DNA from: Acidobacteriota bacterium
GTDB taxonomy: Bacteria > Acidobacteriota > UBA6911 > RPQK01 > JAJDTT01
Direction: 5' to 3'
Assembly: GCA_028874215.1 (NCBI GenBank)
Contig: JAPPLF010000093.1
Span: forward strand, 1-44,269
Length of the DNA stretch: 44,269 nt
The notes beneath the pieces were generated by a model. The model had not been told where the DNA came from, did no database searches, and saw nothing but the letters and a program-made list of their open reading frames with translations. Positions within the stretch are counted from its first letter, which is position 1, and each line of letters opens with the position of its first letter. The position numbers and the translations under genes were made by a program. Positions 1-44,269 of this stretch are shown here, one piece after another.

Positions 1-415
1 AAGGGGGGGTCGCTCCCTTCCACCTCCGCTTTCCCCGTGCGGGCGCGGCGAAGCCCGGAATGTGGCCGTAACAGCATGAGCGACAAAGAGATCGGAGAAA
101 TCGGGTGTGTAAGCTGGCAGACTCCCATGATGTAAGTTACCCCCTTTGTCTCCCTTACACTCCCGGATCGACACCGAACCCCACTATTCAGCGGTCAAGT
201 TCGAGTTCCCGGACGCTGGCTCGAACGCCAGATCGCGAAGCCTGCCCGGAGGACCACCACGGCGGATCAACGGAGCCGGACTGACGCCGGTTGCCGGCTC
301 TCGCCGGCCAGATAGCTTGCCCAGTCCTCCATGAGCACGCGCCGCCGCTCGAACAGGTCCTTGCGCCGGTACACCGCCTCGATCTTGTTCTTCACCAAAT
401 CCGCCAGCACCGCCC
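1..415. repeat. Long direct repeat, copy A (integrase 3' end plus downstream DNA)
   Basis: This block matches 924-1340 in the same orientation. The first 68 bases are almost identical, the middle is diverged, and the last 140 or so, which encode the integrase C-terminus on the minus strand, are again closely similar. It may extend beyond the left edge of the window. It is read here as what remains of a second, related integrative element. Confidence 0.85.
267..410 (-). pseudogene. Remnant of a tyrosine integrase C-terminus
   Basis: About 45 minus-strand codons match the end of the intact integrase at 1190-2425, including the catalytic tyrosine context (KNKIEAVYRRKDLFERRR) and the LMEDWASYL tail. 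Nothing upstream in the same frame looks like an integrase, so only the last tenth of the gene survives. It most likely marks an older related element that was deleted or recombined. Both this fragment and the intact gene end in a short basic tail and share downstream sequence, so the duplication covers the gene end and the flank together. Confidence 0.8.
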
Positions 416-483
416 ACCTGAGGATCAGCGTGAGCATCAACGTCAGCACCGTACTGCAAGAGGTCGTCGAGAAGGCTTGGAGT

Positions 484-809
484 CTACCCCGATTCGTGAG
501 CCAGAAGAATCGCCAGGACGCTGATCGCGTATGGGATTCCGAGATGGAAATCCGGCCAGACGAGGAAACCCCCCGTGTCGGGTGCGGATTGGCCGTGGCC
601 CATCATGAAGCTGAAACGCCAGAGCGACCCGGCCCACAGGGTTGTGACGAGGGTGGCCGAGCCGCAGTCTCACCGGGATCACCGCAACGGGAACCGTCTC
701 TCCGGGAGCTCCGACAGCCGCAGTCCGGACAGCGGCAGGCGCGGAGCATCTCCACCGCCTGCCTCCTGAGAGTCTCCAGCCGGTCCTTGTGGATATCAGG
801 GGCGCTCAT
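484..809 (-). pseudogene. Broken M50 (site-2-protease type) membrane metallopeptidase
   Basis: The clearest part is the minus-strand frame ending with TAG at 484-486. It reads a hydrophobic segment beginning SATLVTTLWAG and ends ILLAHESG-stop. M50 membrane proteases typically have a TLVTTxxxG transmembrane start and an ILLxHExGH zinc motif, so this looks like such a gene cut exactly inside its HExxH site. A start-like ATG lies at 809 and opens a different frame (begins MSAPDIHKDRLETL), so at least one frameshift separates the N-terminal part. The break abuts the integrase remnant, which suggests that integration or its decay disrupted the gene. The family call rests on motif memory over about 55 residues. 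Confidence 0.55.
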
Positions 810-845
810 GCGACCCATCTGGCCCTTCCCGTCAGGGATATTTTT

Positions 846-942
846 GAAGGGAGCGACCCCCCCAGGGGGTGTGGCGCAAATGTGAATGGCGCAACGCCCC
901 CGCGCCCGCACCGGGCAGGAAAAAGGGGGGGTCGCTCCCTTC
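846..942. repeat. Inverted repeat with GAAGGGAGCGACCCCCCC arms
   Basis: The 18-base arm GAAGGGAGCGACCCCCCC at 846-863 is matched by its exact reverse complement at 925-942, with a GC-rich spacer of about 60 bases. The right arm also occurs at the start of copy A (around 2-20). The arrangement resembles a small palindromic mobile repeat sitting at the edge of the duplicated block. Confidence 0.75.
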
Positions 943-1340
943 CACCTCCGCTTTCCCCGTGCGGGCGCGCCGAAGCCGGGAATGTGGCCGCAACTGACTG
1001 AAAGGAAAAAAGATCGGGGAAAGCGGCTTTGTGAATCGCCGGGACCGCTTTTTGTGAATCCACCCCGCATGTCCCGTTCACACTCCCGGACGGGCACGAC
1101 ACGCCACTTTTCAGCGGTCAATACCGACCTCCCGGAAGCCAACTCGAACGCCAGATCCCGAAGCCTGCCAGGGGGACTACCACGGCGGCTCAACGCCGCC
1201 GACCGGACACCAGTTGCCGACTCCCGCCGGCCAGATAGCTCGCCCAGTCCTCCATGAGCACACGCCGCCGCTCGAACAGGTCCGTTCGCCGGTACGCCGC
1301 CTCGACCTTGTTCTTCACCACATGCGCCAGCGCCGCCTCC
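924..1340. repeat. Long direct repeat, copy B (overlaps the integrase 3' end)
   Basis: Second copy of the 1-415 block in the same orientation. It contains the last 50 codons of the intact integrase plus about 265 bases downstream. Similarity fades just past 1340, inside the integrase gene. The two copies are separated by roughly 510 bases that hold the M50 remnant. Confidence 0.85.
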
Positions 1341-2425
1341 ACCACCTCGCGTGGATGATCCGTCTCCTCCGCCGCCCAGTCCCGGAAACTCGACCGGAAC
1401 CCGTGCGGCACGGCCGGGATCCCGTTCCGGCGGAGCAGATGGCGCAGCGCCCCCTCGGCGAGCGGCTTTCCGCCCCTTCGGGTGAAGACCAGCCGGGCGG
1501 TTCCACCATCCATCGTTTGTGTTTCGGCCAGAATCTCCTTCGCCCGGCCACACAGCGGCACCCGGTGCTCCCGTTTGGACTTCATGCGCGTTCCGGGAAC
1601 CGTCCACGTCCTTTGCGCCGGATCGATCTCCGACCACTCGGCCCACCGCACCTCGCCCCACCTCGCCGCCGTGAGCACCAGGAACTCGAAGGCCAGCATG
1701 GACACGGGCGCCGCGTTCGAGGACCGCACCCTCCTGACCGCCGGGGCCACCTCCCGATGCGGCAAGGCCCGCATGTGCCGCACCACGGCATCCTGTGTTC
1801 CGAGAACCGACCCGACGCGGTCGCAAGGGTTGTCGATCCTGAATTCCATCGCCACGGCCCACTCCAGGACCGCGCGGATGCGCTGGCGCAGCTTCCGGGC
1901 GGTGGGCGGCTTCTCGTGCCAGATCGGAGCCAGAATCCCGATCACGTCCGCGCTCGTCACCTCCGAGACCGGCAGCCTCCCGATGTGAGGAAAGGCGTAG
2001 CGCCCCAGGCTCACCATCCAGTCCTGAGCCACCCTCGGATTGCGCCAGCCGGGCCGCTTCTGCTCCACCACCCGCCTGACGGCTTCGGCAAAGCTCGGCA
2101 TGTTCCAGGCGCGGCGTCTCTCGGCCAACGGATCACCCCCCTCGCGGGCCAGCTTGCGGTTCGCCCGGGCCTTCTCGCGGGCCTCGGCGAGCGTGACCAG
2201 AGAAACGCTGCCGAGTCCGAAGTCGCGGCGGCGTCCCCGGATGACGAGGCGTTGGACCCAGCTCCGGGCTCCGCTCGGCTGAACGAAGAGGTAGAGTCCG
2301 TTGCCGTCGCAGTGTCTGCCCGCCGGGGCCGAGCGCACGAATGCGGCGGAGAGCGCCTTGTGAGGATGGCGACCCTTCGGCTTAGTTTTCTGGACTGGAG
2401 CGGTCGTATTCTTTACTTCAATCAT
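1190..2425 (-). CDS. Tyrosine-family site-specific integrase (P4/bacteriophage type)
   Basis: Catalyses strand exchange between an element and its chromosomal attachment site. The 411-residue product has the usual P4-type order: an N-terminal arm-binding domain (GNGLYLFVQPSGARSW), a core-binding region, and a C-terminal catalytic domain. Catalytic residues are visible: the first Arg in TAARWGEVRWAEW, the HGFRSSFRDW box, the LAH histidine and the tyrosine in VEAAYRRTD. I prefer ATG at 2425 over an in-frame ATG at 2476, because the protein then starts MIEVKNT. The gene looks intact, but no tRNA attachment site or cargo genes lie beside it. A decayed copy of its 3' end lies at 267-410, implying tandem or nested integrations. 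Confidence in the family is high; which element it mobilised is unknown. Confidence 0.93.
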   Translation of the reverse strand: MIEVKNTTAPVQKTKPKGRHPHKALSAAFVRSAPAGRHCDGNGLYLFVQPSGARSWVQRLVIRGRRRDFGLGSVSLVTLAEAREKARANRKLAREGGDPLAERRRAWNMPSFAEAVRRVVEQKRPGWRNPRVAQDWMVSLGRYAFPHIGRLPVSEVTSADVIGILAPIWHEKPPTARKLRQRIRAVLEWAVAMEFRIDNPCDRVGSVLGTQDAVVRHMRALPHREVAPAVRRVRSSNAAPVSMLAFEFLVLTAARWGEVRWAEWSEIDPAQRTWTVPGTRMKSKREHRVPLCGRAKEILAETQTMDGGTARLVFTRRGGKPLAEGALRHLLRRNGIPAVPHGFRSSFRDWAAEETDHPREVVEAALAHVVKNKVEAAYRRTDLFERRRVLMEDWASYLAGGSRQLVSGRRR

Positions 2426-3056
2426 TACCACATAATATACGGGATGGAGTTGGAAATCAAGGGACGTCACGGGCAAGAGAAACGGGACCAGAATAGACCT
2501 AAATCAAAGTAATAAAACCACTTAATGGATAATCCAGGACGTCTTTGGATACCGTTGGATTCGGCATAGTTGTTTCCCCTTCGGGAGCAGCGCTCGCACG
2601 CGTTGGTCCCGTAGACTTGTCTGATCGCCGGCCGCCGATTGGGCCACTGCGCCACCGAACCATCCAGATCACAGGATCCACCGAATAGACCCTGGACTCT
2701 CCCTTATTTTCTGACGGTTCGGGAGACCTGGGTAAGCTGGGTTGAACGAGGATAGTGTCGAGGTGGTCCAATCCCGGCGGCCGTGCCAGACATGCTTTCT
2801 CTGATCCCCCACAATCGTAAAGAAACGGAACTCGAGAATGCCGTAGATTCGCTTCCCGCCGGGAATCGAGCCTGTCCCTTTCCATCGGGAATCGAGACTG
2901 TCCCTTTCCATACTCCAGACTGTCCCTTTCCATAGACTCGTCGGGAATCGAGACTGTCCCTTTCCATAGACTACTCCACATTCACGAAAGGGATGATAGT
3001 CCTCTCCTTCCGGATCGTAGGTTATGCAGACTCTGCTCCGAAAACTTCAAATTAAC
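2426..3056. other. Gene-free stretch between integrase and antiporter
   Basis: I see no convincing gene here. Minus-strand open frames over 2499-2981 run through the short tandem repeats at 2860-2967, so much of their peptide is repeat-encoded. The rest resembles nothing I recognise and may be decayed element DNA. Confidence 0.6.
2860..2967. repeat. Tandem 26-base repeats with GACTGTCCCTTTCCAT core
   Basis: Three full units of 26 bases (2860-2885, 2886-2911, 2942-2967) start CGGGAATCGAG and end in the core GACTGTCCCTTTCCAT. The first has CCTGT in place of ACTGT. A partial fourth copy lies at 2912-2933. The core shares GACTGTCCC with the palindromic repeats near 18.0, 27.4 and 28.8 kb. Confidence 0.9.
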
Positions 3057-4706
3057 TCAGGCCCGCCGGCCCGCGACGTGAATCAGGACGAGGATGCCCG
3101 TCATGCCCGCGGCCATTCCGACCCAGAGGTCGGCTCCCCAGGCGCCCACCAGGGCATAGCCGGCCAGGGCGGCCACCACCGCCCCGAGAAGAGCGTATGG
3201 GATCTGGGTGCGCACGTGCTCCAGGTGTTCGCATCCGCTGCAGATGGAAGAGAGGACGGTGGTGTCGGAGATGGGGCTGCAGTGGTCGCCGAAGATGGCG
3301 CCGTCCAGGACGGCGGCCATGGCCAGGATCATCACCGCCTCACCGCCCGATTCATACCCCAACTGGGCGGCGGTGGGAATGATGATGGCCATGGTCCCGT
3401 AGCTGGTCCCGGTGGCGAAGGCGACCAATCCGGCGGTGACGAACACCGCAAGCGGAACCCACTCGACGCTCACGCCCTGGCGCAACACGGCGACGGCGTA
3501 GTGGGCCGTCTCCAAGTCGCGGCATCCGGCCGAAAGGGCCCAGGCGCAGACGATCACCACCAGGGCCCCCGAAATATGCCGGACACCCCCGACCCACGCC
3601 AGAAGCCCCTCCCGCACCGTCATCACGCCCTGCAGGGCCGGCAACAGGATCGCCAGAGCGGCTCCGGTGACGCCCGCGTAGAGCATGGCGAACGTAAGGG
3701 CCTCGCCGTCCTGGGCCGCGGCGGCCCGGATGAACACATCCTTCCATCCCGACAAGGAGGTCAAGTCGGTCCCCGGACCCTGGCTTCCCCAGTAGTAGAT
3801 CTGGGTCATGATGAGAAACAGCACCGTGCCGATGGGCACCACGGCGTTGTACCAGCGCGGCTCGATCTCCGGTGACTCCGCCGAGGACTGAAGGCCGGAG
3901 GGCTCGGGCACCCGCCGCGCCTTTCTCTCCACCTTCAGCATGGGCCCGAAGTCGCGGCCGGTGGCCGCCACCACGATCACCAGGAACAGGGCGAAGATGC
4001 AATAGAACCGGTACCCCATCGCCGAGAGGAAGAGGCCGTATCCACTGGCGTCCAATCCCAGGTCCCGGGCCGCGCCCTGGAGGTAGGAGACCTCGGTCCC
4101 GATCCAGGTCGAGACCAACGCGAGACCGGCGATGGGAGCCGCGGTCGAGTCGATGAGGTAGGCCAGCTTGGCGCGGGACAGCTTCAGCCGATCGAACAAC
4201 GGCCGGACCGTGGGTCCCACGATCGCCGTATTGGCGTAGTCGTCGAAAAAGATGGAGAAGCCCATGCCCACCGTCGCCACCGATACTCCGCGGCGTCCGC
4301 GCGCCAGCCGCAGGATGAGGTTGATCATTCCCTGGAGTCCGCCGCTGGCGGTGGTGACGCTGACCAGGCCCAGCAGCGACGCCGTGAAGCCGAGGATGGA
4401 GAGGTGGAAGGAGTCGAGAACCGAATCCCAGAAGTAGTTCACGAAGAGCGACTCGGCCATGGCGCCGGGCGAGGGCCAGGCATGAATCACGGCGGCGCTG
4501 GCGATTCCGAAGATGAGGGAAGGAACCAGCCAGCGGGTGATGAGAACCGAGACGATGGCCACCAGCGGCGGCAGCAACGCCAGCCAGGTTGCGTCCAACT
4601 GCCGGGACGACAGGTAGTCCTGGTCCACGGGCAACAAAGACAGGGCCAGGAGGATGACAAACGCGACCGGCGCTACGATCAGAAGCCTTTTCGTCATTTC
4701 GTTCAT
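3057..4706 (-). CDS. NhaC-family Na+/H+ antiporter-like membrane protein
   Basis: Predicted inner-membrane exchanger of Na+ for protons (or a related organic-ion antiporter). The 549-residue product is almost entirely hydrophobic helices, about 11-12 by eye. It carries family signatures: FDDYANTAIVGPT, LIDSTAAPIAGLALVSTWIGTE in the first half, and FATGTSYGTMAIIIP and DGAIFGDHCSPISDTT in the second. These are typical of the Na_H_antiporter (NhaC) Pfam family. The charged loop around residues 285-305 is the usual cytoplasmic linker. Alternative starts at codons 1 and 4 (MNEMTKR) are equally plausible. The gene is divergent from the toroid gene starting at 4847, with 140 bases between them. The substrate cannot be fixed from sequence, because NhaC-like proteins also include malate/lactate exchangers. 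Confidence 0.9.
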   Translation of the reverse strand: MNEMTKRLLIVAPVAFVILLALSLLPVDQDYLSSRQLDATWLALLPPLVAIVSVLITRWLVPSLIFGIASAAVIHAWPSPGAMAESLFVNYFWDSVLDSFHLSILGFTASLLGLVSVTTASGGLQGMINLILRLARGRRGVSVATVGMGFSIFFDDYANTAIVGPTVRPLFDRLKLSRAKLAYLIDSTAAPIAGLALVSTWIGTEVSYLQGAARDLGLDASGYGLFLSAMGYRFYCIFALFLVIVVAATGRDFGPMLKVERKARRVPEPSGLQSSAESPEIEPRWYNAVVPIGTVLFLIMTQIYYWGSQGPGTDLTSLSGWKDVFIRAAAAQDGEALTFAMLYAGVTGAALAILLPALQGVMTVREGLLAWVGGVRHISGALVVIVCAWALSAGCRDLETAHYAVAVLRQGVSVEWVPLAVFVTAGLVAFATGTSYGTMAIIIPTAAQLGYESGGEAVMILAMAAVLDGAIFGDHCSPISDTTVLSSICSGCEHLEHVRTQIPYALLGAVVAALAGYALVGAWGADLWVGMAAGMTGILVLIHVAGRRA

Positions 4707-4846
4707 GAGTCCCGGCGGACTCCCCGTCCCCAGTAAAGACTACTCCCCGGCCATGACGCCGAGTTTCTCTGCTTCCCTGTTGCGGCTGCCTGCGGATCGA
4801 GCGGACCCGGCAGTCCACCGGACCGGCTGGTAGAATCGCCAACCGA

Positions 4847-5962
4847 ATGCAGTCCACCGGAAGCGAGTTGACGGCGGCGGAAAAGAGAGAACGCCTGGCG
4901 CTCTATCGGCAGGTCCGTGCGCGAGCGACCGAATGGCTGCTGGATCAGACGAATCCCGACGGGTCCATCGGCGACACGAGCGAAGGGTACTTCTTCTACC
5001 GCGGCCCCTGGACCTTCAGCCTGGTGGGGGAGACGGAGGCGGCGAGCCGCCTGTGCGGTTGGATCCGAAAGCACATGCTCCAACCGGACGGCCGCATCGG
5101 CGGACCCTGCCGGAAGATCAACGACGCGTGGGCCTACCGGGACTCGGCTCTGATCGTCGGCGCACAGATGGCGGGTCAATACGACCTTTCCCATGGTCTC
5201 ATGCCGGCGCTCCTGCGTTGGCAGGACCCGGCTTCAGGCGCTTTCGCCAACGACCGCCGCGAGGACGGCTCCAAGAGCGACGATCAGAGTATCCCCTACA
5301 CTGCCGGAGGCGGCTTCGCCTGCCTGGCAACGGGAAATCTGGCGGCGGCGCGGTCGGTGGCGAGTTTCCTGCGACGGATCTACGACGCCCAGGACGAGCT
5401 TCCCAACCGCTTCTACTACGACTGGTCCCGCGCCCGCCAAACGCCCAACCGTGAGTTTCACCCCGAGCAAGCCTTCTGGTTCGTGGTGGAGAATCGTATC
5501 GCCCGGCTCCAGCGCTGGACCGTGGGTGGGATCGCCGCCGGGTTCCTGTGCCGCCTCTATCTGGCCGACCCCGATCCGGAGTACCTGGCATTGGCCCGTC
5601 TCTACCAGGACTTCTCCATGGCCGCCACTGACGGGCAGTTCAACTACGACCCGGTGTGCAAGAGCGGCTGGGGCAGTTCCTTGCTCTACCTCGTCACCGG
5701 AGATCCCCGTTATGAGGCCTGGACCTACCGCATGGGCGACTGGTTCGTCCGGCAGCAGCACCGGGACGGCTACTGGCCCCCCACCGACGGCCCTTCCACT
5801 CGAGGCCGCCTGATCCACAACGCCCTGGAATTCACCATGCACGTGGACACCCTCATCTCGGGCCTCTCCGGAGGGGGGACATTCCTGTCCCCCTCTTCAG
5901 CGCAGCGTCGCGCCACCATCCACGGGGATGACCACCCCCGTCAGGAAGCTCGCCTGTGGTGA
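4847..5962 (+). CDS. Alpha/alpha-toroid (terpene-cyclase-fold-like) protein of unknown function
   Basis: The 371-residue protein has repeated helical hairpins with small-residue turns: WLLDQTNPDGSIGDT, WIRKHMLQPDGRIG, RWQDPASGAFANDR, WFVRQQHRDGYWPP. These QNxDGxW-like repeats are typical of the six-hairpin toroid shared by prenyltransferases, squalene/hopene cyclases and some glycan-processing enzymes. No DxDD or DCTAE cyclase acid motif is visible, so a triterpene cyclase role is unlikely. There is no signal peptide, and no strong ribosome site precedes the ATG. The 3' end overlaps the convergent SDR gene by 66 bases, and the last 30 residues look unlike the domain, so the gene may have lost its original stop. 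Function is unassigned. Confidence 0.7.
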   Translation: MQSTGSELTAAEKRERLALYRQVRARATEWLLDQTNPDGSIGDTSEGYFFYRGPWTFSLVGETEAASRLCGWIRKHMLQPDGRIGGPCRKINDAWAYRDSALIVGAQMAGQYDLSHGLMPALLRWQDPASGAFANDRREDGSKSDDQSIPYTAGGGFACLATGNLAAARSVASFLRRIYDAQDELPNRFYYDWSRARQTPNREFHPEQAFWFVVENRIARLQRWTVGGIAAGFLCRLYLADPDPEYLALARLYQDFSMAATDGQFNYDPVCKSGWGSSLLYLVTGDPRYEAWTYRMGDWFVRQQHRDGYWPPTDGPSTRGRLIHNALEFTMHVDTLISGLSGGGTFLSPSSAQRRATIHGDDHPRQEARLW

Positions 5963-6649
5963 CGCCAGGAAGAGCACCGAAGCGGCGACATCTTCCACCG
6001 TCGCCAGCCGCCGTAGCGGAATCTGTCCCAGGATCTTCTCGCGCATGCCGGGACGATCCAGAGTCTGCGCCGCCAGTTCGGTTTCCACGAAGGTGGGTGC
6101 GACGGCGTTGACGGTGATGCCGTGCCGGGCCCATTCCAGAGCCAGCACCCGGGTCAACATGATCATCCCCGCCTTGCTGGAGCCGTATGCCGCTCTTTCC
6201 TCGCGGGCCACCAGCCCGGCCGCAGAAGCCACGTTGACGATGGTTCCGCCTCTCCGGGGGATCATCCGGCGTCCCACCTCCTGCGAGAGAAAGAAGGCCC
6301 CCTTGAGGTTGGCGTCCAGAATCTCGTCCCACTGCTTCTCGGTGACCTGCTCGGCCGGACGGGGGATGTTGACTCCGGCATTGTTGACCAGAACCCGAAT
6401 CGGACCCAGCTCTTCCTCCACCTGATCGACGACAGCCGGCATGTCCTCCAGCCGCCGCACGTCCAACGCCAAGGGTAGCGCGTGAGCTCCGAGAGCCTCG
6501 ACCCTGTGGCAGGTCTCCTGAAGCGACGTCCGCTGGCGGGCCGTCAGCGCCAAGCGGGCTCCCGGGACCGCGAACCCTTCCGCCAATCCGACCCCGATCC
6601 CGCGGCTGGCCCCGGTGATCAACACCACGCTTTCGTTATTGGCTTCCAT
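5897..6649 (-). CDS. Short-chain dehydrogenase/reductase, FabG-like
   Basis: Cytoplasmic NAD(P)-dependent oxidoreductase of the classical SDR type, about 250 residues. The cofactor motif TGASRGIGVG is near the N-terminus, NNAG follows, then the catalytic Ser region (VNVASAAG) and YGSSK (YxxxK). The C-terminus GVVIPVDGGATLR is typical of 3-oxoacyl reductase-like SDRs. A GTG at 6658 overlaps the upstream M20 gene. I chose the ATG at 6649 because an AGGTGG sequence lies about ten bases before it and the start falls two bases after the M20 stop codon at 6651-6653, suggesting translational coupling. It is the last gene of a minus-strand run (7935-9470, M20, SDR). The substrate is unknown. Confidence 0.9.
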   Translation of the reverse strand: MEANNESVVLITGASRGIGVGLAEGFAVPGARLALTARQRTSLQETCHRVEALGAHALPLALDVRRLEDMPAVVDQVEEELGPIRVLVNNAGVNIPRPAEQVTEKQWDEILDANLKGAFFLSQEVGRRMIPRRGGTIVNVASAAGLVAREERAAYGSSKAGMIMLTRVLALEWARHGITVNAVAPTFVETELAAQTLDRPGMREKILGQIPLRRLATVEDVAASVLFLASPQASFLTGVVIPVDGGATLR

Positions 6650-6650
6650 T

Positions 6651-7919
6651 TCAACCACACCACCTGATCACCAGCCGCGATAGCACGCGGGCGGCCTCCA
6701 GGACCGACTCCAGTTCCACGTACTCGTCGGGCGCATGGAGGTTTCCTCCCTTCGGTCCATAGTAGATGGACTGCTCCCCCAACGCGGCCTTGAAGTAACG
6801 GGCGTCGGCAGTGCCGGGAAAGCCATCCCAATCCAGTTCCCTGCCGGTGACGCCCCGGTGACACTCCTCCAACAAGTCGACCAGACTGTCACGCCCGGCT
6901 ATTTCAGGCGCGACCCAGCCTCGGGCTCGAAACCCGTTGTAGCGGATCCGGGGCGGGTTCCGAACCAGCCAGGGATCGGTCGCCGCCGCACGGCGGACCT
7001 GATCCTCGGCGAATTCCTGGGCCCGCTCCGGCGGCCAGTGGATGGGAAACGACATGCGGCAGTTGAACCGGCATTCGAGAGCCACGTTGGAAGGCCAGTC
7101 CCCTCCCTCGATCCGTCCGACGTTGAGGCTGAGGGGCCGGGGACGGTGACCATAGGACGGATGCCGGAAGTCCCGATTCAATGCTTCCACGACCGCCGGC
7201 TTGAGGCGGTGGATCAGGGACGCCGCCTTCTCGACCGCGTTCACCTGGCGTCCGGGTTCTCCCACGTACGCTGGCCGACCCCGTACACAGACCTCGAACC
7301 AGAGCACGCCCAGGGTGGCCGTCCAAACCTGAAGCCCCGTGGGCTCGGTCAGGACGGCGCCGTCGACCGGCCCCGAATCCAGTCGGCTCGCCAGCATTCC
7401 GTTGCCCGTACACTCCTCCTCAATGACGCTCTCGACCCGGACCGGTCCCCGCAGCCGGGCGCCCGACTCCCGGACCGCCGCCACCGCCAGCAGGGCCGCC
7501 ACCAGCCCGCTCTTCATGTCCAGAGCGCCGCGGCCGTACATCCGGCCGTCCCGACCCTCCGCTCCCCAGGGATCGACGCTCCACCAGTGGAGCGGTCCGA
7601 GCGGCACCACGTCCACGTGCCCGTTCAGGACCAGGCTCCGCCCGCCGCTTCCCGAGGGAACAAGAACGCCGGCGACATTGGGCCGGCCGGCATAATCCCG
7701 CTCCACGGGTACGAAATCGGGGTGCGACTCCAACAAATCGGGGTCCGGTTCCCATTTCCGGGTTTCCAGACCCAGGTCGACGAGCCGCCGGCAGATCAAT
7801 TCCTGGCATTCCGCCTCCTGCCCCAGCAGCGTGGGACATCGGACCAAGTCCGCCAGAAACCGCAGGTACTCCTCACCCAGGGCGTCCACCGCGTCGACGG
7901 CGCGATCCTCAGGAGTCAT
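6651..7919 (-). CDS. M20-family metallopeptidase / deacylase (ArgE/DapE-like)
   Basis: Predicted zinc-dependent amidohydrolase that removes acyl groups or cleaves small peptides. The 422-residue protein has the M20 fingerprints in order: NGHVDVVPLG (first zinc His and Asp), GRGALDMKSG (bridging Asp), EEECTGN (catalytic Glu and metal Glu), a dimerisation lid in the middle (FEVCVRGRPAYVG) and a late HAPDEYVE with the last zinc His. No signal peptide is seen, so it should act in the cytoplasm. A GGAAGG sequence precedes the ATG at about nine bases. It lies 15 bases downstream of the secreted propeller gene and just before the SDR, consistent with one transcript. The exact substrate (N-acyl amino acid, succinyl-diaminopimelate or peptide) is not resolvable. 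Confidence 0.92.
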   Translation of the reverse strand: MTPEDRAVDAVDALGEEYLRFLADLVRCPTLLGQEAECQELICRRLVDLGLETRKWEPDPDLLESHPDFVPVERDYAGRPNVAGVLVPSGSGGRSLVLNGHVDVVPLGPLHWWSVDPWGAEGRDGRMYGRGALDMKSGLVAALLAVAAVRESGARLRGPVRVESVIEEECTGNGMLASRLDSGPVDGAVLTEPTGLQVWTATLGVLWFEVCVRGRPAYVGEPGRQVNAVEKAASLIHRLKPAVVEALNRDFRHPSYGHRPRPLSLNVGRIEGGDWPSNVALECRFNCRMSFPIHWPPERAQEFAEDQVRRAAATDPWLVRNPPRIRYNGFRARGWVAPEIAGRDSLVDLLEECHRGVTGRELDWDGFPGTADARYFKAALGEQSIYYGPKGGNLHAPDEYVELESVLEAARVLSRLVIRWCG

Positions 7920-7934
7920 CTCCCGGAACCTTCC

Positions 7935-9470
7935 TTACTCAAACCAAAAAGAATAGAGGTGGGCGTTCTTGAGATGGATTCGGAAGCGGACCCTCTGCCC
8001 GCTGAGGGACTCCAGACTGCCTTTCCCCTCCCACTCCATCCGTACCTTCAACTGGTCTGTGGTCAGCGGCTTCGAAGCATCGCGGCTCCAACCGTCCAGA
8101 GCCTTGCGGCCCTTGGGATTTCTGACTTCCACCCGGATTTCGCCCCCGGAGGCGTCCGCATTGAGCCAGAGCCGGGTCCCGCCGAAACGCAGGGCTCGGG
8201 TCTCGACGAACCCTCCCTTTTCGTCGGCCCAGAACGAGACGAACCCGTCGCGGCGGAGACGGGCCAGGTGAATGGCGGCCTGAAAGGCGCCATTGGCCGG
8301 GTACCGGACGTCCACCCCGCTGTAATAGAACCAGAGCTCGTCCTTCTTGATGATGGGCCGAGACACCGGGAGGACCTGGGCAGTGTCGATCCGTCCCTCA
8401 CCCAGCCTGGAGACCGGCAGAAAAGACTCGCGGGTGCCCACCGGCACCCAGTTGAGCAGGTCGCGGCTGGTGGCCAGCTTGGCCGAATTGACGCCGTCCT
8501 GGTTATTGTGGTGGGGAGGAGTGAGCCCGCTGGACTCGAAATAGTTGGGCAGGCCGATGTAGACGCCCTCGTAGGGGAAGATGGGCATCTTGTAGATCTC
8601 GACGTTGTAATTCTCCGGCTGATGGAACTCGGGGGTGTAGAGCCGGGGGTCGACCAAGTGTTCCCGGATGCGTTCTACGCCCAGCTTCTGATCCAGGGTA
8701 TCGGCATGGAAAATGAGCTGGGGATCGGTCCATTGCTCGAAATCCCGGCTCAGCGTGAGGTAGATCGACCGGCCGAAAGGACCCCGATGCTTGACGGTCA
8801 GAATGTACTGTTTGCCCAGTTCGTCGTAGGTCAGTTGGGACGTGTCCTGGCTCGGAATGGGAGGCACGTCCAGTTTGGTGAACACGTAGCCGTCGGCGGA
8901 GACGACTGGCCGGCGGTCTCTCGGTCCCAGCAGCCCCTTGTATCGGCGATCACCGGTCCCTTGCGGATCCAGGATGACATGCTGGACGAGGGCGTCCGGC
9001 TCTCCCCGAACCGCCACCAGGTTGTTCTCCCGGGAGCCCCGGAAATCCTTTACCCCCAACGCCGGCTTTTCCCAGACGATGCCCTCCCGAGAGCGTGCGA
9101 ACGCGGTTTTCCCCGGACCTCCGTGGTACCACATCTTCCAGACCTTCTCGCCAGGGTCCCAGGACGGGACGCTGGTGACCTGGATCGCCCGGCTCTCCAC
9201 CGGAGTCGTCCCGGGAGCGGCGTATCGGCCCGGCCGAATCTCCCAGGGCTGGTCCGCCCGGACCACCGGACTCCCCTCGTACCGGTGAGGCTGGTGGATG
9301 ACCCGCCGAACCCGGTAGAGATTCCCCAGGAGGTAGTCGTCCAGGAAGAGGTGGCGGACTCCCGGTGTGAGCACCAGGCTTCCCGGACTCTGGGCGGCTC
9401 CATTCCCTGAGAACAAGGAAAGAACGATCCATCCCCCGATCCAGATCGTGCGAATTCGAATTCTCAACAT
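7935..9470 (-). CDS. Secreted five-bladed-propeller, glycoside-hydrolase-like protein
   Basis: Exported 511-residue protein: a basic start then a hydrophobic stretch (WIGGWIVLSLFSGNGAAQS) reads as a signal peptide cut after GAAQ. The mature part has the look of GH32/43/DUF-type five-bladed propellers: LFLDDYLL near the start, WDPGEKVWKMWYHGG, ARSREGIVWEKP, SRDFEQWTDP, ATSRDLLNWVPVG and FYYSGVD, each a blade with an aromatic DxxxW-like turn. A C-terminal beta-sandwich follows (about 430-511). Proteins of this architecture are common as putative sialidase- or glycosidase-like exports in Acidobacteriota and Planctomycetota. The start has a GAGGAAACC ribosome site. It heads the run leading to M20 and SDR. 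Catalytic acids cannot be fixed by eye. Confidence 0.8.
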   Translation of the reverse strand: MLRIRIRTIWIGGWIVLSLFSGNGAAQSPGSLVLTPGVRHLFLDDYLLGNLYRVRRVIHQPHRYEGSPVVRADQPWEIRPGRYAAPGTTPVESRAIQVTSVPSWDPGEKVWKMWYHGGPGKTAFARSREGIVWEKPALGVKDFRGSRENNLVAVRGEPDALVQHVILDPQGTGDRRYKGLLGPRDRRPVVSADGYVFTKLDVPPIPSQDTSQLTYDELGKQYILTVKHRGPFGRSIYLTLSRDFEQWTDPQLIFHADTLDQKLGVERIREHLVDPRLYTPEFHQPENYNVEIYKMPIFPYEGVYIGLPNYFESSGLTPPHHNNQDGVNSAKLATSRDLLNWVPVGTRESFLPVSRLGEGRIDTAQVLPVSRPIIKKDELWFYYSGVDVRYPANGAFQAAIHLARLRRDGFVSFWADEKGGFVETRALRFGGTRLWLNADASGGEIRVEVRNPKGRKALDGWSRDASKPLTTDQLKVRMEWEGKGSLESLSGQRVRFRIHLKNAHLYSFWFE

Positions 9471-9614
9471 GGTTTCCTCATTGGCTCACCCCCGAAATCG
9501 GCCCCTATCATGAAGCGACGGGCCCGGACGGGCAACCATCGTGCAGAGCCGTGGCGGCTATGTTTCAATATCCGGACAGGCAGCAACACCCAACGATGTC
9601 ATGAGGGATCCAAT

Positions 9615-9995
9615 ATGAAGCAAGCGCACCTGATCCGTTTTTCCTGCCTCCTCGCGGCCGGCTCGATGCTGGTCCTCGCCGGTCCGGACACCAAGACCGG
9701 AGTGGTCATGGACGCGGCCTGCGGCGCCCGGGTTGCGGCCAACGCCGAGAAGACGGCCAAACACACGGTCGCCTGCGCCTTGATGGAGAGTTGCAAGGCC
9801 AGCGGCTTCGGCCTGATCCTGGAAGGCCGGTTCCTCAAGTTCGACCCGGCGGGAGACGAACAGGCCCTGAAATTGCTGGAAGCCGCCAAGGTCAGGGAGA
9901 ACTTCCGGGCCGAGGTGACCGGCGAGTTCTCCGAGGACGACATCAAGGTGTCCGCGATGAAGGCGGCCAAGCGGGAGGGGTCGGGCGCCAAGTAG
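9615..9995 (+). CDS. Small secreted protein with three conserved-looking cysteines
   Basis: The 126-residue product begins MKQAHLIRFSCLLAAG and a hydrophobic core, so it is probably exported. The mature part contains VVMDAACGARVA, then HTVACALMESCKASGFGLILEGRFLKFD, then a beta-rich tail (EVTGEFSEDDIKVSAM). Three cysteines surround a His-containing turn, and I recall similar short proteins annotated only as hypothetical in Acidobacteriota. Metal or haem handling is possible but unproven. I chose ATG 9615, which has GAGGG seven bases upstream, over a longer in-frame opening at 9510 that would bury the signal peptide. It is convergent with the FG-GAP gene ending at 10050. Confidence 0.8.
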   Translation: MKQAHLIRFSCLLAAGSMLVLAGPDTKTGVVMDAACGARVAANAEKTAKHTVACALMESCKASGFGLILEGRFLKFDPAGDEQALKLLEAAKVRENFRAEVTGEFSEDDIKVSAMKAAKREGSGAK

Positions 9996-10049
9996 GCGAA
10001 TCTCAGGACACGAGGGGAGGCCGCCGGATCGCGTCTTCCCAGCAGCCCG

Positions 10050-12851
10050 CTATTCCGCCAGCAGGCGAACCTCCTCCAGAACGGCCGTGCTGCCTCCGTC
10101 CGGCGTGGTGAACAGCACCCGGTACTGGAGCCACCGGTCCCCTTCTCCGACCCGGATCTCGGAACCCGGCTTGTCGAAATAGGATTCGGGCCCGCCAGTC
10201 CCCTTCCAGTCCGCCTGCTCCAGGGCTTCAGCCGAAACCGCGCTCCGGATCTGAAAGCGGACCGCGGTTCCGTGCGGCGTTCGGGCTGTCCACTCGAGCC
10301 GCCCGGGACGCATTCCTTCCCGGATCTCCAGCGGCGCCGAGAAGTACTCCTCCTCCAGGCGCCGGTGATAGATGTTGCCCACGTCGTGGCTGGTGCTGAA
10401 GTGGGGACCGAAACTCTGGATCCAGTCGCGGCGGGAGTAGGAATACCCCTCCTCTCCCCCCCAGAAGATGTTGGTGCCCACGGCGTGATCGCCCCGCTCC
10501 ACGTGGTTGACCACGATCAGTTCCATCCAACCGTCCTGATTCAGATCGGCCACGGAGAGCGCCAGGGTGGATTCGCCGGGAAGCGTGGCCCGCCGCGACT
10601 CGCTGTAGCTTCCGTCCGGACCTCCCCAGTAGATGAGGACCGGTAGCGAGCGCGTCGTGTACCCGTGGTAGTTGGTCATCACGATGTCCAGATACCCGTC
10701 CCGGTTCAGGTCCGCCACGGCCTGCTCTTCCGATTCGAACGCTTCCAGCACCAGAGACTTCCGGTTCGAGAATCCGTCGGAACCTCCCCAGAGCAGCGTG
10801 GTCTTGCGCATGGGCCGGCCGAACCGCTCCGGGTCGTAGACCGCTCCCAGGATCAGGTCCAGCCAGCCATCGGCATTGAGGTCCGCAATCTCGGCGGTGG
10901 ACGCCGAGTGGACCTTCAGATGCTGGCGGCGCTCCACGTCGTAGTTCCCCGATTCATCGCCCCAGAAGATCTCCGTGTTGGGGGCGTCCACGTCGGTGAA
11001 GACCAGATCCAGGAAGCCGTCGCGGTTGAAATCGGCCAGCGAGCTCACCATGGGACGCCGGACTCGAAGCGGCAACCGGGTGCTGCGGTCCGGGTGGAAA
11101 CCTCCTTCCCCGCCCCACCGAATGAGCCCAGTGGAATCGGGCGTGTGGGAGTCCGCCGACCCGGCGCCGACCACCAGATCCAGGTGACCGTCCCGATTCA
11201 GGTCCGCCGTGACGACGGAATAGCCTCCCGTCTCGAGTTCCGCCCTCCGATCCGTGCGGTAGCCGCCGGGACCTCCCCAGTAGATCCAGCCCTTGGGAAA
11301 AACCAGGTCCACCCAGCCGTCCTGATTCAGGTCGGCCTTGGCCATGAGCCCTCCCGTCCCCTGGATCGCGGTCACGGAGGCGATTGAGTAGTGGTGTCTG
11401 GGGTTGCCCCAGTAGATGAGGGAGTCGATGGGGCCGTGGGTGCCGCTGGAGCGGTTGATGAGCACCAGGTCCATGTGTCCGTCCCGGTTCAGGTCACCGC
11501 CACTGGCGCTCACGGGACCGAATCCCTGGAGTTCTTTCCGGTGCGCCGCATCAAATCCGTCGGGACCGTTCCAATAGACGTAGGAGTTCACATCGTAGGT
11601 GCCGTGACCGTATTCATTGGAGAACACCAGGTCGACCCACCCGTCCCGGTCGTAGTCGGCCAACACCGCATCCGTCGCCGCCAGCGTCGGCAACTCGCTC
11701 CGCTTCTCGGCCGAGAACCCCTGGCGGCCGTTCCAGTAGACGTAGGAAGAGGCGCCTCCACCGTTGGGCAACACCAGCTCGGGAAGTTCGTCCCGGTTCA
11801 GGTCGCCTGTCCGGGTCTGCTTGGCTCCCTGGGACGGCAGTTCGATCCACGGCTCCCGGGCCGGTCCCCGTTTGCTCCCCCGGTGAAGAACGACCCGATC
11901 ATCCTTGTGGTTCAGAGCCAGATCCAGGTGGCCATCCTGGTCCAGGTCCGCCAAGTGCGCTCCGACGGGGTCGCCCCCCATCCACTCGTCACGTTCGGCA
12001 CTGATGCCCTCCGGCGTTCCACGGTAGAGGTAGACACTCTTGTGACGGGAATTGTTGTTGACGAAGACCAGGTCCGCGTAACCGTCCCCGTCCAGGTCTC
12101 CCGCCGCGCAGTCGGCGGCGCTGACCGTCGCCACGACGCTGCGCCGCGAGGTATCGAACCCCCGGGGACCGTTCCAGTAGACGTACGACTCCAGGTGCCG
12201 GTCGAAGCCGAATCGCTCGCCCGCTTCGATGCCCCGATTTGAAAAGGCCAGGTCAACGAACCCGTCGCCGTTGAAGTCCCCGGCGGCCACACCTCCGGCC
12301 AGAATCGTGGGCAGTTCGGTCCGGTGCTCCGGCTGGTAGCCGTTGGGGCCGCCCCAGTAGATGAGGGCCGCCATGTCCTCCGAGTAGTTGTGGATGAAGT
12401 TGCAGAAGACGAGTTCCGGGTAAAGGTCCTGGTTCAGGTCCACCACGATGGACCGGCCTCCTCCCGGACTGTGCAACCGGGTCACCCCTTTTTCACGGAG
12501 CCGGATTTGCCGCAGCAGGCGGGCCAACGGCTGGTGGTCCGGCAGATCAGGCAGGATGGATTCGGGGCCCCCGGTTCGGCCCCAATAAACCAGGATGTCG
12601 GCGTTTTCCAGAACGTCGTGGTCCTGCCCCAGCAGGATGTCCATGTAGCCGTCGTTGTTCAGGTCCCAACGGTGGATCATCTCGAGCGTCCCGGAGCGGG
12701 TCGCGTAGAGGTTGACCCCGCTGTCGCCCAGACGGCCCGCCGAGAAATCCTCGAAGGTAGTGTGGGTCACCCACGCCTTCTCTGCACCTGCCGCGGCCGG
12801 ACCCGATGCCAGGACCCAGGCCAACGGCACGAGTCCGAGTCGTTTATTCAT
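10050..12851 (-). CDS. Secreted FG-GAP/VCBS double beta-propeller protein 1
   Basis: Exported 933-residue protein with a signal peptide (LVPLAWVLASGPAAAGA). The body is built of about 14 repeats of DLNxDGxxDLV type (for example DLNNDGYMD, DFNGDGFVDL, DLNRDGHMDL, DLNADGWLDL), each followed some 25 residues later by a YWGGPxGF segment. The Asp-rich loops are the calcium-binding FG-GAP motif of integrin-type propellers. Seven blades make one propeller, so 14 repeats suggest two in tandem. The last 110 residues form a separate domain (LQYRVLFTTPDG) typical of a beta-sandwich. Paralogue: 20659-23430, similar from end to end. A GAGGAG ribosome site precedes the ATG. Adhesion or ligand binding at the cell surface is plausible; no enzyme motif is seen. 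Confidence 0.9.
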   Translation of the reverse strand: MNKRLGLVPLAWVLASGPAAAGAEKAWVTHTTFEDFSAGRLGDSGVNLYATRSGTLEMIHRWDLNNDGYMDILLGQDHDVLENADILVYWGRTGGPESILPDLPDHQPLARLLRQIRLREKGVTRLHSPGGGRSIVVDLNQDLYPELVFCNFIHNYSEDMAALIYWGGPNGYQPEHRTELPTILAGGVAAGDFNGDGFVDLAFSNRGIEAGERFGFDRHLESYVYWNGPRGFDTSRRSVVATVSAADCAAGDLDGDGYADLVFVNNNSRHKSVYLYRGTPEGISAERDEWMGGDPVGAHLADLDQDGHLDLALNHKDDRVVLHRGSKRGPAREPWIELPSQGAKQTRTGDLNRDELPELVLPNGGGASSYVYWNGRQGFSAEKRSELPTLAATDAVLADYDRDGWVDLVFSNEYGHGTYDVNSYVYWNGPDGFDAAHRKELQGFGPVSASGGDLNRDGHMDLVLINRSSGTHGPIDSLIYWGNPRHHYSIASVTAIQGTGGLMAKADLNQDGWVDLVFPKGWIYWGGPGGYRTDRRAELETGGYSVVTADLNRDGHLDLVVGAGSADSHTPDSTGLIRWGGEGGFHPDRSTRLPLRVRRPMVSSLADFNRDGFLDLVFTDVDAPNTEIFWGDESGNYDVERRQHLKVHSASTAEIADLNADGWLDLILGAVYDPERFGRPMRKTTLLWGGSDGFSNRKSLVLEAFESEEQAVADLNRDGYLDIVMTNYHGYTTRSLPVLIYWGGPDGSYSESRRATLPGESTLALSVADLNQDGWMELIVVNHVERGDHAVGTNIFWGGEEGYSYSRRDWIQSFGPHFSTSHDVGNIYHRRLEEEYFSAPLEIREGMRPGRLEWTARTPHGTAVRFQIRSAVSAEALEQADWKGTGGPESYFDKPGSEIRVGEGDRWLQYRVLFTTPDGGSTAVLEEVRLLAE

Positions 12852-13005
12852 GGCAAATCTCCTCTTCGCAACTTGGCTCCGTGTCAGTACAACACAGCGG
12901 AGAGAAAAGAGGAACGGTCTCTCGGAGAGGCGATTTCCAATCTCCCCCCGGACGGGCGATCTCCGGTCGCTCCCACTTCAGTTGTGCCAACTCACTCCGC
13001 AAGCC

Positions 13006-13082
13006 GGCGGTTAGGAAACCGCCGTTCCTCGACGGCGGCTGGAAGCCGCCGCTCCTTTTCGGCGGTTGGAAACCGCCGTTCC
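13006..13082. repeat. Three tandem palindromes of the GGCGGnTnGGAAnCCGCC family
   Basis: Three short hairpins follow one another: GGCGGTTAGGAAACCGCC (13006-13023), GGCGGCTGGAAGCCGCC (13034-13050) and GGCGGTTGGAAACCGCC (13061-13077). Spacers have the form GTTCCTC or GCTCCTT. Arms co-vary (TT/AA versus CT/AG), so the hairpin is conserved rather than the sequence. The same GGAGCGG-headed pattern occurs at about 16820 and 40010. Confidence 0.9.
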
Positions 13083-13127
13083 AATCTTGTAGAGTGCCCG
13101 GCACGCACCCGAAGGGGAAAAACGCCG

Positions 13128-14144
13128 ATGCGCCACCAGATAATGCTCGCCATGCTCTGCCTGCTCCCCGCAGCAGGTTGCAGCGGCTCGGAGCCGGGCT
13201 CTCAGAAGCCCAGACTCGCTTACGTGACCAACGGGGTCGCCTCCTTCTGGACCATCGCCGAAGCCGGCGCGCTCAAGGCGGGCCGGGACCTGGACGTGGA
13301 TGTGGACGTGCGGATGCCGGTGGAAGGGGTTCTGGACCAGAAACGGATCGTGGAGGACCTGCTGGCCCGGGGCATCGACGGCATGGCCATCAGCCCCATC
13401 GACCCGGACAACCAGGAGGACCTGGTCAACGAAGCGTGCGACCACACCACCGTCATCACCCACGACTCGGACGCGCCGCGAACCCGGCGGCTCTGCTACG
13501 TGGGGATGGACAACTACCGGGCGGGCCGCCTGGTGGGGAAGCTGGTCAAGGAAGCCATGCCCGAAGGAGGCTCGGTGATGCTTTTCGTCGGCCGGTTGGA
13601 ACAGCTCAACGCCTCCCAGAGAAGGCAGGGGGTCATCGACGAGTTGCTGGACCGTCCGGGAGAGACCATGGGTGCCGTCGATCCCCCGAATGAGCTTCTG
13701 AAAGGGGAGCGCTACACCATTTTGGACACCCGTACCGACCAGTTCGACCAGGCCAAGGCCAAGGCCAACTGCGAGGACGCCATCGCCCGCTATCCCGATC
13801 TGGGCTGCATGGTGGGACTCTTCGCCTACAACCCGCCCGCCTGCCTGGTGGCTCTGCAGCAGGCCGGGGTGGACGGAATCCACCTGGTGGGCTTCGACGA
13901 GGCCGACGCCACCTTGCAGGGCATCCTGGACGGCCGGGTCTACGGCACCGTGGTCCAGCAGCCGTACCAGTACGGTTACGAATCGGTGCGGATCCTGGCG
14001 GGCCTGGCCCGGGGAGACCGCAGCGTCCTTCCCGAGAATGGGTTTCTGGATATCCCGGCCCAGACAATCCGTGCGGACAACGTCCGGGAGTTCTGGGACG
14101 ATCTGAACCGCAAGATGGCGGAGGCCAAGGGCGCTACGCCCTGA
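13128..14144 (+). CDS. Sugar-binding lipoprotein of an ABC importer (RbsB-like)
   Basis: Periplasmic solute-binding protein of the peripl_BP_4 / ribose type, 338 residues, predicted lipoprotein: the signal peptide ends LLPAAGC with the lipobox Cys at about residue 18. The fold signature is clear: LAYVTNGVASFWTIAEAGALKAG at the start, VDVRMPVEGVLDQKRIVEDLLARGIDGMAISPID, then VITHDSDAP, then YVGMDNYRAGRLVG, and near the end GFDEADATLQGILDGRVYGTVVQQPY. Carbohydrates are the usual ligands of this family, but the exact sugar is not determinable. The gene is first in a three-gene transporter operon and is divergent from FG-GAP protein 1, with the triple palindrome between them. Confidence 0.93.
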   Translation: MRHQIMLAMLCLLPAAGCSGSEPGSQKPRLAYVTNGVASFWTIAEAGALKAGRDLDVDVDVRMPVEGVLDQKRIVEDLLARGIDGMAISPIDPDNQEDLVNEACDHTTVITHDSDAPRTRRLCYVGMDNYRAGRLVGKLVKEAMPEGGSVMLFVGRLEQLNASQRRQGVIDELLDRPGETMGAVDPPNELLKGERYTILDTRTDQFDQAKAKANCEDAIARYPDLGCMVGLFAYNPPACLVALQQAGVDGIHLVGFDEADATLQGILDGRVYGTVVQQPYQYGYESVRILAGLARGDRSVLPENGFLDIPAQTIRADNVREFWDDLNRKMAEAKGATP

Positions 14145-14182
14145 TTCCGGCACAATTCCCCGCCCCGCGGCGAAACAATTCC

Positions 14183-15685
14183 ATGGCGGCACCGGTCCTC
14201 GAAGCCCGGAATATCAGCAAACGATTTCCGGGCGCACTGGCCCTGGACCGTGCGGACCTCCAGGTCCACGCCGGAGAGATCCTGGCCCTGGTGGGCGAGA
14301 ACGGAGCCGGCAAGAGCACGCTGGTCAAGATCCTGGCGGGCGAGGAATCCCCCGACTCGGGACGGATCTTCATGGATGAATCTTCCGTCCGGATGGAGTC
14401 GGTCCAGACCGCCACCGGCCTGGGCGTGATCCTTATCCACCAGGAACTGAACCTCTCGGACAATCTGGACGTGACGGCCAACATCTTCCTGGGCCGCGAA
14501 CCCCATCGCTTCGGGATCCTCAACCATCGCCGGCTGGCGCGGGCGGCGAGACCGATTCTGGAACGGATCGGGCTCGACTGCTCACCGTCCACCAAGGTCG
14601 CGCGGCTCTCCATGGGCCAGCGCCAACTGGTGGAGATCGCCCGGGCGCTGGCGGCGCGCTCCCGGGTCCTCATCATGGACGAACCGACGTCGAGCCTCTC
14701 CCAGGGCGAGACCCGGAACCTGTTCCGAACCGTTCGGGAGCTTCGTGCCGAAGGGGTGGCGGTGATCTACATCTCTCACCGGCTGGGCGAGGTGAAGGAG
14801 CTGGCCGACCGGGTCCTGGTGCTGCGCGACGGCGCCAACGCCGGCGAGCTGGCCAGAGACGAAATCGATCACGACCGCATGGTGCGGCTCATGGTAGGCC
14901 GGGACATCTCCAGCTTCTATGGGCGGGTCCCCAGCCGGCAGGGGCCGGTCCGCATGGAGGTTCGGGACCTGCGGACCAGGGACTATCCCGGGCACCGTCT
15001 CGACCTGGAGGTGGGAGCCGGGGAGATCGTCGGCTTGGCCGGATTATTGGGATCGGGCCGCAGCGCGCTGCTGGGCGCCCTCTTCGGTACCGAGCCGGCA
15101 TTGGGCGGCAGCGTTCGGATCGACGGGGCCGCTGCCCGGATCTCCAACCCCATCGAGGGGATCAAAAACGGCATCGCCCTGGTCCCCGAGGACCGGAAAC
15201 AACAAGGCCTGATCCTGCGAATGGGTGTGGAGGAGAACGTCTCGCTGGCCTCCCTGAGACACTATCGGCTCCGGGGCGGCTTCATCAACCGGCGTCTTCA
15301 CCGGCGCCAGACGGCCGCGATGATCGCCAGGCTCGGCATCCGCACGCCCGGCGCCGAAGCCGCCACCGAGCACCTCTCGGGCGGAAACCAGCAGAAGGTG
15401 GTCCTGGCCAAGTGGCTCTCACTGAAACCGAAGGTGCTGCTTCTGGACGAGCCCACCCGCGGGATCGACGTCGGCTCCAAGCAGGAGATCTATCACCTGA
15501 TCGAAGCGCTTTCCGAGGAAGGGACCGCCATCCTCTTCGCCAGCAGCGAGATGGAGGAGATCCTGAGACTCTCGCGGCGGGTCCTGGTGATGCACGAAGG
15601 GCGGATCAGCGGAGAGCTGTCTCGGGAAGAGCTCACGGAAGAAGCGGTTGCCCGCCTGGCCACGTCGGCGGAGGAAGCGGCATGA
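14183..15685 (+). CDS. Sugar ABC transporter ATPase, two fused ATP-binding domains (RbsA/MglA type)
   Basis: Powers sugar import with the neighbouring permease and lipoprotein. The 500-residue protein has the typical double cassette. The first domain has Walker A GENGAGKST, signature LSMGQRQLVEIARALAA and Walker B VLIMDEPTSSLSQGE. The second lacks a good Walker A (GLLGSGRSALL) but has LSGGNQQKVVLAKWLSLKPKVLLLDEPTRGIDVGSKQEIY. The degenerate second Walker A is normal for this family. Start ATG 14183 lies 38 bases after the lipoprotein stop. The stop overlaps the permease start by four bases (ATGA), implying coupling. Family assignment is secure; sugar specificity is not. Confidence 0.95.
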   Translation: MAAPVLEARNISKRFPGALALDRADLQVHAGEILALVGENGAGKSTLVKILAGEESPDSGRIFMDESSVRMESVQTATGLGVILIHQELNLSDNLDVTANIFLGREPHRFGILNHRRLARAARPILERIGLDCSPSTKVARLSMGQRQLVEIARALAARSRVLIMDEPTSSLSQGETRNLFRTVRELRAEGVAVIYISHRLGEVKELADRVLVLRDGANAGELARDEIDHDRMVRLMVGRDISSFYGRVPSRQGPVRMEVRDLRTRDYPGHRLDLEVGAGEIVGLAGLLGSGRSALLGALFGTEPALGGSVRIDGAAARISNPIEGIKNGIALVPEDRKQQGLILRMGVEENVSLASLRHYRLRGGFINRRLHRRQTAAMIARLGIRTPGAEAATEHLSGGNQQKVVLAKWLSLKPKVLLLDEPTRGIDVGSKQEIYHLIEALSEEGTAILFASSEMEEILRLSRRVLVMHEGRISGELSREELTEEAVARLATSAEEAA

Positions 15686-16818
15686 ACAAATCGCGGGGCA
15701 TCCTGCTCCTGTTGCTGGCGGTGTGCGCCTTCAGCGCACTGATGAATCCCGACTTCCTGACGCCTTACAACCTGCAGAACATCATCCGTTGGACCTCGTT
15801 GTTCGGGATCCTGAGCATCGGCGTGGCCTTCGTCATCATCACGGGCGGAATCGACCTCTCCATCGGCTCCCTGGTGGGCCTGGTGGGGTGCCTGCTTCCT
15901 ATGCTTCTCGTCAACCAGGGCATGGGAGCCGCCGGGGCTTTGGGGGCGGTTCTCGCCGTCAGCCTTCTGGTCGGCCTGGCTCACGGACTCCTGGTCACCC
16001 GGCTGCGGCTCCAACCCTTCGTGGTCACCCTCTGCGGGCTGCTTCTGTACCGCGGATACGCGCGCTACCTGACGGCGGACCAGACTCAGGGATTCGGTAC
16101 CGGATTCCAGGAACTCAAGCTGTTGGCCACCGGCAAACCGGTCACGCTGGCGGTTCTGGCCGCCGCGGCGGGAGCGGCCGTTCTGATCTGGACCCTGGTG
16201 CGAAGAATCCGGAAGCGCACCGAAGGCGATCCCCCGGCGGCGAAGTCACTCTGGCTGGGTCCGGCGGCGGGCGCCCTGCTGGTTCTGGCCGGCGCCGCGG
16301 TCCGGTTCGGAGACATCCAACCCCTCTCCCGGATCCTGATCCCGGCTCCTTTCCTGATCATGATCGCGCTGGCGTTGCTGGCGGGGCTCTTCCTGAATCA
16401 CACCATCTACGGCCGCTACCTCCTGGCCCTGGGCCGGAACCGGGAGGCCGCCCGCTACAGCGGGATCGACACCGACCGCATGGTGATCCTGGCCTATGTG
16501 ATCTGCTCCCTCATGGCGGGAATCGGAGGCATTCTCTTCGCCCTGGACATCAACTCCATTCAGCCGTCGGGGCACGGCAACTTCTACGAGCTCTACGCCA
16601 TCGCGGCGGCGGTCCTGGGGGGATGCAGCCTGCGGGGAGGCGAGGGTTCGATCCTGGGCGTGGTGCTGGGAGCCGCGGTCATGCGGGTCCTCTACAACGC
16701 CATCAATTTCCTGGGGATTCCCACTCAACTGGAGTTCGCCATCATCGGGGGGGTCATCCTGGCCGGCGTGGCGGGAGATGAGCTGGTCCGCAAGGTGGTG
16801 GCGCGCCGCCAGTCGTAA
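15682..16818 (+). CDS. Sugar ABC transporter permease (RbsC/XylH-like)
   Basis: Inner-membrane channel of the sugar importer, 378 residues. The family signature is present: VIITGGIDLSIGS early, LLVTRLRLQPFVVTLCGLLLYRG, and the late AAVLGGCSLRGGEGSILGVVLGAAVM. Between about residues 150 and 230 there is an extra region containing a charged loop (RRIRKRTEGDPPAAKS) between hydrophobic stretches, so the protein is longer than RbsC and closer in size to XylH. The start overlaps the ATPase stop (ATGA). The last codons (AARRQS-like end) are duplicated 92 bases downstream, flanking a palindrome, so the gene end has been touched by a small insertion. Confidence 0.93.
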   Translation: MNKSRGILLLLLAVCAFSALMNPDFLTPYNLQNIIRWTSLFGILSIGVAFVIITGGIDLSIGSLVGLVGCLLPMLLVNQGMGAAGALGAVLAVSLLVGLAHGLLVTRLRLQPFVVTLCGLLLYRGYARYLTADQTQGFGTGFQELKLLATGKPVTLAVLAAAAGAAVLIWTLVRRIRKRTEGDPPAAKSLWLGPAAGALLVLAGAAVRFGDIQPLSRILIPAPFLIMIALALLAGLFLNHTIYGRYLLALGRNREAARYSGIDTDRMVILAYVICSLMAGIGGILFALDINSIQPSGHGNFYELYAIAAAVLGGCSLRGGEGSILGVVLGAAVMRVLYNAINFLGIPTQLEFAIIGGVILAGVAGDELVRKVVARRQS

Positions 16819-16912
16819 CGAGGAGCGGCGGCATCCTTGCCGCCGATTTGATCGCCGTCTTTCAGACGCCGACCGCGGTCCGAAACATCACGGTGCGCCG
16901 CCAGTCGTAACG
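16803..16912. repeat. Palindromic element flanked by 18-base direct repeats
   Basis: The 18-base sequence GCGCCGCCAGTCGTAACG at the permease stop (16803-16820) recurs exactly at 16895-16912. Between the copies is a 74-base insert with two hairpins, GCGGCATCCTTGCCGC and GGCGTCTTTCAGACGCC-like. The insert begins AGGAGCGGCGGC, like other palindromes in this window. The arrangement suggests a short mobile palindrome that duplicated its target, or slippage-mediated duplication. Confidence 0.85.
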
Positions 16913-16914
16913 GG

Positions 16915-17715
16915 TCAGTCCATGCGAGGCTTGGCGCCGTAATACTTGAAGGAGGGGATGAGGTGTCCGGCTGAAATGCCGCCGTCCACCTGGATCACCT
17001 GCCCTGTGATCCAGTCGCTGTCACTCGAGGCCAGAAAGACCGCCGCGGCCGCAACGTCCGCCGGCGTTCCGAAACGGGAGAGGGGCGTGTACTGCATCCA
17101 GGCGGCATACAGCGGACCGTCCTTGTCCGGAGGCGGGTCTTTGGGCACGGGAACGGCCCCCGGGGCGATGCAATTGATCTGGATGCCGAAGTCACCCAGA
17201 TCGAAGGCGGCGCCGCGCGTGAAGTTGAGGATGCCCGCCTTGGTGGCTTCGTAAAGGGAACAGTAGTGGGTCCCGCCCAGTCCGTGGATGGACGACATGG
17301 TGATGATCTTGCCGCCCCCTTGCGGCTTCATGGCCTGCGCGCCGATGCGGACGGTCAGGTAGGTCCCGATGAGGTTGGTCCGCACCAGCTTCTCGAACTC
17401 CTCCACCCGGGTTTCCAGCAGCGGCTTGGCCATGCCATAACCGGCATTGGCTACCACGATGTCCAGGCGTCCGAAGCGCTCCAGCGCCGCGTCCACCATG
17501 TCCTGCACCTGGTCCTCCCGGGAGATGTCGGCCTGGACCAGCAGGCTATTCCTGCCGAGGCTCTCCACCAGTTCGGCCGTCTCCTGCCCCCCCGCCCGGT
17601 CGCTGTGATAGTTCACGACGCAGTCGGCGCCCTCCGCGGCGAAGGCCCGGCAGATGCCCGTGCCCAGTCCCCCGGAAGACCCCGTCACCAGCGCCACCTT
17701 GTCCTTGAGTCTCAT
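16915..17715 (-). CDS. Short-chain dehydrogenase/reductase, glucose-dehydrogenase-like
   Basis: Cytoplasmic SDR of about 266 residues. Motifs: TGSSGGLGTG (cofactor), NAGYGMAKP, catalytic MSSIHGLGG with YEATK for YxxxK, then the tail ITGQVIQVDGGISAGH. The insert VPVPKDPPPDKDGP after the active site is longer than in FabG. I chose ATG 17715 because GGAGGG lies about four bases upstream; an in-frame ATG at 17745 is less well placed. The gene is convergent with the sugar ABC importer, so a sugar oxidation role is possible by context only. The microprotein gene at 17776-17895 is upstream on the same strand, 60 bases away. Confidence 0.9.
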   Translation of the reverse strand: MRLKDKVALVTGSSGGLGTGICRAFAAEGADCVVNYHSDRAGGQETAELVESLGRNSLLVQADISREDQVQDMVDAALERFGRLDIVVANAGYGMAKPLLETRVEEFEKLVRTNLIGTYLTVRIGAQAMKPQGGGKIITMSSIHGLGGTHYCSLYEATKAGILNFTRGAAFDLGDFGIQINCIAPGAVPVPKDPPPDKDGPLYAAWMQYTPLSRFGTPADVAAAAVFLASSDSDWITGQVIQVDGGISAGHLIPSFKYYGAKPRMD

Positions 17716-17775
17716 GCGTCCCTCCAGGCCACCCATTGTGCACATTGGCGATCGGACGTTCGCAGCTCGGCCTTC

Positions 17776-17895
17776 CTAGTCAACAAGGTGTTCCTCAATT
17801 CTCGACACCCGCCCGTCCAGCCTCTCCAGACTTTCCTTGATCTTGTAAAGCAGGAAACACGCCACTGCGATTCCGACCACTGAAAGTACGCCCAT
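17776..17895 (-). CDS. 39-residue single-span membrane microprotein
   Basis: A 39-codon gene with an almost perfect ribosome site (AGGAGGAAG, then four bases, then ATG at 17895). The product starts MGVLSVVGIAVACFLLYKIK, a single hydrophobic helix, and ends with an acidic/basic amphipathic tail (ESLERLDGRVSRIEEHLVD). This resembles small membrane-anchored coiled-coil peptides with an N-terminal anchor and heptad-like Leu/Val/Ile spacing. It lies upstream of the SDR at 17715 on the same strand. No family is known to me. The strength of the ribosome site and the clean hydrophobic-then-amphipathic design argue that it is a real gene. Confidence 0.65.
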   Translation of the reverse strand: MGVLSVVGIAVACFLLYKIKESLERLDGRVSRIEEHLVD

Positions 17896-17995
17896 AATTC
17901 TTCCTCCTGGAACCACTTACCCGATCAACCGATTCAATGAAGTGAAGACAACTCATCGTGCCTCTCCACTTGCCTTTCATTGTAGGGGACCGATT

Positions 17996-18061
17996 GGGAA
18001 AAGGGGACGGGAAAAGGGGACAGCCCCCTCCTCTGGAAGAGGGGACAGTCCCCTCCTCTCG
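17996..18061. repeat. Palindromic repeats of the GAGGGGACwGTCCCCTC family
   Basis: Three related blocks follow each other: GGGGACGGGAAAAGGGGAC, GGGGACAGCCCCCTCCTCT and GAAGAGGGGACAGTCCCCTC. The last is a near-perfect palindrome with one central mismatch. Related copies lie at 27397-27425 and 28762-28798, and the group II intron's 5' exon at 41965-41979 resembles them. Confidence 0.85.
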
Positions 18062-18159
18062 TGCGGGCCTCACACCATGTTTGCCCGCCTTTTCGGCAGT
18101 ATCGTAGACTGACCGGCGGACTGCATGGAGTACGCGTCACCGGAAAGACAGAGTCATCG

Positions 18160-19278
18160 ATGAGCAGTGTCAGGGTGCTGGTCGGCACGCGCAAGGGGGC
18201 GTTCGTTCTGACGGCGGACGCGGCACGGAAGCAATGGGAGGTCGCCGGTCCGCACTTCGGCGGCTGGGAGGTCTTCCATGTCAAGGGATCGCCGGCCGAT
18301 CCCAACCGTATTTATGCAGCCCAGCACACCGACTGGTTCGGTCAGGTCATCCAGCGTTCCGACGACGGCGGACGGTCGTGGAACCCGGCCGGGAACGAGT
18401 TCGCGTACGAGGGGGATCCGGGCACGCATCTCTGGTACGACGGCACGCCGCATCCTTGGGAGTTCAAGCGCGTCTGGCACTTGGAGCCGTCGCCGTCGGA
18501 TCCCGGCACATTGTTTGCCGGCGTCGAGGACGCCGCGCTGTTCCGCTCGACCGACGGCGGACGGTCGTGGCGGGAGTTGTCGGGACTGCGCCGTCATCCG
18601 ACCGGACCGGCGTGGCAGCCGGGCGCGGGCGGGCTCTGCCTCCACACCATCCTCCTGGACCCGCGCGACCCGGCGCGGATCTACACCGCCATCTCCGCCG
18701 CCGGGGCGTTCCGGAGCGACGACTCCGGCGCGACGTGGAAGCCGGTGAACCGCGGGCTGAATTCCGAGGGAATTCTTCCCGACCCCGAAGCCGAGGTCGG
18801 CCACTGCGTCCACCGCATTGCGATGCACCCGGCGCGGCCCGAGGTCTTGTTCATGCAGAAGCACTGGGACGTCATGAGAAGCGACGACGCGGGCGAGTCG
18901 TGGCGCGAGATCAGCGGAAACCTGCCGTCCGACTTCGGCTTCCCAATCGAGGTGCATGCCCACGAGCCGGACACGGTCTACGTGGTTCCCATCAAGAGCG
19001 ACTCCCAGCACTATCCGCCGGACGGACGCCTGCGCGTCTACCGCAGCCGGACCGGCGGAGACGACTGGGAGGCGCTGACCGACGGGCTGCCCCAGCGCGA
19101 CTGCTACGTCAACATCCTGCGCGACGCCATGACCGTCGACAGGCTCGACCCGTGCGGCGTCTATTTCGGCACCACCGGCGGTCAGGTCTACGTCTCCGCC
19201 GACGCCGGGGATCGCTGGATGCCCATCGTGCGCGACCTCCCGGCGGTTTTCTCCGTCGAGGTCCAGACGCTCCCCTGA
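18160..19278 (+). CDS. Cytoplasmic BNR/WD40-like beta-propeller (sialidase-like) protein
   Basis: The 372-residue protein is built of repeats with the BNR-type Asp box: [60 protein letters not shown] and [11 protein letters not shown], about six blades. This architecture is shared by sialidases, photosystem II assembly-like (YCF48) propellers and vacuolar-sorting-like proteins. No signal peptide is visible, so it is probably cytoplasmic, and no sialidase catalytic set (Arg triad, Tyr) is seen by eye. It is followed after three bases by the MoaD-like gene and then the SDR. I recall similar propeller plus MoaD/ThiS neighbour pairs annotated in other bacteria, which suggests a conserved partnership. 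Function unknown. Confidence 0.85.
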
Positions 19279-19281
19279 ACC

Positions 19282-19578
19282 ATGATCCGCGTCGTCTTGC
19301 CCGAGACATTGAGGGTGCTGGCCCGCACCGGCCGAGAGGTGACGGTCGATCTCGAGGTGCCTGCGACCCAACGCGCCGTGCTCGACGCGCTGGAGGCAGA
19401 CTACCCCGTCCTGCGCGGCACGATCCGGGACCACGCGACGCGACGCCGCCGGGCCTATCTCCGGTTCTTTGCCTGCGGACAGGATCTGTCGCACGAGCCG
19501 CCGGACGCACTGTTGCCGGAAGAAGTGGCGACGGGCCGTGAGGCGTTTATGGTCGTCGGCGCCATGGCCGGGGGTTGA
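19282..19578 (+). CDS. MoaD/ThiS-like ubiquitin-fold sulfur-carrier protein
   Basis: The 98-residue protein starts [20 protein letters not shown], contains the beta-grasp pattern typical of MoaD/ThiS ([20 protein letters not shown]), and ends [11 protein letters not shown]-terminal Gly-Gly is the reactive end of sulfur carriers and ubiquitin-like modifiers, where an E1-like enzyme adenylates it. No E1-like (MoeB/ThiF) gene is next to it, so the activating enzyme would have to be elsewhere. It follows the propeller gene by three bases and precedes the SDR, so the three are probably co-transcribed. Molybdopterin synthesis is possible, but the context (no moaE) argues against a plain MoaD. Confidence 0.85.
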
Positions 19579-19592
19579 CCAAGATTTTGACC

Positions 19593-20600
19593 ATGCCGAA
19601 CCAGCCGCTGCTCGACCGGGTGGCAGTCGTCGCCGGCGCGACGCGCGGCGCCGGCCGGGGCATCGCCCGCATGCTGGGGGCGGCGGGGGCCACCGTGTAC
19701 TGCACCGGCCGCAGCGTTCGGGGCCGGCCCGCCACCCCGGGGCGGCCCGAGACCATCGAGGAGACGGCGGAGATGGTCACCGCGGAGGGTGGCCGGGGCA
19801 TCGCCGTCCGCACCGACCACACCGTTGAGTCGGAGGTCCAGCGACTCTTCGCCCGGATCCGCGACGAACAGGACCGGCTCGACGTCCTGGTCAACGACAT
19901 CTGGGGCGGCGATGCGCTGACGGAGTGGGGATCGCCGTTCTGGACCCTCTCCACGGCCCGGGGCGTGGAGTTGCTCGAGCGCGCCGTCCTCAGTCACATC
20001 ATCACGAGCCGTCACGGTGCGCCGCTGATGGTCGAGCGCAATGCCGGGCTCATCGTCGAGGTGACCGACGGCGATACGCATGGCTACCGGGGAAACCTCT
20101 TCTACGACCTGGCCAAGAACGCCGTGATCCGGCTCGCCTACGCCATGGCCGCCGACCTGCACGCCCATGGCGTGACTGCTCTGGCAATCACGCCGGGCTT
20201 TCTCCGTTCCGAGGCGGTGCTGGAGGCCTTGGGCGTCACCGAGGCGAACTGGCGGGACGGAATCGAGGAAGATCCCTATTTCGCCGAGTCCGAGACGCCG
20301 TGCTTCGTCGGCCGGGCGGTGGCGGCTCTGGCCGCCGACCCCCATGTCGGGCGGAAGAGCGGCGGGCTCTTCTCTAGCTGGGGACTGGCAAGGGAGTATG
20401 GCTTCACCGACCTTGACGGGCGGAGGCCCGACTGGAGCCGTTTCTTCGCGCGCAAGGTGGAGGAGATCATTGAACGGGACACGCCGCCGGACGGCATGGA
20501 CCGTTTCGTCGTTCGCTCCCGGCTCTACCAAGCCCAACTCGACCCGTCCGCGATCGAAGAAGCCGCGTGCCTGCGCGCTTGGCTGGACCGACGGAAGTGA
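19593..20600 (+). CDS. Divergent short-chain dehydrogenase with NDIWGGD motif
   Basis: A roughly 335-residue SDR. The cofactor motif GATRGAGRGIAR is normal, but the usual NNAG is replaced by NDIWGGD; the catalytic YDLAK (YxxxK) is kept, within TDGDTHGYRGNLFYDLAKNAV. The C-terminal region (about 230-335) is longer than in classical SDRs. I recall SDRs with this NDIWGG signature in actinobacteria and other soil groups, usually of unknown substrate. The ATG at 19593 is preferred over TTG 19575, which overlaps the MoaD-like stop. It closes the propeller/MoaD/SDR cluster, so it may act on the same substrate as that pair. Family is secure; substrate unknown. Confidence 0.85.
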   Translation: MPNQPLLDRVAVVAGATRGAGRGIARMLGAAGATVYCTGRSVRGRPATPGRPETIEETAEMVTAEGGRGIAVRTDHTVESEVQRLFARIRDEQDRLDVLVNDIWGGDALTEWGSPFWTLSTARGVELLERAVLSHIITSRHGAPLMVERNAGLIVEVTDGDTHGYRGNLFYDLAKNAVIRLAYAMAADLHAHGVTALAITPGFLRSEAVLEALGVTEANWRDGIEEDPYFAESETPCFVGRAVAALAADPHVGRKSGGLFSSWGLAREYGFTDLDGRRPDWSRFFARKVEEIIERDTPPDGMDRFVVRSRLYQAQLDPSAIEEAACLRAWLDRRK

Positions 20601-20658
20601 CGCGAATCAACCAAGCGTCCGAATCTGCGATCGCCGCCGCAGTTGCTATACTCGCGCG

Positions 20659-23430
20659 ATGAGATCACTCCGATTCCTCCTCCCCCTGGTTCTTGCACTT
20701 TCCCCGTTGCATGCGGAGACCAAGACCGTCTGGGTCGAAGACTCGTTCGAGGACTTCGCCGACGGACGGCTCGACGCTTCCGGACAGAACCTTTACGTGA
20801 GCCGGGACGGCTCCATCCGCACCATCCACCGCTTCGACCTGAACCAGGACGGGTTCCTGGACCTGGTCTTCAACAGCACCCACGACACCGCCGGATTCCT
20901 GCCGGGAACCCTGGTCTCGGTGAATTCGGACGGGAGCCTCCGCGAGTCCCCGCTGGCGGTGGAGGGGAGCACGGGAATCGCCGCGGCCGACCTGAACCGG
21001 GACGGCCACACCGACTTGGTCTTCTGTCCCAACCACGGCGGAATTCAGAATCCGCGGAGGCTGCTGACCATCATCTGGGGAGGCGAAGACGGCTGGCCGG
21101 CCTCCAGGAGCAACGGCGTCCTTCCGGTTTACGGGGCGCAGGCCGTGGCCGTCGCCGACCTGAACCGGGACGACTGGCCCGAGATCGTGACCCTGAACCG
21201 GGAGGCGTGGCTGCCGGGACAACCGGAGGGCAACATCGTCCGCATCTTCTGGGGCAGCGAACGGGGCTATCTGCTGGCGCGGCGGCTGGACCTGGGGGTC
21301 CCCGGCGGCATCGACCTGGTCGCAGCGGATCTGGACGGGGACGGAGGCCGGGACGTGGCGGTCCTGGCCAAGGGAAGCGTCCAACTGTTCTGGTCGGCGG
21401 CCGGCGGAAAGTCGGAGGCTCCCGATTCGACGCGGATTGTCCTTCCGGGAACCGCAGGAATCTCCCTGGCGGCGGACGACGTGAACGGGGACACGCTCGC
21501 CGACCTCCTGGTGGGCACGGGCAGAGACGAGATCTACCTGGCGGTAGCGGATCAGGGCCGCCGGTTTCAGACGGCCGTCTCCATCCCGGCGTTTCCCGCG
21601 ACGCACGTGGCCTCGGGACGGCTGGACGGTGACGAATGGCCCGACCTGGTGCTGGTGGACCTGGCCCTCTCCCGGGCCGGCGGTGGTGAAATCGCCGGCG
21701 CCGGCCGCGACATGAACCTGGTCCGGGTGCTGTGGGGCGGGCCGTCCGGCTTCTCCAGGGAGGAGCGCCTCGATTTGCAGGCTCCGTTCGCGTCGGCTTC
21801 CGCCATCGGCGACTTGAACGCCGACGGCCACGCCGACCTGGCGCTGGCGCGCTACCAGGGCGACGAGAGCTTCACCACCGATTCCTGGATCTATTGGGGA
21901 AACGGAGGGCGAACCCTGGAGAAATCCGGCCAGGGCGCCGAGACGGTGGGGGCGACTGACGTTGTCGTCATCCCCGCCCGCGATTTGGTCCCGGCCCATG
22001 CCGCTTTCGCCAACAGCCGCATGGGGACGGTGGACGAGATGGTGCCGCTTCAGGTCTATTGGGGCGGTCCCAAGGGCTTCGACGCCGAGTCGGTCTGGGA
22101 AATCCCGTTTCAGAGCGGATACGAGTCCAGCGGCGCCGACCTGAATGCCGACGGTTACGCCGACCTGGTGGTCCTGAACTCGGGCCATGGCGGCGCGGCG
22201 GCGCTGGCCTCACCCATTCTGGGAGCCAACATTCTGTGGGGAAGCGCCGAGGGCTTCGACTTGGAACGCCGGACGACGCTGCGGGAAATTGACCTTGGGT
22301 CCAGCAACGTCGCCGATCTGGACCGGGACGGCTACCTCGACCTGGTGCTGGGCGCATTCGAGGACCGGGACCCGGAGACCTCCGAAGAACTGGTCATCCA
22401 CTACGGGACAAAACGGGGGTTCGACGGCAGCCGCAGAACCGCCATCCCCTCGCCGGGACGGTCCACCGGATGCCTGGTGGCCGATTTCAACCGGGACGGG
22501 TGGCTCGACGTCACCGTCCACTCCAGTCTCGCGGACCGGGTCAGGGTCTTCTGGGGCGGTCCCGGAGGGTTCGACGTGAAACGGCAGGGAGGCCTGGATT
22601 CCCCCATGCCCATCAGCCTGGAAACGGCGGACCTCAACCAGGACGGCTTCCTGGACCTGCTGGTGGGAAGCTACTACGACAAGCCGGCCGGGCACCACGA
22701 CACGGGGAGCCTCATCTTCTGGGGCTCGCAAGCGGGCTTCCGATTCTGGAACAGCCAGTGGCTTCCCGGCTTCACCCCCATCGGCCTGGCCGTTGCCGAC
22801 TGGGACGGCGACGGGTACCTGGACGTCTTCTCTCCCCACTACCACGCCGAGCTCACCCGCGAGTCCCTTCCCTGTTACCTCTACTGGGGAGGACCCGATG
22901 GTCTGGAAACCCGGAACCGGACCATCCTCATCTGTGATTCGGCACACGACGCCCTGGCGGGTGATTTCGACCGGGACGGACGCCTGGACGTGGCTGTGTC
23001 GTGCCATACCAAGGACGGCAACCACCACGCCCATTCCCGGGTCTATTACAACGACGGCAACCGCTTCGCCGATCCCCGGGTCCAGCTCCTGCCCACCATT
23101 GGCCCCCACTGGATGAGCGACCAGGACATGGGCCACATCGCCCATCGCCGCTGGGAGCAGACGTACGAGTCGTCTGTGTTCATTTGGAACGGAACCGCCG
23201 GCGATGCGACTCTCGAGTACCAGGCCGATTCCCCGGAAGGGACCAGTCTGAACTTTGAGGTGCGGAGCGCGGCCACACTGGAAGCATTGCAGGGGAGCGC
23301 CTGGAGACCCTTCGGGGGGACGGTGTCAGTAGCGGAAAACGATCGCCGTCTCCAGTATCGGGTGACCCTTCGTTCCGACAACGGAGACCGTTACCCGGTC
23401 CTCAAGCGGGTCGCGATCTCGCTGGATTGA
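20659..23430 (+). CDS. Secreted FG-GAP/VCBS double beta-propeller protein 2
   Basis: 923-residue paralogue of the protein at 10050-12851. A signal peptide (LRFLLPLVLALSPLHAE) is followed by 13 or so DLNxDGxxDL repeats (DLNQDGFLDL, DLNRDGHTDL, DLDGDGGRDV, DWDGDGYLDV, DFDRDGRLDV), paired with YWGGP- or FWGG-type segments. The C-terminal domain has the same layout (NFEVRSAATLEAL, then LQYRVTLRSDNGD). The first 60 mature residues also match (SFEDFADGRLDASGQNLYVSRDGSIRTIHRFDLN versus TFEDFSAGRLGDSGVNLYATRSGT), so the whole protein is duplicated, not just the repeats. A longer in-frame opening upstream to 20344 lies inside the SDR gene and is rejected. Surface adhesion or ligand binding is plausible. 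Confidence 0.9.
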   Translation: MRSLRFLLPLVLALSPLHAETKTVWVEDSFEDFADGRLDASGQNLYVSRDGSIRTIHRFDLNQDGFLDLVFNSTHDTAGFLPGTLVSVNSDGSLRESPLAVEGSTGIAAADLNRDGHTDLVFCPNHGGIQNPRRLLTIIWGGEDGWPASRSNGVLPVYGAQAVAVADLNRDDWPEIVTLNREAWLPGQPEGNIVRIFWGSERGYLLARRLDLGVPGGIDLVAADLDGDGGRDVAVLAKGSVQLFWSAAGGKSEAPDSTRIVLPGTAGISLAADDVNGDTLADLLVGTGRDEIYLAVADQGRRFQTAVSIPAFPATHVASGRLDGDEWPDLVLVDLALSRAGGGEIAGAGRDMNLVRVLWGGPSGFSREERLDLQAPFASASAIGDLNADGHADLALARYQGDESFTTDSWIYWGNGGRTLEKSGQGAETVGATDVVVIPARDLVPAHAAFANSRMGTVDEMVPLQVYWGGPKGFDAESVWEIPFQSGYESSGADLNADGYADLVVLNSGHGGAAALASPILGANILWGSAEGFDLERRTTLREIDLGSSNVADLDRDGYLDLVLGAFEDRDPETSEELVIHYGTKRGFDGSRRTAIPSPGRSTGCLVADFNRDGWLDVTVHSSLADRVRVFWGGPGGFDVKRQGGLDSPMPISLETADLNQDGFLDLLVGSYYDKPAGHHDTGSLIFWGSQAGFRFWNSQWLPGFTPIGLAVADWDGDGYLDVFSPHYHAELTRESLPCYLYWGGPDGLETRNRTILICDSAHDALAGDFDRDGRLDVAVSCHTKDGNHHAHSRVYYNDGNRFADPRVQLLPTIGPHWMSDQDMGHIAHRRWEQTYESSVFIWNGTAGDATLEYQADSPEGTSLNFEVRSAATLEALQGSAWRPFGGTVSVAENDRRLQYRVTLRSDNGDRYPVLKRVAISLD

Positions 23431-23511
23431 GGGTGGGCCGGTCCCTGCCCACATTCCTCGTGGACGCCGAACGATGCGGAGGCCGCCGCCCGGCGGTGGC
23501 CATGACTTCGT

Positions 23512-24615
23512 CTATTTGCCCTTCAACACCGAATCGATGAACCGGAAGGCTTCGTGCCGGACCACGTCCGGGAATTCGTGTCCGGTGTCGGGATGACGCA
23601 CGATGAGGTTCTTCTCATCGCCCAAGAGGCGGTAGACCGGCTTCGCCGCGGCGACGCAACGGTCGACGCTTCGCCATTGGAAATTGCCGTCTTCAAGCGG
23701 GGCATTGACGAAGATGGGACGGGGAGCCAGGGCGCCCAGCAACTCGTGGAAGTCGAAGGGGATCTCCTCCAGGCGTCCCCGGTAGTTGGACAGACGGGGC
23801 ATGTACCGGATCTGGCACCATCCCTTCCCGAAGTACCACCGGTTCAGATCCCCCCCGTAGTAGTCCAGATAGGAATCGAACCCGCAACTGCTGACCACGG
23901 CCCGGATGCGCTTGTCGAACACCGCCGTATAGATGGCGTTGTGCCCTCCCAACGACTGTCCGATGGCGGCGAACCCCCGGGAGTCGTCCACGTAGGGCAA
24001 GGAGGCCAGCAGGTCCAGGCCGCGGGAATTGTCCCAGATCGCCTTCATGGTGCCGCTCACGTAACCGAGACCTCCCAGATTCGGCCAGTAGTTGGACATG
24101 TGAGGATAGGCGGGCGAAAGGGTGACGTAGCCCCGCTCGGCCAGTTCCTTGGCGTACGCGCGTCCCCGCCGGGACCCCGGTTCGACGACCACCTTGTGTC
24201 CCACTTCCATGTTGGTCCCGTGCAGACAGAGCACCGCCGGAGCCCGCCGCTTTCCCGCCAGCGCGTCCTTGGGAATGCAGAGGTAGGCCGGAGTGCGCGA
24301 CCCCGGTTCGGACCGGTAGGTGATGAGCCGCCGGACGTAGGTCCCGCCATCCACCTCCTCCTCGACCCGGGGTTCCAGGGGGACACGCCGATCGTCGCCG
24401 GGCATCTCACCCATCACCTCCTGCATCCCCCGCACGATCTCGGCCCGCCGCAGTTCCCAGTCCGCCGCTTTCTTGACCGGCCGAATTTGTCCCTGGGAAT
24501 CCCGATATTGAAGGAGATCGTTGCGGTCCAAGCGGACCTGCTCGGAACTTGCCGCGGCGGCGGGTTCGGCCAGGACCGGGAAGAGTCCCCATACCAGGAA
24601 CAGGAATGGTCTCAT
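23512..24615 (-). CDS. Secreted alpha/beta hydrolase (acetyl-xylan-esterase / dienelactone-hydrolase-like)
   Basis: Exported esterase of about 367 residues. The N-terminus MRPFLFLVWGLFPVLAEPAAA is a signal peptide, ATG 24615 having GGAG about nine bases upstream. The hydrolase core has VLCLHGTNMEVGHK (oxyanion region), the nucleophile elbow GQSLGGHN, the acid region APLEDGNF and the His in DTGHEFP. The segment ETPGSRTPAYLCIPKD-like before the core resembles bacterial carbohydrate esterase 7 / DUF-type secreted hydrolases. It lies 37 bases downstream of the carbamoylase gene on the same strand. Substrate class is not determined; an acetylated polysaccharide or ester is likely by family. Confidence 0.85.
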   Translation of the reverse strand: MRPFLFLVWGLFPVLAEPAAAASSEQVRLDRNDLLQYRDSQGQIRPVKKAADWELRRAEIVRGMQEVMGEMPGDDRRVPLEPRVEEEVDGGTYVRRLITYRSEPGSRTPAYLCIPKDALAGKRRAPAVLCLHGTNMEVGHKVVVEPGSRRGRAYAKELAERGYVTLSPAYPHMSNYWPNLGGLGYVSGTMKAIWDNSRGLDLLASLPYVDDSRGFAAIGQSLGGHNAIYTAVFDKRIRAVVSSCGFDSYLDYYGGDLNRWYFGKGWCQIRYMPRLSNYRGRLEEIPFDFHELLGALAPRPIFVNAPLEDGNFQWRSVDRCVAAAKPVYRLLGDEKNLIVRHPDTGHEFPDVVRHEAFRFIDSVLKGK

Positions 24616-24652
24616 GGCGTCGTCTCCGCAGTGCGGAAGGGCAGGTCCGGCA

Positions 24653-25606
24653 TCAGGGCGCGTCGGGGGATTCACCCGGAGATACGGCTCCCGCTCTCTC
24701 GGTGATGGGGCGATAGTCCCGGATGCTCCGGTTCTGCTCGAAGTTGAGAGCGTGTTTTCGGTACCTCACGGTCTGGTCCAGATCGCATTCGGCCACCACC
24801 AGTTCGTCCTTCTGGGTGGTGGCCATGGCCACGATCTCCCCCTCAGGCGAGATGATGCAGCTCTGGCCGATCTGGCTCACCCCCGCTTCGACGCCGGCCT
24901 TGGCGACTCCCACCACCCAGGCCCCGTTCTGGTAGGCGCCCGCCTGCATGCAGAGCAGGTTGTGGAACCGGGCCAGCGGCGCCTTGCCGGGACGGTCGGG
25001 CCAGGAGTCCGGGGTGTTGTATCCCAACAGAATCAGCTCGGCGCCGCGCAGCGCCAGCACCCGGTAGGTTTCGGGCCAGCGGCGATCGTAGCAGGTGCAC
25101 AGGCCCACCACCCCGCCGAAGGCCCGCCAGGTCCGAAACCCCAGGTTGCCCCGATCGAAGTAGTATTTCTCCAGGTTCTGGTACCGGTCCCCGGGTTGGA
25201 ATTCGGCGTTTCCGGGCAGGTGGATCTTCCGGTACTTGCCGATGATCCGGCCGTCCTTGCCCACCAGGATCGAGGTGTTGTAGCGGCCCGTCCGACCATC
25301 CTCCCGGGCCAACTCGGCGTAGCCCAGGTGGAACCCGATTCCGAGCCGGACCGCCTCGTCGAACAGCTTTTGCGTCTCCGGCCCCGGCATTTCCCGCTCG
25401 AACCAGGCGTCGATTTCGTCCTGGTCTTCCATGTACCAGTGGGGGAAGAATGCCGTCAGGGCCACCTCGGTGAAGACCGCCAAGTCGCAACCGAGGCGGC
25501 TCGCCTCCCGCATCTGGGAGAGCAGCCGTTCGACCACGTCTCCCCGGGTCTCGGAGCGGGAGACGGGTCCGGACTGGGCGGCGGCAACGGTCAGAGTTCG
25601 CGGCAT
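24653..25606 (-). CDS. N-carbamoyl-D-amino-acid hydrolase-like (nitrilase superfamily)
   Basis: Hydrolyses N-carbamoyl amino acids to free amino acid, CO2 and ammonia, if the family call holds. The 317-residue protein has the nitrilase triad at the positions used by well-studied D-carbamoylases: Glu47 in AVFTEVAL, Lys127 in YRKIHLPGNAEF and Cys172 in CTCYDRRWPET. The surrounding segments (ALTAFFPHWYMEDQDEIDAWFEREMPGP and YRVLALRGAELILLGYNTPD) also follow that family. The enzyme is cytoplasmic. The related secreted esterase is next in line. No hydantoinase or racemase gene is seen in the window, so the supply of N-carbamoyl substrate is unclear; a pyrimidine-like or other amide substrate cannot be excluded. 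Confidence 0.88.
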   Translation of the reverse strand: MPRTLTVAAAQSGPVSRSETRGDVVERLLSQMREASRLGCDLAVFTEVALTAFFPHWYMEDQDEIDAWFEREMPGPETQKLFDEAVRLGIGFHLGYAELAREDGRTGRYNTSILVGKDGRIIGKYRKIHLPGNAEFQPGDRYQNLEKYYFDRGNLGFRTWRAFGGVVGLCTCYDRRWPETYRVLALRGAELILLGYNTPDSWPDRPGKAPLARFHNLLCMQAGAYQNGAWVVGVAKAGVEAGVSQIGQSCIISPEGEIVAMATTQKDELVVAECDLDQTVRYRKHALNFEQNRSIRDYRPITERAGAVSPGESPDAP

Positions 25607-25705
25607 GGTCGTCAGCCGCCAAGATGGCGCAACTGGCCGGCGGGCGCAAGTCGGTACCGGTGTAGTGTACCGGTTGGGGAGCAGTTCGCGAACCCGTGGT
25701 ATACA

Positions 25706-26167
25706 ATGGTTTCGATGCTCGCCGTGTTCCTTTTTCCCGCCGTACTTGCCCTTGCCGTCTCAGGTGCGCTGGGTTCCGACAAGGAAGCCCTGAAGCGGAT
25801 CGAGTCGAACATGAAATGCCTCTGCGACTGCCCGCACCTGGTGTCGGACTGCGGAGAAGAGTGCGGCCCTGCTCCCCAAATCAGAGCCAACATCCAGCAA
25901 TTGCTGGCCAGCGGGATGACGGAGGAGCAGGTCTTCGCGAAATACGAAGAAGAGTACGGTCCCAGAATCTACGGCGCTCCCAAGCCCGAAGGATTCAACC
26001 TTGTGGCCTGGGTTCTCCCCTTCGTCGTCCTGACCGGCGGAGGCGTGTTGGTCGCCGTCTTCCTCAAAAGCCGGAAAGAGCCCGATCCGGGGCCGAAGTA
26101 CCGCCGCCGGCGCCGAACCCTGTCCGCCAAACACCGCAAGATGCTGAACCGGGAATTGGCGGAGTAA
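25706..26167 (+). CDS. CcmH/NrfF-like cytochrome c maturation protein with an unusual Cys-rich motif
   Basis: Small membrane protein of about 153 residues. A signal/anchor helix (LAVFLFPAVLALAVSGAL) is followed by a Cys cluster KCLCDCPHLVSDCGEECGPAP, then NIQQLLASGMTEEQVFAKYEEEYGPRIYG, a clear CcmH/NrfF tail (the FAKYEEEYG block), and a C-terminal transmembrane helix (VLPFVVLTGGGVLVAVFL) with a basic end. Typical CcmH has LRCxxCQ; here Cys is spaced C-x-C-x-C with more Cys later, like the NrfF/Acidobacteriota variants (CMCGGCNx). It would reduce apocytochrome thiols. It stands apart from other ccm genes. The reading is secure at fold level; the start may be ATG 25706 or 25715. Confidence 0.8.
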   Translation: MVSMLAVFLFPAVLALAVSGALGSDKEALKRIESNMKCLCDCPHLVSDCGEECGPAPQIRANIQQLLASGMTEEQVFAKYEEEYGPRIYGAPKPEGFNLVAWVLPFVVLTGGGVLVAVFLKSRKEPDPGPKYRRRRRTLSAKHRKMLNRELAE

Positions 26168-26220
26168 CGCCCGGTGACGCGGGACGCCGTTCCCGGCCCC
26201 CTTCCGACCCATCGAAACGG

Positions 26221-27405
26221 ATGGACACCCCACTGACCGACGCGGCGTGGCCGGCCGTCATTGGAGCCATCCTGGCCGCGGTCTGGCTGGCCGGAGCATG
26301 GCACCTTTCCAACCGGATCCGCCGCCGGGTCCTGGAGCCGGCGGCCCGGGGAGACACGCGGCCCCTCGAGGTGTTGGAGGTCGAGTCGGATCGCGTGACT
26401 TTGGGAGTCCTCCCGGAGACAGGCCGGAGCCGCCGCTGGCGTCAGGAGGGCCTCTGGGGTCTGCGTTGGCCGGAGGGTTACGCCCAGGCCGGAAGGATCC
26501 TGAATCTGAGGAGTCGGCAGGTCACTCGATGCCTCCGTCTTCTGCATGGTGACCTGGCGCCCGGCACCCGCGTGAGGCTCACCAGCTTCGCCTTTCCCGA
26601 CGACCCGGGCGATGGATTCGGGCTGCCGGTCCGACCGCTCCGATTCCACTCTCCACTGGGCCGATTCCCCGCCTGGTTGGTCCCCGGTTCCCGCTCCACC
26701 TGGGTCATCTTCGTCCACGGAAAGCGGGCCGCACCGCCCAGCGGCGCTCTCCGTTCCTACCCCCTGCTGAAGGTGGTGGCGGACCTGGGATTTCCCGGCC
26801 TGGTCATCTCGTATCGAAACGATCCGGAGGCCGAGCCCGCCCCGGACGGTCTCCACTGGTACGGACTCACGGAGTGGGAGGATCTGGAAGGAGCCGCCCG
26901 CCATGCCTTGGAGTCCGGGGCCGAAAAGCTAATCCTGGTCGGTTACAGCATGGGCGGGTGCGTCGTCATGAGCTTCCTGCGGCAATCTGATTTGGCTCCA
27001 TCCGTCCGTGGAGTCATTCTGGACTCGCCGGTCCTGGACCTGGAAGCCACATTGAAATTCGCCGCCCGCAACCAAGGGTATCCCGGAATCTTCTACCACG
27101 CGGCGAAGACCCTGGCTCGAGCGCGTTTCGGGATTCCTTGGAGGAAGTTGAACTACCTCCGCGACACGGGATATTTGCATGCTCCCACGTTGGTTTTCCA
27201 TGGAGACGCGGACACCCTCGTTCCACTCCGAACCAGCCGACAGCTCACCCGGTCCCGCCCGGATCTGGTCCGGTGCGTGGAGGTCCCCGGCGCCACCCAC
27301 GGGAGGGCATGGAACTTGGACCCGCACCGTTACGAGGAAATCACCCGGGAGTTCCTGGAGTCCGTAGCGAGCGGCCAACTCCTGTCAAGGACTGTGAGGA
27401 GGTGA
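26221..27405 (+). CDS. Membrane-anchored alpha/beta hydrolase
   Basis: The 394-residue protein begins with a single hydrophobic helix (AVIGAILAAVWLAGAWHL) that should anchor it to the membrane. The hydrolase fold follows: HGKRAAPPSG, nucleophile elbow GYSMGGC, acid in FHGDADTLVP and His in GATHGRAW. The domain between about 55 and 150 (a beta-rich cap-like part before the fold) has no clear parallel. It lies 53 bases after the CcmH-like gene and is probably co-transcribed. Likely an esterase, lipase or peptidase; substrate not known. Its 3' end runs into a GGAGGTGACAGTCCCC repeat, where the convergent truncated gene also stops. Confidence 0.85.
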   Translation: MDTPLTDAAWPAVIGAILAAVWLAGAWHLSNRIRRRVLEPAARGDTRPLEVLEVESDRVTLGVLPETGRSRRWRQEGLWGLRWPEGYAQAGRILNLRSRQVTRCLRLLHGDLAPGTRVRLTSFAFPDDPGDGFGLPVRPLRFHSPLGRFPAWLVPGSRSTWVIFVHGKRAAPPSGALRSYPLLKVVADLGFPGLVISYRNDPEAEPAPDGLHWYGLTEWEDLEGAARHALESGAEKLILVGYSMGGCVVMSFLRQSDLAPSVRGVILDSPVLDLEATLKFAARNQGYPGIFYHAAKTLARARFGIPWRKLNYLRDTGYLHAPTLVFHGDADTLVPLRTSRQLTRSRPDLVRCVEVPGATHGRAWNLDPHRYEEITREFLESVASGQLLSRTVRR

Positions 27406-27777
27406 CAGTCCCCTTCTCCCGAGGATGCGCCATATCAACAGGACGTTGACCAGATGCAACAGCAGGTTGACGACGTGATAACCCAGTGGATTCAGCTCCC
27501 AAAGCTTGTGGTCCAACCAGAAACTCGCACAGACGACGGGCCAATCGTGCCCTTCTTTCTTGATGTCGGACGGGGAGAACCAGATGTTCCAGAGCCCGGA
27601 CCTATTGTGCACCACCGGTTCTTCTACGAAGATCACGTCGTCCCAGACGAATCCCGCATCAAGCACCGGCAGGTAACTGGCGATGACGAGGAGGCCGAAC
27701 GCCAGAGCCCGGCGGCTCAACCAACGGCCGGGGCGTCTATCTTCGGCACGGGGTGCGAATCGCCTCTTCTCAGACAT
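27385..27777 (-). pseudogene. Truncated membrane glycosyltransferase (PMT / TPR-glycosyltransferase N-terminus)
   Basis: The 130-residue product matches the start of large PMT/TMTC-like mannosyltransferases: a transmembrane helix (LAFGLLVIASYLPVLDA), then the signature FVWDDVIFVEEPVVHNRSGLWNIWFSP, then SFWLDHKLWELNPLGYHVVNLLLHLVNVLLIWRILGRRG. In this family the WDD acidic pair near the first loop is conserved and the protein continues for several hundred residues. Here the frame runs into the GAGGTGACAGTCCCC-type repeat at about 27400 and stops, so only the first helices survive. It is probably dead. A repeat inserted or recombined at this point looks like the cause. Confidence 0.7.
27397..27425. 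repeat. Copy of the GAGGAGGTGACAGTCCCCTTCTC repeat
   Basis: Reads GAGGAGGTGACAGTCCCC then TTCTCCCGAGG and is similar to 28762-28798 (GAGAGGAGGTGACTGCCCCC then TTCTCTC). It coincides with the 3' end of the alpha/beta hydrolase and the break of the glycosyltransferase fragment. Confidence 0.75.
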
Positions 27778-27844
27778 GTAGCGCTTAGGGGGCGATGGCC
27801 GAATCTGGACAGTCGGTGACGTCCGGGCGTTGTCTCAGCAGGGT

Positions 27845-27967
27845 TCACGAGGTCGCGCCGGACCTGTTGTCCAGGTGCGGTCTCCGCACTGTTTTCCCGA
27901 CGCGGTAGACGTACAGCCGGCGCAGATGGTGTAGAAAGTCGAACTGCATACGCCAATTCAACTTGCT
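27845..27967 (-). pseudogene. Possible coding fragment of unknown gene
   Basis: A 40-codon minus-strand stretch with protein-like composition (NWRMQFDFLHHLRRLYVYRV) ends in TGA at 27845-27847. A stop lies a short way upstream in the same frame and no good start exists, so it is not a gene as it stands. It may be a C-terminal leftover of a lost neighbour. Evidence is compositional only. Confidence 0.25.
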
Positions 27968-27991
27968 CTTTCCCCGGCTGCGAGGGGTACT

Positions 27992-28360
27992 TCACCGCGT
28001 TGAAGTCAACGAAACATCGAGCCTCACGTGATCGTAAGGCACCCGGGGTACCAGCCTCCCACGCTCTCCGTGTCGCAATTCTACGAGCCCGTATCGAGAC
28101 ATCGTCTTCATGGTTCGCGAAAGGTTCGACTTGCTTCGTCCAGACATCTCCGCGAGCTCCGTGAGCGAACGAGGTTGCTCTCGGGCAATCAGTTCCAGAA
28201 GATGCCTGTTGTGCTCGGAGAGCAATTTCGCAAAGCTCTCGATCGAGGTGAACCACACCTTCGGCTCATCCTTCGCGGGCGTGTACTCACCACGGGCAAT
28301 GGCCAGGGTGCGCGCCTTCATCTGGTCGTAACCGGCAATCCCGATCTCTAGTGTCTTCAT
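27992..28360 (-). CDS. TumA-like HTH antitoxin (MarR-like fold)
   Basis: Likely the antitoxin and autorepressor of a toxin-antitoxin pair. The roughly 122-residue protein starts MKTLEIGIAGYDQMKARTLAIARGEY, continues VWFTSIESFAKLLSEHNRHLLELIA, then the winged helix PRSLTELAEMSGRSKSNLSRTMKTMSRYGLVEL, and ends with a basic wing (ERGRLVPRVPY). This matches the HTH antitoxin of TumE/TumA pairs, as I recall it. I chose ATG 28360 because AGGAGG lies about nine bases upstream; a longer opening at 28405 lies in the toxin gene. The start overlaps the toxin stop by four bases (ATGA), the usual coupling. The gene itself is intact. Confidence 0.8.
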   Translation of the reverse strand: MKTLEIGIAGYDQMKARTLAIARGEYTPAKDEPKVWFTSIESFAKLLSEHNRHLLELIAREQPRSLTELAEMSGRSKSNLSRTMKTMSRYGLVELRHGERGRLVPRVPYDHVRLDVSLTSTR

Positions 28361-28728
28361 GGAATTGAGCCTCCTTCTCCAAGAACCTGGTCCACTTCTT
28401 TCCAAAAATCCTCGAGGAGCGTCGCTGCGTCCTTGAACTCATAAGGCCGGATCTTGCGCAGCCGATGCCGATGGTCACGCTCTGCCCGTCGACGCCCGCC
28501 CGGGCCAGGCCGATCCCTAACCGGGTGCGCATTATCGAATCCAACCAATCTGGCGCCATCCGGCGCGTGCAGTGTCTAAGAGTATCGGAGGCCGTGCGGT
28601 CGTTCGGGCGTCACCTCGGTCCGCATGACAACGAACTTCACCCAATGCCCCGTGTCGTCCACAAACAGTGTCTCGCCGTGAAGGTCGAGAAGGGTATCCA
28701 GTCCGGGGTCTCGGTCCGGCGTCGTCAT
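28357..28728 (-). pseudogene. TumE-like toxin interrupted by an in-frame amber codon
   Basis: A single reading frame from ATG 28728 to the stop at 28357 is broken only by TAG at 28576-28578 (codon 51). Before it: TPERPHGLRYS; after it: TLHAPDGARLVGFDNAH, then DHRHRLRKIRPYEFKDAATLLEDFWKEVDQVLGEGG. TumE-type proteins have HGLKYSLTLH at this place, so one base change (TTG to TAG) would explain the stop. The remaining 123-codon length fits the family (about 120). Readthrough, suppression or a sequencing error are alternatives. The antitoxin downstream is intact, a common pattern when a toxin is inactivated first. Confidence 0.75.
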
Positions 28729-28735
28729 CAAGTAA

Positions 28736-28756
28736 TGTTATCAGATTAAGATAACA
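28736..28756 (-). promoter_or_regulatory. Palindromic operator upstream of the toxin-antitoxin operon
   Basis: TGTTATC, seven bases, then GATAACA form a perfect 7-base inverted repeat just upstream of the toxin ATG (28728). It is AT-rich in an otherwise GC-rich region and sits where an autoregulatory operator for an HTH antitoxin would lie. The same sequence could contain the -10 box of the operon. Confidence 0.5.
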
Positions 28757-28761
28757 AGAGG

Positions 28762-28798
28762 CACGGGAGAGGAGGTGACTGCCCCCTTCTCTCGCCCT
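28762..28798. repeat. Copy of the GAGAGGAGGTGACTGCCCCC repeat
   Basis: GGGAGAGGAGGTGACTGCCC followed by CCTTCTCTCGCCC can fold back on itself (GAGAGG with CTCTC). It is close in sequence to the repeats at 27397-27425 and 17996-18061, and lies directly upstream of the toxin-antitoxin operator. Confidence 0.75.
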
Positions 28799-28904
28799 GC
28801 TGGGTGTCGTTTCCATAACCTGGCAGACACTACCCTGCCTTGACCGCCCGATTCGGTGTTTTCTAGGATTTACCACAATCCCGACCCCAGGAAGGACGGC
28901 CATC

Positions 28905-30134
28905 ATGGTGAAACCAATAGCGCGATCCCCATCCATCAACCGCCGAATGTTTTTCCAAAGTGCGAAGGCAGCCGGTACGACTGCATTGACGGCTTCGCTA
29001 TTCGGACAACGATACAGGCCGATCGATGCCGGCAAGCAGTTGCGGATCGGTGTGGTGGGCGGCGGATTCGGCGCCGCGTTTCCCTGGCATCGGCATCCCA
29101 ACTGCAAGGTGACCGCGGTCGCCGATCTCAGGGAGGACCGCCGAAAAAGGCTGGAAGAGCGTTTCGAGTGCTCCAATGCCCATGCCGATTTCCGCGCCAT
29201 GCTCAAGGACCCCGCAGTGGATGCCGTCGCCATCTTCACCGGAGCGCCCCGTCACGTTCCCCACTGCGTGGAGGTCATGGAGTCCGGCCGCCATGTCATC
29301 AGCGCGGTTCCGGCCGCCATCAGCTTGAAACAGTGCCAGGAGCTTCTGGAGGCCGTCAAAAAAACCGGTCAGATCTACATGATGGCTGAAACCAGCTGCT
29401 TTCACCCAGCCACCATGACGGCCCGCAGACTGAGAAAGGAAGGCAGGTTCGGGAGGATCTATTACACCCAGGGAGACTACATCCATAACCACGGCACCTA
29501 CCTGGCGAAGGGGGAGATGCCGGAGTATCTGGAGCGAATGTTCTTTCACGAAGGTCGGCGGACTTGGCGCTATGGCAATGCTCAAGGCCTCTATATCACC
29601 CATGCCAGCGGTCCGGTCATTTATGTGACCGGCGAGAGCCTGGTCGAGGTCGCGGCGGTCGGAACGCCATTGGACCATCCGTTCTACAAGGAGAACCGGT
29701 ACGGCAACCCGTTCTTGAACACCACCTTCTTCTTCAAAACCTCGGGTGGAAACTCCTCGCGAATCAACATCCACTGGTGGACTTCCGCTCCCGGCCGGGA
29801 AGGAGCGGATTTCTTTGGGACCGAGATGTCGTTGTTCGAGAGGTGGAAAGGGCTGCGCCCTTCCGCTTACGTGACCCGTCCTGATTCGGAACCCGAACTG
29901 TTGCGGGCGGACCACTCCGCAGAGCTGCCGCCGTCACTGCGGAACGTTGAGGGGCATGGAGGCTCCCATCCCTTCATCATTCATGAGTTCGTCTCGGCCT
30001 GCCTGGAGCAGCGGCCTCCAGTGGTCGATGTCCACCAGGCCCTGTCCTACACTGCGCCCGGAATCGTAGGATTCCACTCGGCACTGAAGGGTGGAGACTG
30101 GTTGAAGATTCCCGATTTCGGACCCGTCAGTTAG
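28905..30134 (+). CDS. Tat-exported Gfo/Idh/MocA-family oxidoreductase
   Basis: 409-residue NAD(P)-dependent oxidoreductase probably exported by the Tat system: the N-terminus has NRRMFFQSAKAAG followed by a hydrophobic stretch. The Rossmann start is IGVVGGGFGAAF, then TAVADLREDRRKRLEERF; the pattern PHCVEVMESGRHVISAVPAA and AETSCFHPATM are usual for the family. The C-terminal domain is a beta-sheet region with VIYVTGESLVEV. AGGAAGGACG precedes the ATG. Such periplasmic MocA proteins are common in Acidobacteriota and Planctomycetota; typical substrates are sugars or inositols. The usual catalytic Lys-Pro is replaced by an AVPAA segment, which may matter for activity. Substrate not assigned. 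Confidence 0.88.
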   Translation: MVKPIARSPSINRRMFFQSAKAAGTTALTASLFGQRYRPIDAGKQLRIGVVGGGFGAAFPWHRHPNCKVTAVADLREDRRKRLEERFECSNAHADFRAMLKDPAVDAVAIFTGAPRHVPHCVEVMESGRHVISAVPAAISLKQCQELLEAVKKTGQIYMMAETSCFHPATMTARRLRKEGRFGRIYYTQGDYIHNHGTYLAKGEMPEYLERMFFHEGRRTWRYGNAQGLYITHASGPVIYVTGESLVEVAAVGTPLDHPFYKENRYGNPFLNTTFFFKTSGGNSSRINIHWWTSAPGREGADFFGTEMSLFERWKGLRPSAYVTRPDSEPELLRADHSAELPPSLRNVEGHGGSHPFIIHEFVSACLEQRPPVVDVHQALSYTAPGIVGFHSALKGGDWLKIPDFGPVS

Positions 30135-30525
30135 CCGTTCCCGGTGGACGCGGTGGCTTTCTGGACTCGCGCGGCGAGACTAAGTGATGAACCCTTATCC
30201 ATCTCCCTCCCCTAGTCTATTCCTACGCTCTCTGTGCCGATCTTGTCGAGAGGAAGTTACTGTCACTTTCGCCTTTGGATTTATTTCGCACTGGTTCGGA
30301 TGGGATCGGTTTTTGGAAACGTTTCTGGCCGACGATCCGACTCGACACGATAGGCACTCTTGATCATAATAAACTTCATGAGTTACCCAATAACAGAGGG
30401 AGCATCCTCCACCGCATTGTTAACAGGTCAGTGAAAAGATCTGAGCAGCGGCATGGATCGCATTTTTAAAAAAGAGCACACTCCTGTTGGTACCTGCATT
30501 ACAAGTTTCGGGATTGGAGGTAGAA
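30135..30525. other. AT-richer gene-free stretch before the GmrSD-type gene
   Basis: No convincing gene. An open frame at 30275-30469 has no ribosome site and no recognisable motif. Base composition becomes visibly AT-richer here, marking the left side of the accessory island. The next gene has a strong GGAGG site. Confidence 0.6.
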
Positions 30526-32196
30526 ATGAACGCCGGTGAAGTCATATTCCAGAAGTTGTTAGATGGGAAGATCCAGTATCGGATCCCATTGTTTCAGCGC
30601 ACATACAATTGGCGTGAGGAGCAGTGGAAACAACTCTGGCAGGATCTAATGAGAATATACTCAATGGATACACGTCGAAAGCACTTCGTGGGCTCCATAG
30701 TAACCTATCCAATCCATGGATTGCCTGGAGATGTAAATCAACACGTAATGATAGATGGCCAGCAGAGAATTACAACTCTTTTGATACTTCTTGGCGTCAT
30801 TCGTGACCATGCACACCAAGCGCCTGAAAAATGGCCTGGATTACCGGATGAGATTCGGAGCACGTGCCTGATAAACGAGTTTGCTGAAGATCCAGAGGAG
30901 CGGATCAAGCTAATGCCCAGTCGGAGAGATCGAGAACCGTTTGATGATCTTATAAGTAACAGTCGCATCCTCGATGGCACAAAACAGGTTGCGAAGGCTT
31001 GGCAATACTTCGATCGAAAGTTGCGCCGTGGTGACAACAATGGGAATTCAATTGATCTGAAGAAATTGAAGATTTGCGTTACTGATCGCCTCGATATAGT
31101 CAGCATTGCACTTGACTCAAGCGATAATCCAAACAGAATCTTTGAAAGCCTAAATTATACAGGTATGCCACTGACGGCATCTGACCTTATCCGCAACTAC
31201 TTGTTCATGAATATTCGAGATGTGAATAGACAGGATAGCGCCTACGACAAGTATTGGTATCCGATGCAGGAAAGGCTTGGCCGGTATCTGGATGATTTTT
31301 TCTGGCGGTATTTGATGATGGATGGCAGCCTACCTCGCAATAATAGCAAGGATATTTTCGACGGCGTTCGTGACTTAATAGGACAACAACCCACAGAGGA
31401 TCAAACCGTAAATGCGTTACGACAATTCAACGTATTCTCGCGCTACTACGCTCAACTTGCCGAAGTGGATACGTCGGGCTTAACGACTGCGACGGTAGAA
31501 CGGATACACCGACTGAATCAGTGGCAAGTTGACGTAGCATATCCGTTTCTCATGAAGTCACTAGACCACATTGGTTCATCTATCAAGGAACATGATGTTC
31601 TTGAAGTTATGCGAATGATTGAGTCGTTCGTAGTCCGTCGCGCGGCATGTAGTATTCCGACAAACAGTTTGCGACGGTACTTTTCTCAGATGGCAGCAGG
31701 CGTGGACTTTAAGAACTTTATTGCATCTTCGAAAGAATATCTTTCCAAAAAAGGTTGGATATGGCCATCGGACGACAGATTCCGTGAAGGATTCTTGCAG
31801 TTCCAAGTTTACAACAGAACTAGATTGTCACGCGCCAATTTGATTCTTTGGTCATTGGAACGAGCATTCGAGCACAAAGAAACCCCGGCGCGTACAGATA
31901 AAATCGAAATAGAACATATCATGCCGCAAACTCTTACTGCAGAGTGGATAGAAGCACTTGGGCCGAAATTTATCGACATACATGACCGATGGCTTCACAC
32001 AATCGGTAATTTGACTTTGTCGGCGTATAATGCTGAATTAAGCAACATGATGTTCGCTGAAAAAAGGGAAATTCTTATTGCTTCTAATTTTTCGTTAAAC
32101 TCGTCTCTGATATCATTGCGCAAGTGGGATGAAGAAATGATCGAAGAAAGAGGTCGGGTGTTTTCTGAGATGGCAGTGATAATATGGCCACGATAA
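30526..32196 (+). CDS. GmrSD-type (DUF262/DUF1524) modification-dependent restriction protein
   Basis: 556-residue protein expected to cut modified DNA as a stand-alone type IV enzyme. The N-terminal DUF262 part has YRIPLFQRTYNWREEQW (residues 18-34) and the NTP-linked motif IDGQQRITTLL (about 76-86); the C-terminal DUF1524 part has the HNH-like IEIEHIMPQTL and IGNLTL (about 455-500). Fusion of both parts in one chain is the usual single-protein GmrSD form, which acts mainly on sugar-modified phage DNA. GGAGG lies five bases before ATG 30526, so I reject the longer opening at 30487. The gene is strikingly AT-richer than its neighbours, a sign of recent transfer. No partner gene is adjacent. 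Confidence 0.9.
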   Translation: MNAGEVIFQKLLDGKIQYRIPLFQRTYNWREEQWKQLWQDLMRIYSMDTRRKHFVGSIVTYPIHGLPGDVNQHVMIDGQQRITTLLILLGVIRDHAHQAPEKWPGLPDEIRSTCLINEFAEDPEERIKLMPSRRDREPFDDLISNSRILDGTKQVAKAWQYFDRKLRRGDNNGNSIDLKKLKICVTDRLDIVSIALDSSDNPNRIFESLNYTGMPLTASDLIRNYLFMNIRDVNRQDSAYDKYWYPMQERLGRYLDDFFWRYLMMDGSLPRNNSKDIFDGVRDLIGQQPTEDQTVNALRQFNVFSRYYAQLAEVDTSGLTTATVERIHRLNQWQVDVAYPFLMKSLDHIGSSIKEHDVLEVMRMIESFVVRRAACSIPTNSLRRYFSQMAAGVDFKNFIASSKEYLSKKGWIWPSDDRFREGFLQFQVYNRTRLSRANLILWSLERAFEHKETPARTDKIEIEHIMPQTLTAEWIEALGPKFIDIHDRWLHTIGNLTLSAYNAELSNMMFAEKREILIASNFSLNSSLISLRKWDEEMIEERGRVFSEMAVIIWPR

Positions 32197-32674
32197 GCCT
32201 TTGTGGGTCAGTTATTTGTGGTTGTGGGCCGTTTGGGAGCCAGATCACCGTGTTACTCTCCTCCCTAGCGATCCAACTTTACGCCCCGCCCACGCAGCGA
32301 GGAACGAGGATGGCCCCCATTGCAGTGCGCCACCCTCTTGCTGGTCACAGGGTCAGTATATATTTCGTTCGCCTATTTGGGGCAGAAATTCGGATTGGGA
32401 CTTCAGTAGGTATCGCCGACCCGTTGCTTCGGCCCGCTTGTTGAATCCTCGGCATTGCAATGACGCTCGAAGATCCTCGCTACCATGGAATCGGCGACGT
32501 GGAACGGTGTGAGATAGAGGCCGTGGGCTTCGGATTGTTGATCGGAGTATTGAGATACTAACTACTCTCCGATTCCGTAGGATACGAGCCAACCCGCCCG
32601 CTGGCAGACGACCGAGATGTTAATCCCTTGATCGGATAAAATTCATCATATCACCGAATACTGAAGAAATCAAA
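32197..32674. other. Gene-free stretch after the restriction gene
   Basis: I see no gene. An inverted repeat, ATCGGAGTA (32541-32549) against TACTCTCCGAT (32563-32573), could form a hairpin, but no T-run follows, so terminator function is uncertain. An 8-base AAATCAAA at 32667-32674 is the left target duplication of the element that follows. Confidence 0.6.
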
Positions 32675-32698
32675 GGGGATTGTACAGTTGACTAGGCA
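32675..32698. repeat. Left terminal inverted repeat
   Basis: 24 bases starting with four G; the eighth base is G here and A in the other end. Preceded by AAATCAAA. Confidence 0.9.
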
Positions 32699-33024
32699 AA
32701 CCTCCCCTTTTTCCCCGTTTTCCACCCAATCAAGTCGAATGGGTTGCCGGGCCCGAGTCGAAAACCGTTCCAGCCCAAACATCTTACAGAATTGATAGCG
32801 AGTAGTAACTGGAAGCAATCTCCGGAAGCGAGCGAATCGAACCCGTACCTGCCCACATTCGAGACGACCAAGACTGCGCCGATAAACAGGTGAAGAACAG
32901 TCCCCGAGGTCCCCGTGGACAGGGCAGCCGGGTCGAACGGGAAGTTTGCAGCTTCAAGTCCTGCCGGGGGTGGCCCCGTCATCGATCAGGCATTTGATAT
33001 TGGAGTGTTAAGGGGCTCTGCCGT

Positions 33025-33258
33025 TCACTCGTCTCTCTTGAGAGTAGCGGACAGGTAGAGCAGGGCCCGTCCAAGCTCTTCAGCTGTTCTCGCGTCCAGG
33101 TAAGCCCAACCGTAGGAGGCACTTCCTTCTCGTGCTGGTTCTCCGATTGAGAGGACGCATTTCCCGTTCTCGTTTGGCGGATTGATCCAGAATACTCGAT
33201 GCTTTTCTTCGGGCTGACCTGCACCTGGATCGACTTTGATCGGACTGTGTAGACTCAT
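33025..33258 (-). CDS. Small unknown protein carried by the element
   Basis: 77-residue product, start MSLHSPIKVDPGAGQPEEK, with a GGGGGAG ribosome site a few bases before ATG 33258. It is soluble and mixed in charge, with HRVFWINPPNE, SYGWAYLDARTAEELGRALLYLS. The last helix is regular. I recognise no family. Its good ribosome site and position inside the element suggest a real cargo gene. A second open frame (32692-32982) exists on the same strand but has no supporting site. Confidence 0.6.
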   Translation of the reverse strand: MSLHSPIKVDPGAGQPEEKHRVFWINPPNENGKCVLSIGEPAREGSASYGWAYLDARTAEELGRALLYLSATLKRDE

Positions 33259-33499
33259 GGCACTCCCCCTTCAAGCAAGTAAGATACTGTCATACACCAA
33301 ATTCCTCAAATTCCTGAAAATACTGCGATGGACCTGAAATAAAATGTGTGTGATGGAGGGGACATGTACTGTTCGTCGAGGACCGAGCAACGCTCGATAA
33401 CGACCGCTTGAGCTTGGTAGCGGAGGACTCGTCGCTGGCTCTCAGTGAGCGAACCTTTCCCCACCCCCTCCATCCTACACCGTGATGGCGGAGGGTTGT

Positions 33500-33574
33500 T
33501 AGAGCCTGTGGGTCTCGAGCCCACGTTTCCCGATCCAGGGTCGGGAGTCTTCGCCGGACTAAAACCAAGGCCCC
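33500..33574 (-). other. tRNA-like sequence inside the element (possible tRNA pseudogene)
   Basis: On the minus strand a 75-base segment folds as a standard cloverleaf: acceptor GGGGCCT with AGGCTCT (seven pairs, two G-U), U8, a D-arm GTTT/AGAC with a GG in its loop, anticodon arm CCCGA/TCGGG with a 7-base loop, a 4-base variable loop, T-arm GTGGG/CCCAC with TCGA kept in its loop, and discriminator A. The third acceptor pair is G-U, as in tRNA-Ala. Oddities: base 33 is C not U, loop position 54 is C, the first pair is G-U, one extra base in the D-loop, and no encoded CCA. The anticodon loop is CCCTGGA. A competing fold pairs GTTAGAG (33498-33504) with CTCTAAC (33592-33598). Confidence 0.4.
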
Positions 33575-33655
33575 TCGGTCTTCCGCCGTCACTCTAACAC
33601 CTTGTCAGGGGTCGCTGGCACTCTTGTTTTTTTCCCAATGGAGAGGAGGGACGAA

Positions 33656-33877
33656 ATGCCCAGAAAGCCACGCAACACTACTCGTTACAATGTCTGGCGG
33701 AACAGAAATATTGTTCACACGGGCATCACGGATGACCCCGAACGAAGGCAACAGGAACACCGTAGGGAGTTTGGAGAAAATGCCAACCTAAGACCGGTTG
33801 GGCCAAAGGTGACGCGAGAGTCTGCTTTGAACTGGGAAGAGGAGCAACGGAGGAAAGGCAAGCCCACTGGACCGTGA
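33656..33877 (+). CDS. GIY-YIG-like mini-protein
   Basis: 73-residue protein starting MPRKPRNTTRYNVWRNRNIV and continuing HTGITDDPERRQQEHRREFG, then RPVGPKVTRESALNWEEEQRRKGKPTGP. The pattern (aromatic pair, G-I-T-D-x-P-x-R-R-x-x-E-H, later VGPKVTRESAxxWEE) is a compact GIY-YIG nuclease-like fold seen in short bacterial and archaeal proteins, which often end in the same GKPTGP-like tail, as I recall. It is the shortest form of the fold and may be a regulator or toxin rather than a full nuclease. GGAGGG sits five bases before ATG 33656. It lies inside the inverted-repeat element, so it is probably its cargo. Confidence 0.75.
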   Translation: MPRKPRNTTRYNVWRNRNIVHTGITDDPERRQQEHRREFGENANLRPVGPKVTRESALNWEEEQRRKGKPTGP

Positions 33878-33894
33878 GGGTCACGGTTTAGGAG

Positions 33895-33918
33895 TGCCTA
33901 GTCAACTGTATAATCCCC
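33895..33918. repeat. Right terminal inverted repeat
   Basis: Reverse complement of the left end with one difference; followed by the AAATCAAA target duplication. Confidence 0.9.
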
Positions 33919-33934
33919 AAATCAAAGCCCTCGG

Positions 33935-36900
33935 TCATTCGTCAGAACTAAGTTTGTCGACCCTCGGCCTCAGTGACGGGTGGAGCATCATCTCCTCGTA
34001 GACCTCCTCCCCGTAACCGATGCCGGCGCTCTCCGTGCCGACCTCGTACTGATACTTGAGGATGAAGGTGATCAGGTCGGCCATCTCCTGGTGGTTGACG
34101 TTCTCTTCCAGACCCTCGGGCATAAGGGAGTTGGTCGTGGCCCGGATCTCCTTGATGTTCTTCCGCAACAGGGTGTTGCTCAGGTCGTCCCCCTCCACCA
34201 GCGTCACGCTCGTCGCCGTCTCATCCCGGAGCAGGCCGGTGTAGAGCCCGCCTTTCAGGTCCGTCGCAACGTACTGCAGGTATTGGGGTTCCACGAAACG
34301 GTTGGGATCCAGGATGTTCACCAGGAGCGACTCGGGGTCCTTCTCCGTGCCGCGGATCAGGTTCGGTCCGATGGGATGTTCGCGGGATGAGAGCCGGTGG
34401 CACTTGATGCATTCCCGGCGGTAGACGGCCTCGCCCCGTTTGTGGTCGCCGGTCAGGGACAAGCTGGCCTGAAAATCGGCAAGCGCTTCCTGACGAGACT
34501 CCAGTTGCTCGGACCCCAGGAGCCGGACCGCCTGCTCCCGGATGGACTCGTCGTCATGGTTCAGGAGGAGCTCCCGGCGCTTGGCGTCGATCTGGTTGGC
34601 TGCCACCGACTCCTCCGAGACGGCCTGAAGCAGGCCCTCGGTCCATTCCTGTCGAGCGAAGAGGGTCTCCAGGATCTTGCTCCGGGTTCGGGGAGAATGC
34701 GTCATCCAGTCCTTGAGGAGGATGCCGGGTATTTCCGGGCTGTCGAAGCCCGCCAAGGCGTCGATGGCCGCGATTTGGAGATCCTGGGGCTGTAGGGGAT
34801 CCACCAGGGAGGCCAGTGCGGGCTTCACCCGATTCAGCCGATCATGGCGAAGCAGCCGGATGGATTGGAGCCGGTCCTCCAAAGAAGCGGCCTCGTCAGC
34901 GGCGATCTTGCCCGCGCGCTCCATGTGGGCCGTGATCATGGAAAGGGCAGAGGCGGGGAGTCTTCGCAGACCCAAAAGCGAGCCGCCTGAATGGGCCAGT
35001 CCCTCGGCCATGCCGATGATGATCTCCTGCCGTGCGGACGGTCTGGCGGCCAGCACCGGATTGGCGGCCAAGGCGCCCAGGACCCTCCTCAACTCCCGTG
35101 CGCGGTTCCGGGCACCCACGGCCCGCGCGAGCCGGGACAACCACTGGACCGATTCGGGTTGGGCGAGAAACGTTTCCTCGTTCGCCAACCGGGCGAACAG
35201 TTGGTGGGGAAAATCGGCACAGGAACTCAGGACGGCATTCCGGACCCAGAAGTCGCCGGTATCCATCCGCGAGATCCGGACCAGTGCGGGAAGGGACCGC
35301 TGCCCCCTCACCTCGCCCAGACTCAGGGCAACCTGGAACCGGACCCGGATTTCTGGGTCCTGGGCCAGATCCGACACCTTCCGGAACAGGGCGCGGGAAC
35401 GATTCAAACGGGATTCGGCCAGTCGGACGGCATGGACCCGGACCCCGGCTTCGGCATCCCCGAGACCCCGCAGCAGATCCCGGTCCCGGAGTGAGCCGAG
35501 CCCCTGCAAGGACCAGAGAGCATGCATCCGGGCCAGGGGACGAGAACTTTCTCTGAGAAGCCGCCGCAGGAGGGGCGCCGCCGACCGGTCCTCCCGCTCG
35601 CGGATCAACCGGTGGGCCGTCGCCCGCCACCAGCCCCCGTCGTGCTCGAGATGGGAGACCAACTCCTGGATCGTCGCCTCGCCCAACCGGGGCGGAGGCG
35701 GCGACACGAAGCCCGGGGGCGCCAGGCGATAGATGCGTCCCCGGTCTCTTCCGCTGGTGAAATCCAGGTGCTTCATCACGCGTTCGGGGACATGGGTCGC
35801 CTCGATGAGCTCCCGGGACATGTCCAGAAAGTAGACGGTTCCGTCCGGCGCGTTGACCGCATTGACCGGCCGGAACCAGGTGTCGGTGGAACGGACGAAC
35901 TCCGAGTTCTCCCCCTCCCCCCGCTCGGAGCGGAAGCTGACTCCGTCGTCGATGAGAACCCGGCGGTGGATCAGGTTGCCCGTGTTGGCGCCCATGAAGT
36001 AGCTGCCGCGATACTTCTCCGGGTAGGCGTGGCCCGTGTACATGGTCACCCCCGAGCCGGCCGTCAGGTAGTCGTGGCCGACGCCGGCGCTTCGGGAGTA
36101 CGACCCGGCGAAGATGCGCCGAGCCTGCCGAATGGTGCGCCAGCGCTCCACGGGGCTGATCTTGTAGAGGCGGGTCTGCCCCTGGACCAGGGGCTTCACC
36201 TGGTTGGCGCCCGGTCCCAGCCACCGGTGCAAATCGTAGAAAAGGTGGGGGTTCCGTTCCAGGTAGCGGGCCGGCAACACCACGTGGCGTCCCGGCATCC
36301 CCTGGTTGCAGACGAAGCGGTTGAACCATTCGTCGAAGGCGTGCCCGAACTGGAAGGTCTGGGTGGTGGTCTCGAACCGGCCGCTCACGGGATCGAAACG
36401 GTAATCCCGGGCGCCCAGGGAGACCGGAGGAGCGTCCGGATTCTCCAGAGACCGGATCTCGCCGGCGTTTCCGGAGGCGATCCCATAGATCCAATGGTCC
36501 ACTCCCATGATGATGTTGTTCATCATCTGCTGCTCGTTCTGGTGTCCGAAGCCCGAGTAGACCTTCTTCCGGATGTCGGCCTTGTTGTCGCCGTCGGTGT
36601 CCTTGAGGTACCAGATGTCGGGAGGAGCGGTGACGTAGACCCCTCCGTTCCAGACCGTCACTCCGGTGGGCCACAACAACTCGTCGGCAAAGATGTGGCT
36701 CCGGTCCAGCGTGCCGTCGCCGTCGGTGTCCTCCAGCAGGCGGACCACTCCGATGGGCTTCTCGCCCGGTCCCGGCTGGTACGGGTAGTCCCGCATCTCG
36801 GCCACGTAGAGGCGGCCGTTCTCGTCGAATGCGGCCGCCACCGGGTCGTTCACGAGAGGCTCATGGGCCACCATCTCCATGCGGAATCCATCGACGGCCT

Positions 36901-37102
36901 CGAACGATTCCAGGGCTTCCTGCGGCTCCTTAGGCGGGATCGGCTGGAGATACTCGGCCAGGGCCGCTTCGTCACGGGAGATGTCCAGGATCTTCCGGAG
37001 CGGATCCCGCGTATCCTCTTCACCCCCGCATCCCAGGAGCGGGATGAGGATTGCTCCCGCCACGAAACGTCCAGCCGTTCGGAGACACAGATTCAACTCC
37101 AT
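33935..37102 (-). CDS. Secreted lipoprotein: dehydrogenase-like propeller, HEAT repeats and C-terminal cytochrome c domain
   Basis: About 1,055 residues. The N-terminus (LLGCGG) is a lipobox. A soluble-sugar-dehydrogenase-like propeller follows: FRMEMVAHEPLVNDPVAAAFDENGRLYVAEM, LLEDTDGDGTLDR, FGHAFDEWFNRFVCNQG. The middle is HEAT-like helical repeats. The C-terminal 150 residues are the PVC-type haem domain, with haem-binding CIKCH (about residue 898) and the distal Met in NSLMPEGL. This matches TIGR02604-type membrane-bound dehydrogenases of Planctomycetota, Verrucomicrobiota and Acidobacteriota. The best start is ATG 37102, which has GGAG eight bases upstream; TTG 37117 and ATG 37108 are closer to the ribosome site. 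The gene follows the M19 gene by about 56 bases. Substrate unknown. Confidence 0.85.
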   Translation of the reverse strand: MELNLCLRTAGRFVAGAILIPLLGCGGEEDTRDPLRKILDISRDEAALAEYLQPIPPKEPQEALESFEAVDGFRMEMVAHEPLVNDPVAAAFDENGRLYVAEMRDYPYQPGPGEKPIGVVRLLEDTDGDGTLDRSHIFADELLWPTGVTVWNGGVYVTAPPDIWYLKDTDGDNKADIRKKVYSGFGHQNEQQMMNNIIMGVDHWIYGIASGNAGEIRSLENPDAPPVSLGARDYRFDPVSGRFETTTQTFQFGHAFDEWFNRFVCNQGMPGRHVVLPARYLERNPHLFYDLHRWLGPGANQVKPLVQGQTRLYKISPVERWRTIRQARRIFAGSYSRSAGVGHDYLTAGSGVTMYTGHAYPEKYRGSYFMGANTGNLIHRRVLIDDGVSFRSERGEGENSEFVRSTDTWFRPVNAVNAPDGTVYFLDMSRELIEATHVPERVMKHLDFTSGRDRGRIYRLAPPGFVSPPPPRLGEATIQELVSHLEHDGGWWRATAHRLIREREDRSAAPLLRRLLRESSRPLARMHALWSLQGLGSLRDRDLLRGLGDAEAGVRVHAVRLAESRLNRSRALFRKVSDLAQDPEIRVRFQVALSLGEVRGQRSLPALVRISRMDTGDFWVRNAVLSSCADFPHQLFARLANEETFLAQPESVQWLSRLARAVGARNRARELRRVLGALAANPVLAARPSARQEIIIGMAEGLAHSGGSLLGLRRLPASALSMITAHMERAGKIAADEAASLEDRLQSIRLLRHDRLNRVKPALASLVDPLQPQDLQIAAIDALAGFDSPEIPGILLKDWMTHSPRTRSKILETLFARQEWTEGLLQAVSEESVAANQIDAKRRELLLNHDDESIREQAVRLLGSEQLESRQEALADFQASLSLTGDHKRGEAVYRRECIKCHRLSSREHPIGPNLIRGTEKDPESLLVNILDPNRFVEPQYLQYVATDLKGGLYTGLLRDETATSVTLVEGDDLSNTLLRKNIKEIRATTNSLMPEGLEENVNHQEMADLITFILKYQYEVGTESAGIGYGEEVYEEMMLHPSLRPRVDKLSSDE

Positions 37103-37158
37103 CGTCATTTCTCCCAATGCCGCCGAGCCCGTCCGGACGGCCGCGGCTCAATTTCGAA

Positions 37159-38577
37159 TCAGGTCAATCGTCCCCGGGGCTGCTTGTCCATGATGGTCCC
37201 GGCCACCCTGAGGAAATTGCCGCCTATGATCTTTCGAATATCGTCGTCCGAGTAGCCTCGCACCACCAGCCCCACAGTCAGATAGGGAGCATTGACCAAG
37301 GACAGAGGACGGGGCCCGGTCTCCCACTCCCAGTAGGTCTTCGTGCCCTTGAAACCGGTGGCTAGAAACTCTCGGGGTTTCAGGATCTCGACGATTTCCG
37401 GAGCCTGCACGGCCCGGCCCATGGGACCCTGATCCGAGGCCAGCCCAACATGGTCCACCCCCACCAGCTTGATGGCGTGGTCCAGGTGCCAATAGACGCT
37501 CTCCGCCCCGAATCCGCCCAACAGATTGGGCACCGTGATGATCCCGATCATGCCCCCTTTGCCGGCCGTATTTCGAATCGCCTCGTCGGTGGCGTTTCGG
37601 TTCGGGCTCTTGCCGCCGCGGGACAGCGCGCGGCAAGCCGTGTGGCTGATGAGCACCGGCTCCTGCGACGCGCGGATGGCGTCCAACGTCGTCTGCGTAC
37701 CGCAGTGGGAGAGATCCACCATCATGCCCAGCTCGTTCATGCGCCGGATCACGGCTTCCCCCATTTCGGTGAGACCCGTGTCCACCTCCTGATAATGGGA
37801 GGTTCCCACCTGGTTCCGGGTGCTGTTCGTCAACTGGCAGTGCCGAACGCCGAATGCGTAGTAGAAATCGAGATTCTTGATGGGGTCCTTGATGTGAGGA
37901 CCGGCAAAACAGGCGTCGGGCCGGCCAACGTGCCAGATGACGGCATGCTTTCCCTCCTTCTTGAATCCCTCCAGGTCCTCGACTCGAAGGAATTTCTCCA
38001 TATAGTCGAGATGGTCGAAGGCGTAGGCTTCGCTGGCCAGGTACTCCAGGGAGAACCGCTCGCCTTCACCCTCGGGAGCCCAGGCCACATCGGCGAGACC
38101 CAGGTCGACTTGGGAAGTCTCCCACGCCAACCGGTGGTTGGCCTGGAAACCGGGATCGTGAACCACCTCCAGCGCGCGCCATTTCTGAATCTGCGGCCGG
38201 ACGGTGGATATGAACAGCTTCCGTTTCCGCTCCGGGTCCGGCTCCCGGTCCAGGACGCCGAGCGCCCAAGCCTTCATCGACTCGGAGTAGAACCCGGTCA
38301 CATGAACCGGATTGGACCCTCCATAGAGATCGCAGACGATGGATTCCCGGTGGAGTTCGAGGCCATGCTCCAACTGGGCGGGGGTCGGCTTGATCTCGTC
38401 CAGAATGGCATTTCTGGCGCCTTCGATATGTTTTCTGAATCTGCGCGTGGCCAGATCGGCATACTCCTTGGCCGCCGCCATCGCCTGAGTACTCCCGCGC
38501 GGGCCCTGGGAGAGCAACGACAGGGCTCCCATCTGAGCAAAGAACCGCCGACGATCGGTCGCAGACTGCAATGTCAT
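37159..38577 (-). CDS. Tat-exported M19 (membrane dipeptidase) family protein with altered metal ligands
   Basis: 472-residue protein of the amidohydrolase-fold M19 family. The N-terminus MTLQSATDRRRFFAQMGALSLLS is a Tat-like signal. Kept family segments are MNELGMMVDLSHCGTQTTLDAI (with the metal His), VLISHTACRALS and VGLASDQGPMGRA, then GYSDDDIRKIIGGNFLRV at the end. The first metal site of classical members, HxD in DGHND, is replaced by VCDLYGGSNP, and the usual LTHN is LTNS, so at least two zinc ligands differ. A normal dipeptidase may not be expected. The AGGG ribosome site precedes ATG 38577. It is first in an operon with the dehydrogenase lipoprotein gene downstream. Real chemistry is uncertain. 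Confidence 0.8.
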   Translation of the reverse strand: MTLQSATDRRRFFAQMGALSLLSQGPRGSTQAMAAAKEYADLATRRFRKHIEGARNAILDEIKPTPAQLEHGLELHRESIVCDLYGGSNPVHVTGFYSESMKAWALGVLDREPDPERKRKLFISTVRPQIQKWRALEVVHDPGFQANHRLAWETSQVDLGLADVAWAPEGEGERFSLEYLASEAYAFDHLDYMEKFLRVEDLEGFKKEGKHAVIWHVGRPDACFAGPHIKDPIKNLDFYYAFGVRHCQLTNSTRNQVGTSHYQEVDTGLTEMGEAVIRRMNELGMMVDLSHCGTQTTLDAIRASQEPVLISHTACRALSRGGKSPNRNATDEAIRNTAGKGGMIGIITVPNLLGGFGAESVYWHLDHAIKLVGVDHVGLASDQGPMGRAVQAPEIVEILKPREFLATGFKGTKTYWEWETGPRPLSLVNAPYLTVGLVVRGYSDDDIRKIIGGNFLRVAGTIMDKQPRGRLT

Positions 38578-38683
38578 CTCAATTCCCTCCCGTAATTCCC
38601 GGTCAGTCTACTACGAGACCTGGAGAATCGCCCGTCCGGGGCCGGATCCGGAGCCCCAAGAAAAACGGAAGAACCCGGCGGTC

Positions 38684-40000
38684 ATGGTATCCTGCGTCGT
38701 GCCGGTGCTCCTTGGACCGGAGACAGAAGACGTGATCGCATCTCCTCCTGTTGCTATCTCCAGGCTCCTCCCCTGTATGGCAGTCGTCTTCTGCCTCGCG
38801 GGAGGAATCCGGAGCCAGCCGGAACCGTCGCCCGACAGCGCCATGGAGAAGATGAAGCTGCACCAGGACTACCTGGGGGCGCTGGCCGACCTCGAGCAAC
38901 TGCTGAAGGCTCCCAACCCGTCGCCGGTCATCCACTATCTGGCCGGCATCTGTCAGACCTCCCTTCGCAACTACCCGGAAGCTGTCGGGAATTTCCGGAA
39001 GGCTCTGGACAAGGGTCTCGACAGGTGGGAGCTGAGACTGAGTCTCGGGGTCGCGTACCTCCGCATGGGCCGTGACCCGGACGCCCGCCGGGAGTTGGAG
39101 CTGGTGCTTCAACTGAGGCCCGAGGAGCCGACGGCTCTCTTCCACCTGGGGGAACTGGACCTGAAGGAGGGCCGGCACCCCGCCGCGGAACGGAACTTCC
39201 GAAAGGTCCTGCGGCTGAATCCGGGCCACGAGAACATCCTCTTCAATCTGGGAACCAGCCTCCTGCGCCAGGGCAAGGAGGCAGAAGGCCAGGCGGTGCT
39301 GAGGAACCACCGCCGGAGAGCCCATCTGCGCGGACGCCTCAAGACCCTTCGCTGGATGTCCGCCTCGCCGCGGGCCAGCGCGGAGGTATTCGCCGACCTG
39401 GGCGACGCGAACCTGGAAATCGGCGATGAGCGGGCGGCTCTGGATGCCTACGCCCGCGCGGAGAGACTGGAGCCGAACACCCATCTGACCGGTTTCGGCC
39501 GGGGCAAGCTCAGCTTCAGGCGGGGGAATCTCTTTGATGCCGGCACGCACCTCCGCCGTTATCTGGACCGGGGCGGCCGGAACTGCGAGGCGTTTCTCCT
39601 GATGGCCTTGGTCGAACGCCGGAACCAGCGCCACCCGGAGGCCTGGGACGCCGCCGCAAGGGGTTTGAACGCCTGTCCCCAGGACCCGGGCCTGCTCTCC
39701 ACGGCAGCCCGGCTGGAGATGGAACGGGGCAACCTGGAACAGACCGGCGCCCTGGCCGATCGGATCATGCGGGCCGACCCGACGGACCCCTCGGGGCCCT
39801 TCATCAAGGCCCTCTCATTGCTCTACCGAAAACGGGTGCGCGACGCCGAGCCCATGGCGCGCAGGGCGCTGGAACTGAACGATCAGGATCCCAAGCATCA
39901 CAAGCTGTTGGAACAGATCTACCAGTCCAGCGGAGCCTTCGACAAAGCCCGCTTCCATGGCGCCAAGGCGCGGGAATTGACGGGAAAAATGAGGAGATAA
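38684..40000 (+). CDS. TPR-repeat protein, probably exported or membrane-anchored
   Basis: 438-residue protein with many tetratricopeptide helices: HQDYLGALADLEQLL, NYPEAVGNFRKALDKG, DPDARRELELVLQLRPEEP, HPAAERNFRKVLRLNPGH, DERAALDAYARAERLEPN, RNQRHPEAWDAAARGL and RDAEPMARRALELNDQDP. A hydrophobic stretch near the start (LLPCMAVVFCLAGGI) suggests a signal or anchor. The true start is unclear: ATG 38684 gives a long N-tail, while an ATG in front of AVVFCLAGG would give a clean signal peptide. Divergent from M19. TPRs mediate protein-protein contacts; partners are unknown. A palindrome follows ten bases after its stop, perhaps a terminator. Confidence 0.8.
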   Translation: MVSCVVPVLLGPETEDVIASPPVAISRLLPCMAVVFCLAGGIRSQPEPSPDSAMEKMKLHQDYLGALADLEQLLKAPNPSPVIHYLAGICQTSLRNYPEAVGNFRKALDKGLDRWELRLSLGVAYLRMGRDPDARRELELVLQLRPEEPTALFHLGELDLKEGRHPAAERNFRKVLRLNPGHENILFNLGTSLLRQGKEAEGQAVLRNHRRRAHLRGRLKTLRWMSASPRASAEVFADLGDANLEIGDERAALDAYARAERLEPNTHLTGFGRGKLSFRRGNLFDAGTHLRRYLDRGGRNCEAFLLMALVERRNQRHPEAWDAAARGLNACPQDPGLLSTAARLEMERGNLEQTGALADRIMRADPTDPSGPFIKALSLLYRKRVRDAEPMARRALELNDQDPKHHKLLEQIYQSSGAFDKARFHGAKARELTGKMRR

Positions 40001-40009
40001 GAGTTAGGA

Positions 40010-40030
40010 GCGGGGGTTGTTAACCCCCGC
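40010..40030. repeat. Palindrome GCGGGGGTT-GTT-AACCCCCGC after the TPR gene
   Basis: Nine-base perfect arms with a three-base loop. Preceded by TAGGA, as in the AGGAGCGG palindromes near 13.0 and 16.8 kb. No T-run follows, so it is not a classical terminator. It lies just outside the group II intron's 3' exon. Confidence 0.8.
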
Positions 40031-40048
40031 GTCACGGGGGGACTAACG

Positions 40049-41608
40049 TCACGGTAGGGACGGCAGTTTCCTGCCACCCCCCGCACAGATCCGTGCGTGC
40101 CCGTTAGAGCACACGGCTCCTACCTTGGGTAATGACCGCCAGCCAAACCGTTGCGCCGGCCACGGGTGACGGATCTTCACGGACGGCCAAAGCAGCTTGG
40201 CCATCCGTCGCAGCCGTCCCCAGCTGAAGCGGTCGCGCTGGGATCGGCGGCGCAGCACTCGCAGCCATCGCCGTTGCAGCCGATAGCAGAAGCTTTGCAG
40301 CCAGCGCATGCTCCCCGGGACCGCAAAATAGTTGAGCCAGCCGTTCAGGACTCGTCCCAGCCATTTTCCTACCTCCCAGTGATCCGCGTGCCGTTGTCTC
40401 CACAGCCGCTTCCCCACTCGCCGCAGGGTCCGGTTCATCCGTTTCGCGCTTGGCTTGCGCCCCAGCCGGAATCGCCCCTTCCGGGTCTTCGCGCAATAGT
40501 GCGTGAATCCCAGGAAGTCGAACGTTTCCGGTTTCCGCTCCCCGCGTCGCCGTCGATTCGCTGCCGCGAATCTCCCGAACTCCACCAGTCGCGTCTTTTC
40601 CGGGTGCAGTTCCAGCCCGAACTCGGCGCACCGTTCCCCCAGGTCTCGGAGAAACCGCTTGGCGTCCGCCCGTCTCTGGAATCCGGCCACGAAGTCGTCC
40701 GCATATCGCACCAGAATCGCCTCCCCTTCGGGAACTCGCGGGCGCCACGTCCGATGGAACCACTCGTCCAGCACATAGTGCAGGAACACGTTCGCCAGCA
40801 CCGGGGAGACAATCGCGCCCTGAGGCGTCCCTCTCCCCGAGTCCGACCAGGTCCCGTCTTCCATCACCCCGGCGTTCAGCCATTTGCGAACCAGTCGCAG
40901 CACCCGCCGATCTCCGATCCTTCTCTCCACGAACCGCATGAGCTGTTCCCGGTCGATGGCATCGAAAAACGTGCGGATGTCCGCGTCCACGATCCAGTTG
41001 GCCTTTCGCCGTTCGATCCCGTAGGCCAAGGCATCCAGCGCGTCATGCGCCTTCCGTCCGGGCCGGAACCCGTAGCTGAGCCCGAGAAACTCCGCCTCGT
41101 AAATCGGCGTCAGGAGCTCGTCCACCACCGCCTTCTGAAGGATCTTGTCCTCCAGGGCGGCGACTCCGAGCGGTCGGGTCCGTCCGTCCGGCTTGGGAAT
41201 GTGCACCCGCCGGACGGGCGGCGCTCGGTACGCGCCCCGGTGTACGCGGCCATGCAGGTCCAGCAGACGCTCTTCCCGCTTCGCCCCGTACTCCTCCCAC
41301 CGCTCCCCGTCGATCCCCGGCGCGGCGTCCTTTCTCAGTCCGAGATAGGCGCGGCGCAGTGCCCCGACGGTGAGATGGTGCAAGAGCGCGGTCAGTCGCT
41401 CCTTGGGGTTTCTCGCGATCGCTCGCCGTATCCGGTCCGCCGCCTGGGACACGCTCCCCCGTCTCTGCGTCCGGCGCGTGCTGTGGCGAACCGAATTCCC
41501 CTTGGTTCCACCCCTTCGCTCCACGGACTCCGCCGAAGGTCTCCCCCCTTTGTTCGCCCGCTTCATCGCTACTATGGATGAATCCGATTGCTTCGTTTCG
41601 TCCATCAT
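40049..41608 (-). CDS. Group II intron reverse transcriptase/maturase
   Basis: 519-residue intron-encoded protein that supports splicing and retrohoming. Order: N-terminal RT0-like region (RRGSVSQAADRIRR), then ERLTALLHHLTVGALRRAYLGLRKDAAPGIDG, IPKPDGRTRPLGVAALEDKILQKAVV, DADIRTFFDAID, GTPQGAIVSPVLANVFLHYVLDEWF, the YADD catalytic site (VRYADDFVAGF), then LHPEKTRLVEFGRF and the maturase-type ETFDFLGFTHY, finishing with a basic thumb. The last codons lie in ribozyme domains V and VI, and the stop codon is at the very 3' end of the intron. This overlap is normal for some bacterial intron classes. The class (E-like) is not settled. The gene is intact. Confidence 0.93.
   Translation of the reverse strand: MMDETKQSDSSIVAMKRANKGGRPSAESVERRGGTKGNSVRHSTRRTQRRGSVSQAADRIRRAIARNPKERLTALLHHLTVGALRRAYLGLRKDAAPGIDGERWEEYGAKREERLLDLHGRVHRGAYRAPPVRRVHIPKPDGRTRPLGVAALEDKILQKAVVDELLTPIYEAEFLGLSYGFRPGRKAHDALDALAYGIERRKANWIVDADIRTFFDAIDREQLMRFVERRIGDRRVLRLVRKWLNAGVMEDGTWSDSGRGTPQGAIVSPVLANVFLHYVLDEWFHRTWRPRVPEGEAILVRYADDFVAGFQRRADAKRFLRDLGERCAEFGLELHPEKTRLVEFGRFAAANRRRRGERKPETFDFLGFTHYCAKTRKGRFRLGRKPSAKRMNRTLRRVGKRLWRQRHADHWEVGKWLGRVLNGWLNYFAVPGSMRWLQSFCYRLQRRWLRVLRRRSQRDRFSWGRLRRMAKLLWPSVKIRHPWPAQRFGWRSLPKVGAVCSNGHARICAGGGRKLPSLP
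40054..40119 (-). ncRNA. Group II intron domains V and VI
   Basis: Domain V is 40088-40119 on the minus strand: GAGCCGTGTG pairs back with CACGCACGGATC, with a TAAC loop and a two-base CG bulge, the usual catalytic hairpin. Domain VI follows (GGGGTGGCAGGAAACTGCCG) with the CCCTAC end. Both are within the maturase coding region. Confidence 0.85.
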
Positions 41609-41964
41609 GAGGTTCGGGTTGCTCCTTTCTCATGCGGCCCCGGTTCGACCACCAGGGCGAAATGAAGCCCTCCCAGGTCCCGATACAAGATGTGCGTGCG
41701 TGCCTGAGTTCTTGGACACCGCGGAGCCCGGCTGGCCCTCACCTTGTCGGCCCAGCCGGTGTTGCCTTCGACCGGGACTACAGTCTCGGCGCTTCCGTGC
41801 TTGGAGTTTTCGGTGCTCATTGGCCCCGCCCACACGCACCGCTACCGACGCTTCGCCGACGCCCTCACGAGCGCCCACGCACGGCTCGCGGAGAAACGCG
41901 GATGGTTAGTCCTTCGTTTCAGCGGACTTTCACCGCCTATCTTGCACCAGTTAGCCTGGCGCAC
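40054..41964 (-). mobile_element. Group II intron
   Basis: The minus-strand intron runs from a GTGCGCC 5' end (complement of 41964) to about 40054. The 5' end has the expected GTGCG start; domain I fills 41609-41964, before the maturase. Domain V and VI lie inside the maturase 3' end. The flanking exons are GGGGGGACT on the 5' side (41965-41973) and GTTAGTCCCCCC on the 3' side (40036-40046 in plus coordinates). Joined, they form a 9-pair hairpin, GGGGGGACT with AGTCCCCCC, so the intron sits in the loop of a palindrome of the type dispersed in this genome. Size, about 1.9 kb, is typical. Confidence 0.88.
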
Positions 41965-42052
41965 AGTCCCCCCTCCTGGCGTGGCGGGTTGCGAGAGGTG
42001 CTGCTAGCATGAGTTTGTACCCACCGAAATCCGGAACTGACGGAGAAATGCT

Positions 42053-43213
42053 ATGAGAGACAGACGATCCCTTTCACGACGCGAGTGGTTGCGCGGCGGT
42101 TTGGCGGCGACCGGCGCTTCCCTCCTTCACCCTTCCGTACTCGGATTCGTGCTGCCTCCCATGGAGGCGGGAGAGACCGCGGTGCCCTTCCTGGATCCCC
42201 AGCCGGTGAATCCCGACCGGCCCATGGTCCAGTGGGAACAGCTCGAGTCCTGGATCACGCCCGCGTCGGACTTCTTCAGCGTCAAGCACTACGGGATCCC
42301 CGAAGTGGACATGGCGAAGTGGAGGCTCAGTGTCGGCGGATTCGTGAACCAGCCCCTTTCGTTGACCCTGGAGGACCTGAAGGCCCGTCCCAAGAGTCAC
42401 TACACCGCCACCCTCGAGTGCTCCGGAAACGGCGCCTCGGAGCGATTCATGGGGGCCGTCGGGAATGCCCGCTGGAGCGGAACCCGGTTGGGCCCGGTCC
42501 TTGAGGAATGCGGTCTGAGCCCGGAGGCCACCGAGGTGGTCTTCTTCGGAGTGGACCGCGGGAAGGAGGAGATCCGGGGCAACGAGTACGAGCAGAATTT
42601 CGGGCGCAGTCTTTCGGTCAAGGAGGCCCTTCGGGACCGGGTCCTGCTGGCCTACGAGATGAACGGCAAACCGCTGAGCCAGACCCACGGCGCTCCGCTC
42701 CGGCTGGTGGTACCCGGTTGGTATGGAGTGGCCTGGGTCAAGTGGCTCTGGCGGGTCGAGGTCCATGACCGCCAATTCCTGAGCCGCTTCATGGGGCGCG
42801 ATTACGTCACGATCCGCGGTGAGGAGCGGGACGGCGAGACCATCTGGCGCGAAACCTCGGTGGGCCGCATGAATCTCAAGTCCATCGTGGCCCGGGTGAC
42901 CCGCATGGATGGCGGGTCCGTCCGGGTCATGGGCGCAGTCTGGAACGACGGGACCCCCTTGAAGGCGGTGGAGCTCAAGCTGGACGACGGCGCTTGGGTG
43001 GAGACCGAGTTGGGCGAGGGGAAGGACCATCCCCACTGCTGGACCTTCTGGACGTATGTCTGGAACGATCCCGCGCCGGGCGAGCACTCCCTGGTCTCCC
43101 GGGCCGTCGACGCCCGTGGACGGGTCCAGCCGGCGCCCGAAGACGATGTCATCCGGTTGAAGAAAACCTACTGGGAAGCCAACCAGCAGATCCGGCGGCG
43201 GATCCGCCTCTGA
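42053..43213 (+). CDS. Tat-exported sulfite-oxidase-like molybdoenzyme (SoxC/SorA family)
   Basis: 386-residue periplasmic molybdenum enzyme, Tat-exported (SRREWLRGGLAATGASLL). The Mo-cofactor domain has the conserved Cys in ATLECSGNG (Cys123), VVFFGVDRGKEE, and GAPLRLVVPGWYGVAWVKWLWRVEV. The C-terminal Mo-co dimerisation domain (RVTRMDGGSVRVMGAVWNDGTPLKAVELKLDDG) is complete. The family oxidises sulfite or reduces related sulfoxides; the electron partner is usually a cytochrome c, and no such gene is adjacent. It is followed four bases later by a ketopantoate-reductase-like gene. Substrate is not certain, since several SoxC-like proteins act on organic S- or N-oxides. The Cys and the arginine-rich core argue for activity. 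Confidence 0.9.
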   Translation: MRDRRSLSRREWLRGGLAATGASLLHPSVLGFVLPPMEAGETAVPFLDPQPVNPDRPMVQWEQLESWITPASDFFSVKHYGIPEVDMAKWRLSVGGFVNQPLSLTLEDLKARPKSHYTATLECSGNGASERFMGAVGNARWSGTRLGPVLEECGLSPEATEVVFFGVDRGKEEIRGNEYEQNFGRSLSVKEALRDRVLLAYEMNGKPLSQTHGAPLRLVVPGWYGVAWVKWLWRVEVHDRQFLSRFMGRDYVTIRGEERDGETIWRETSVGRMNLKSIVARVTRMDGGSVRVMGAVWNDGTPLKAVELKLDDGAWVETELGEGKDHPHCWTFWTYVWNDPAPGEHSLVSRAVDARGRVQPAPEDDVIRLKKTYWEANQQIRRRIRL

Positions 43214-43217
43214 CCGA

Positions 43218-44269
43218 ATGGGAAAACGTCTGGCGGTCTTCGGCGCCGGCGCCATCGGGGGGCAGGTCGGCGCCCGGATGTTCGCCGCGGGACACGACGT
43301 TACGCTGATCGAGCCGTGGCCCGAGCAGTTCCGAGCCATTCGGGACTCGGGCTTGCGGATCGAAGACGAGAAGGGACCGGTTCTCCATCGTCCCGCCGTC
43401 GTCCACCCGGGCCGGCTCGACCGCCTCGGCCTCGTCGACATCCTCTTCCTGGCGGTGAAATCCTACGACTCCGACGCCGCCGTGAAGACGATGCTCCCGC
43501 ACCTGTCACCACAGGCCTGGGTGGTGAGCACGCAGAACGGCATCAACGAAGAGATCATTGCCCAGCGAGTCGACGGCGGCCGGATTCTAGGTGTCGTCAT
43601 CCTCATCAACGCCGTGCTAGAGGCTCCCGGCCGGATCCAGGTCTCCACCCAGTCCGTTTCCCGGTCTTCCAATCTCAACGCTCCGGGAGCCTACGTGGGA
43701 GAGTACGCGGGGTCCTTCGATCGCAAGGCCCGGGAAGTGGCCGGTTACCTGAATGCAGTGTGGCCGGCGAAGACGACCCGCGATCTCATGGCCATGCGCT
43801 GGACCAAGCTGGCCACCAGCGCCATGGTCAACGCACTGTCGGGAATCACCGGGTTGCGGTCGGCGCCACTCCTGGGTGAGCCGGAGGTCCGGAAGATCAT
43901 GATCCGTCTGGCGGAAGAGGTGGTCCTGGTGGCCCGTGCCCATGGACACGGGATTCATCGCGTACTGGGCCCATGTACGCCGGATCAGGTTCTGGCCGCC
44001 GCCCGCGGCCGGGATGGGACCATGGACCGGCGGCTGGCCCGGATGTCGGAACGGATCAGTCCCGCAGCCGCCACTTCCCTGCTCCAGGACCATTGGAAGG
44101 GGCGGATCACGGAGGTGGATCACTTCAACGGGTTCGTGGTCCGAAAGGGAAGGAAGAAAGGGGTCCCGACGCCAGTCAACGAGGCGGTTCGGCGAGTCAT
44201 GAAGCGGATTGAGCGAAAGGAGATCGCCTCCGGAATGCCCGCTTTGGAACCGCTCGTGAATCTGGTGAA
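43218..44269 (+). CDS. Ketopantoate-reductase-like protein (ApbA/PanE family), partial
   Basis: The gene runs off the right end of the window, 350 codons visible and no stop, so the annotation is partial. It starts MGKRLAVFGAGAIGGQVGARMFAAGHDV, the NADPH-binding GAGAIGG motif of the ApbA family, continues DILFLAVKSYDS and STQNGINEE, and has the catalytic Lys region RWTKLATSAMVNALSGITG. The C-terminal domain is also present (ITEVDHFNGFVVRKGRK). In pathways this family reduces 2-oxo acids such as ketopantoate, but many paralogues act on other 2-oxo acids. ATG 43218 lies four bases after the molybdoenzyme stop, so the pair is probably co-transcribed. Confidence 0.88.
   Translation, partial: MGKRLAVFGAGAIGGQVGARMFAAGHDVTLIEPWPEQFRAIRDSGLRIEDEKGPVLHRPAVVHPGRLDRLGLVDILFLAVKSYDSDAAVKTMLPHLSPQAWVVSTQNGINEEIIAQRVDGGRILGVVILINAVLEAPGRIQVSTQSVSRSSNLNAPGAYVGEYAGSFDRKAREVAGYLNAVWPAKTTRDLMAMRWTKLATSAMVNALSGITGLRSAPLLGEPEVRKIMIRLAEEVVLVARAHGHGIHRVLGPCTPDQVLAAARGRDGTMDRRLARMSERISPAAATSLLQDHWKGRITEVDHFNGFVVRKGRKKGVPTPVNEAVRRVMKRIERKEIASGMPALEPLVNLV

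Follow-up and report, generated by a model that had tools for sequence, protein, structure and literature searches.

A complete single-chain GmrSD-family gene

The window, by which we mean the whole 44,269-nucleotide stretch of DNA analysed here, carries on its forward strand an open frame at 30526–32196 that encodes a single-chain GmrSD-family protein of 556 aa. The frame starts with an ATG at 30526, 5 nt downstream of a GGAGG at 30516–30520 (+) that reads as a likely ribosome binding site, and alignments of 10 and of 39 proteins show M1 to be all but invariant. Membership of the GmrSD family, proposed in a first-pass annotation of this DNA, is borne out by Pfam matches to both halves of the chain: GmrSD_N covers residues 9–227 (E 2.1e-37; 129.6 bits against a curated cut-off of 33.2), placing the GmrS (DUF262) domain at 30550–31206 (+), and GmrSD_C covers residues 413–547 (E 6.8e-26; 91.2 bits against a curated cut-off of 23), placing the GmrD (DUF1524, HNH) domain at 31762–32166 (+). 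When the protein is compared with the family motif list given in PMC4619093, all three GmrS motifs are found: QR as Q24-R25, (I/V)DGQQR as IDGQQR at I76-R81, and FxxxN as FESLN at F206-N210. In the GmrD domain, (E/D)H(I/L/V)xPQ is present exactly, as IEHIMPQ with E463-H464. Near matches are found for L(G/A)NLxLLxxxN (IGNLTLSAYN, ending in N502), for NxxFxxKK (NMMFAEKR, with K513) and for the final W...R...W motif (WDEEMIEERGRVFSEMAVIIW). The core residues of the motifs are invariant or nearly so in both alignments; the alignment of 39 proteins shows no variation in DGQQR, E463, G494, N495 and L496 and very little in H464, N502 and K513.

An AlphaFold2 model of the protein has a mean pLDDT of 90.8 and a pTM of 0.85, with no segment below 50 pLDDT, and all seven chains that Foldseek returned at E <= 0.001 are DndI, SspE or BrxU. 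Among the PADLOC models of defence proteins, the best are Orf5 (PDLC02693; E 3.2e-156) and HEC-06 (E 1e-76), both matching over their full length, and mREase_IV also matches (E 4.7e-34). A literature search for the system behind the name Orf5 returned no match, and NCBIfam gave zero matches to the protein at E <= 0.01. The gene is a complete single-chain GmrSD-family (DUF262–DUF1524) member, an ordinary representative of a well-known kind of bacterial nuclease directed against viruses, and the find by itself changes no view of the family.

Relatives of the protein are widespread: a genome scan returned at least 566 encoded relatives in many phyla, with the closest homologue among the matches listed (the best 80 of at least 566) about 39% identical. 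Matches also occur in 229 plasmid records (best 36% identity) and in 10 phage records; a scan of viral contigs with the GmrSD protein gave no match. In a tree of 39 homologues, the phyla are mixed and the window protein sits on a long branch without well-supported close kin, as expected for genes that have moved between lineages. Chain length varies among the 38 homologues measured: 26 have 653–873 aa, one has 608 aa and 11 end at 550–597 aa like the window protein, and a gene truncated at its 3' end, considered as a candidate, was rejected on account of the latter.

The insertion site and its surroundings

The genome of origin (G000; 5.7 Mb, 97.5% complete, 113 contigs) was compared at this site with three draft genomes of the same genus, G001 to G003, which comprise 60–670 contigs with a contamination of 2–8%. 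To the left of the GmrSD gene lies a Gfo/Idh/MocA oxidoreductase gene (28905–30134, +; Pfam) and to the right a gene for a DUF7133/HEAT/cytochrome c protein (33935–37117, −), both conserved in all three relatives, with a blastn identity of about 88–91% over the Gfo/Idh stretches and 89–95% over the DUF7133 stretches. Homology to the relatives (blastn against L021, L022 and L023, their corresponding loci) is lost at about 30153–30180 and regained at 33965, within the 3' end of the DUF7133 gene, so that the whole acquired segment, a GmrSD block plus a nested element, spans 30181–33964. The insert thus reaches into the DUF7133 gene, and the final residues of the window's DUF7133 protein are unlike those in all three relatives. 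The DNA between 30150 and 33965 finds a match only in its own genome among the four genus members (E <= 0.001) and none in the three relatives. The first-pass annotation had drawn an accessory island from 28.7 to 34 kb; its accessory nature is upheld by the conserved flanks and the missing insert in 3/3 same-genus genomes, and its boundaries move to about 30180 and 33965. It had also proposed a comparison of presence and absence among relatives, with a gene at the same place in all of them and of ordinary composition as the outcome that would speak against acquisition; in the three same-genus genomes, this is not what was found.

What occupies the site differs from genome to genome. G001 has a nearly empty site, with only 164 bp between the two flanking homologous stretches on a single contig. 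The other two genomes carry foreign DNA unrelated to the window insert, about 3.6 kb in G003 and about 4.1 kb in G002. The G003 insert (L021, 8695–11932) has genes of defence type: an AAA_21/AAA_15 ATPase whose best PADLOC match is NsnB, an Abi_alpha protein and a PIN match below its cut-off. The G002 insert (L022, 11900–15667) has an IS630-like transposase, identified by eye, alongside other ORFs; the two of these checked against Pfam matched no family. Homologues of the GmrSD protein do occur in G002 (one 35% identical, one 26% identical and a further, partial one), all on other contigs, and any match to the protein is found in 5 of the 40 relatives searched, G000 counted. From these sequence comparisons we infer that the GmrSD gene was gained horizontally by the lineage, into a variable site between the Gfo/Idh and DUF7133 genes. 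The find shows a single-chain GmrSD as exchangeable cargo of a variable place in the chromosome, within a genus of which four genomes were compared.

Two further observations concern the same region in the relatives. In both G003 and G002, the site insert includes partial duplicates of the Gfo/Idh gene. Upstream of a toxin-antitoxin pair described below, G002 also carries two BrxC/BrxD-like genes and a helicase-like frame (L022, 3771–9644; by eye), a stretch of about 6.6 kb where the matching place in the window measures about 0.6 kb.

The mobile element that the first-pass annotation had noticed in the segment is indeed there. An inverted-repeat search delimits an element of 1,244 bp at 32675–33918 with 29-nt inverted repeats at its ends (90% complementary), and the sequence reads as an 8-bp direct repeat, AAATCAAA, on either side, the left target-site duplication at 32667–32674 (+) and the right one at 33919–33926 (+). 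Inverted repeats with an 8-bp duplication are the signature of a transposed element; no transposase was recognised in it. The element sits nested within the segment, whose assembly therefore took two steps or more. For the two small ORFs of the element, a search of 60 relatives gave no homologue in the 59 besides the own genome, and Pfam gave no family at E <= 0.1; among plasmids, the element has no match. The 24-nt core of its inverted repeat has no further copy in the four genomes at up to three mismatches, and 16 nt of the repeat, scanned against viral contigs, hit three of them, by a rough estimate fewer than expected by chance. Within the element lies a tRNA-Gln(CTG)-like gene (33500–33574, −; ARAGORN and Rfam alignment) that scores 36.2 bits against an Rfam cut-off of 29 and, as read from the Rfam alignment, has a C before the anticodon in place of the usual U. 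A tRNA search of L021–L023 found none.

The AT-richer composition that had first drawn attention to the gene is confirmed: the gene has a GC content of 44.4%, whereas 736 overlapping 1,671-nt windows taken elsewhere in the 44-kb window average 65.1% (s.d. 2.0, minimum 58.4), and its GC3 is 46.6%, with 72.6% and 83.4% for the genes on either side. The reading of this deviation as the mark of a recent gain calls for caution. Of 38 homologues from other organisms, 32 fall below the GC of their locus, two equal it and four exceed it, as measured on loci of up to about 11.7 kb that include the gene and hence on a scale different from that of the 44-kb window. Because so many homologues are AT-richer too, low GC alone is weak evidence of acquisition; it is partly a trait of the GmrSD family, and neither dates the acquisition nor proves its recency.

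Beyond the conserved Gfo/Idh gene, at 27992–28734 (−), lies a pair consisting of a TumE-like toxin and an HTH antitoxin, which we take to be TumA. The antitoxin frame is open and the toxin frame is broken by an in-frame stop; G002 has the pair too, with an uninterrupted toxin frame that matches Pfam TumE. It had been counted as part of the island's context, and we rejected it as such, as it is located outside the insert, across Gfo/Idh, and common to G002. Further left, an ORF at 27385–27777 (−) encodes by eye the 130-aa start of a membrane-like protein and ends at a copy, at 27400, of the palindrome discussed in the next section, possibly a gene cut short by rearrangement. Promoter-like and terminator-like sites occur at chance level only. 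The interrupted toxin frame, the odd anticodon loop of the tRNA-like gene and the seemingly shortened ORF are signs of decay nearby and would fit a GmrSD gene that is itself a decaying relic without function. Its frame, however, is open over 556 codons with the motif residues intact, its chain end agrees with those of 11 of the 38 homologues and its model shows no segment of very low pLDDT (<50), and we hold this reading to be extremely improbable.

A dispersed palindromic repeat near several rearrangement points

What struck us as a more curious observation than the GmrSD gene is a palindrome near several of the rearrangement points. The imperfect palindrome AGGTGACTGTCCCCTTCTC (19–25 nt with a 19-nt core) is dispersed genome-wide in all four genus members, with 26, 33, 54 and 19 hits in G000, G001, G002 and G003, respectively, and none for the reversed pattern in any of them; the counts allow up to two mismatches on both strands, so that a near-palindromic copy may be counted on each strand. 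Of 54 pairs of neighbouring copies spaced by 30 bp to 10 kb, 51 share one orientation, a count that leaves out single-copy contigs and three overlapping double-strand hits. In the window, copies lie at 27400–27418 and 28773–28791 (+), with weaker ones at 2.9 and 18.0 kb; in the relatives, copies lie just after Gfo/Idh in all three and near the insert starts of G002 and G003. A candidate decayed copy at 30182 differs by 5 edits, a likeness equalled by 12 of 583 random 80-bp stretches. Three of about five homology breakpoints (27379/27393, 28833 and 30153/30180) fall within about 60 bp of a palindrome or the decayed copy, and those at 27992 and 33965 have no copy nearby.

Three explanations of the palindrome come into question: a REP-type element (of the RAYT type), a repeat with strand bias or a hotspot of recombination. 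Each of the four genomes has two Y1_Tnp matches, and the eight loci around them (1.9–3.3 kb) hold no copy at up to two mismatches. At three mismatches, L125 has one copy and L131 (563–1337, contig C11 of G000) has three identical copies; the latter adjoin a Y1_Tnp match in the own genome and are a possible source of the repeat. One might go further and picture a cassette-like system, in which palindromes mark the points where accessory and defence genes are inserted, exchanged or truncated, the GmrSD gene having entered at the decayed copy next to Gfo/Idh; this we consider doubtful, with odds of success that we would call long. Elsewhere in the own genome, at a contig end (L118, 1–13580, contig C3), a series of accessory genes has same-orientation palindromes in between; by eye, they include an AAA ATPase pair, an AbiV-like gene and a Schlafen-AlbA-like gene.

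Partners, putative mechanism and known systems

The first-pass annotation had supposed that the island lost a defence partner or never had one. We looked at the question by clustering 758 ORFs (80 aa or longer) from the window and 87 loci with a homologue, with flanks of up to 5 kb, some of them ended by contig ends, so that a partner shorter than 80 aa or beyond 5 kb is missed. The most frequent neighbours, by eye, are type I-like genes (HsdS-like in 11, HsdR-like in 11 and HsdM-like in 8 of the 87 loci), and every other neighbour family, the DUF262 family aside, is found in at most 5 of 87. A methyltransferase, a subunit S and a helicase are annotated beside one homologue. Within the window insert, no ORF lying wholly inside exceeds 122 aa apart from the GmrSD gene, too short for a methyltransferase; the lack of a cognate methyltransferase in the insert fits a type IV restriction enzyme, and among the homologues only a minority have type I-like neighbours. 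According to PMC4619093, the fused GmrSD form predominates, and PMC4437046 describes purified single-chain Eco94GmrSD as active. Because a single chain of this kind is active and the neighbours of the 87 loci are mostly unshared, a missing partner is no anomaly; the lost partner was accordingly rejected, the chain being complete and no non-type-I family occurring in more than 5 of the 87 loci among the ORFs of 80 aa or more within 5 kb.

The prominence of type I-like neighbours raises another reading, in which the protein would be an RloF-like type I accessory that was inserted without its partner and may be inactive or cooperate with a type I system encoded at another place in the genome. PMC4619093 mentions GmrSD homologues annotated as RloF, the nearest same-genus homologue, in G002, adjoins an N6_Mtase match, and the own genome has six such matches. 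However, at least 57 of the 87 loci, within their flanks of up to 5 kb, lack all three type I-like families, and the activity of purified Eco94GmrSD likewise argues against a need for them, making this reading very unlikely in our judgement. Separately, another DUF262 protein, only distantly related (about 20% identity), is encoded in the own genome (L002, 415–2229, −, contig C35), where it shares its contig with an N6_Mtase match.

Taken together, we favour, at a probability of roughly 0.78, a complete and self-sufficient nuclease of the GmrSD family that was acquired horizontally into a variable site and whose activity, role in restriction and substrate we infer from the family. PMC10952713 and PMC11662687 describe a family mechanism in which nucleotide binding and hydrolysis by DUF262 at DGQQR, together with DNA sensing, control the HNH domain. 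By extension, the N-terminal DUF262 domain of the window protein would bind and hydrolyse nucleotide at DGQQR and read a chemical feature of the DNA; this reading would gate the C-terminal HNH domain, which would then nick or cut the DNA, and the nuclease would presumably restrict phage. DUF262–DUF1524 members are described there as reading glc-5hmC, 5hmC, 5mC or phosphorothioate, and a modified cytosine is the most likely substrate. Sugar-modified phage DNA, the target that the first-pass annotation assumed in proposing a phage challenge, is one candidate among several. Transfer of function from homologues is weak because the closest one found is only about 39% identical. If the target were identified, it would be one more substrate for a family that reads several DNA modifications.

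The nearest solved structure is DndI, which raises the rival possibility that the protein is a DndI- or SspE-like effector whose DUF262 domain would read phosphorothioate in the host DNA, supplied by a phosphorothioate module elsewhere in the genome. In sequence as in fold, DndI, which reads phosphorothioate, comes closer to the protein than does the cytosine-modification enzyme BrxU: DndI (PDB 9JFL) is the best match over nearly the whole chain, by profile (E 7.6e-43) as well as by fold (E 6.8e-15), and an aromatic residue, F23, aligns with Y25 of DndI, the tyrosine of the phosphorothioate-sensing hydrophobic patch (PMC11662687). However, F23 is not diagnostic, as the FQR/YQR segment is common to nearly all of the family, and even the DndI fold match is moderate (16% identity, TM 0.58, rmsd 9.0). 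DndI is coupled to iscS-dndBCDE according to PMC11662687, whereas the own genome has no match to DndC (TIGR03183, E <= 0.001), in a search without a positive control, as 0 of 14 control genomes pass the cut-off. No dnd or ssp family was recognised by eye among the recurrent neighbours of the 87 homologues. We regard a phosphorothioate-reading effector as unlikely, and return to the self-sufficient nuclease as the preferred reading.

Finally, we would like to place the window protein among the known systems that it resembles. SspE (PDB 6JIV, 7DRS and 7DRR) shares with it the two domains and the DGQQR motif. It is longer, however, with 771 aa against 556 aa, acts with SspABCD according to PMC10952713, and has a fold match of TM 0.32–0.48 by query length. 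BrxU (PDB 7P9K) belongs to the same two-domain family and, according to PMC10952713, is likewise found in a defence island; it is the weakest structural match (E 1.2e-4), and it is BREX-associated, whereas the eight proteins encoded at 25.7–37.1 kb around the window gene include no BREX family in Pfam. The likeness to the type IV restriction enzymes Eco94GmrSD and EcoCT596 GmrSD, the former acting on glc-5hmC and 5hmC, is drawn from published descriptions. They too are single chains with DUF262 followed by DUF1524, and the catalytic residues D507-H508-N522 of Eco94GmrSD (PMC4437046) follow the same order of acidic residue, histidine and asparagine as E463-H464...N502 in the window protein.

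What the first reader, a model, noticed from the sequence alone, without database searches (positions are those of the whole stretch)
33500..33574. Cloverleaf tRNA-like sequence inside the mobile element
A 75-base minus-strand segment has arm lengths like those of a tRNA, with all four stems paired, U8, GG in the D-loop, TCGA in the T-loop and an alanine-type G3-U70 pair. But it has C33, C54 and no CCA. It could be a decayed tRNA, a tRNA mimic used by the element, or a coincidental fold.
Basis: partly seen in the sequence, partly recalled or inferred. Interest (0 to 1): 0.6.

Follow-up and report, generated by a model that had tools for sequence, protein, structure and literature searches.

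The report
tRNA-like gene inside a mobile cassette
A 75-base sequence that folds like a transfer RNA, with a promoter like those of this bacterium's own tRNA genes, sits inside a 1.2-kb jumping DNA cassette; it is probably a strongly diverged tRNA-like gene that no longer works as an ordinary tRNA, but chance is not fully excluded.

Summary
The cloverleaf is real at the stated coordinates. ARAGORN calls tRNA-Gln(CTG) at 33500-33574(-), and Rfam's tRNA model scores it 36.2 bits (cut-off 29). ARAGORN makes about 0.03 such calls per shuffled window. All 22 pairs are intact, yet it misses 4 of 14 conserved tRNA features (A14, U33, U54, Y60); all 52 other tRNA calls in the genome keep at least 13. 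Simulated neutral decay to that point would break about six or more pairs, so "decayed tRNA" is unlikely. A host-tRNA-type -10 box, TGTTAGAGTG, lies 15 bases upstream on the same strand (background p about 0.002), and positional identity to host tRNAs exceeds a structure-matched null (p about 0.007). These favour a diverged tRNA-like transcription unit over coincidence. It lies in a newly delimited 1244-bp cassette (32675-33918) with 29-nt inverted ends, 8-bp target duplications (AAATCAAA), a GIY-YIG-fold ORF, a second small ORF and no transposase; the ends resemble those of an IS1595-family element in the same genome. No second copy was found, so covariation could not be tested. Closest functional precedent: pseudo-tRNA tRNA-Other of Bacillus cereus. 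Main rival: coincidence, since on the + strand the same DNA folds into a stable leader of the GIY-YIG gene.

The parts
33500..33574 (-). tRNA-like cloverleaf; anticodon CTG, G3-U70, A73, C33, C54
   Evidence: ARAGORN; Rfam tRNA 36.2 bits; feature test
33590..33599 (-). extended -10 box TGTTAGAGTG, 15 nt upstream of the tRNA-like
   Evidence: 9.5 bits with a matrix learned from host tRNA promoters; 0.22% of random 60-mers do as well; no good -35 box
33482..33492 (-). 3' arm of an outer helix (TCCGCCATCAC) enclosing the tRNA-like
   Evidence: 10 of 11 positions complementary to 33582-33592
33582..33592 (-). 5' arm of the outer helix (GTGACGGCGGA)
   Evidence: such flank pairing is not unusual among host tRNAs
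33346..33480 (.). second large hairpin region; end arms 88% complementary
   Evidence: (I4)
32675..33918 (.). 1244-bp mobile insertion cassette, no transposase
   Evidence: TIRs plus 8-bp duplications; no transposase family hit
32675..32703 (+). left terminal inverted repeat GGGGATTGTACAGTTGACTAGGCAAACCT
33890..33918 (-). right terminal inverted repeat GGGGATTATACAGTTGACTAGGCACTCCT
32667..32674 (+). target-site duplication AAATCAAA, left copy
33919..33926 (+). target-site duplication AAATCAAA, right copy
33656..33877 (+). 73-aa GIY-YIG-fold ORF, preceded by GGAGAGGAGGG
   Evidence: relatives L003 and L070; relatives hit PF01541; model resembles the UvrC GIY-YIG domain
33025..33258 (-). 77-aa ORF of unknown function behind a GGGGGAG ribosome site
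   Evidence: no Pfam, plasmid or viral relative
33606..33634 (+). terminator-like hairpin and T-run before the GIY-YIG ORF

Best explanation
A strongly diverged, probably transcribed tRNA-like gene is carried as passenger DNA by a non-autonomous mobile insertion cassette whose ends are of the IS1595 type. Transcription on the minus strand would start just downstream of the extended -10 box at 33590-33599 and give a cloverleaf-capable RNA. The stems are kept, but U33, U54, Y60 and the regular D-loop are not, and CCA is not encoded, so it is unlikely to be a normal decoding tRNA. Most likely it acts, if at all, outside translation as a tRNA-shaped module or decoy, like the B. cereus pseudo-tRNA. 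Shown here: cassette boundaries, fold potential, scores, promoter-like box. Inferred: transcription, mobilisation by an IS1595-type transposase, the non-translational role.
For: tRNA model 36.2 bits above cut-off; ARAGORN call at a low chance rate; host-type -10 box at the right distance, p about 0.002; positional identity to host tRNAs above a stem- and invariant-preserving null, p 0.0065, Ala p 0.002; all 22 pairs intact although 4 of 14 conserved features are lost, unlike neutral decay; TIRs, 8-bp duplications and an IS1595-like end in the same genome.
Against: No second copy, so no covariation. The minimum-energy fold of the 75-mer is a rod, not the cloverleaf. The plus strand folds with a better z-score (-3.16 against -1.87). 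Plain alignment to host tRNAs is within the shuffled range. No -35 box. The promoter and identity tests were made after the fact.
Confidence: 0.5

Rival explanations
1. Coincidence: a GC-rich, hairpin-rich non-coding stretch whose minus strand happens to meet tRNA models. What is selected, if anything, is a plus-strand branched leader of the GIY-YIG gene followed by a terminator-like hairpin, perhaps for attenuation.
For: Plus-strand fold of 33483-33596 has z -3.16, 0 of 200 shuffles as good; terminator-like hairpin with T-run before the ORF; four conserved tRNA features wrong; low plain identity to host tRNAs.
Against: Covariance score above cut-off, low false-call rate, and a tRNA-type -10 box in the right place on the minus strand.
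Confidence: 0.33
2. Decayed tRNA: a once normal tRNA captured by the element and drifting neutrally.
For: Lost U33, U54, Y60 and CCA; tRNA-type promoter box still present.
Against: No broken pair; simulated neutral decay of 15 or more substitutions never kept all pairs, and of 10 only in 0.5%; no host tRNA as close parent.
Confidence: 0.09
3. A working but unusual tRNA: charged with alanine through G3-U70/A73 and reading CAG (mis-sense), or an extra tRNA-Gln.
For: Alanine-type acceptor GGGGC..GCUCU-A against host GGGGC..GCUCC-A; all stems paired; promoter-like box.
Against: C33, C54, A60, U14 or a bulged U, G1-U72 closing pair, and no encoded CCA while most host tRNA genes encode it. The host already has both tRNA-Gln genes, and mis-sense at CAG would be costly.
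Confidence: 0.08

Closest known systems
tRNA-Other, pseudo-tRNA of Bacillus cereus ATCC 14579 (PMC3399842)
   Same: A tRNA-like gene linked to mobile DNA, predicted by tRNA finders, not suited to normal translation.
   Different: [quoted passage not shown] the present one lies inside a 1.2-kb cassette, has a tRNA-type -10 box close by, and nothing is known of its expression. No sequence relation was tested.
Mobile insertion cassettes such as MIC231 (cited in PMC2266710)
   Same: Inverted ends of an IS family flanking passenger genes without a transposase.
   Different: MIC231 has IS231 (IS4-family) ends; here the ends are IS1595-like and the passengers include a tRNA-like sequence.
IS1595-family elements (PMC8101967)
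   Same: 8-bp target duplications; one end of an IS1595-family element in the same genome matches the window TIR at 19 of 24 positions.
   Different: No transposase gene in the window element.
tRNA genes in mobile tRNA arrays (PMC5966550)
   Same: tRNA genes carried on mobile DNA.
   Different: Those are dense arrays of tRNA genes; this is a lone tRNA-like that lacks several conserved positions.

Membership tests
tRNA (RF00005) | covariance score above the curated cut-off | tested here: met
   36.2 against 29 bits
tRNA (RF00005) | four paired stems of standard length | tested here: met
   22 pairs, none broken
tRNA (RF00005) | conserved bases of canonical tRNAs (U8, A14, G18G19, A21, U33, U54, U55, C56, A58, Y60, C61) | tested here: not met
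   10 of 14 features; A14, U33, U54, Y60 missing; all other calls in the genome at least 13
tRNA (RF00005) | transcribed, processed and aminoacylated | not testable with these tools
   only a promoter-like box was found
mobile insertion cassette | inverted terminal repeats with flush target-site duplications | tested here: met
   29 nt, 90%, with AAATCAAA on both sides
mobile insertion cassette | no transposase, passenger genes present | tested here: met
   two small ORFs without transposase match
mobile insertion cassette | moved in trans by a transposase of a matching IS | tested here: inconclusive
   C81 IS1595-family element has one similar end, 19/24; its other end is degenerate
GIY-YIG superfamily (ORF 33656-33877) | GIY-YIG motif and fold | tested here: inconclusive
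   window protein has no Pfam hit but relatives do (best 3e-4); moderate model (pLDDT 71) with UvrC GIY-YIG domains as best fold matches (prob 0.93, E 0.16)
tRNA-Other-like regulatory pseudo-tRNA | function outside translation | not testable with these tools
   inferred from lost decoding features only

The most novel reading that the evidence does not exclude
A transposon-borne, transcribed tRNA mimic with an alanine-type acceptor and a glutamine CUG anticodon that engages the translation or tRNA-cutting machinery, as a decoy for tRNA-targeting nucleases or as a mis-sense tRNA, to the benefit of the element.
Probability: 0.08. Interest if true: 0.7.

Novelty: new variant of a known kind. Interest (0 to 1): 0.38.

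Why it matters
If expressed, it would show that very small transposase-less cassettes can carry and spread tRNA-like RNAs. That would be one source of the unexplained pseudo-tRNAs that annotation pipelines report, and a testable case of tRNA function outside translation. Delimiting the cassette also gives a defined set of passengers (GIY-YIG-fold protein, small ORF, tRNA-like) next to a GmrSD-type defence gene in a variable insertion hot spot.

Tried and rejected
Searches for other copies by whole-element DNA, TIR pattern and both passenger proteins in the own genome, up to 396 phylum genomes, viral contigs, plasmids and (for the GIY-YIG protein and the tRNA-like region) phages gave no second copy. 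A TIR-core scan of genome contigs and viral contigs gave 13 and 7 exact hits without a convincing inverted partner, taken as chance. Idea that the two hairpins are a duplication: score within shuffles. Idea that the second small ORF is related to an ORF between the C3 tRNAs: no alignment. Idea that a 'tRNA on a stalk' is distinctive: 6th of 52, not unusual. Idea that sister-genome inserts at the same locus hold the element: no tRNA call and no match there. Neutrally decayed tRNA: rejected by the stem argument.

Full report
OBSERVATION. ARAGORN on the whole window makes one call, tRNA-Gln(ctg) at 33500-33574 on the minus strand. A sensitive Rfam scan gives the tRNA model 36.2 bits against a curated cut-off of 29; the fast scan of the whole window had missed it. 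In a scan of the 5.7-Mb genome it is match 52 of 53, E 1.4e-5. Shuffled controls gave 3 ARAGORN calls in 4.43 Mb of shuffled window and 1 in 3.7 Mb of shuffled element, about 0.03 per window.

WHAT IS ODD. A feature test on the genome's distinct tRNA calls gives the candidate 10 of 14 conserved features (missing A14, U33, U54, Y60) and every other call at least 13. A bulged U would restore A14-G15. It has no broken pairs (22 pairs, 3 G-U). Its cloverleaf lies 9.1 kcal/mol above its minimum-energy fold, the largest gap in the set. CCA is not encoded; ACA follows A73. The host has its own tRNA-Gln(CTG) and tRNA-Gln(TTG) with all 14 features.

NOT SIMPLE DECAY. In simulations, 15 random substitutions in a host tRNA break about 6 pairs and none of 400 kept all; 10 substitutions kept all in 0.5%. 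Losing 4 of 14 conserved features while keeping every pair is therefore not the pattern of drift. Either the fold is under selection, or the sequence never was a tRNA.

EVIDENCE THAT IT IS TRNA-LIKE AND TRANSCRIBED. A 10-base -10 matrix learned from the upstream regions of the genome's tRNA calls finds TGTTAGAGTG at 33599-33590(-), 15 nt upstream of the first base. It scores 9.5 bits, against a median of about 6.7 for host tRNAs, and 0.22% of random 60-base stretches do as well. It is the best site in the element and one of three at that score on both strands of the window; strong host boxes lie 6-38 nt upstream. The generic two-hexamer promoter scan finds none, so there is no good -35 box. 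In structure-aligned positions the candidate shares 43 with tRNA-Ile(TAT) and 41 with tRNA-Ala(CGC); a null that keeps stems and invariants averages 35 (p 0.0065; Ala p 0.002). Plain alignment is much less impressive, within the shuffled range. The acceptor carries G2-C71, G3-U70, G4-C69 and A73, the alanine set (identity rules from general knowledge), with a Gln anticodon.

THE ELEMENT. 29-nt inverted repeats (90%) at 32675-32703 and 33890-33918 are flanked flush by AAATCAAA on both sides, giving a 1244-bp element with 8-bp duplications. It holds a 73-aa ORF (33656-33877, +), a 77-aa ORF (33025-33258, -), the tRNA-like and a second large hairpin, and no transposase. The 73-aa protein belongs to a sparse family; other members hit the GIY-YIG Pfam model (best 3e-4), and a moderate-confidence model with beta-beta-alpha-beta-alpha order resembles the UvrC GIY-YIG domain. 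The genome holds five IS1595-family matches. The one at C81 has an end GGGGATTATAAACTTGACTA, 19/24 to the window TIR, although its other end is degenerate. IS1595 elements usually make 8-bp duplications, and related Merlin elements end in GG (PMC8101967). I therefore class the element as a mobile insertion cassette with IS1595-type ends; that this transposase moved it is inference. The cassette lies beside a GmrSD-type gene in a hot spot: three same-genus genomes lack 30181-33964 and have 165 bp (G001) or different inserts (G002, G003) there. The empty site of the cassette alone was not seen.

THE OTHER STRAND. The plus strand of 33483-33596 folds into a branched structure on a long outer helix with z -3.16; the minus strand reaches -1.87. 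A terminator-like hairpin with a T-run follows before the plus-strand ORF. A structured leader of the GIY-YIG gene is thus a real alternative, and its complement could look like a tRNA by accident. I give coincidence about one third.

WHAT COULD NOT BE TESTED. There is one copy only: none other in the own genome, in up to 396 phylum genomes, or in viral, plasmid or phage records.

MECHANISM. Most likely the minus-strand RNA is made and folds as a tRNA-shaped module. It is a poor decoder for the reasons above and would act outside translation, if it acts at all. A precedent is tRNA-Other of B. cereus: island-linked, poorly charged, not on polysomes, part of a larger RNA, with stress and antibiotic phenotypes on deletion (PMC3399842). 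The decoy and mis-sense ideas rest on sequence features only.

VERDICT. Observation confirmed; 'decayed tRNA' unlikely; 'tRNA-like cargo of a mobile cassette' best supported at about 0.5; coincidence the main rival.

Noticed in passing
L066 5376-5451, 5928-6006, 6554-6650 (G000:C3:200376-201650): Three accessory tRNA genes spaced about 550-630 bp: one with an 8-nt anticodon loop (agca), one Val(GAC) and an unusual tRNA-Ile(TAT); the first and third stand behind the same 47-nt upstream repeat.
   Followed up: partly
L121 4810-4884 (G000:C81): An extra, low-scoring tRNA-Ala(GGC) topped on a long outer helix, about 1.2 kb from the IS1595-family element whose end resembles the window TIR.
   Followed up: partly
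30181-33964: Variable insertion hot spot between two conserved genes: GmrSD-type gene here, 165 bp in one same-genus genome, other inserts (AAA ATPase-like, transposase-like ORFs) in two others.
   Followed up: partly
40049-41930: Group II intron with reverse transcriptase ORF.
   Followed up: no
L127 343-640 (G003:C344): 298-bp MITE-like element in a same-genus genome with ends GGGGCTTATATACTT...TAGCC, similar in style to the window TIRs; no target duplication seen.
   Followed up: no
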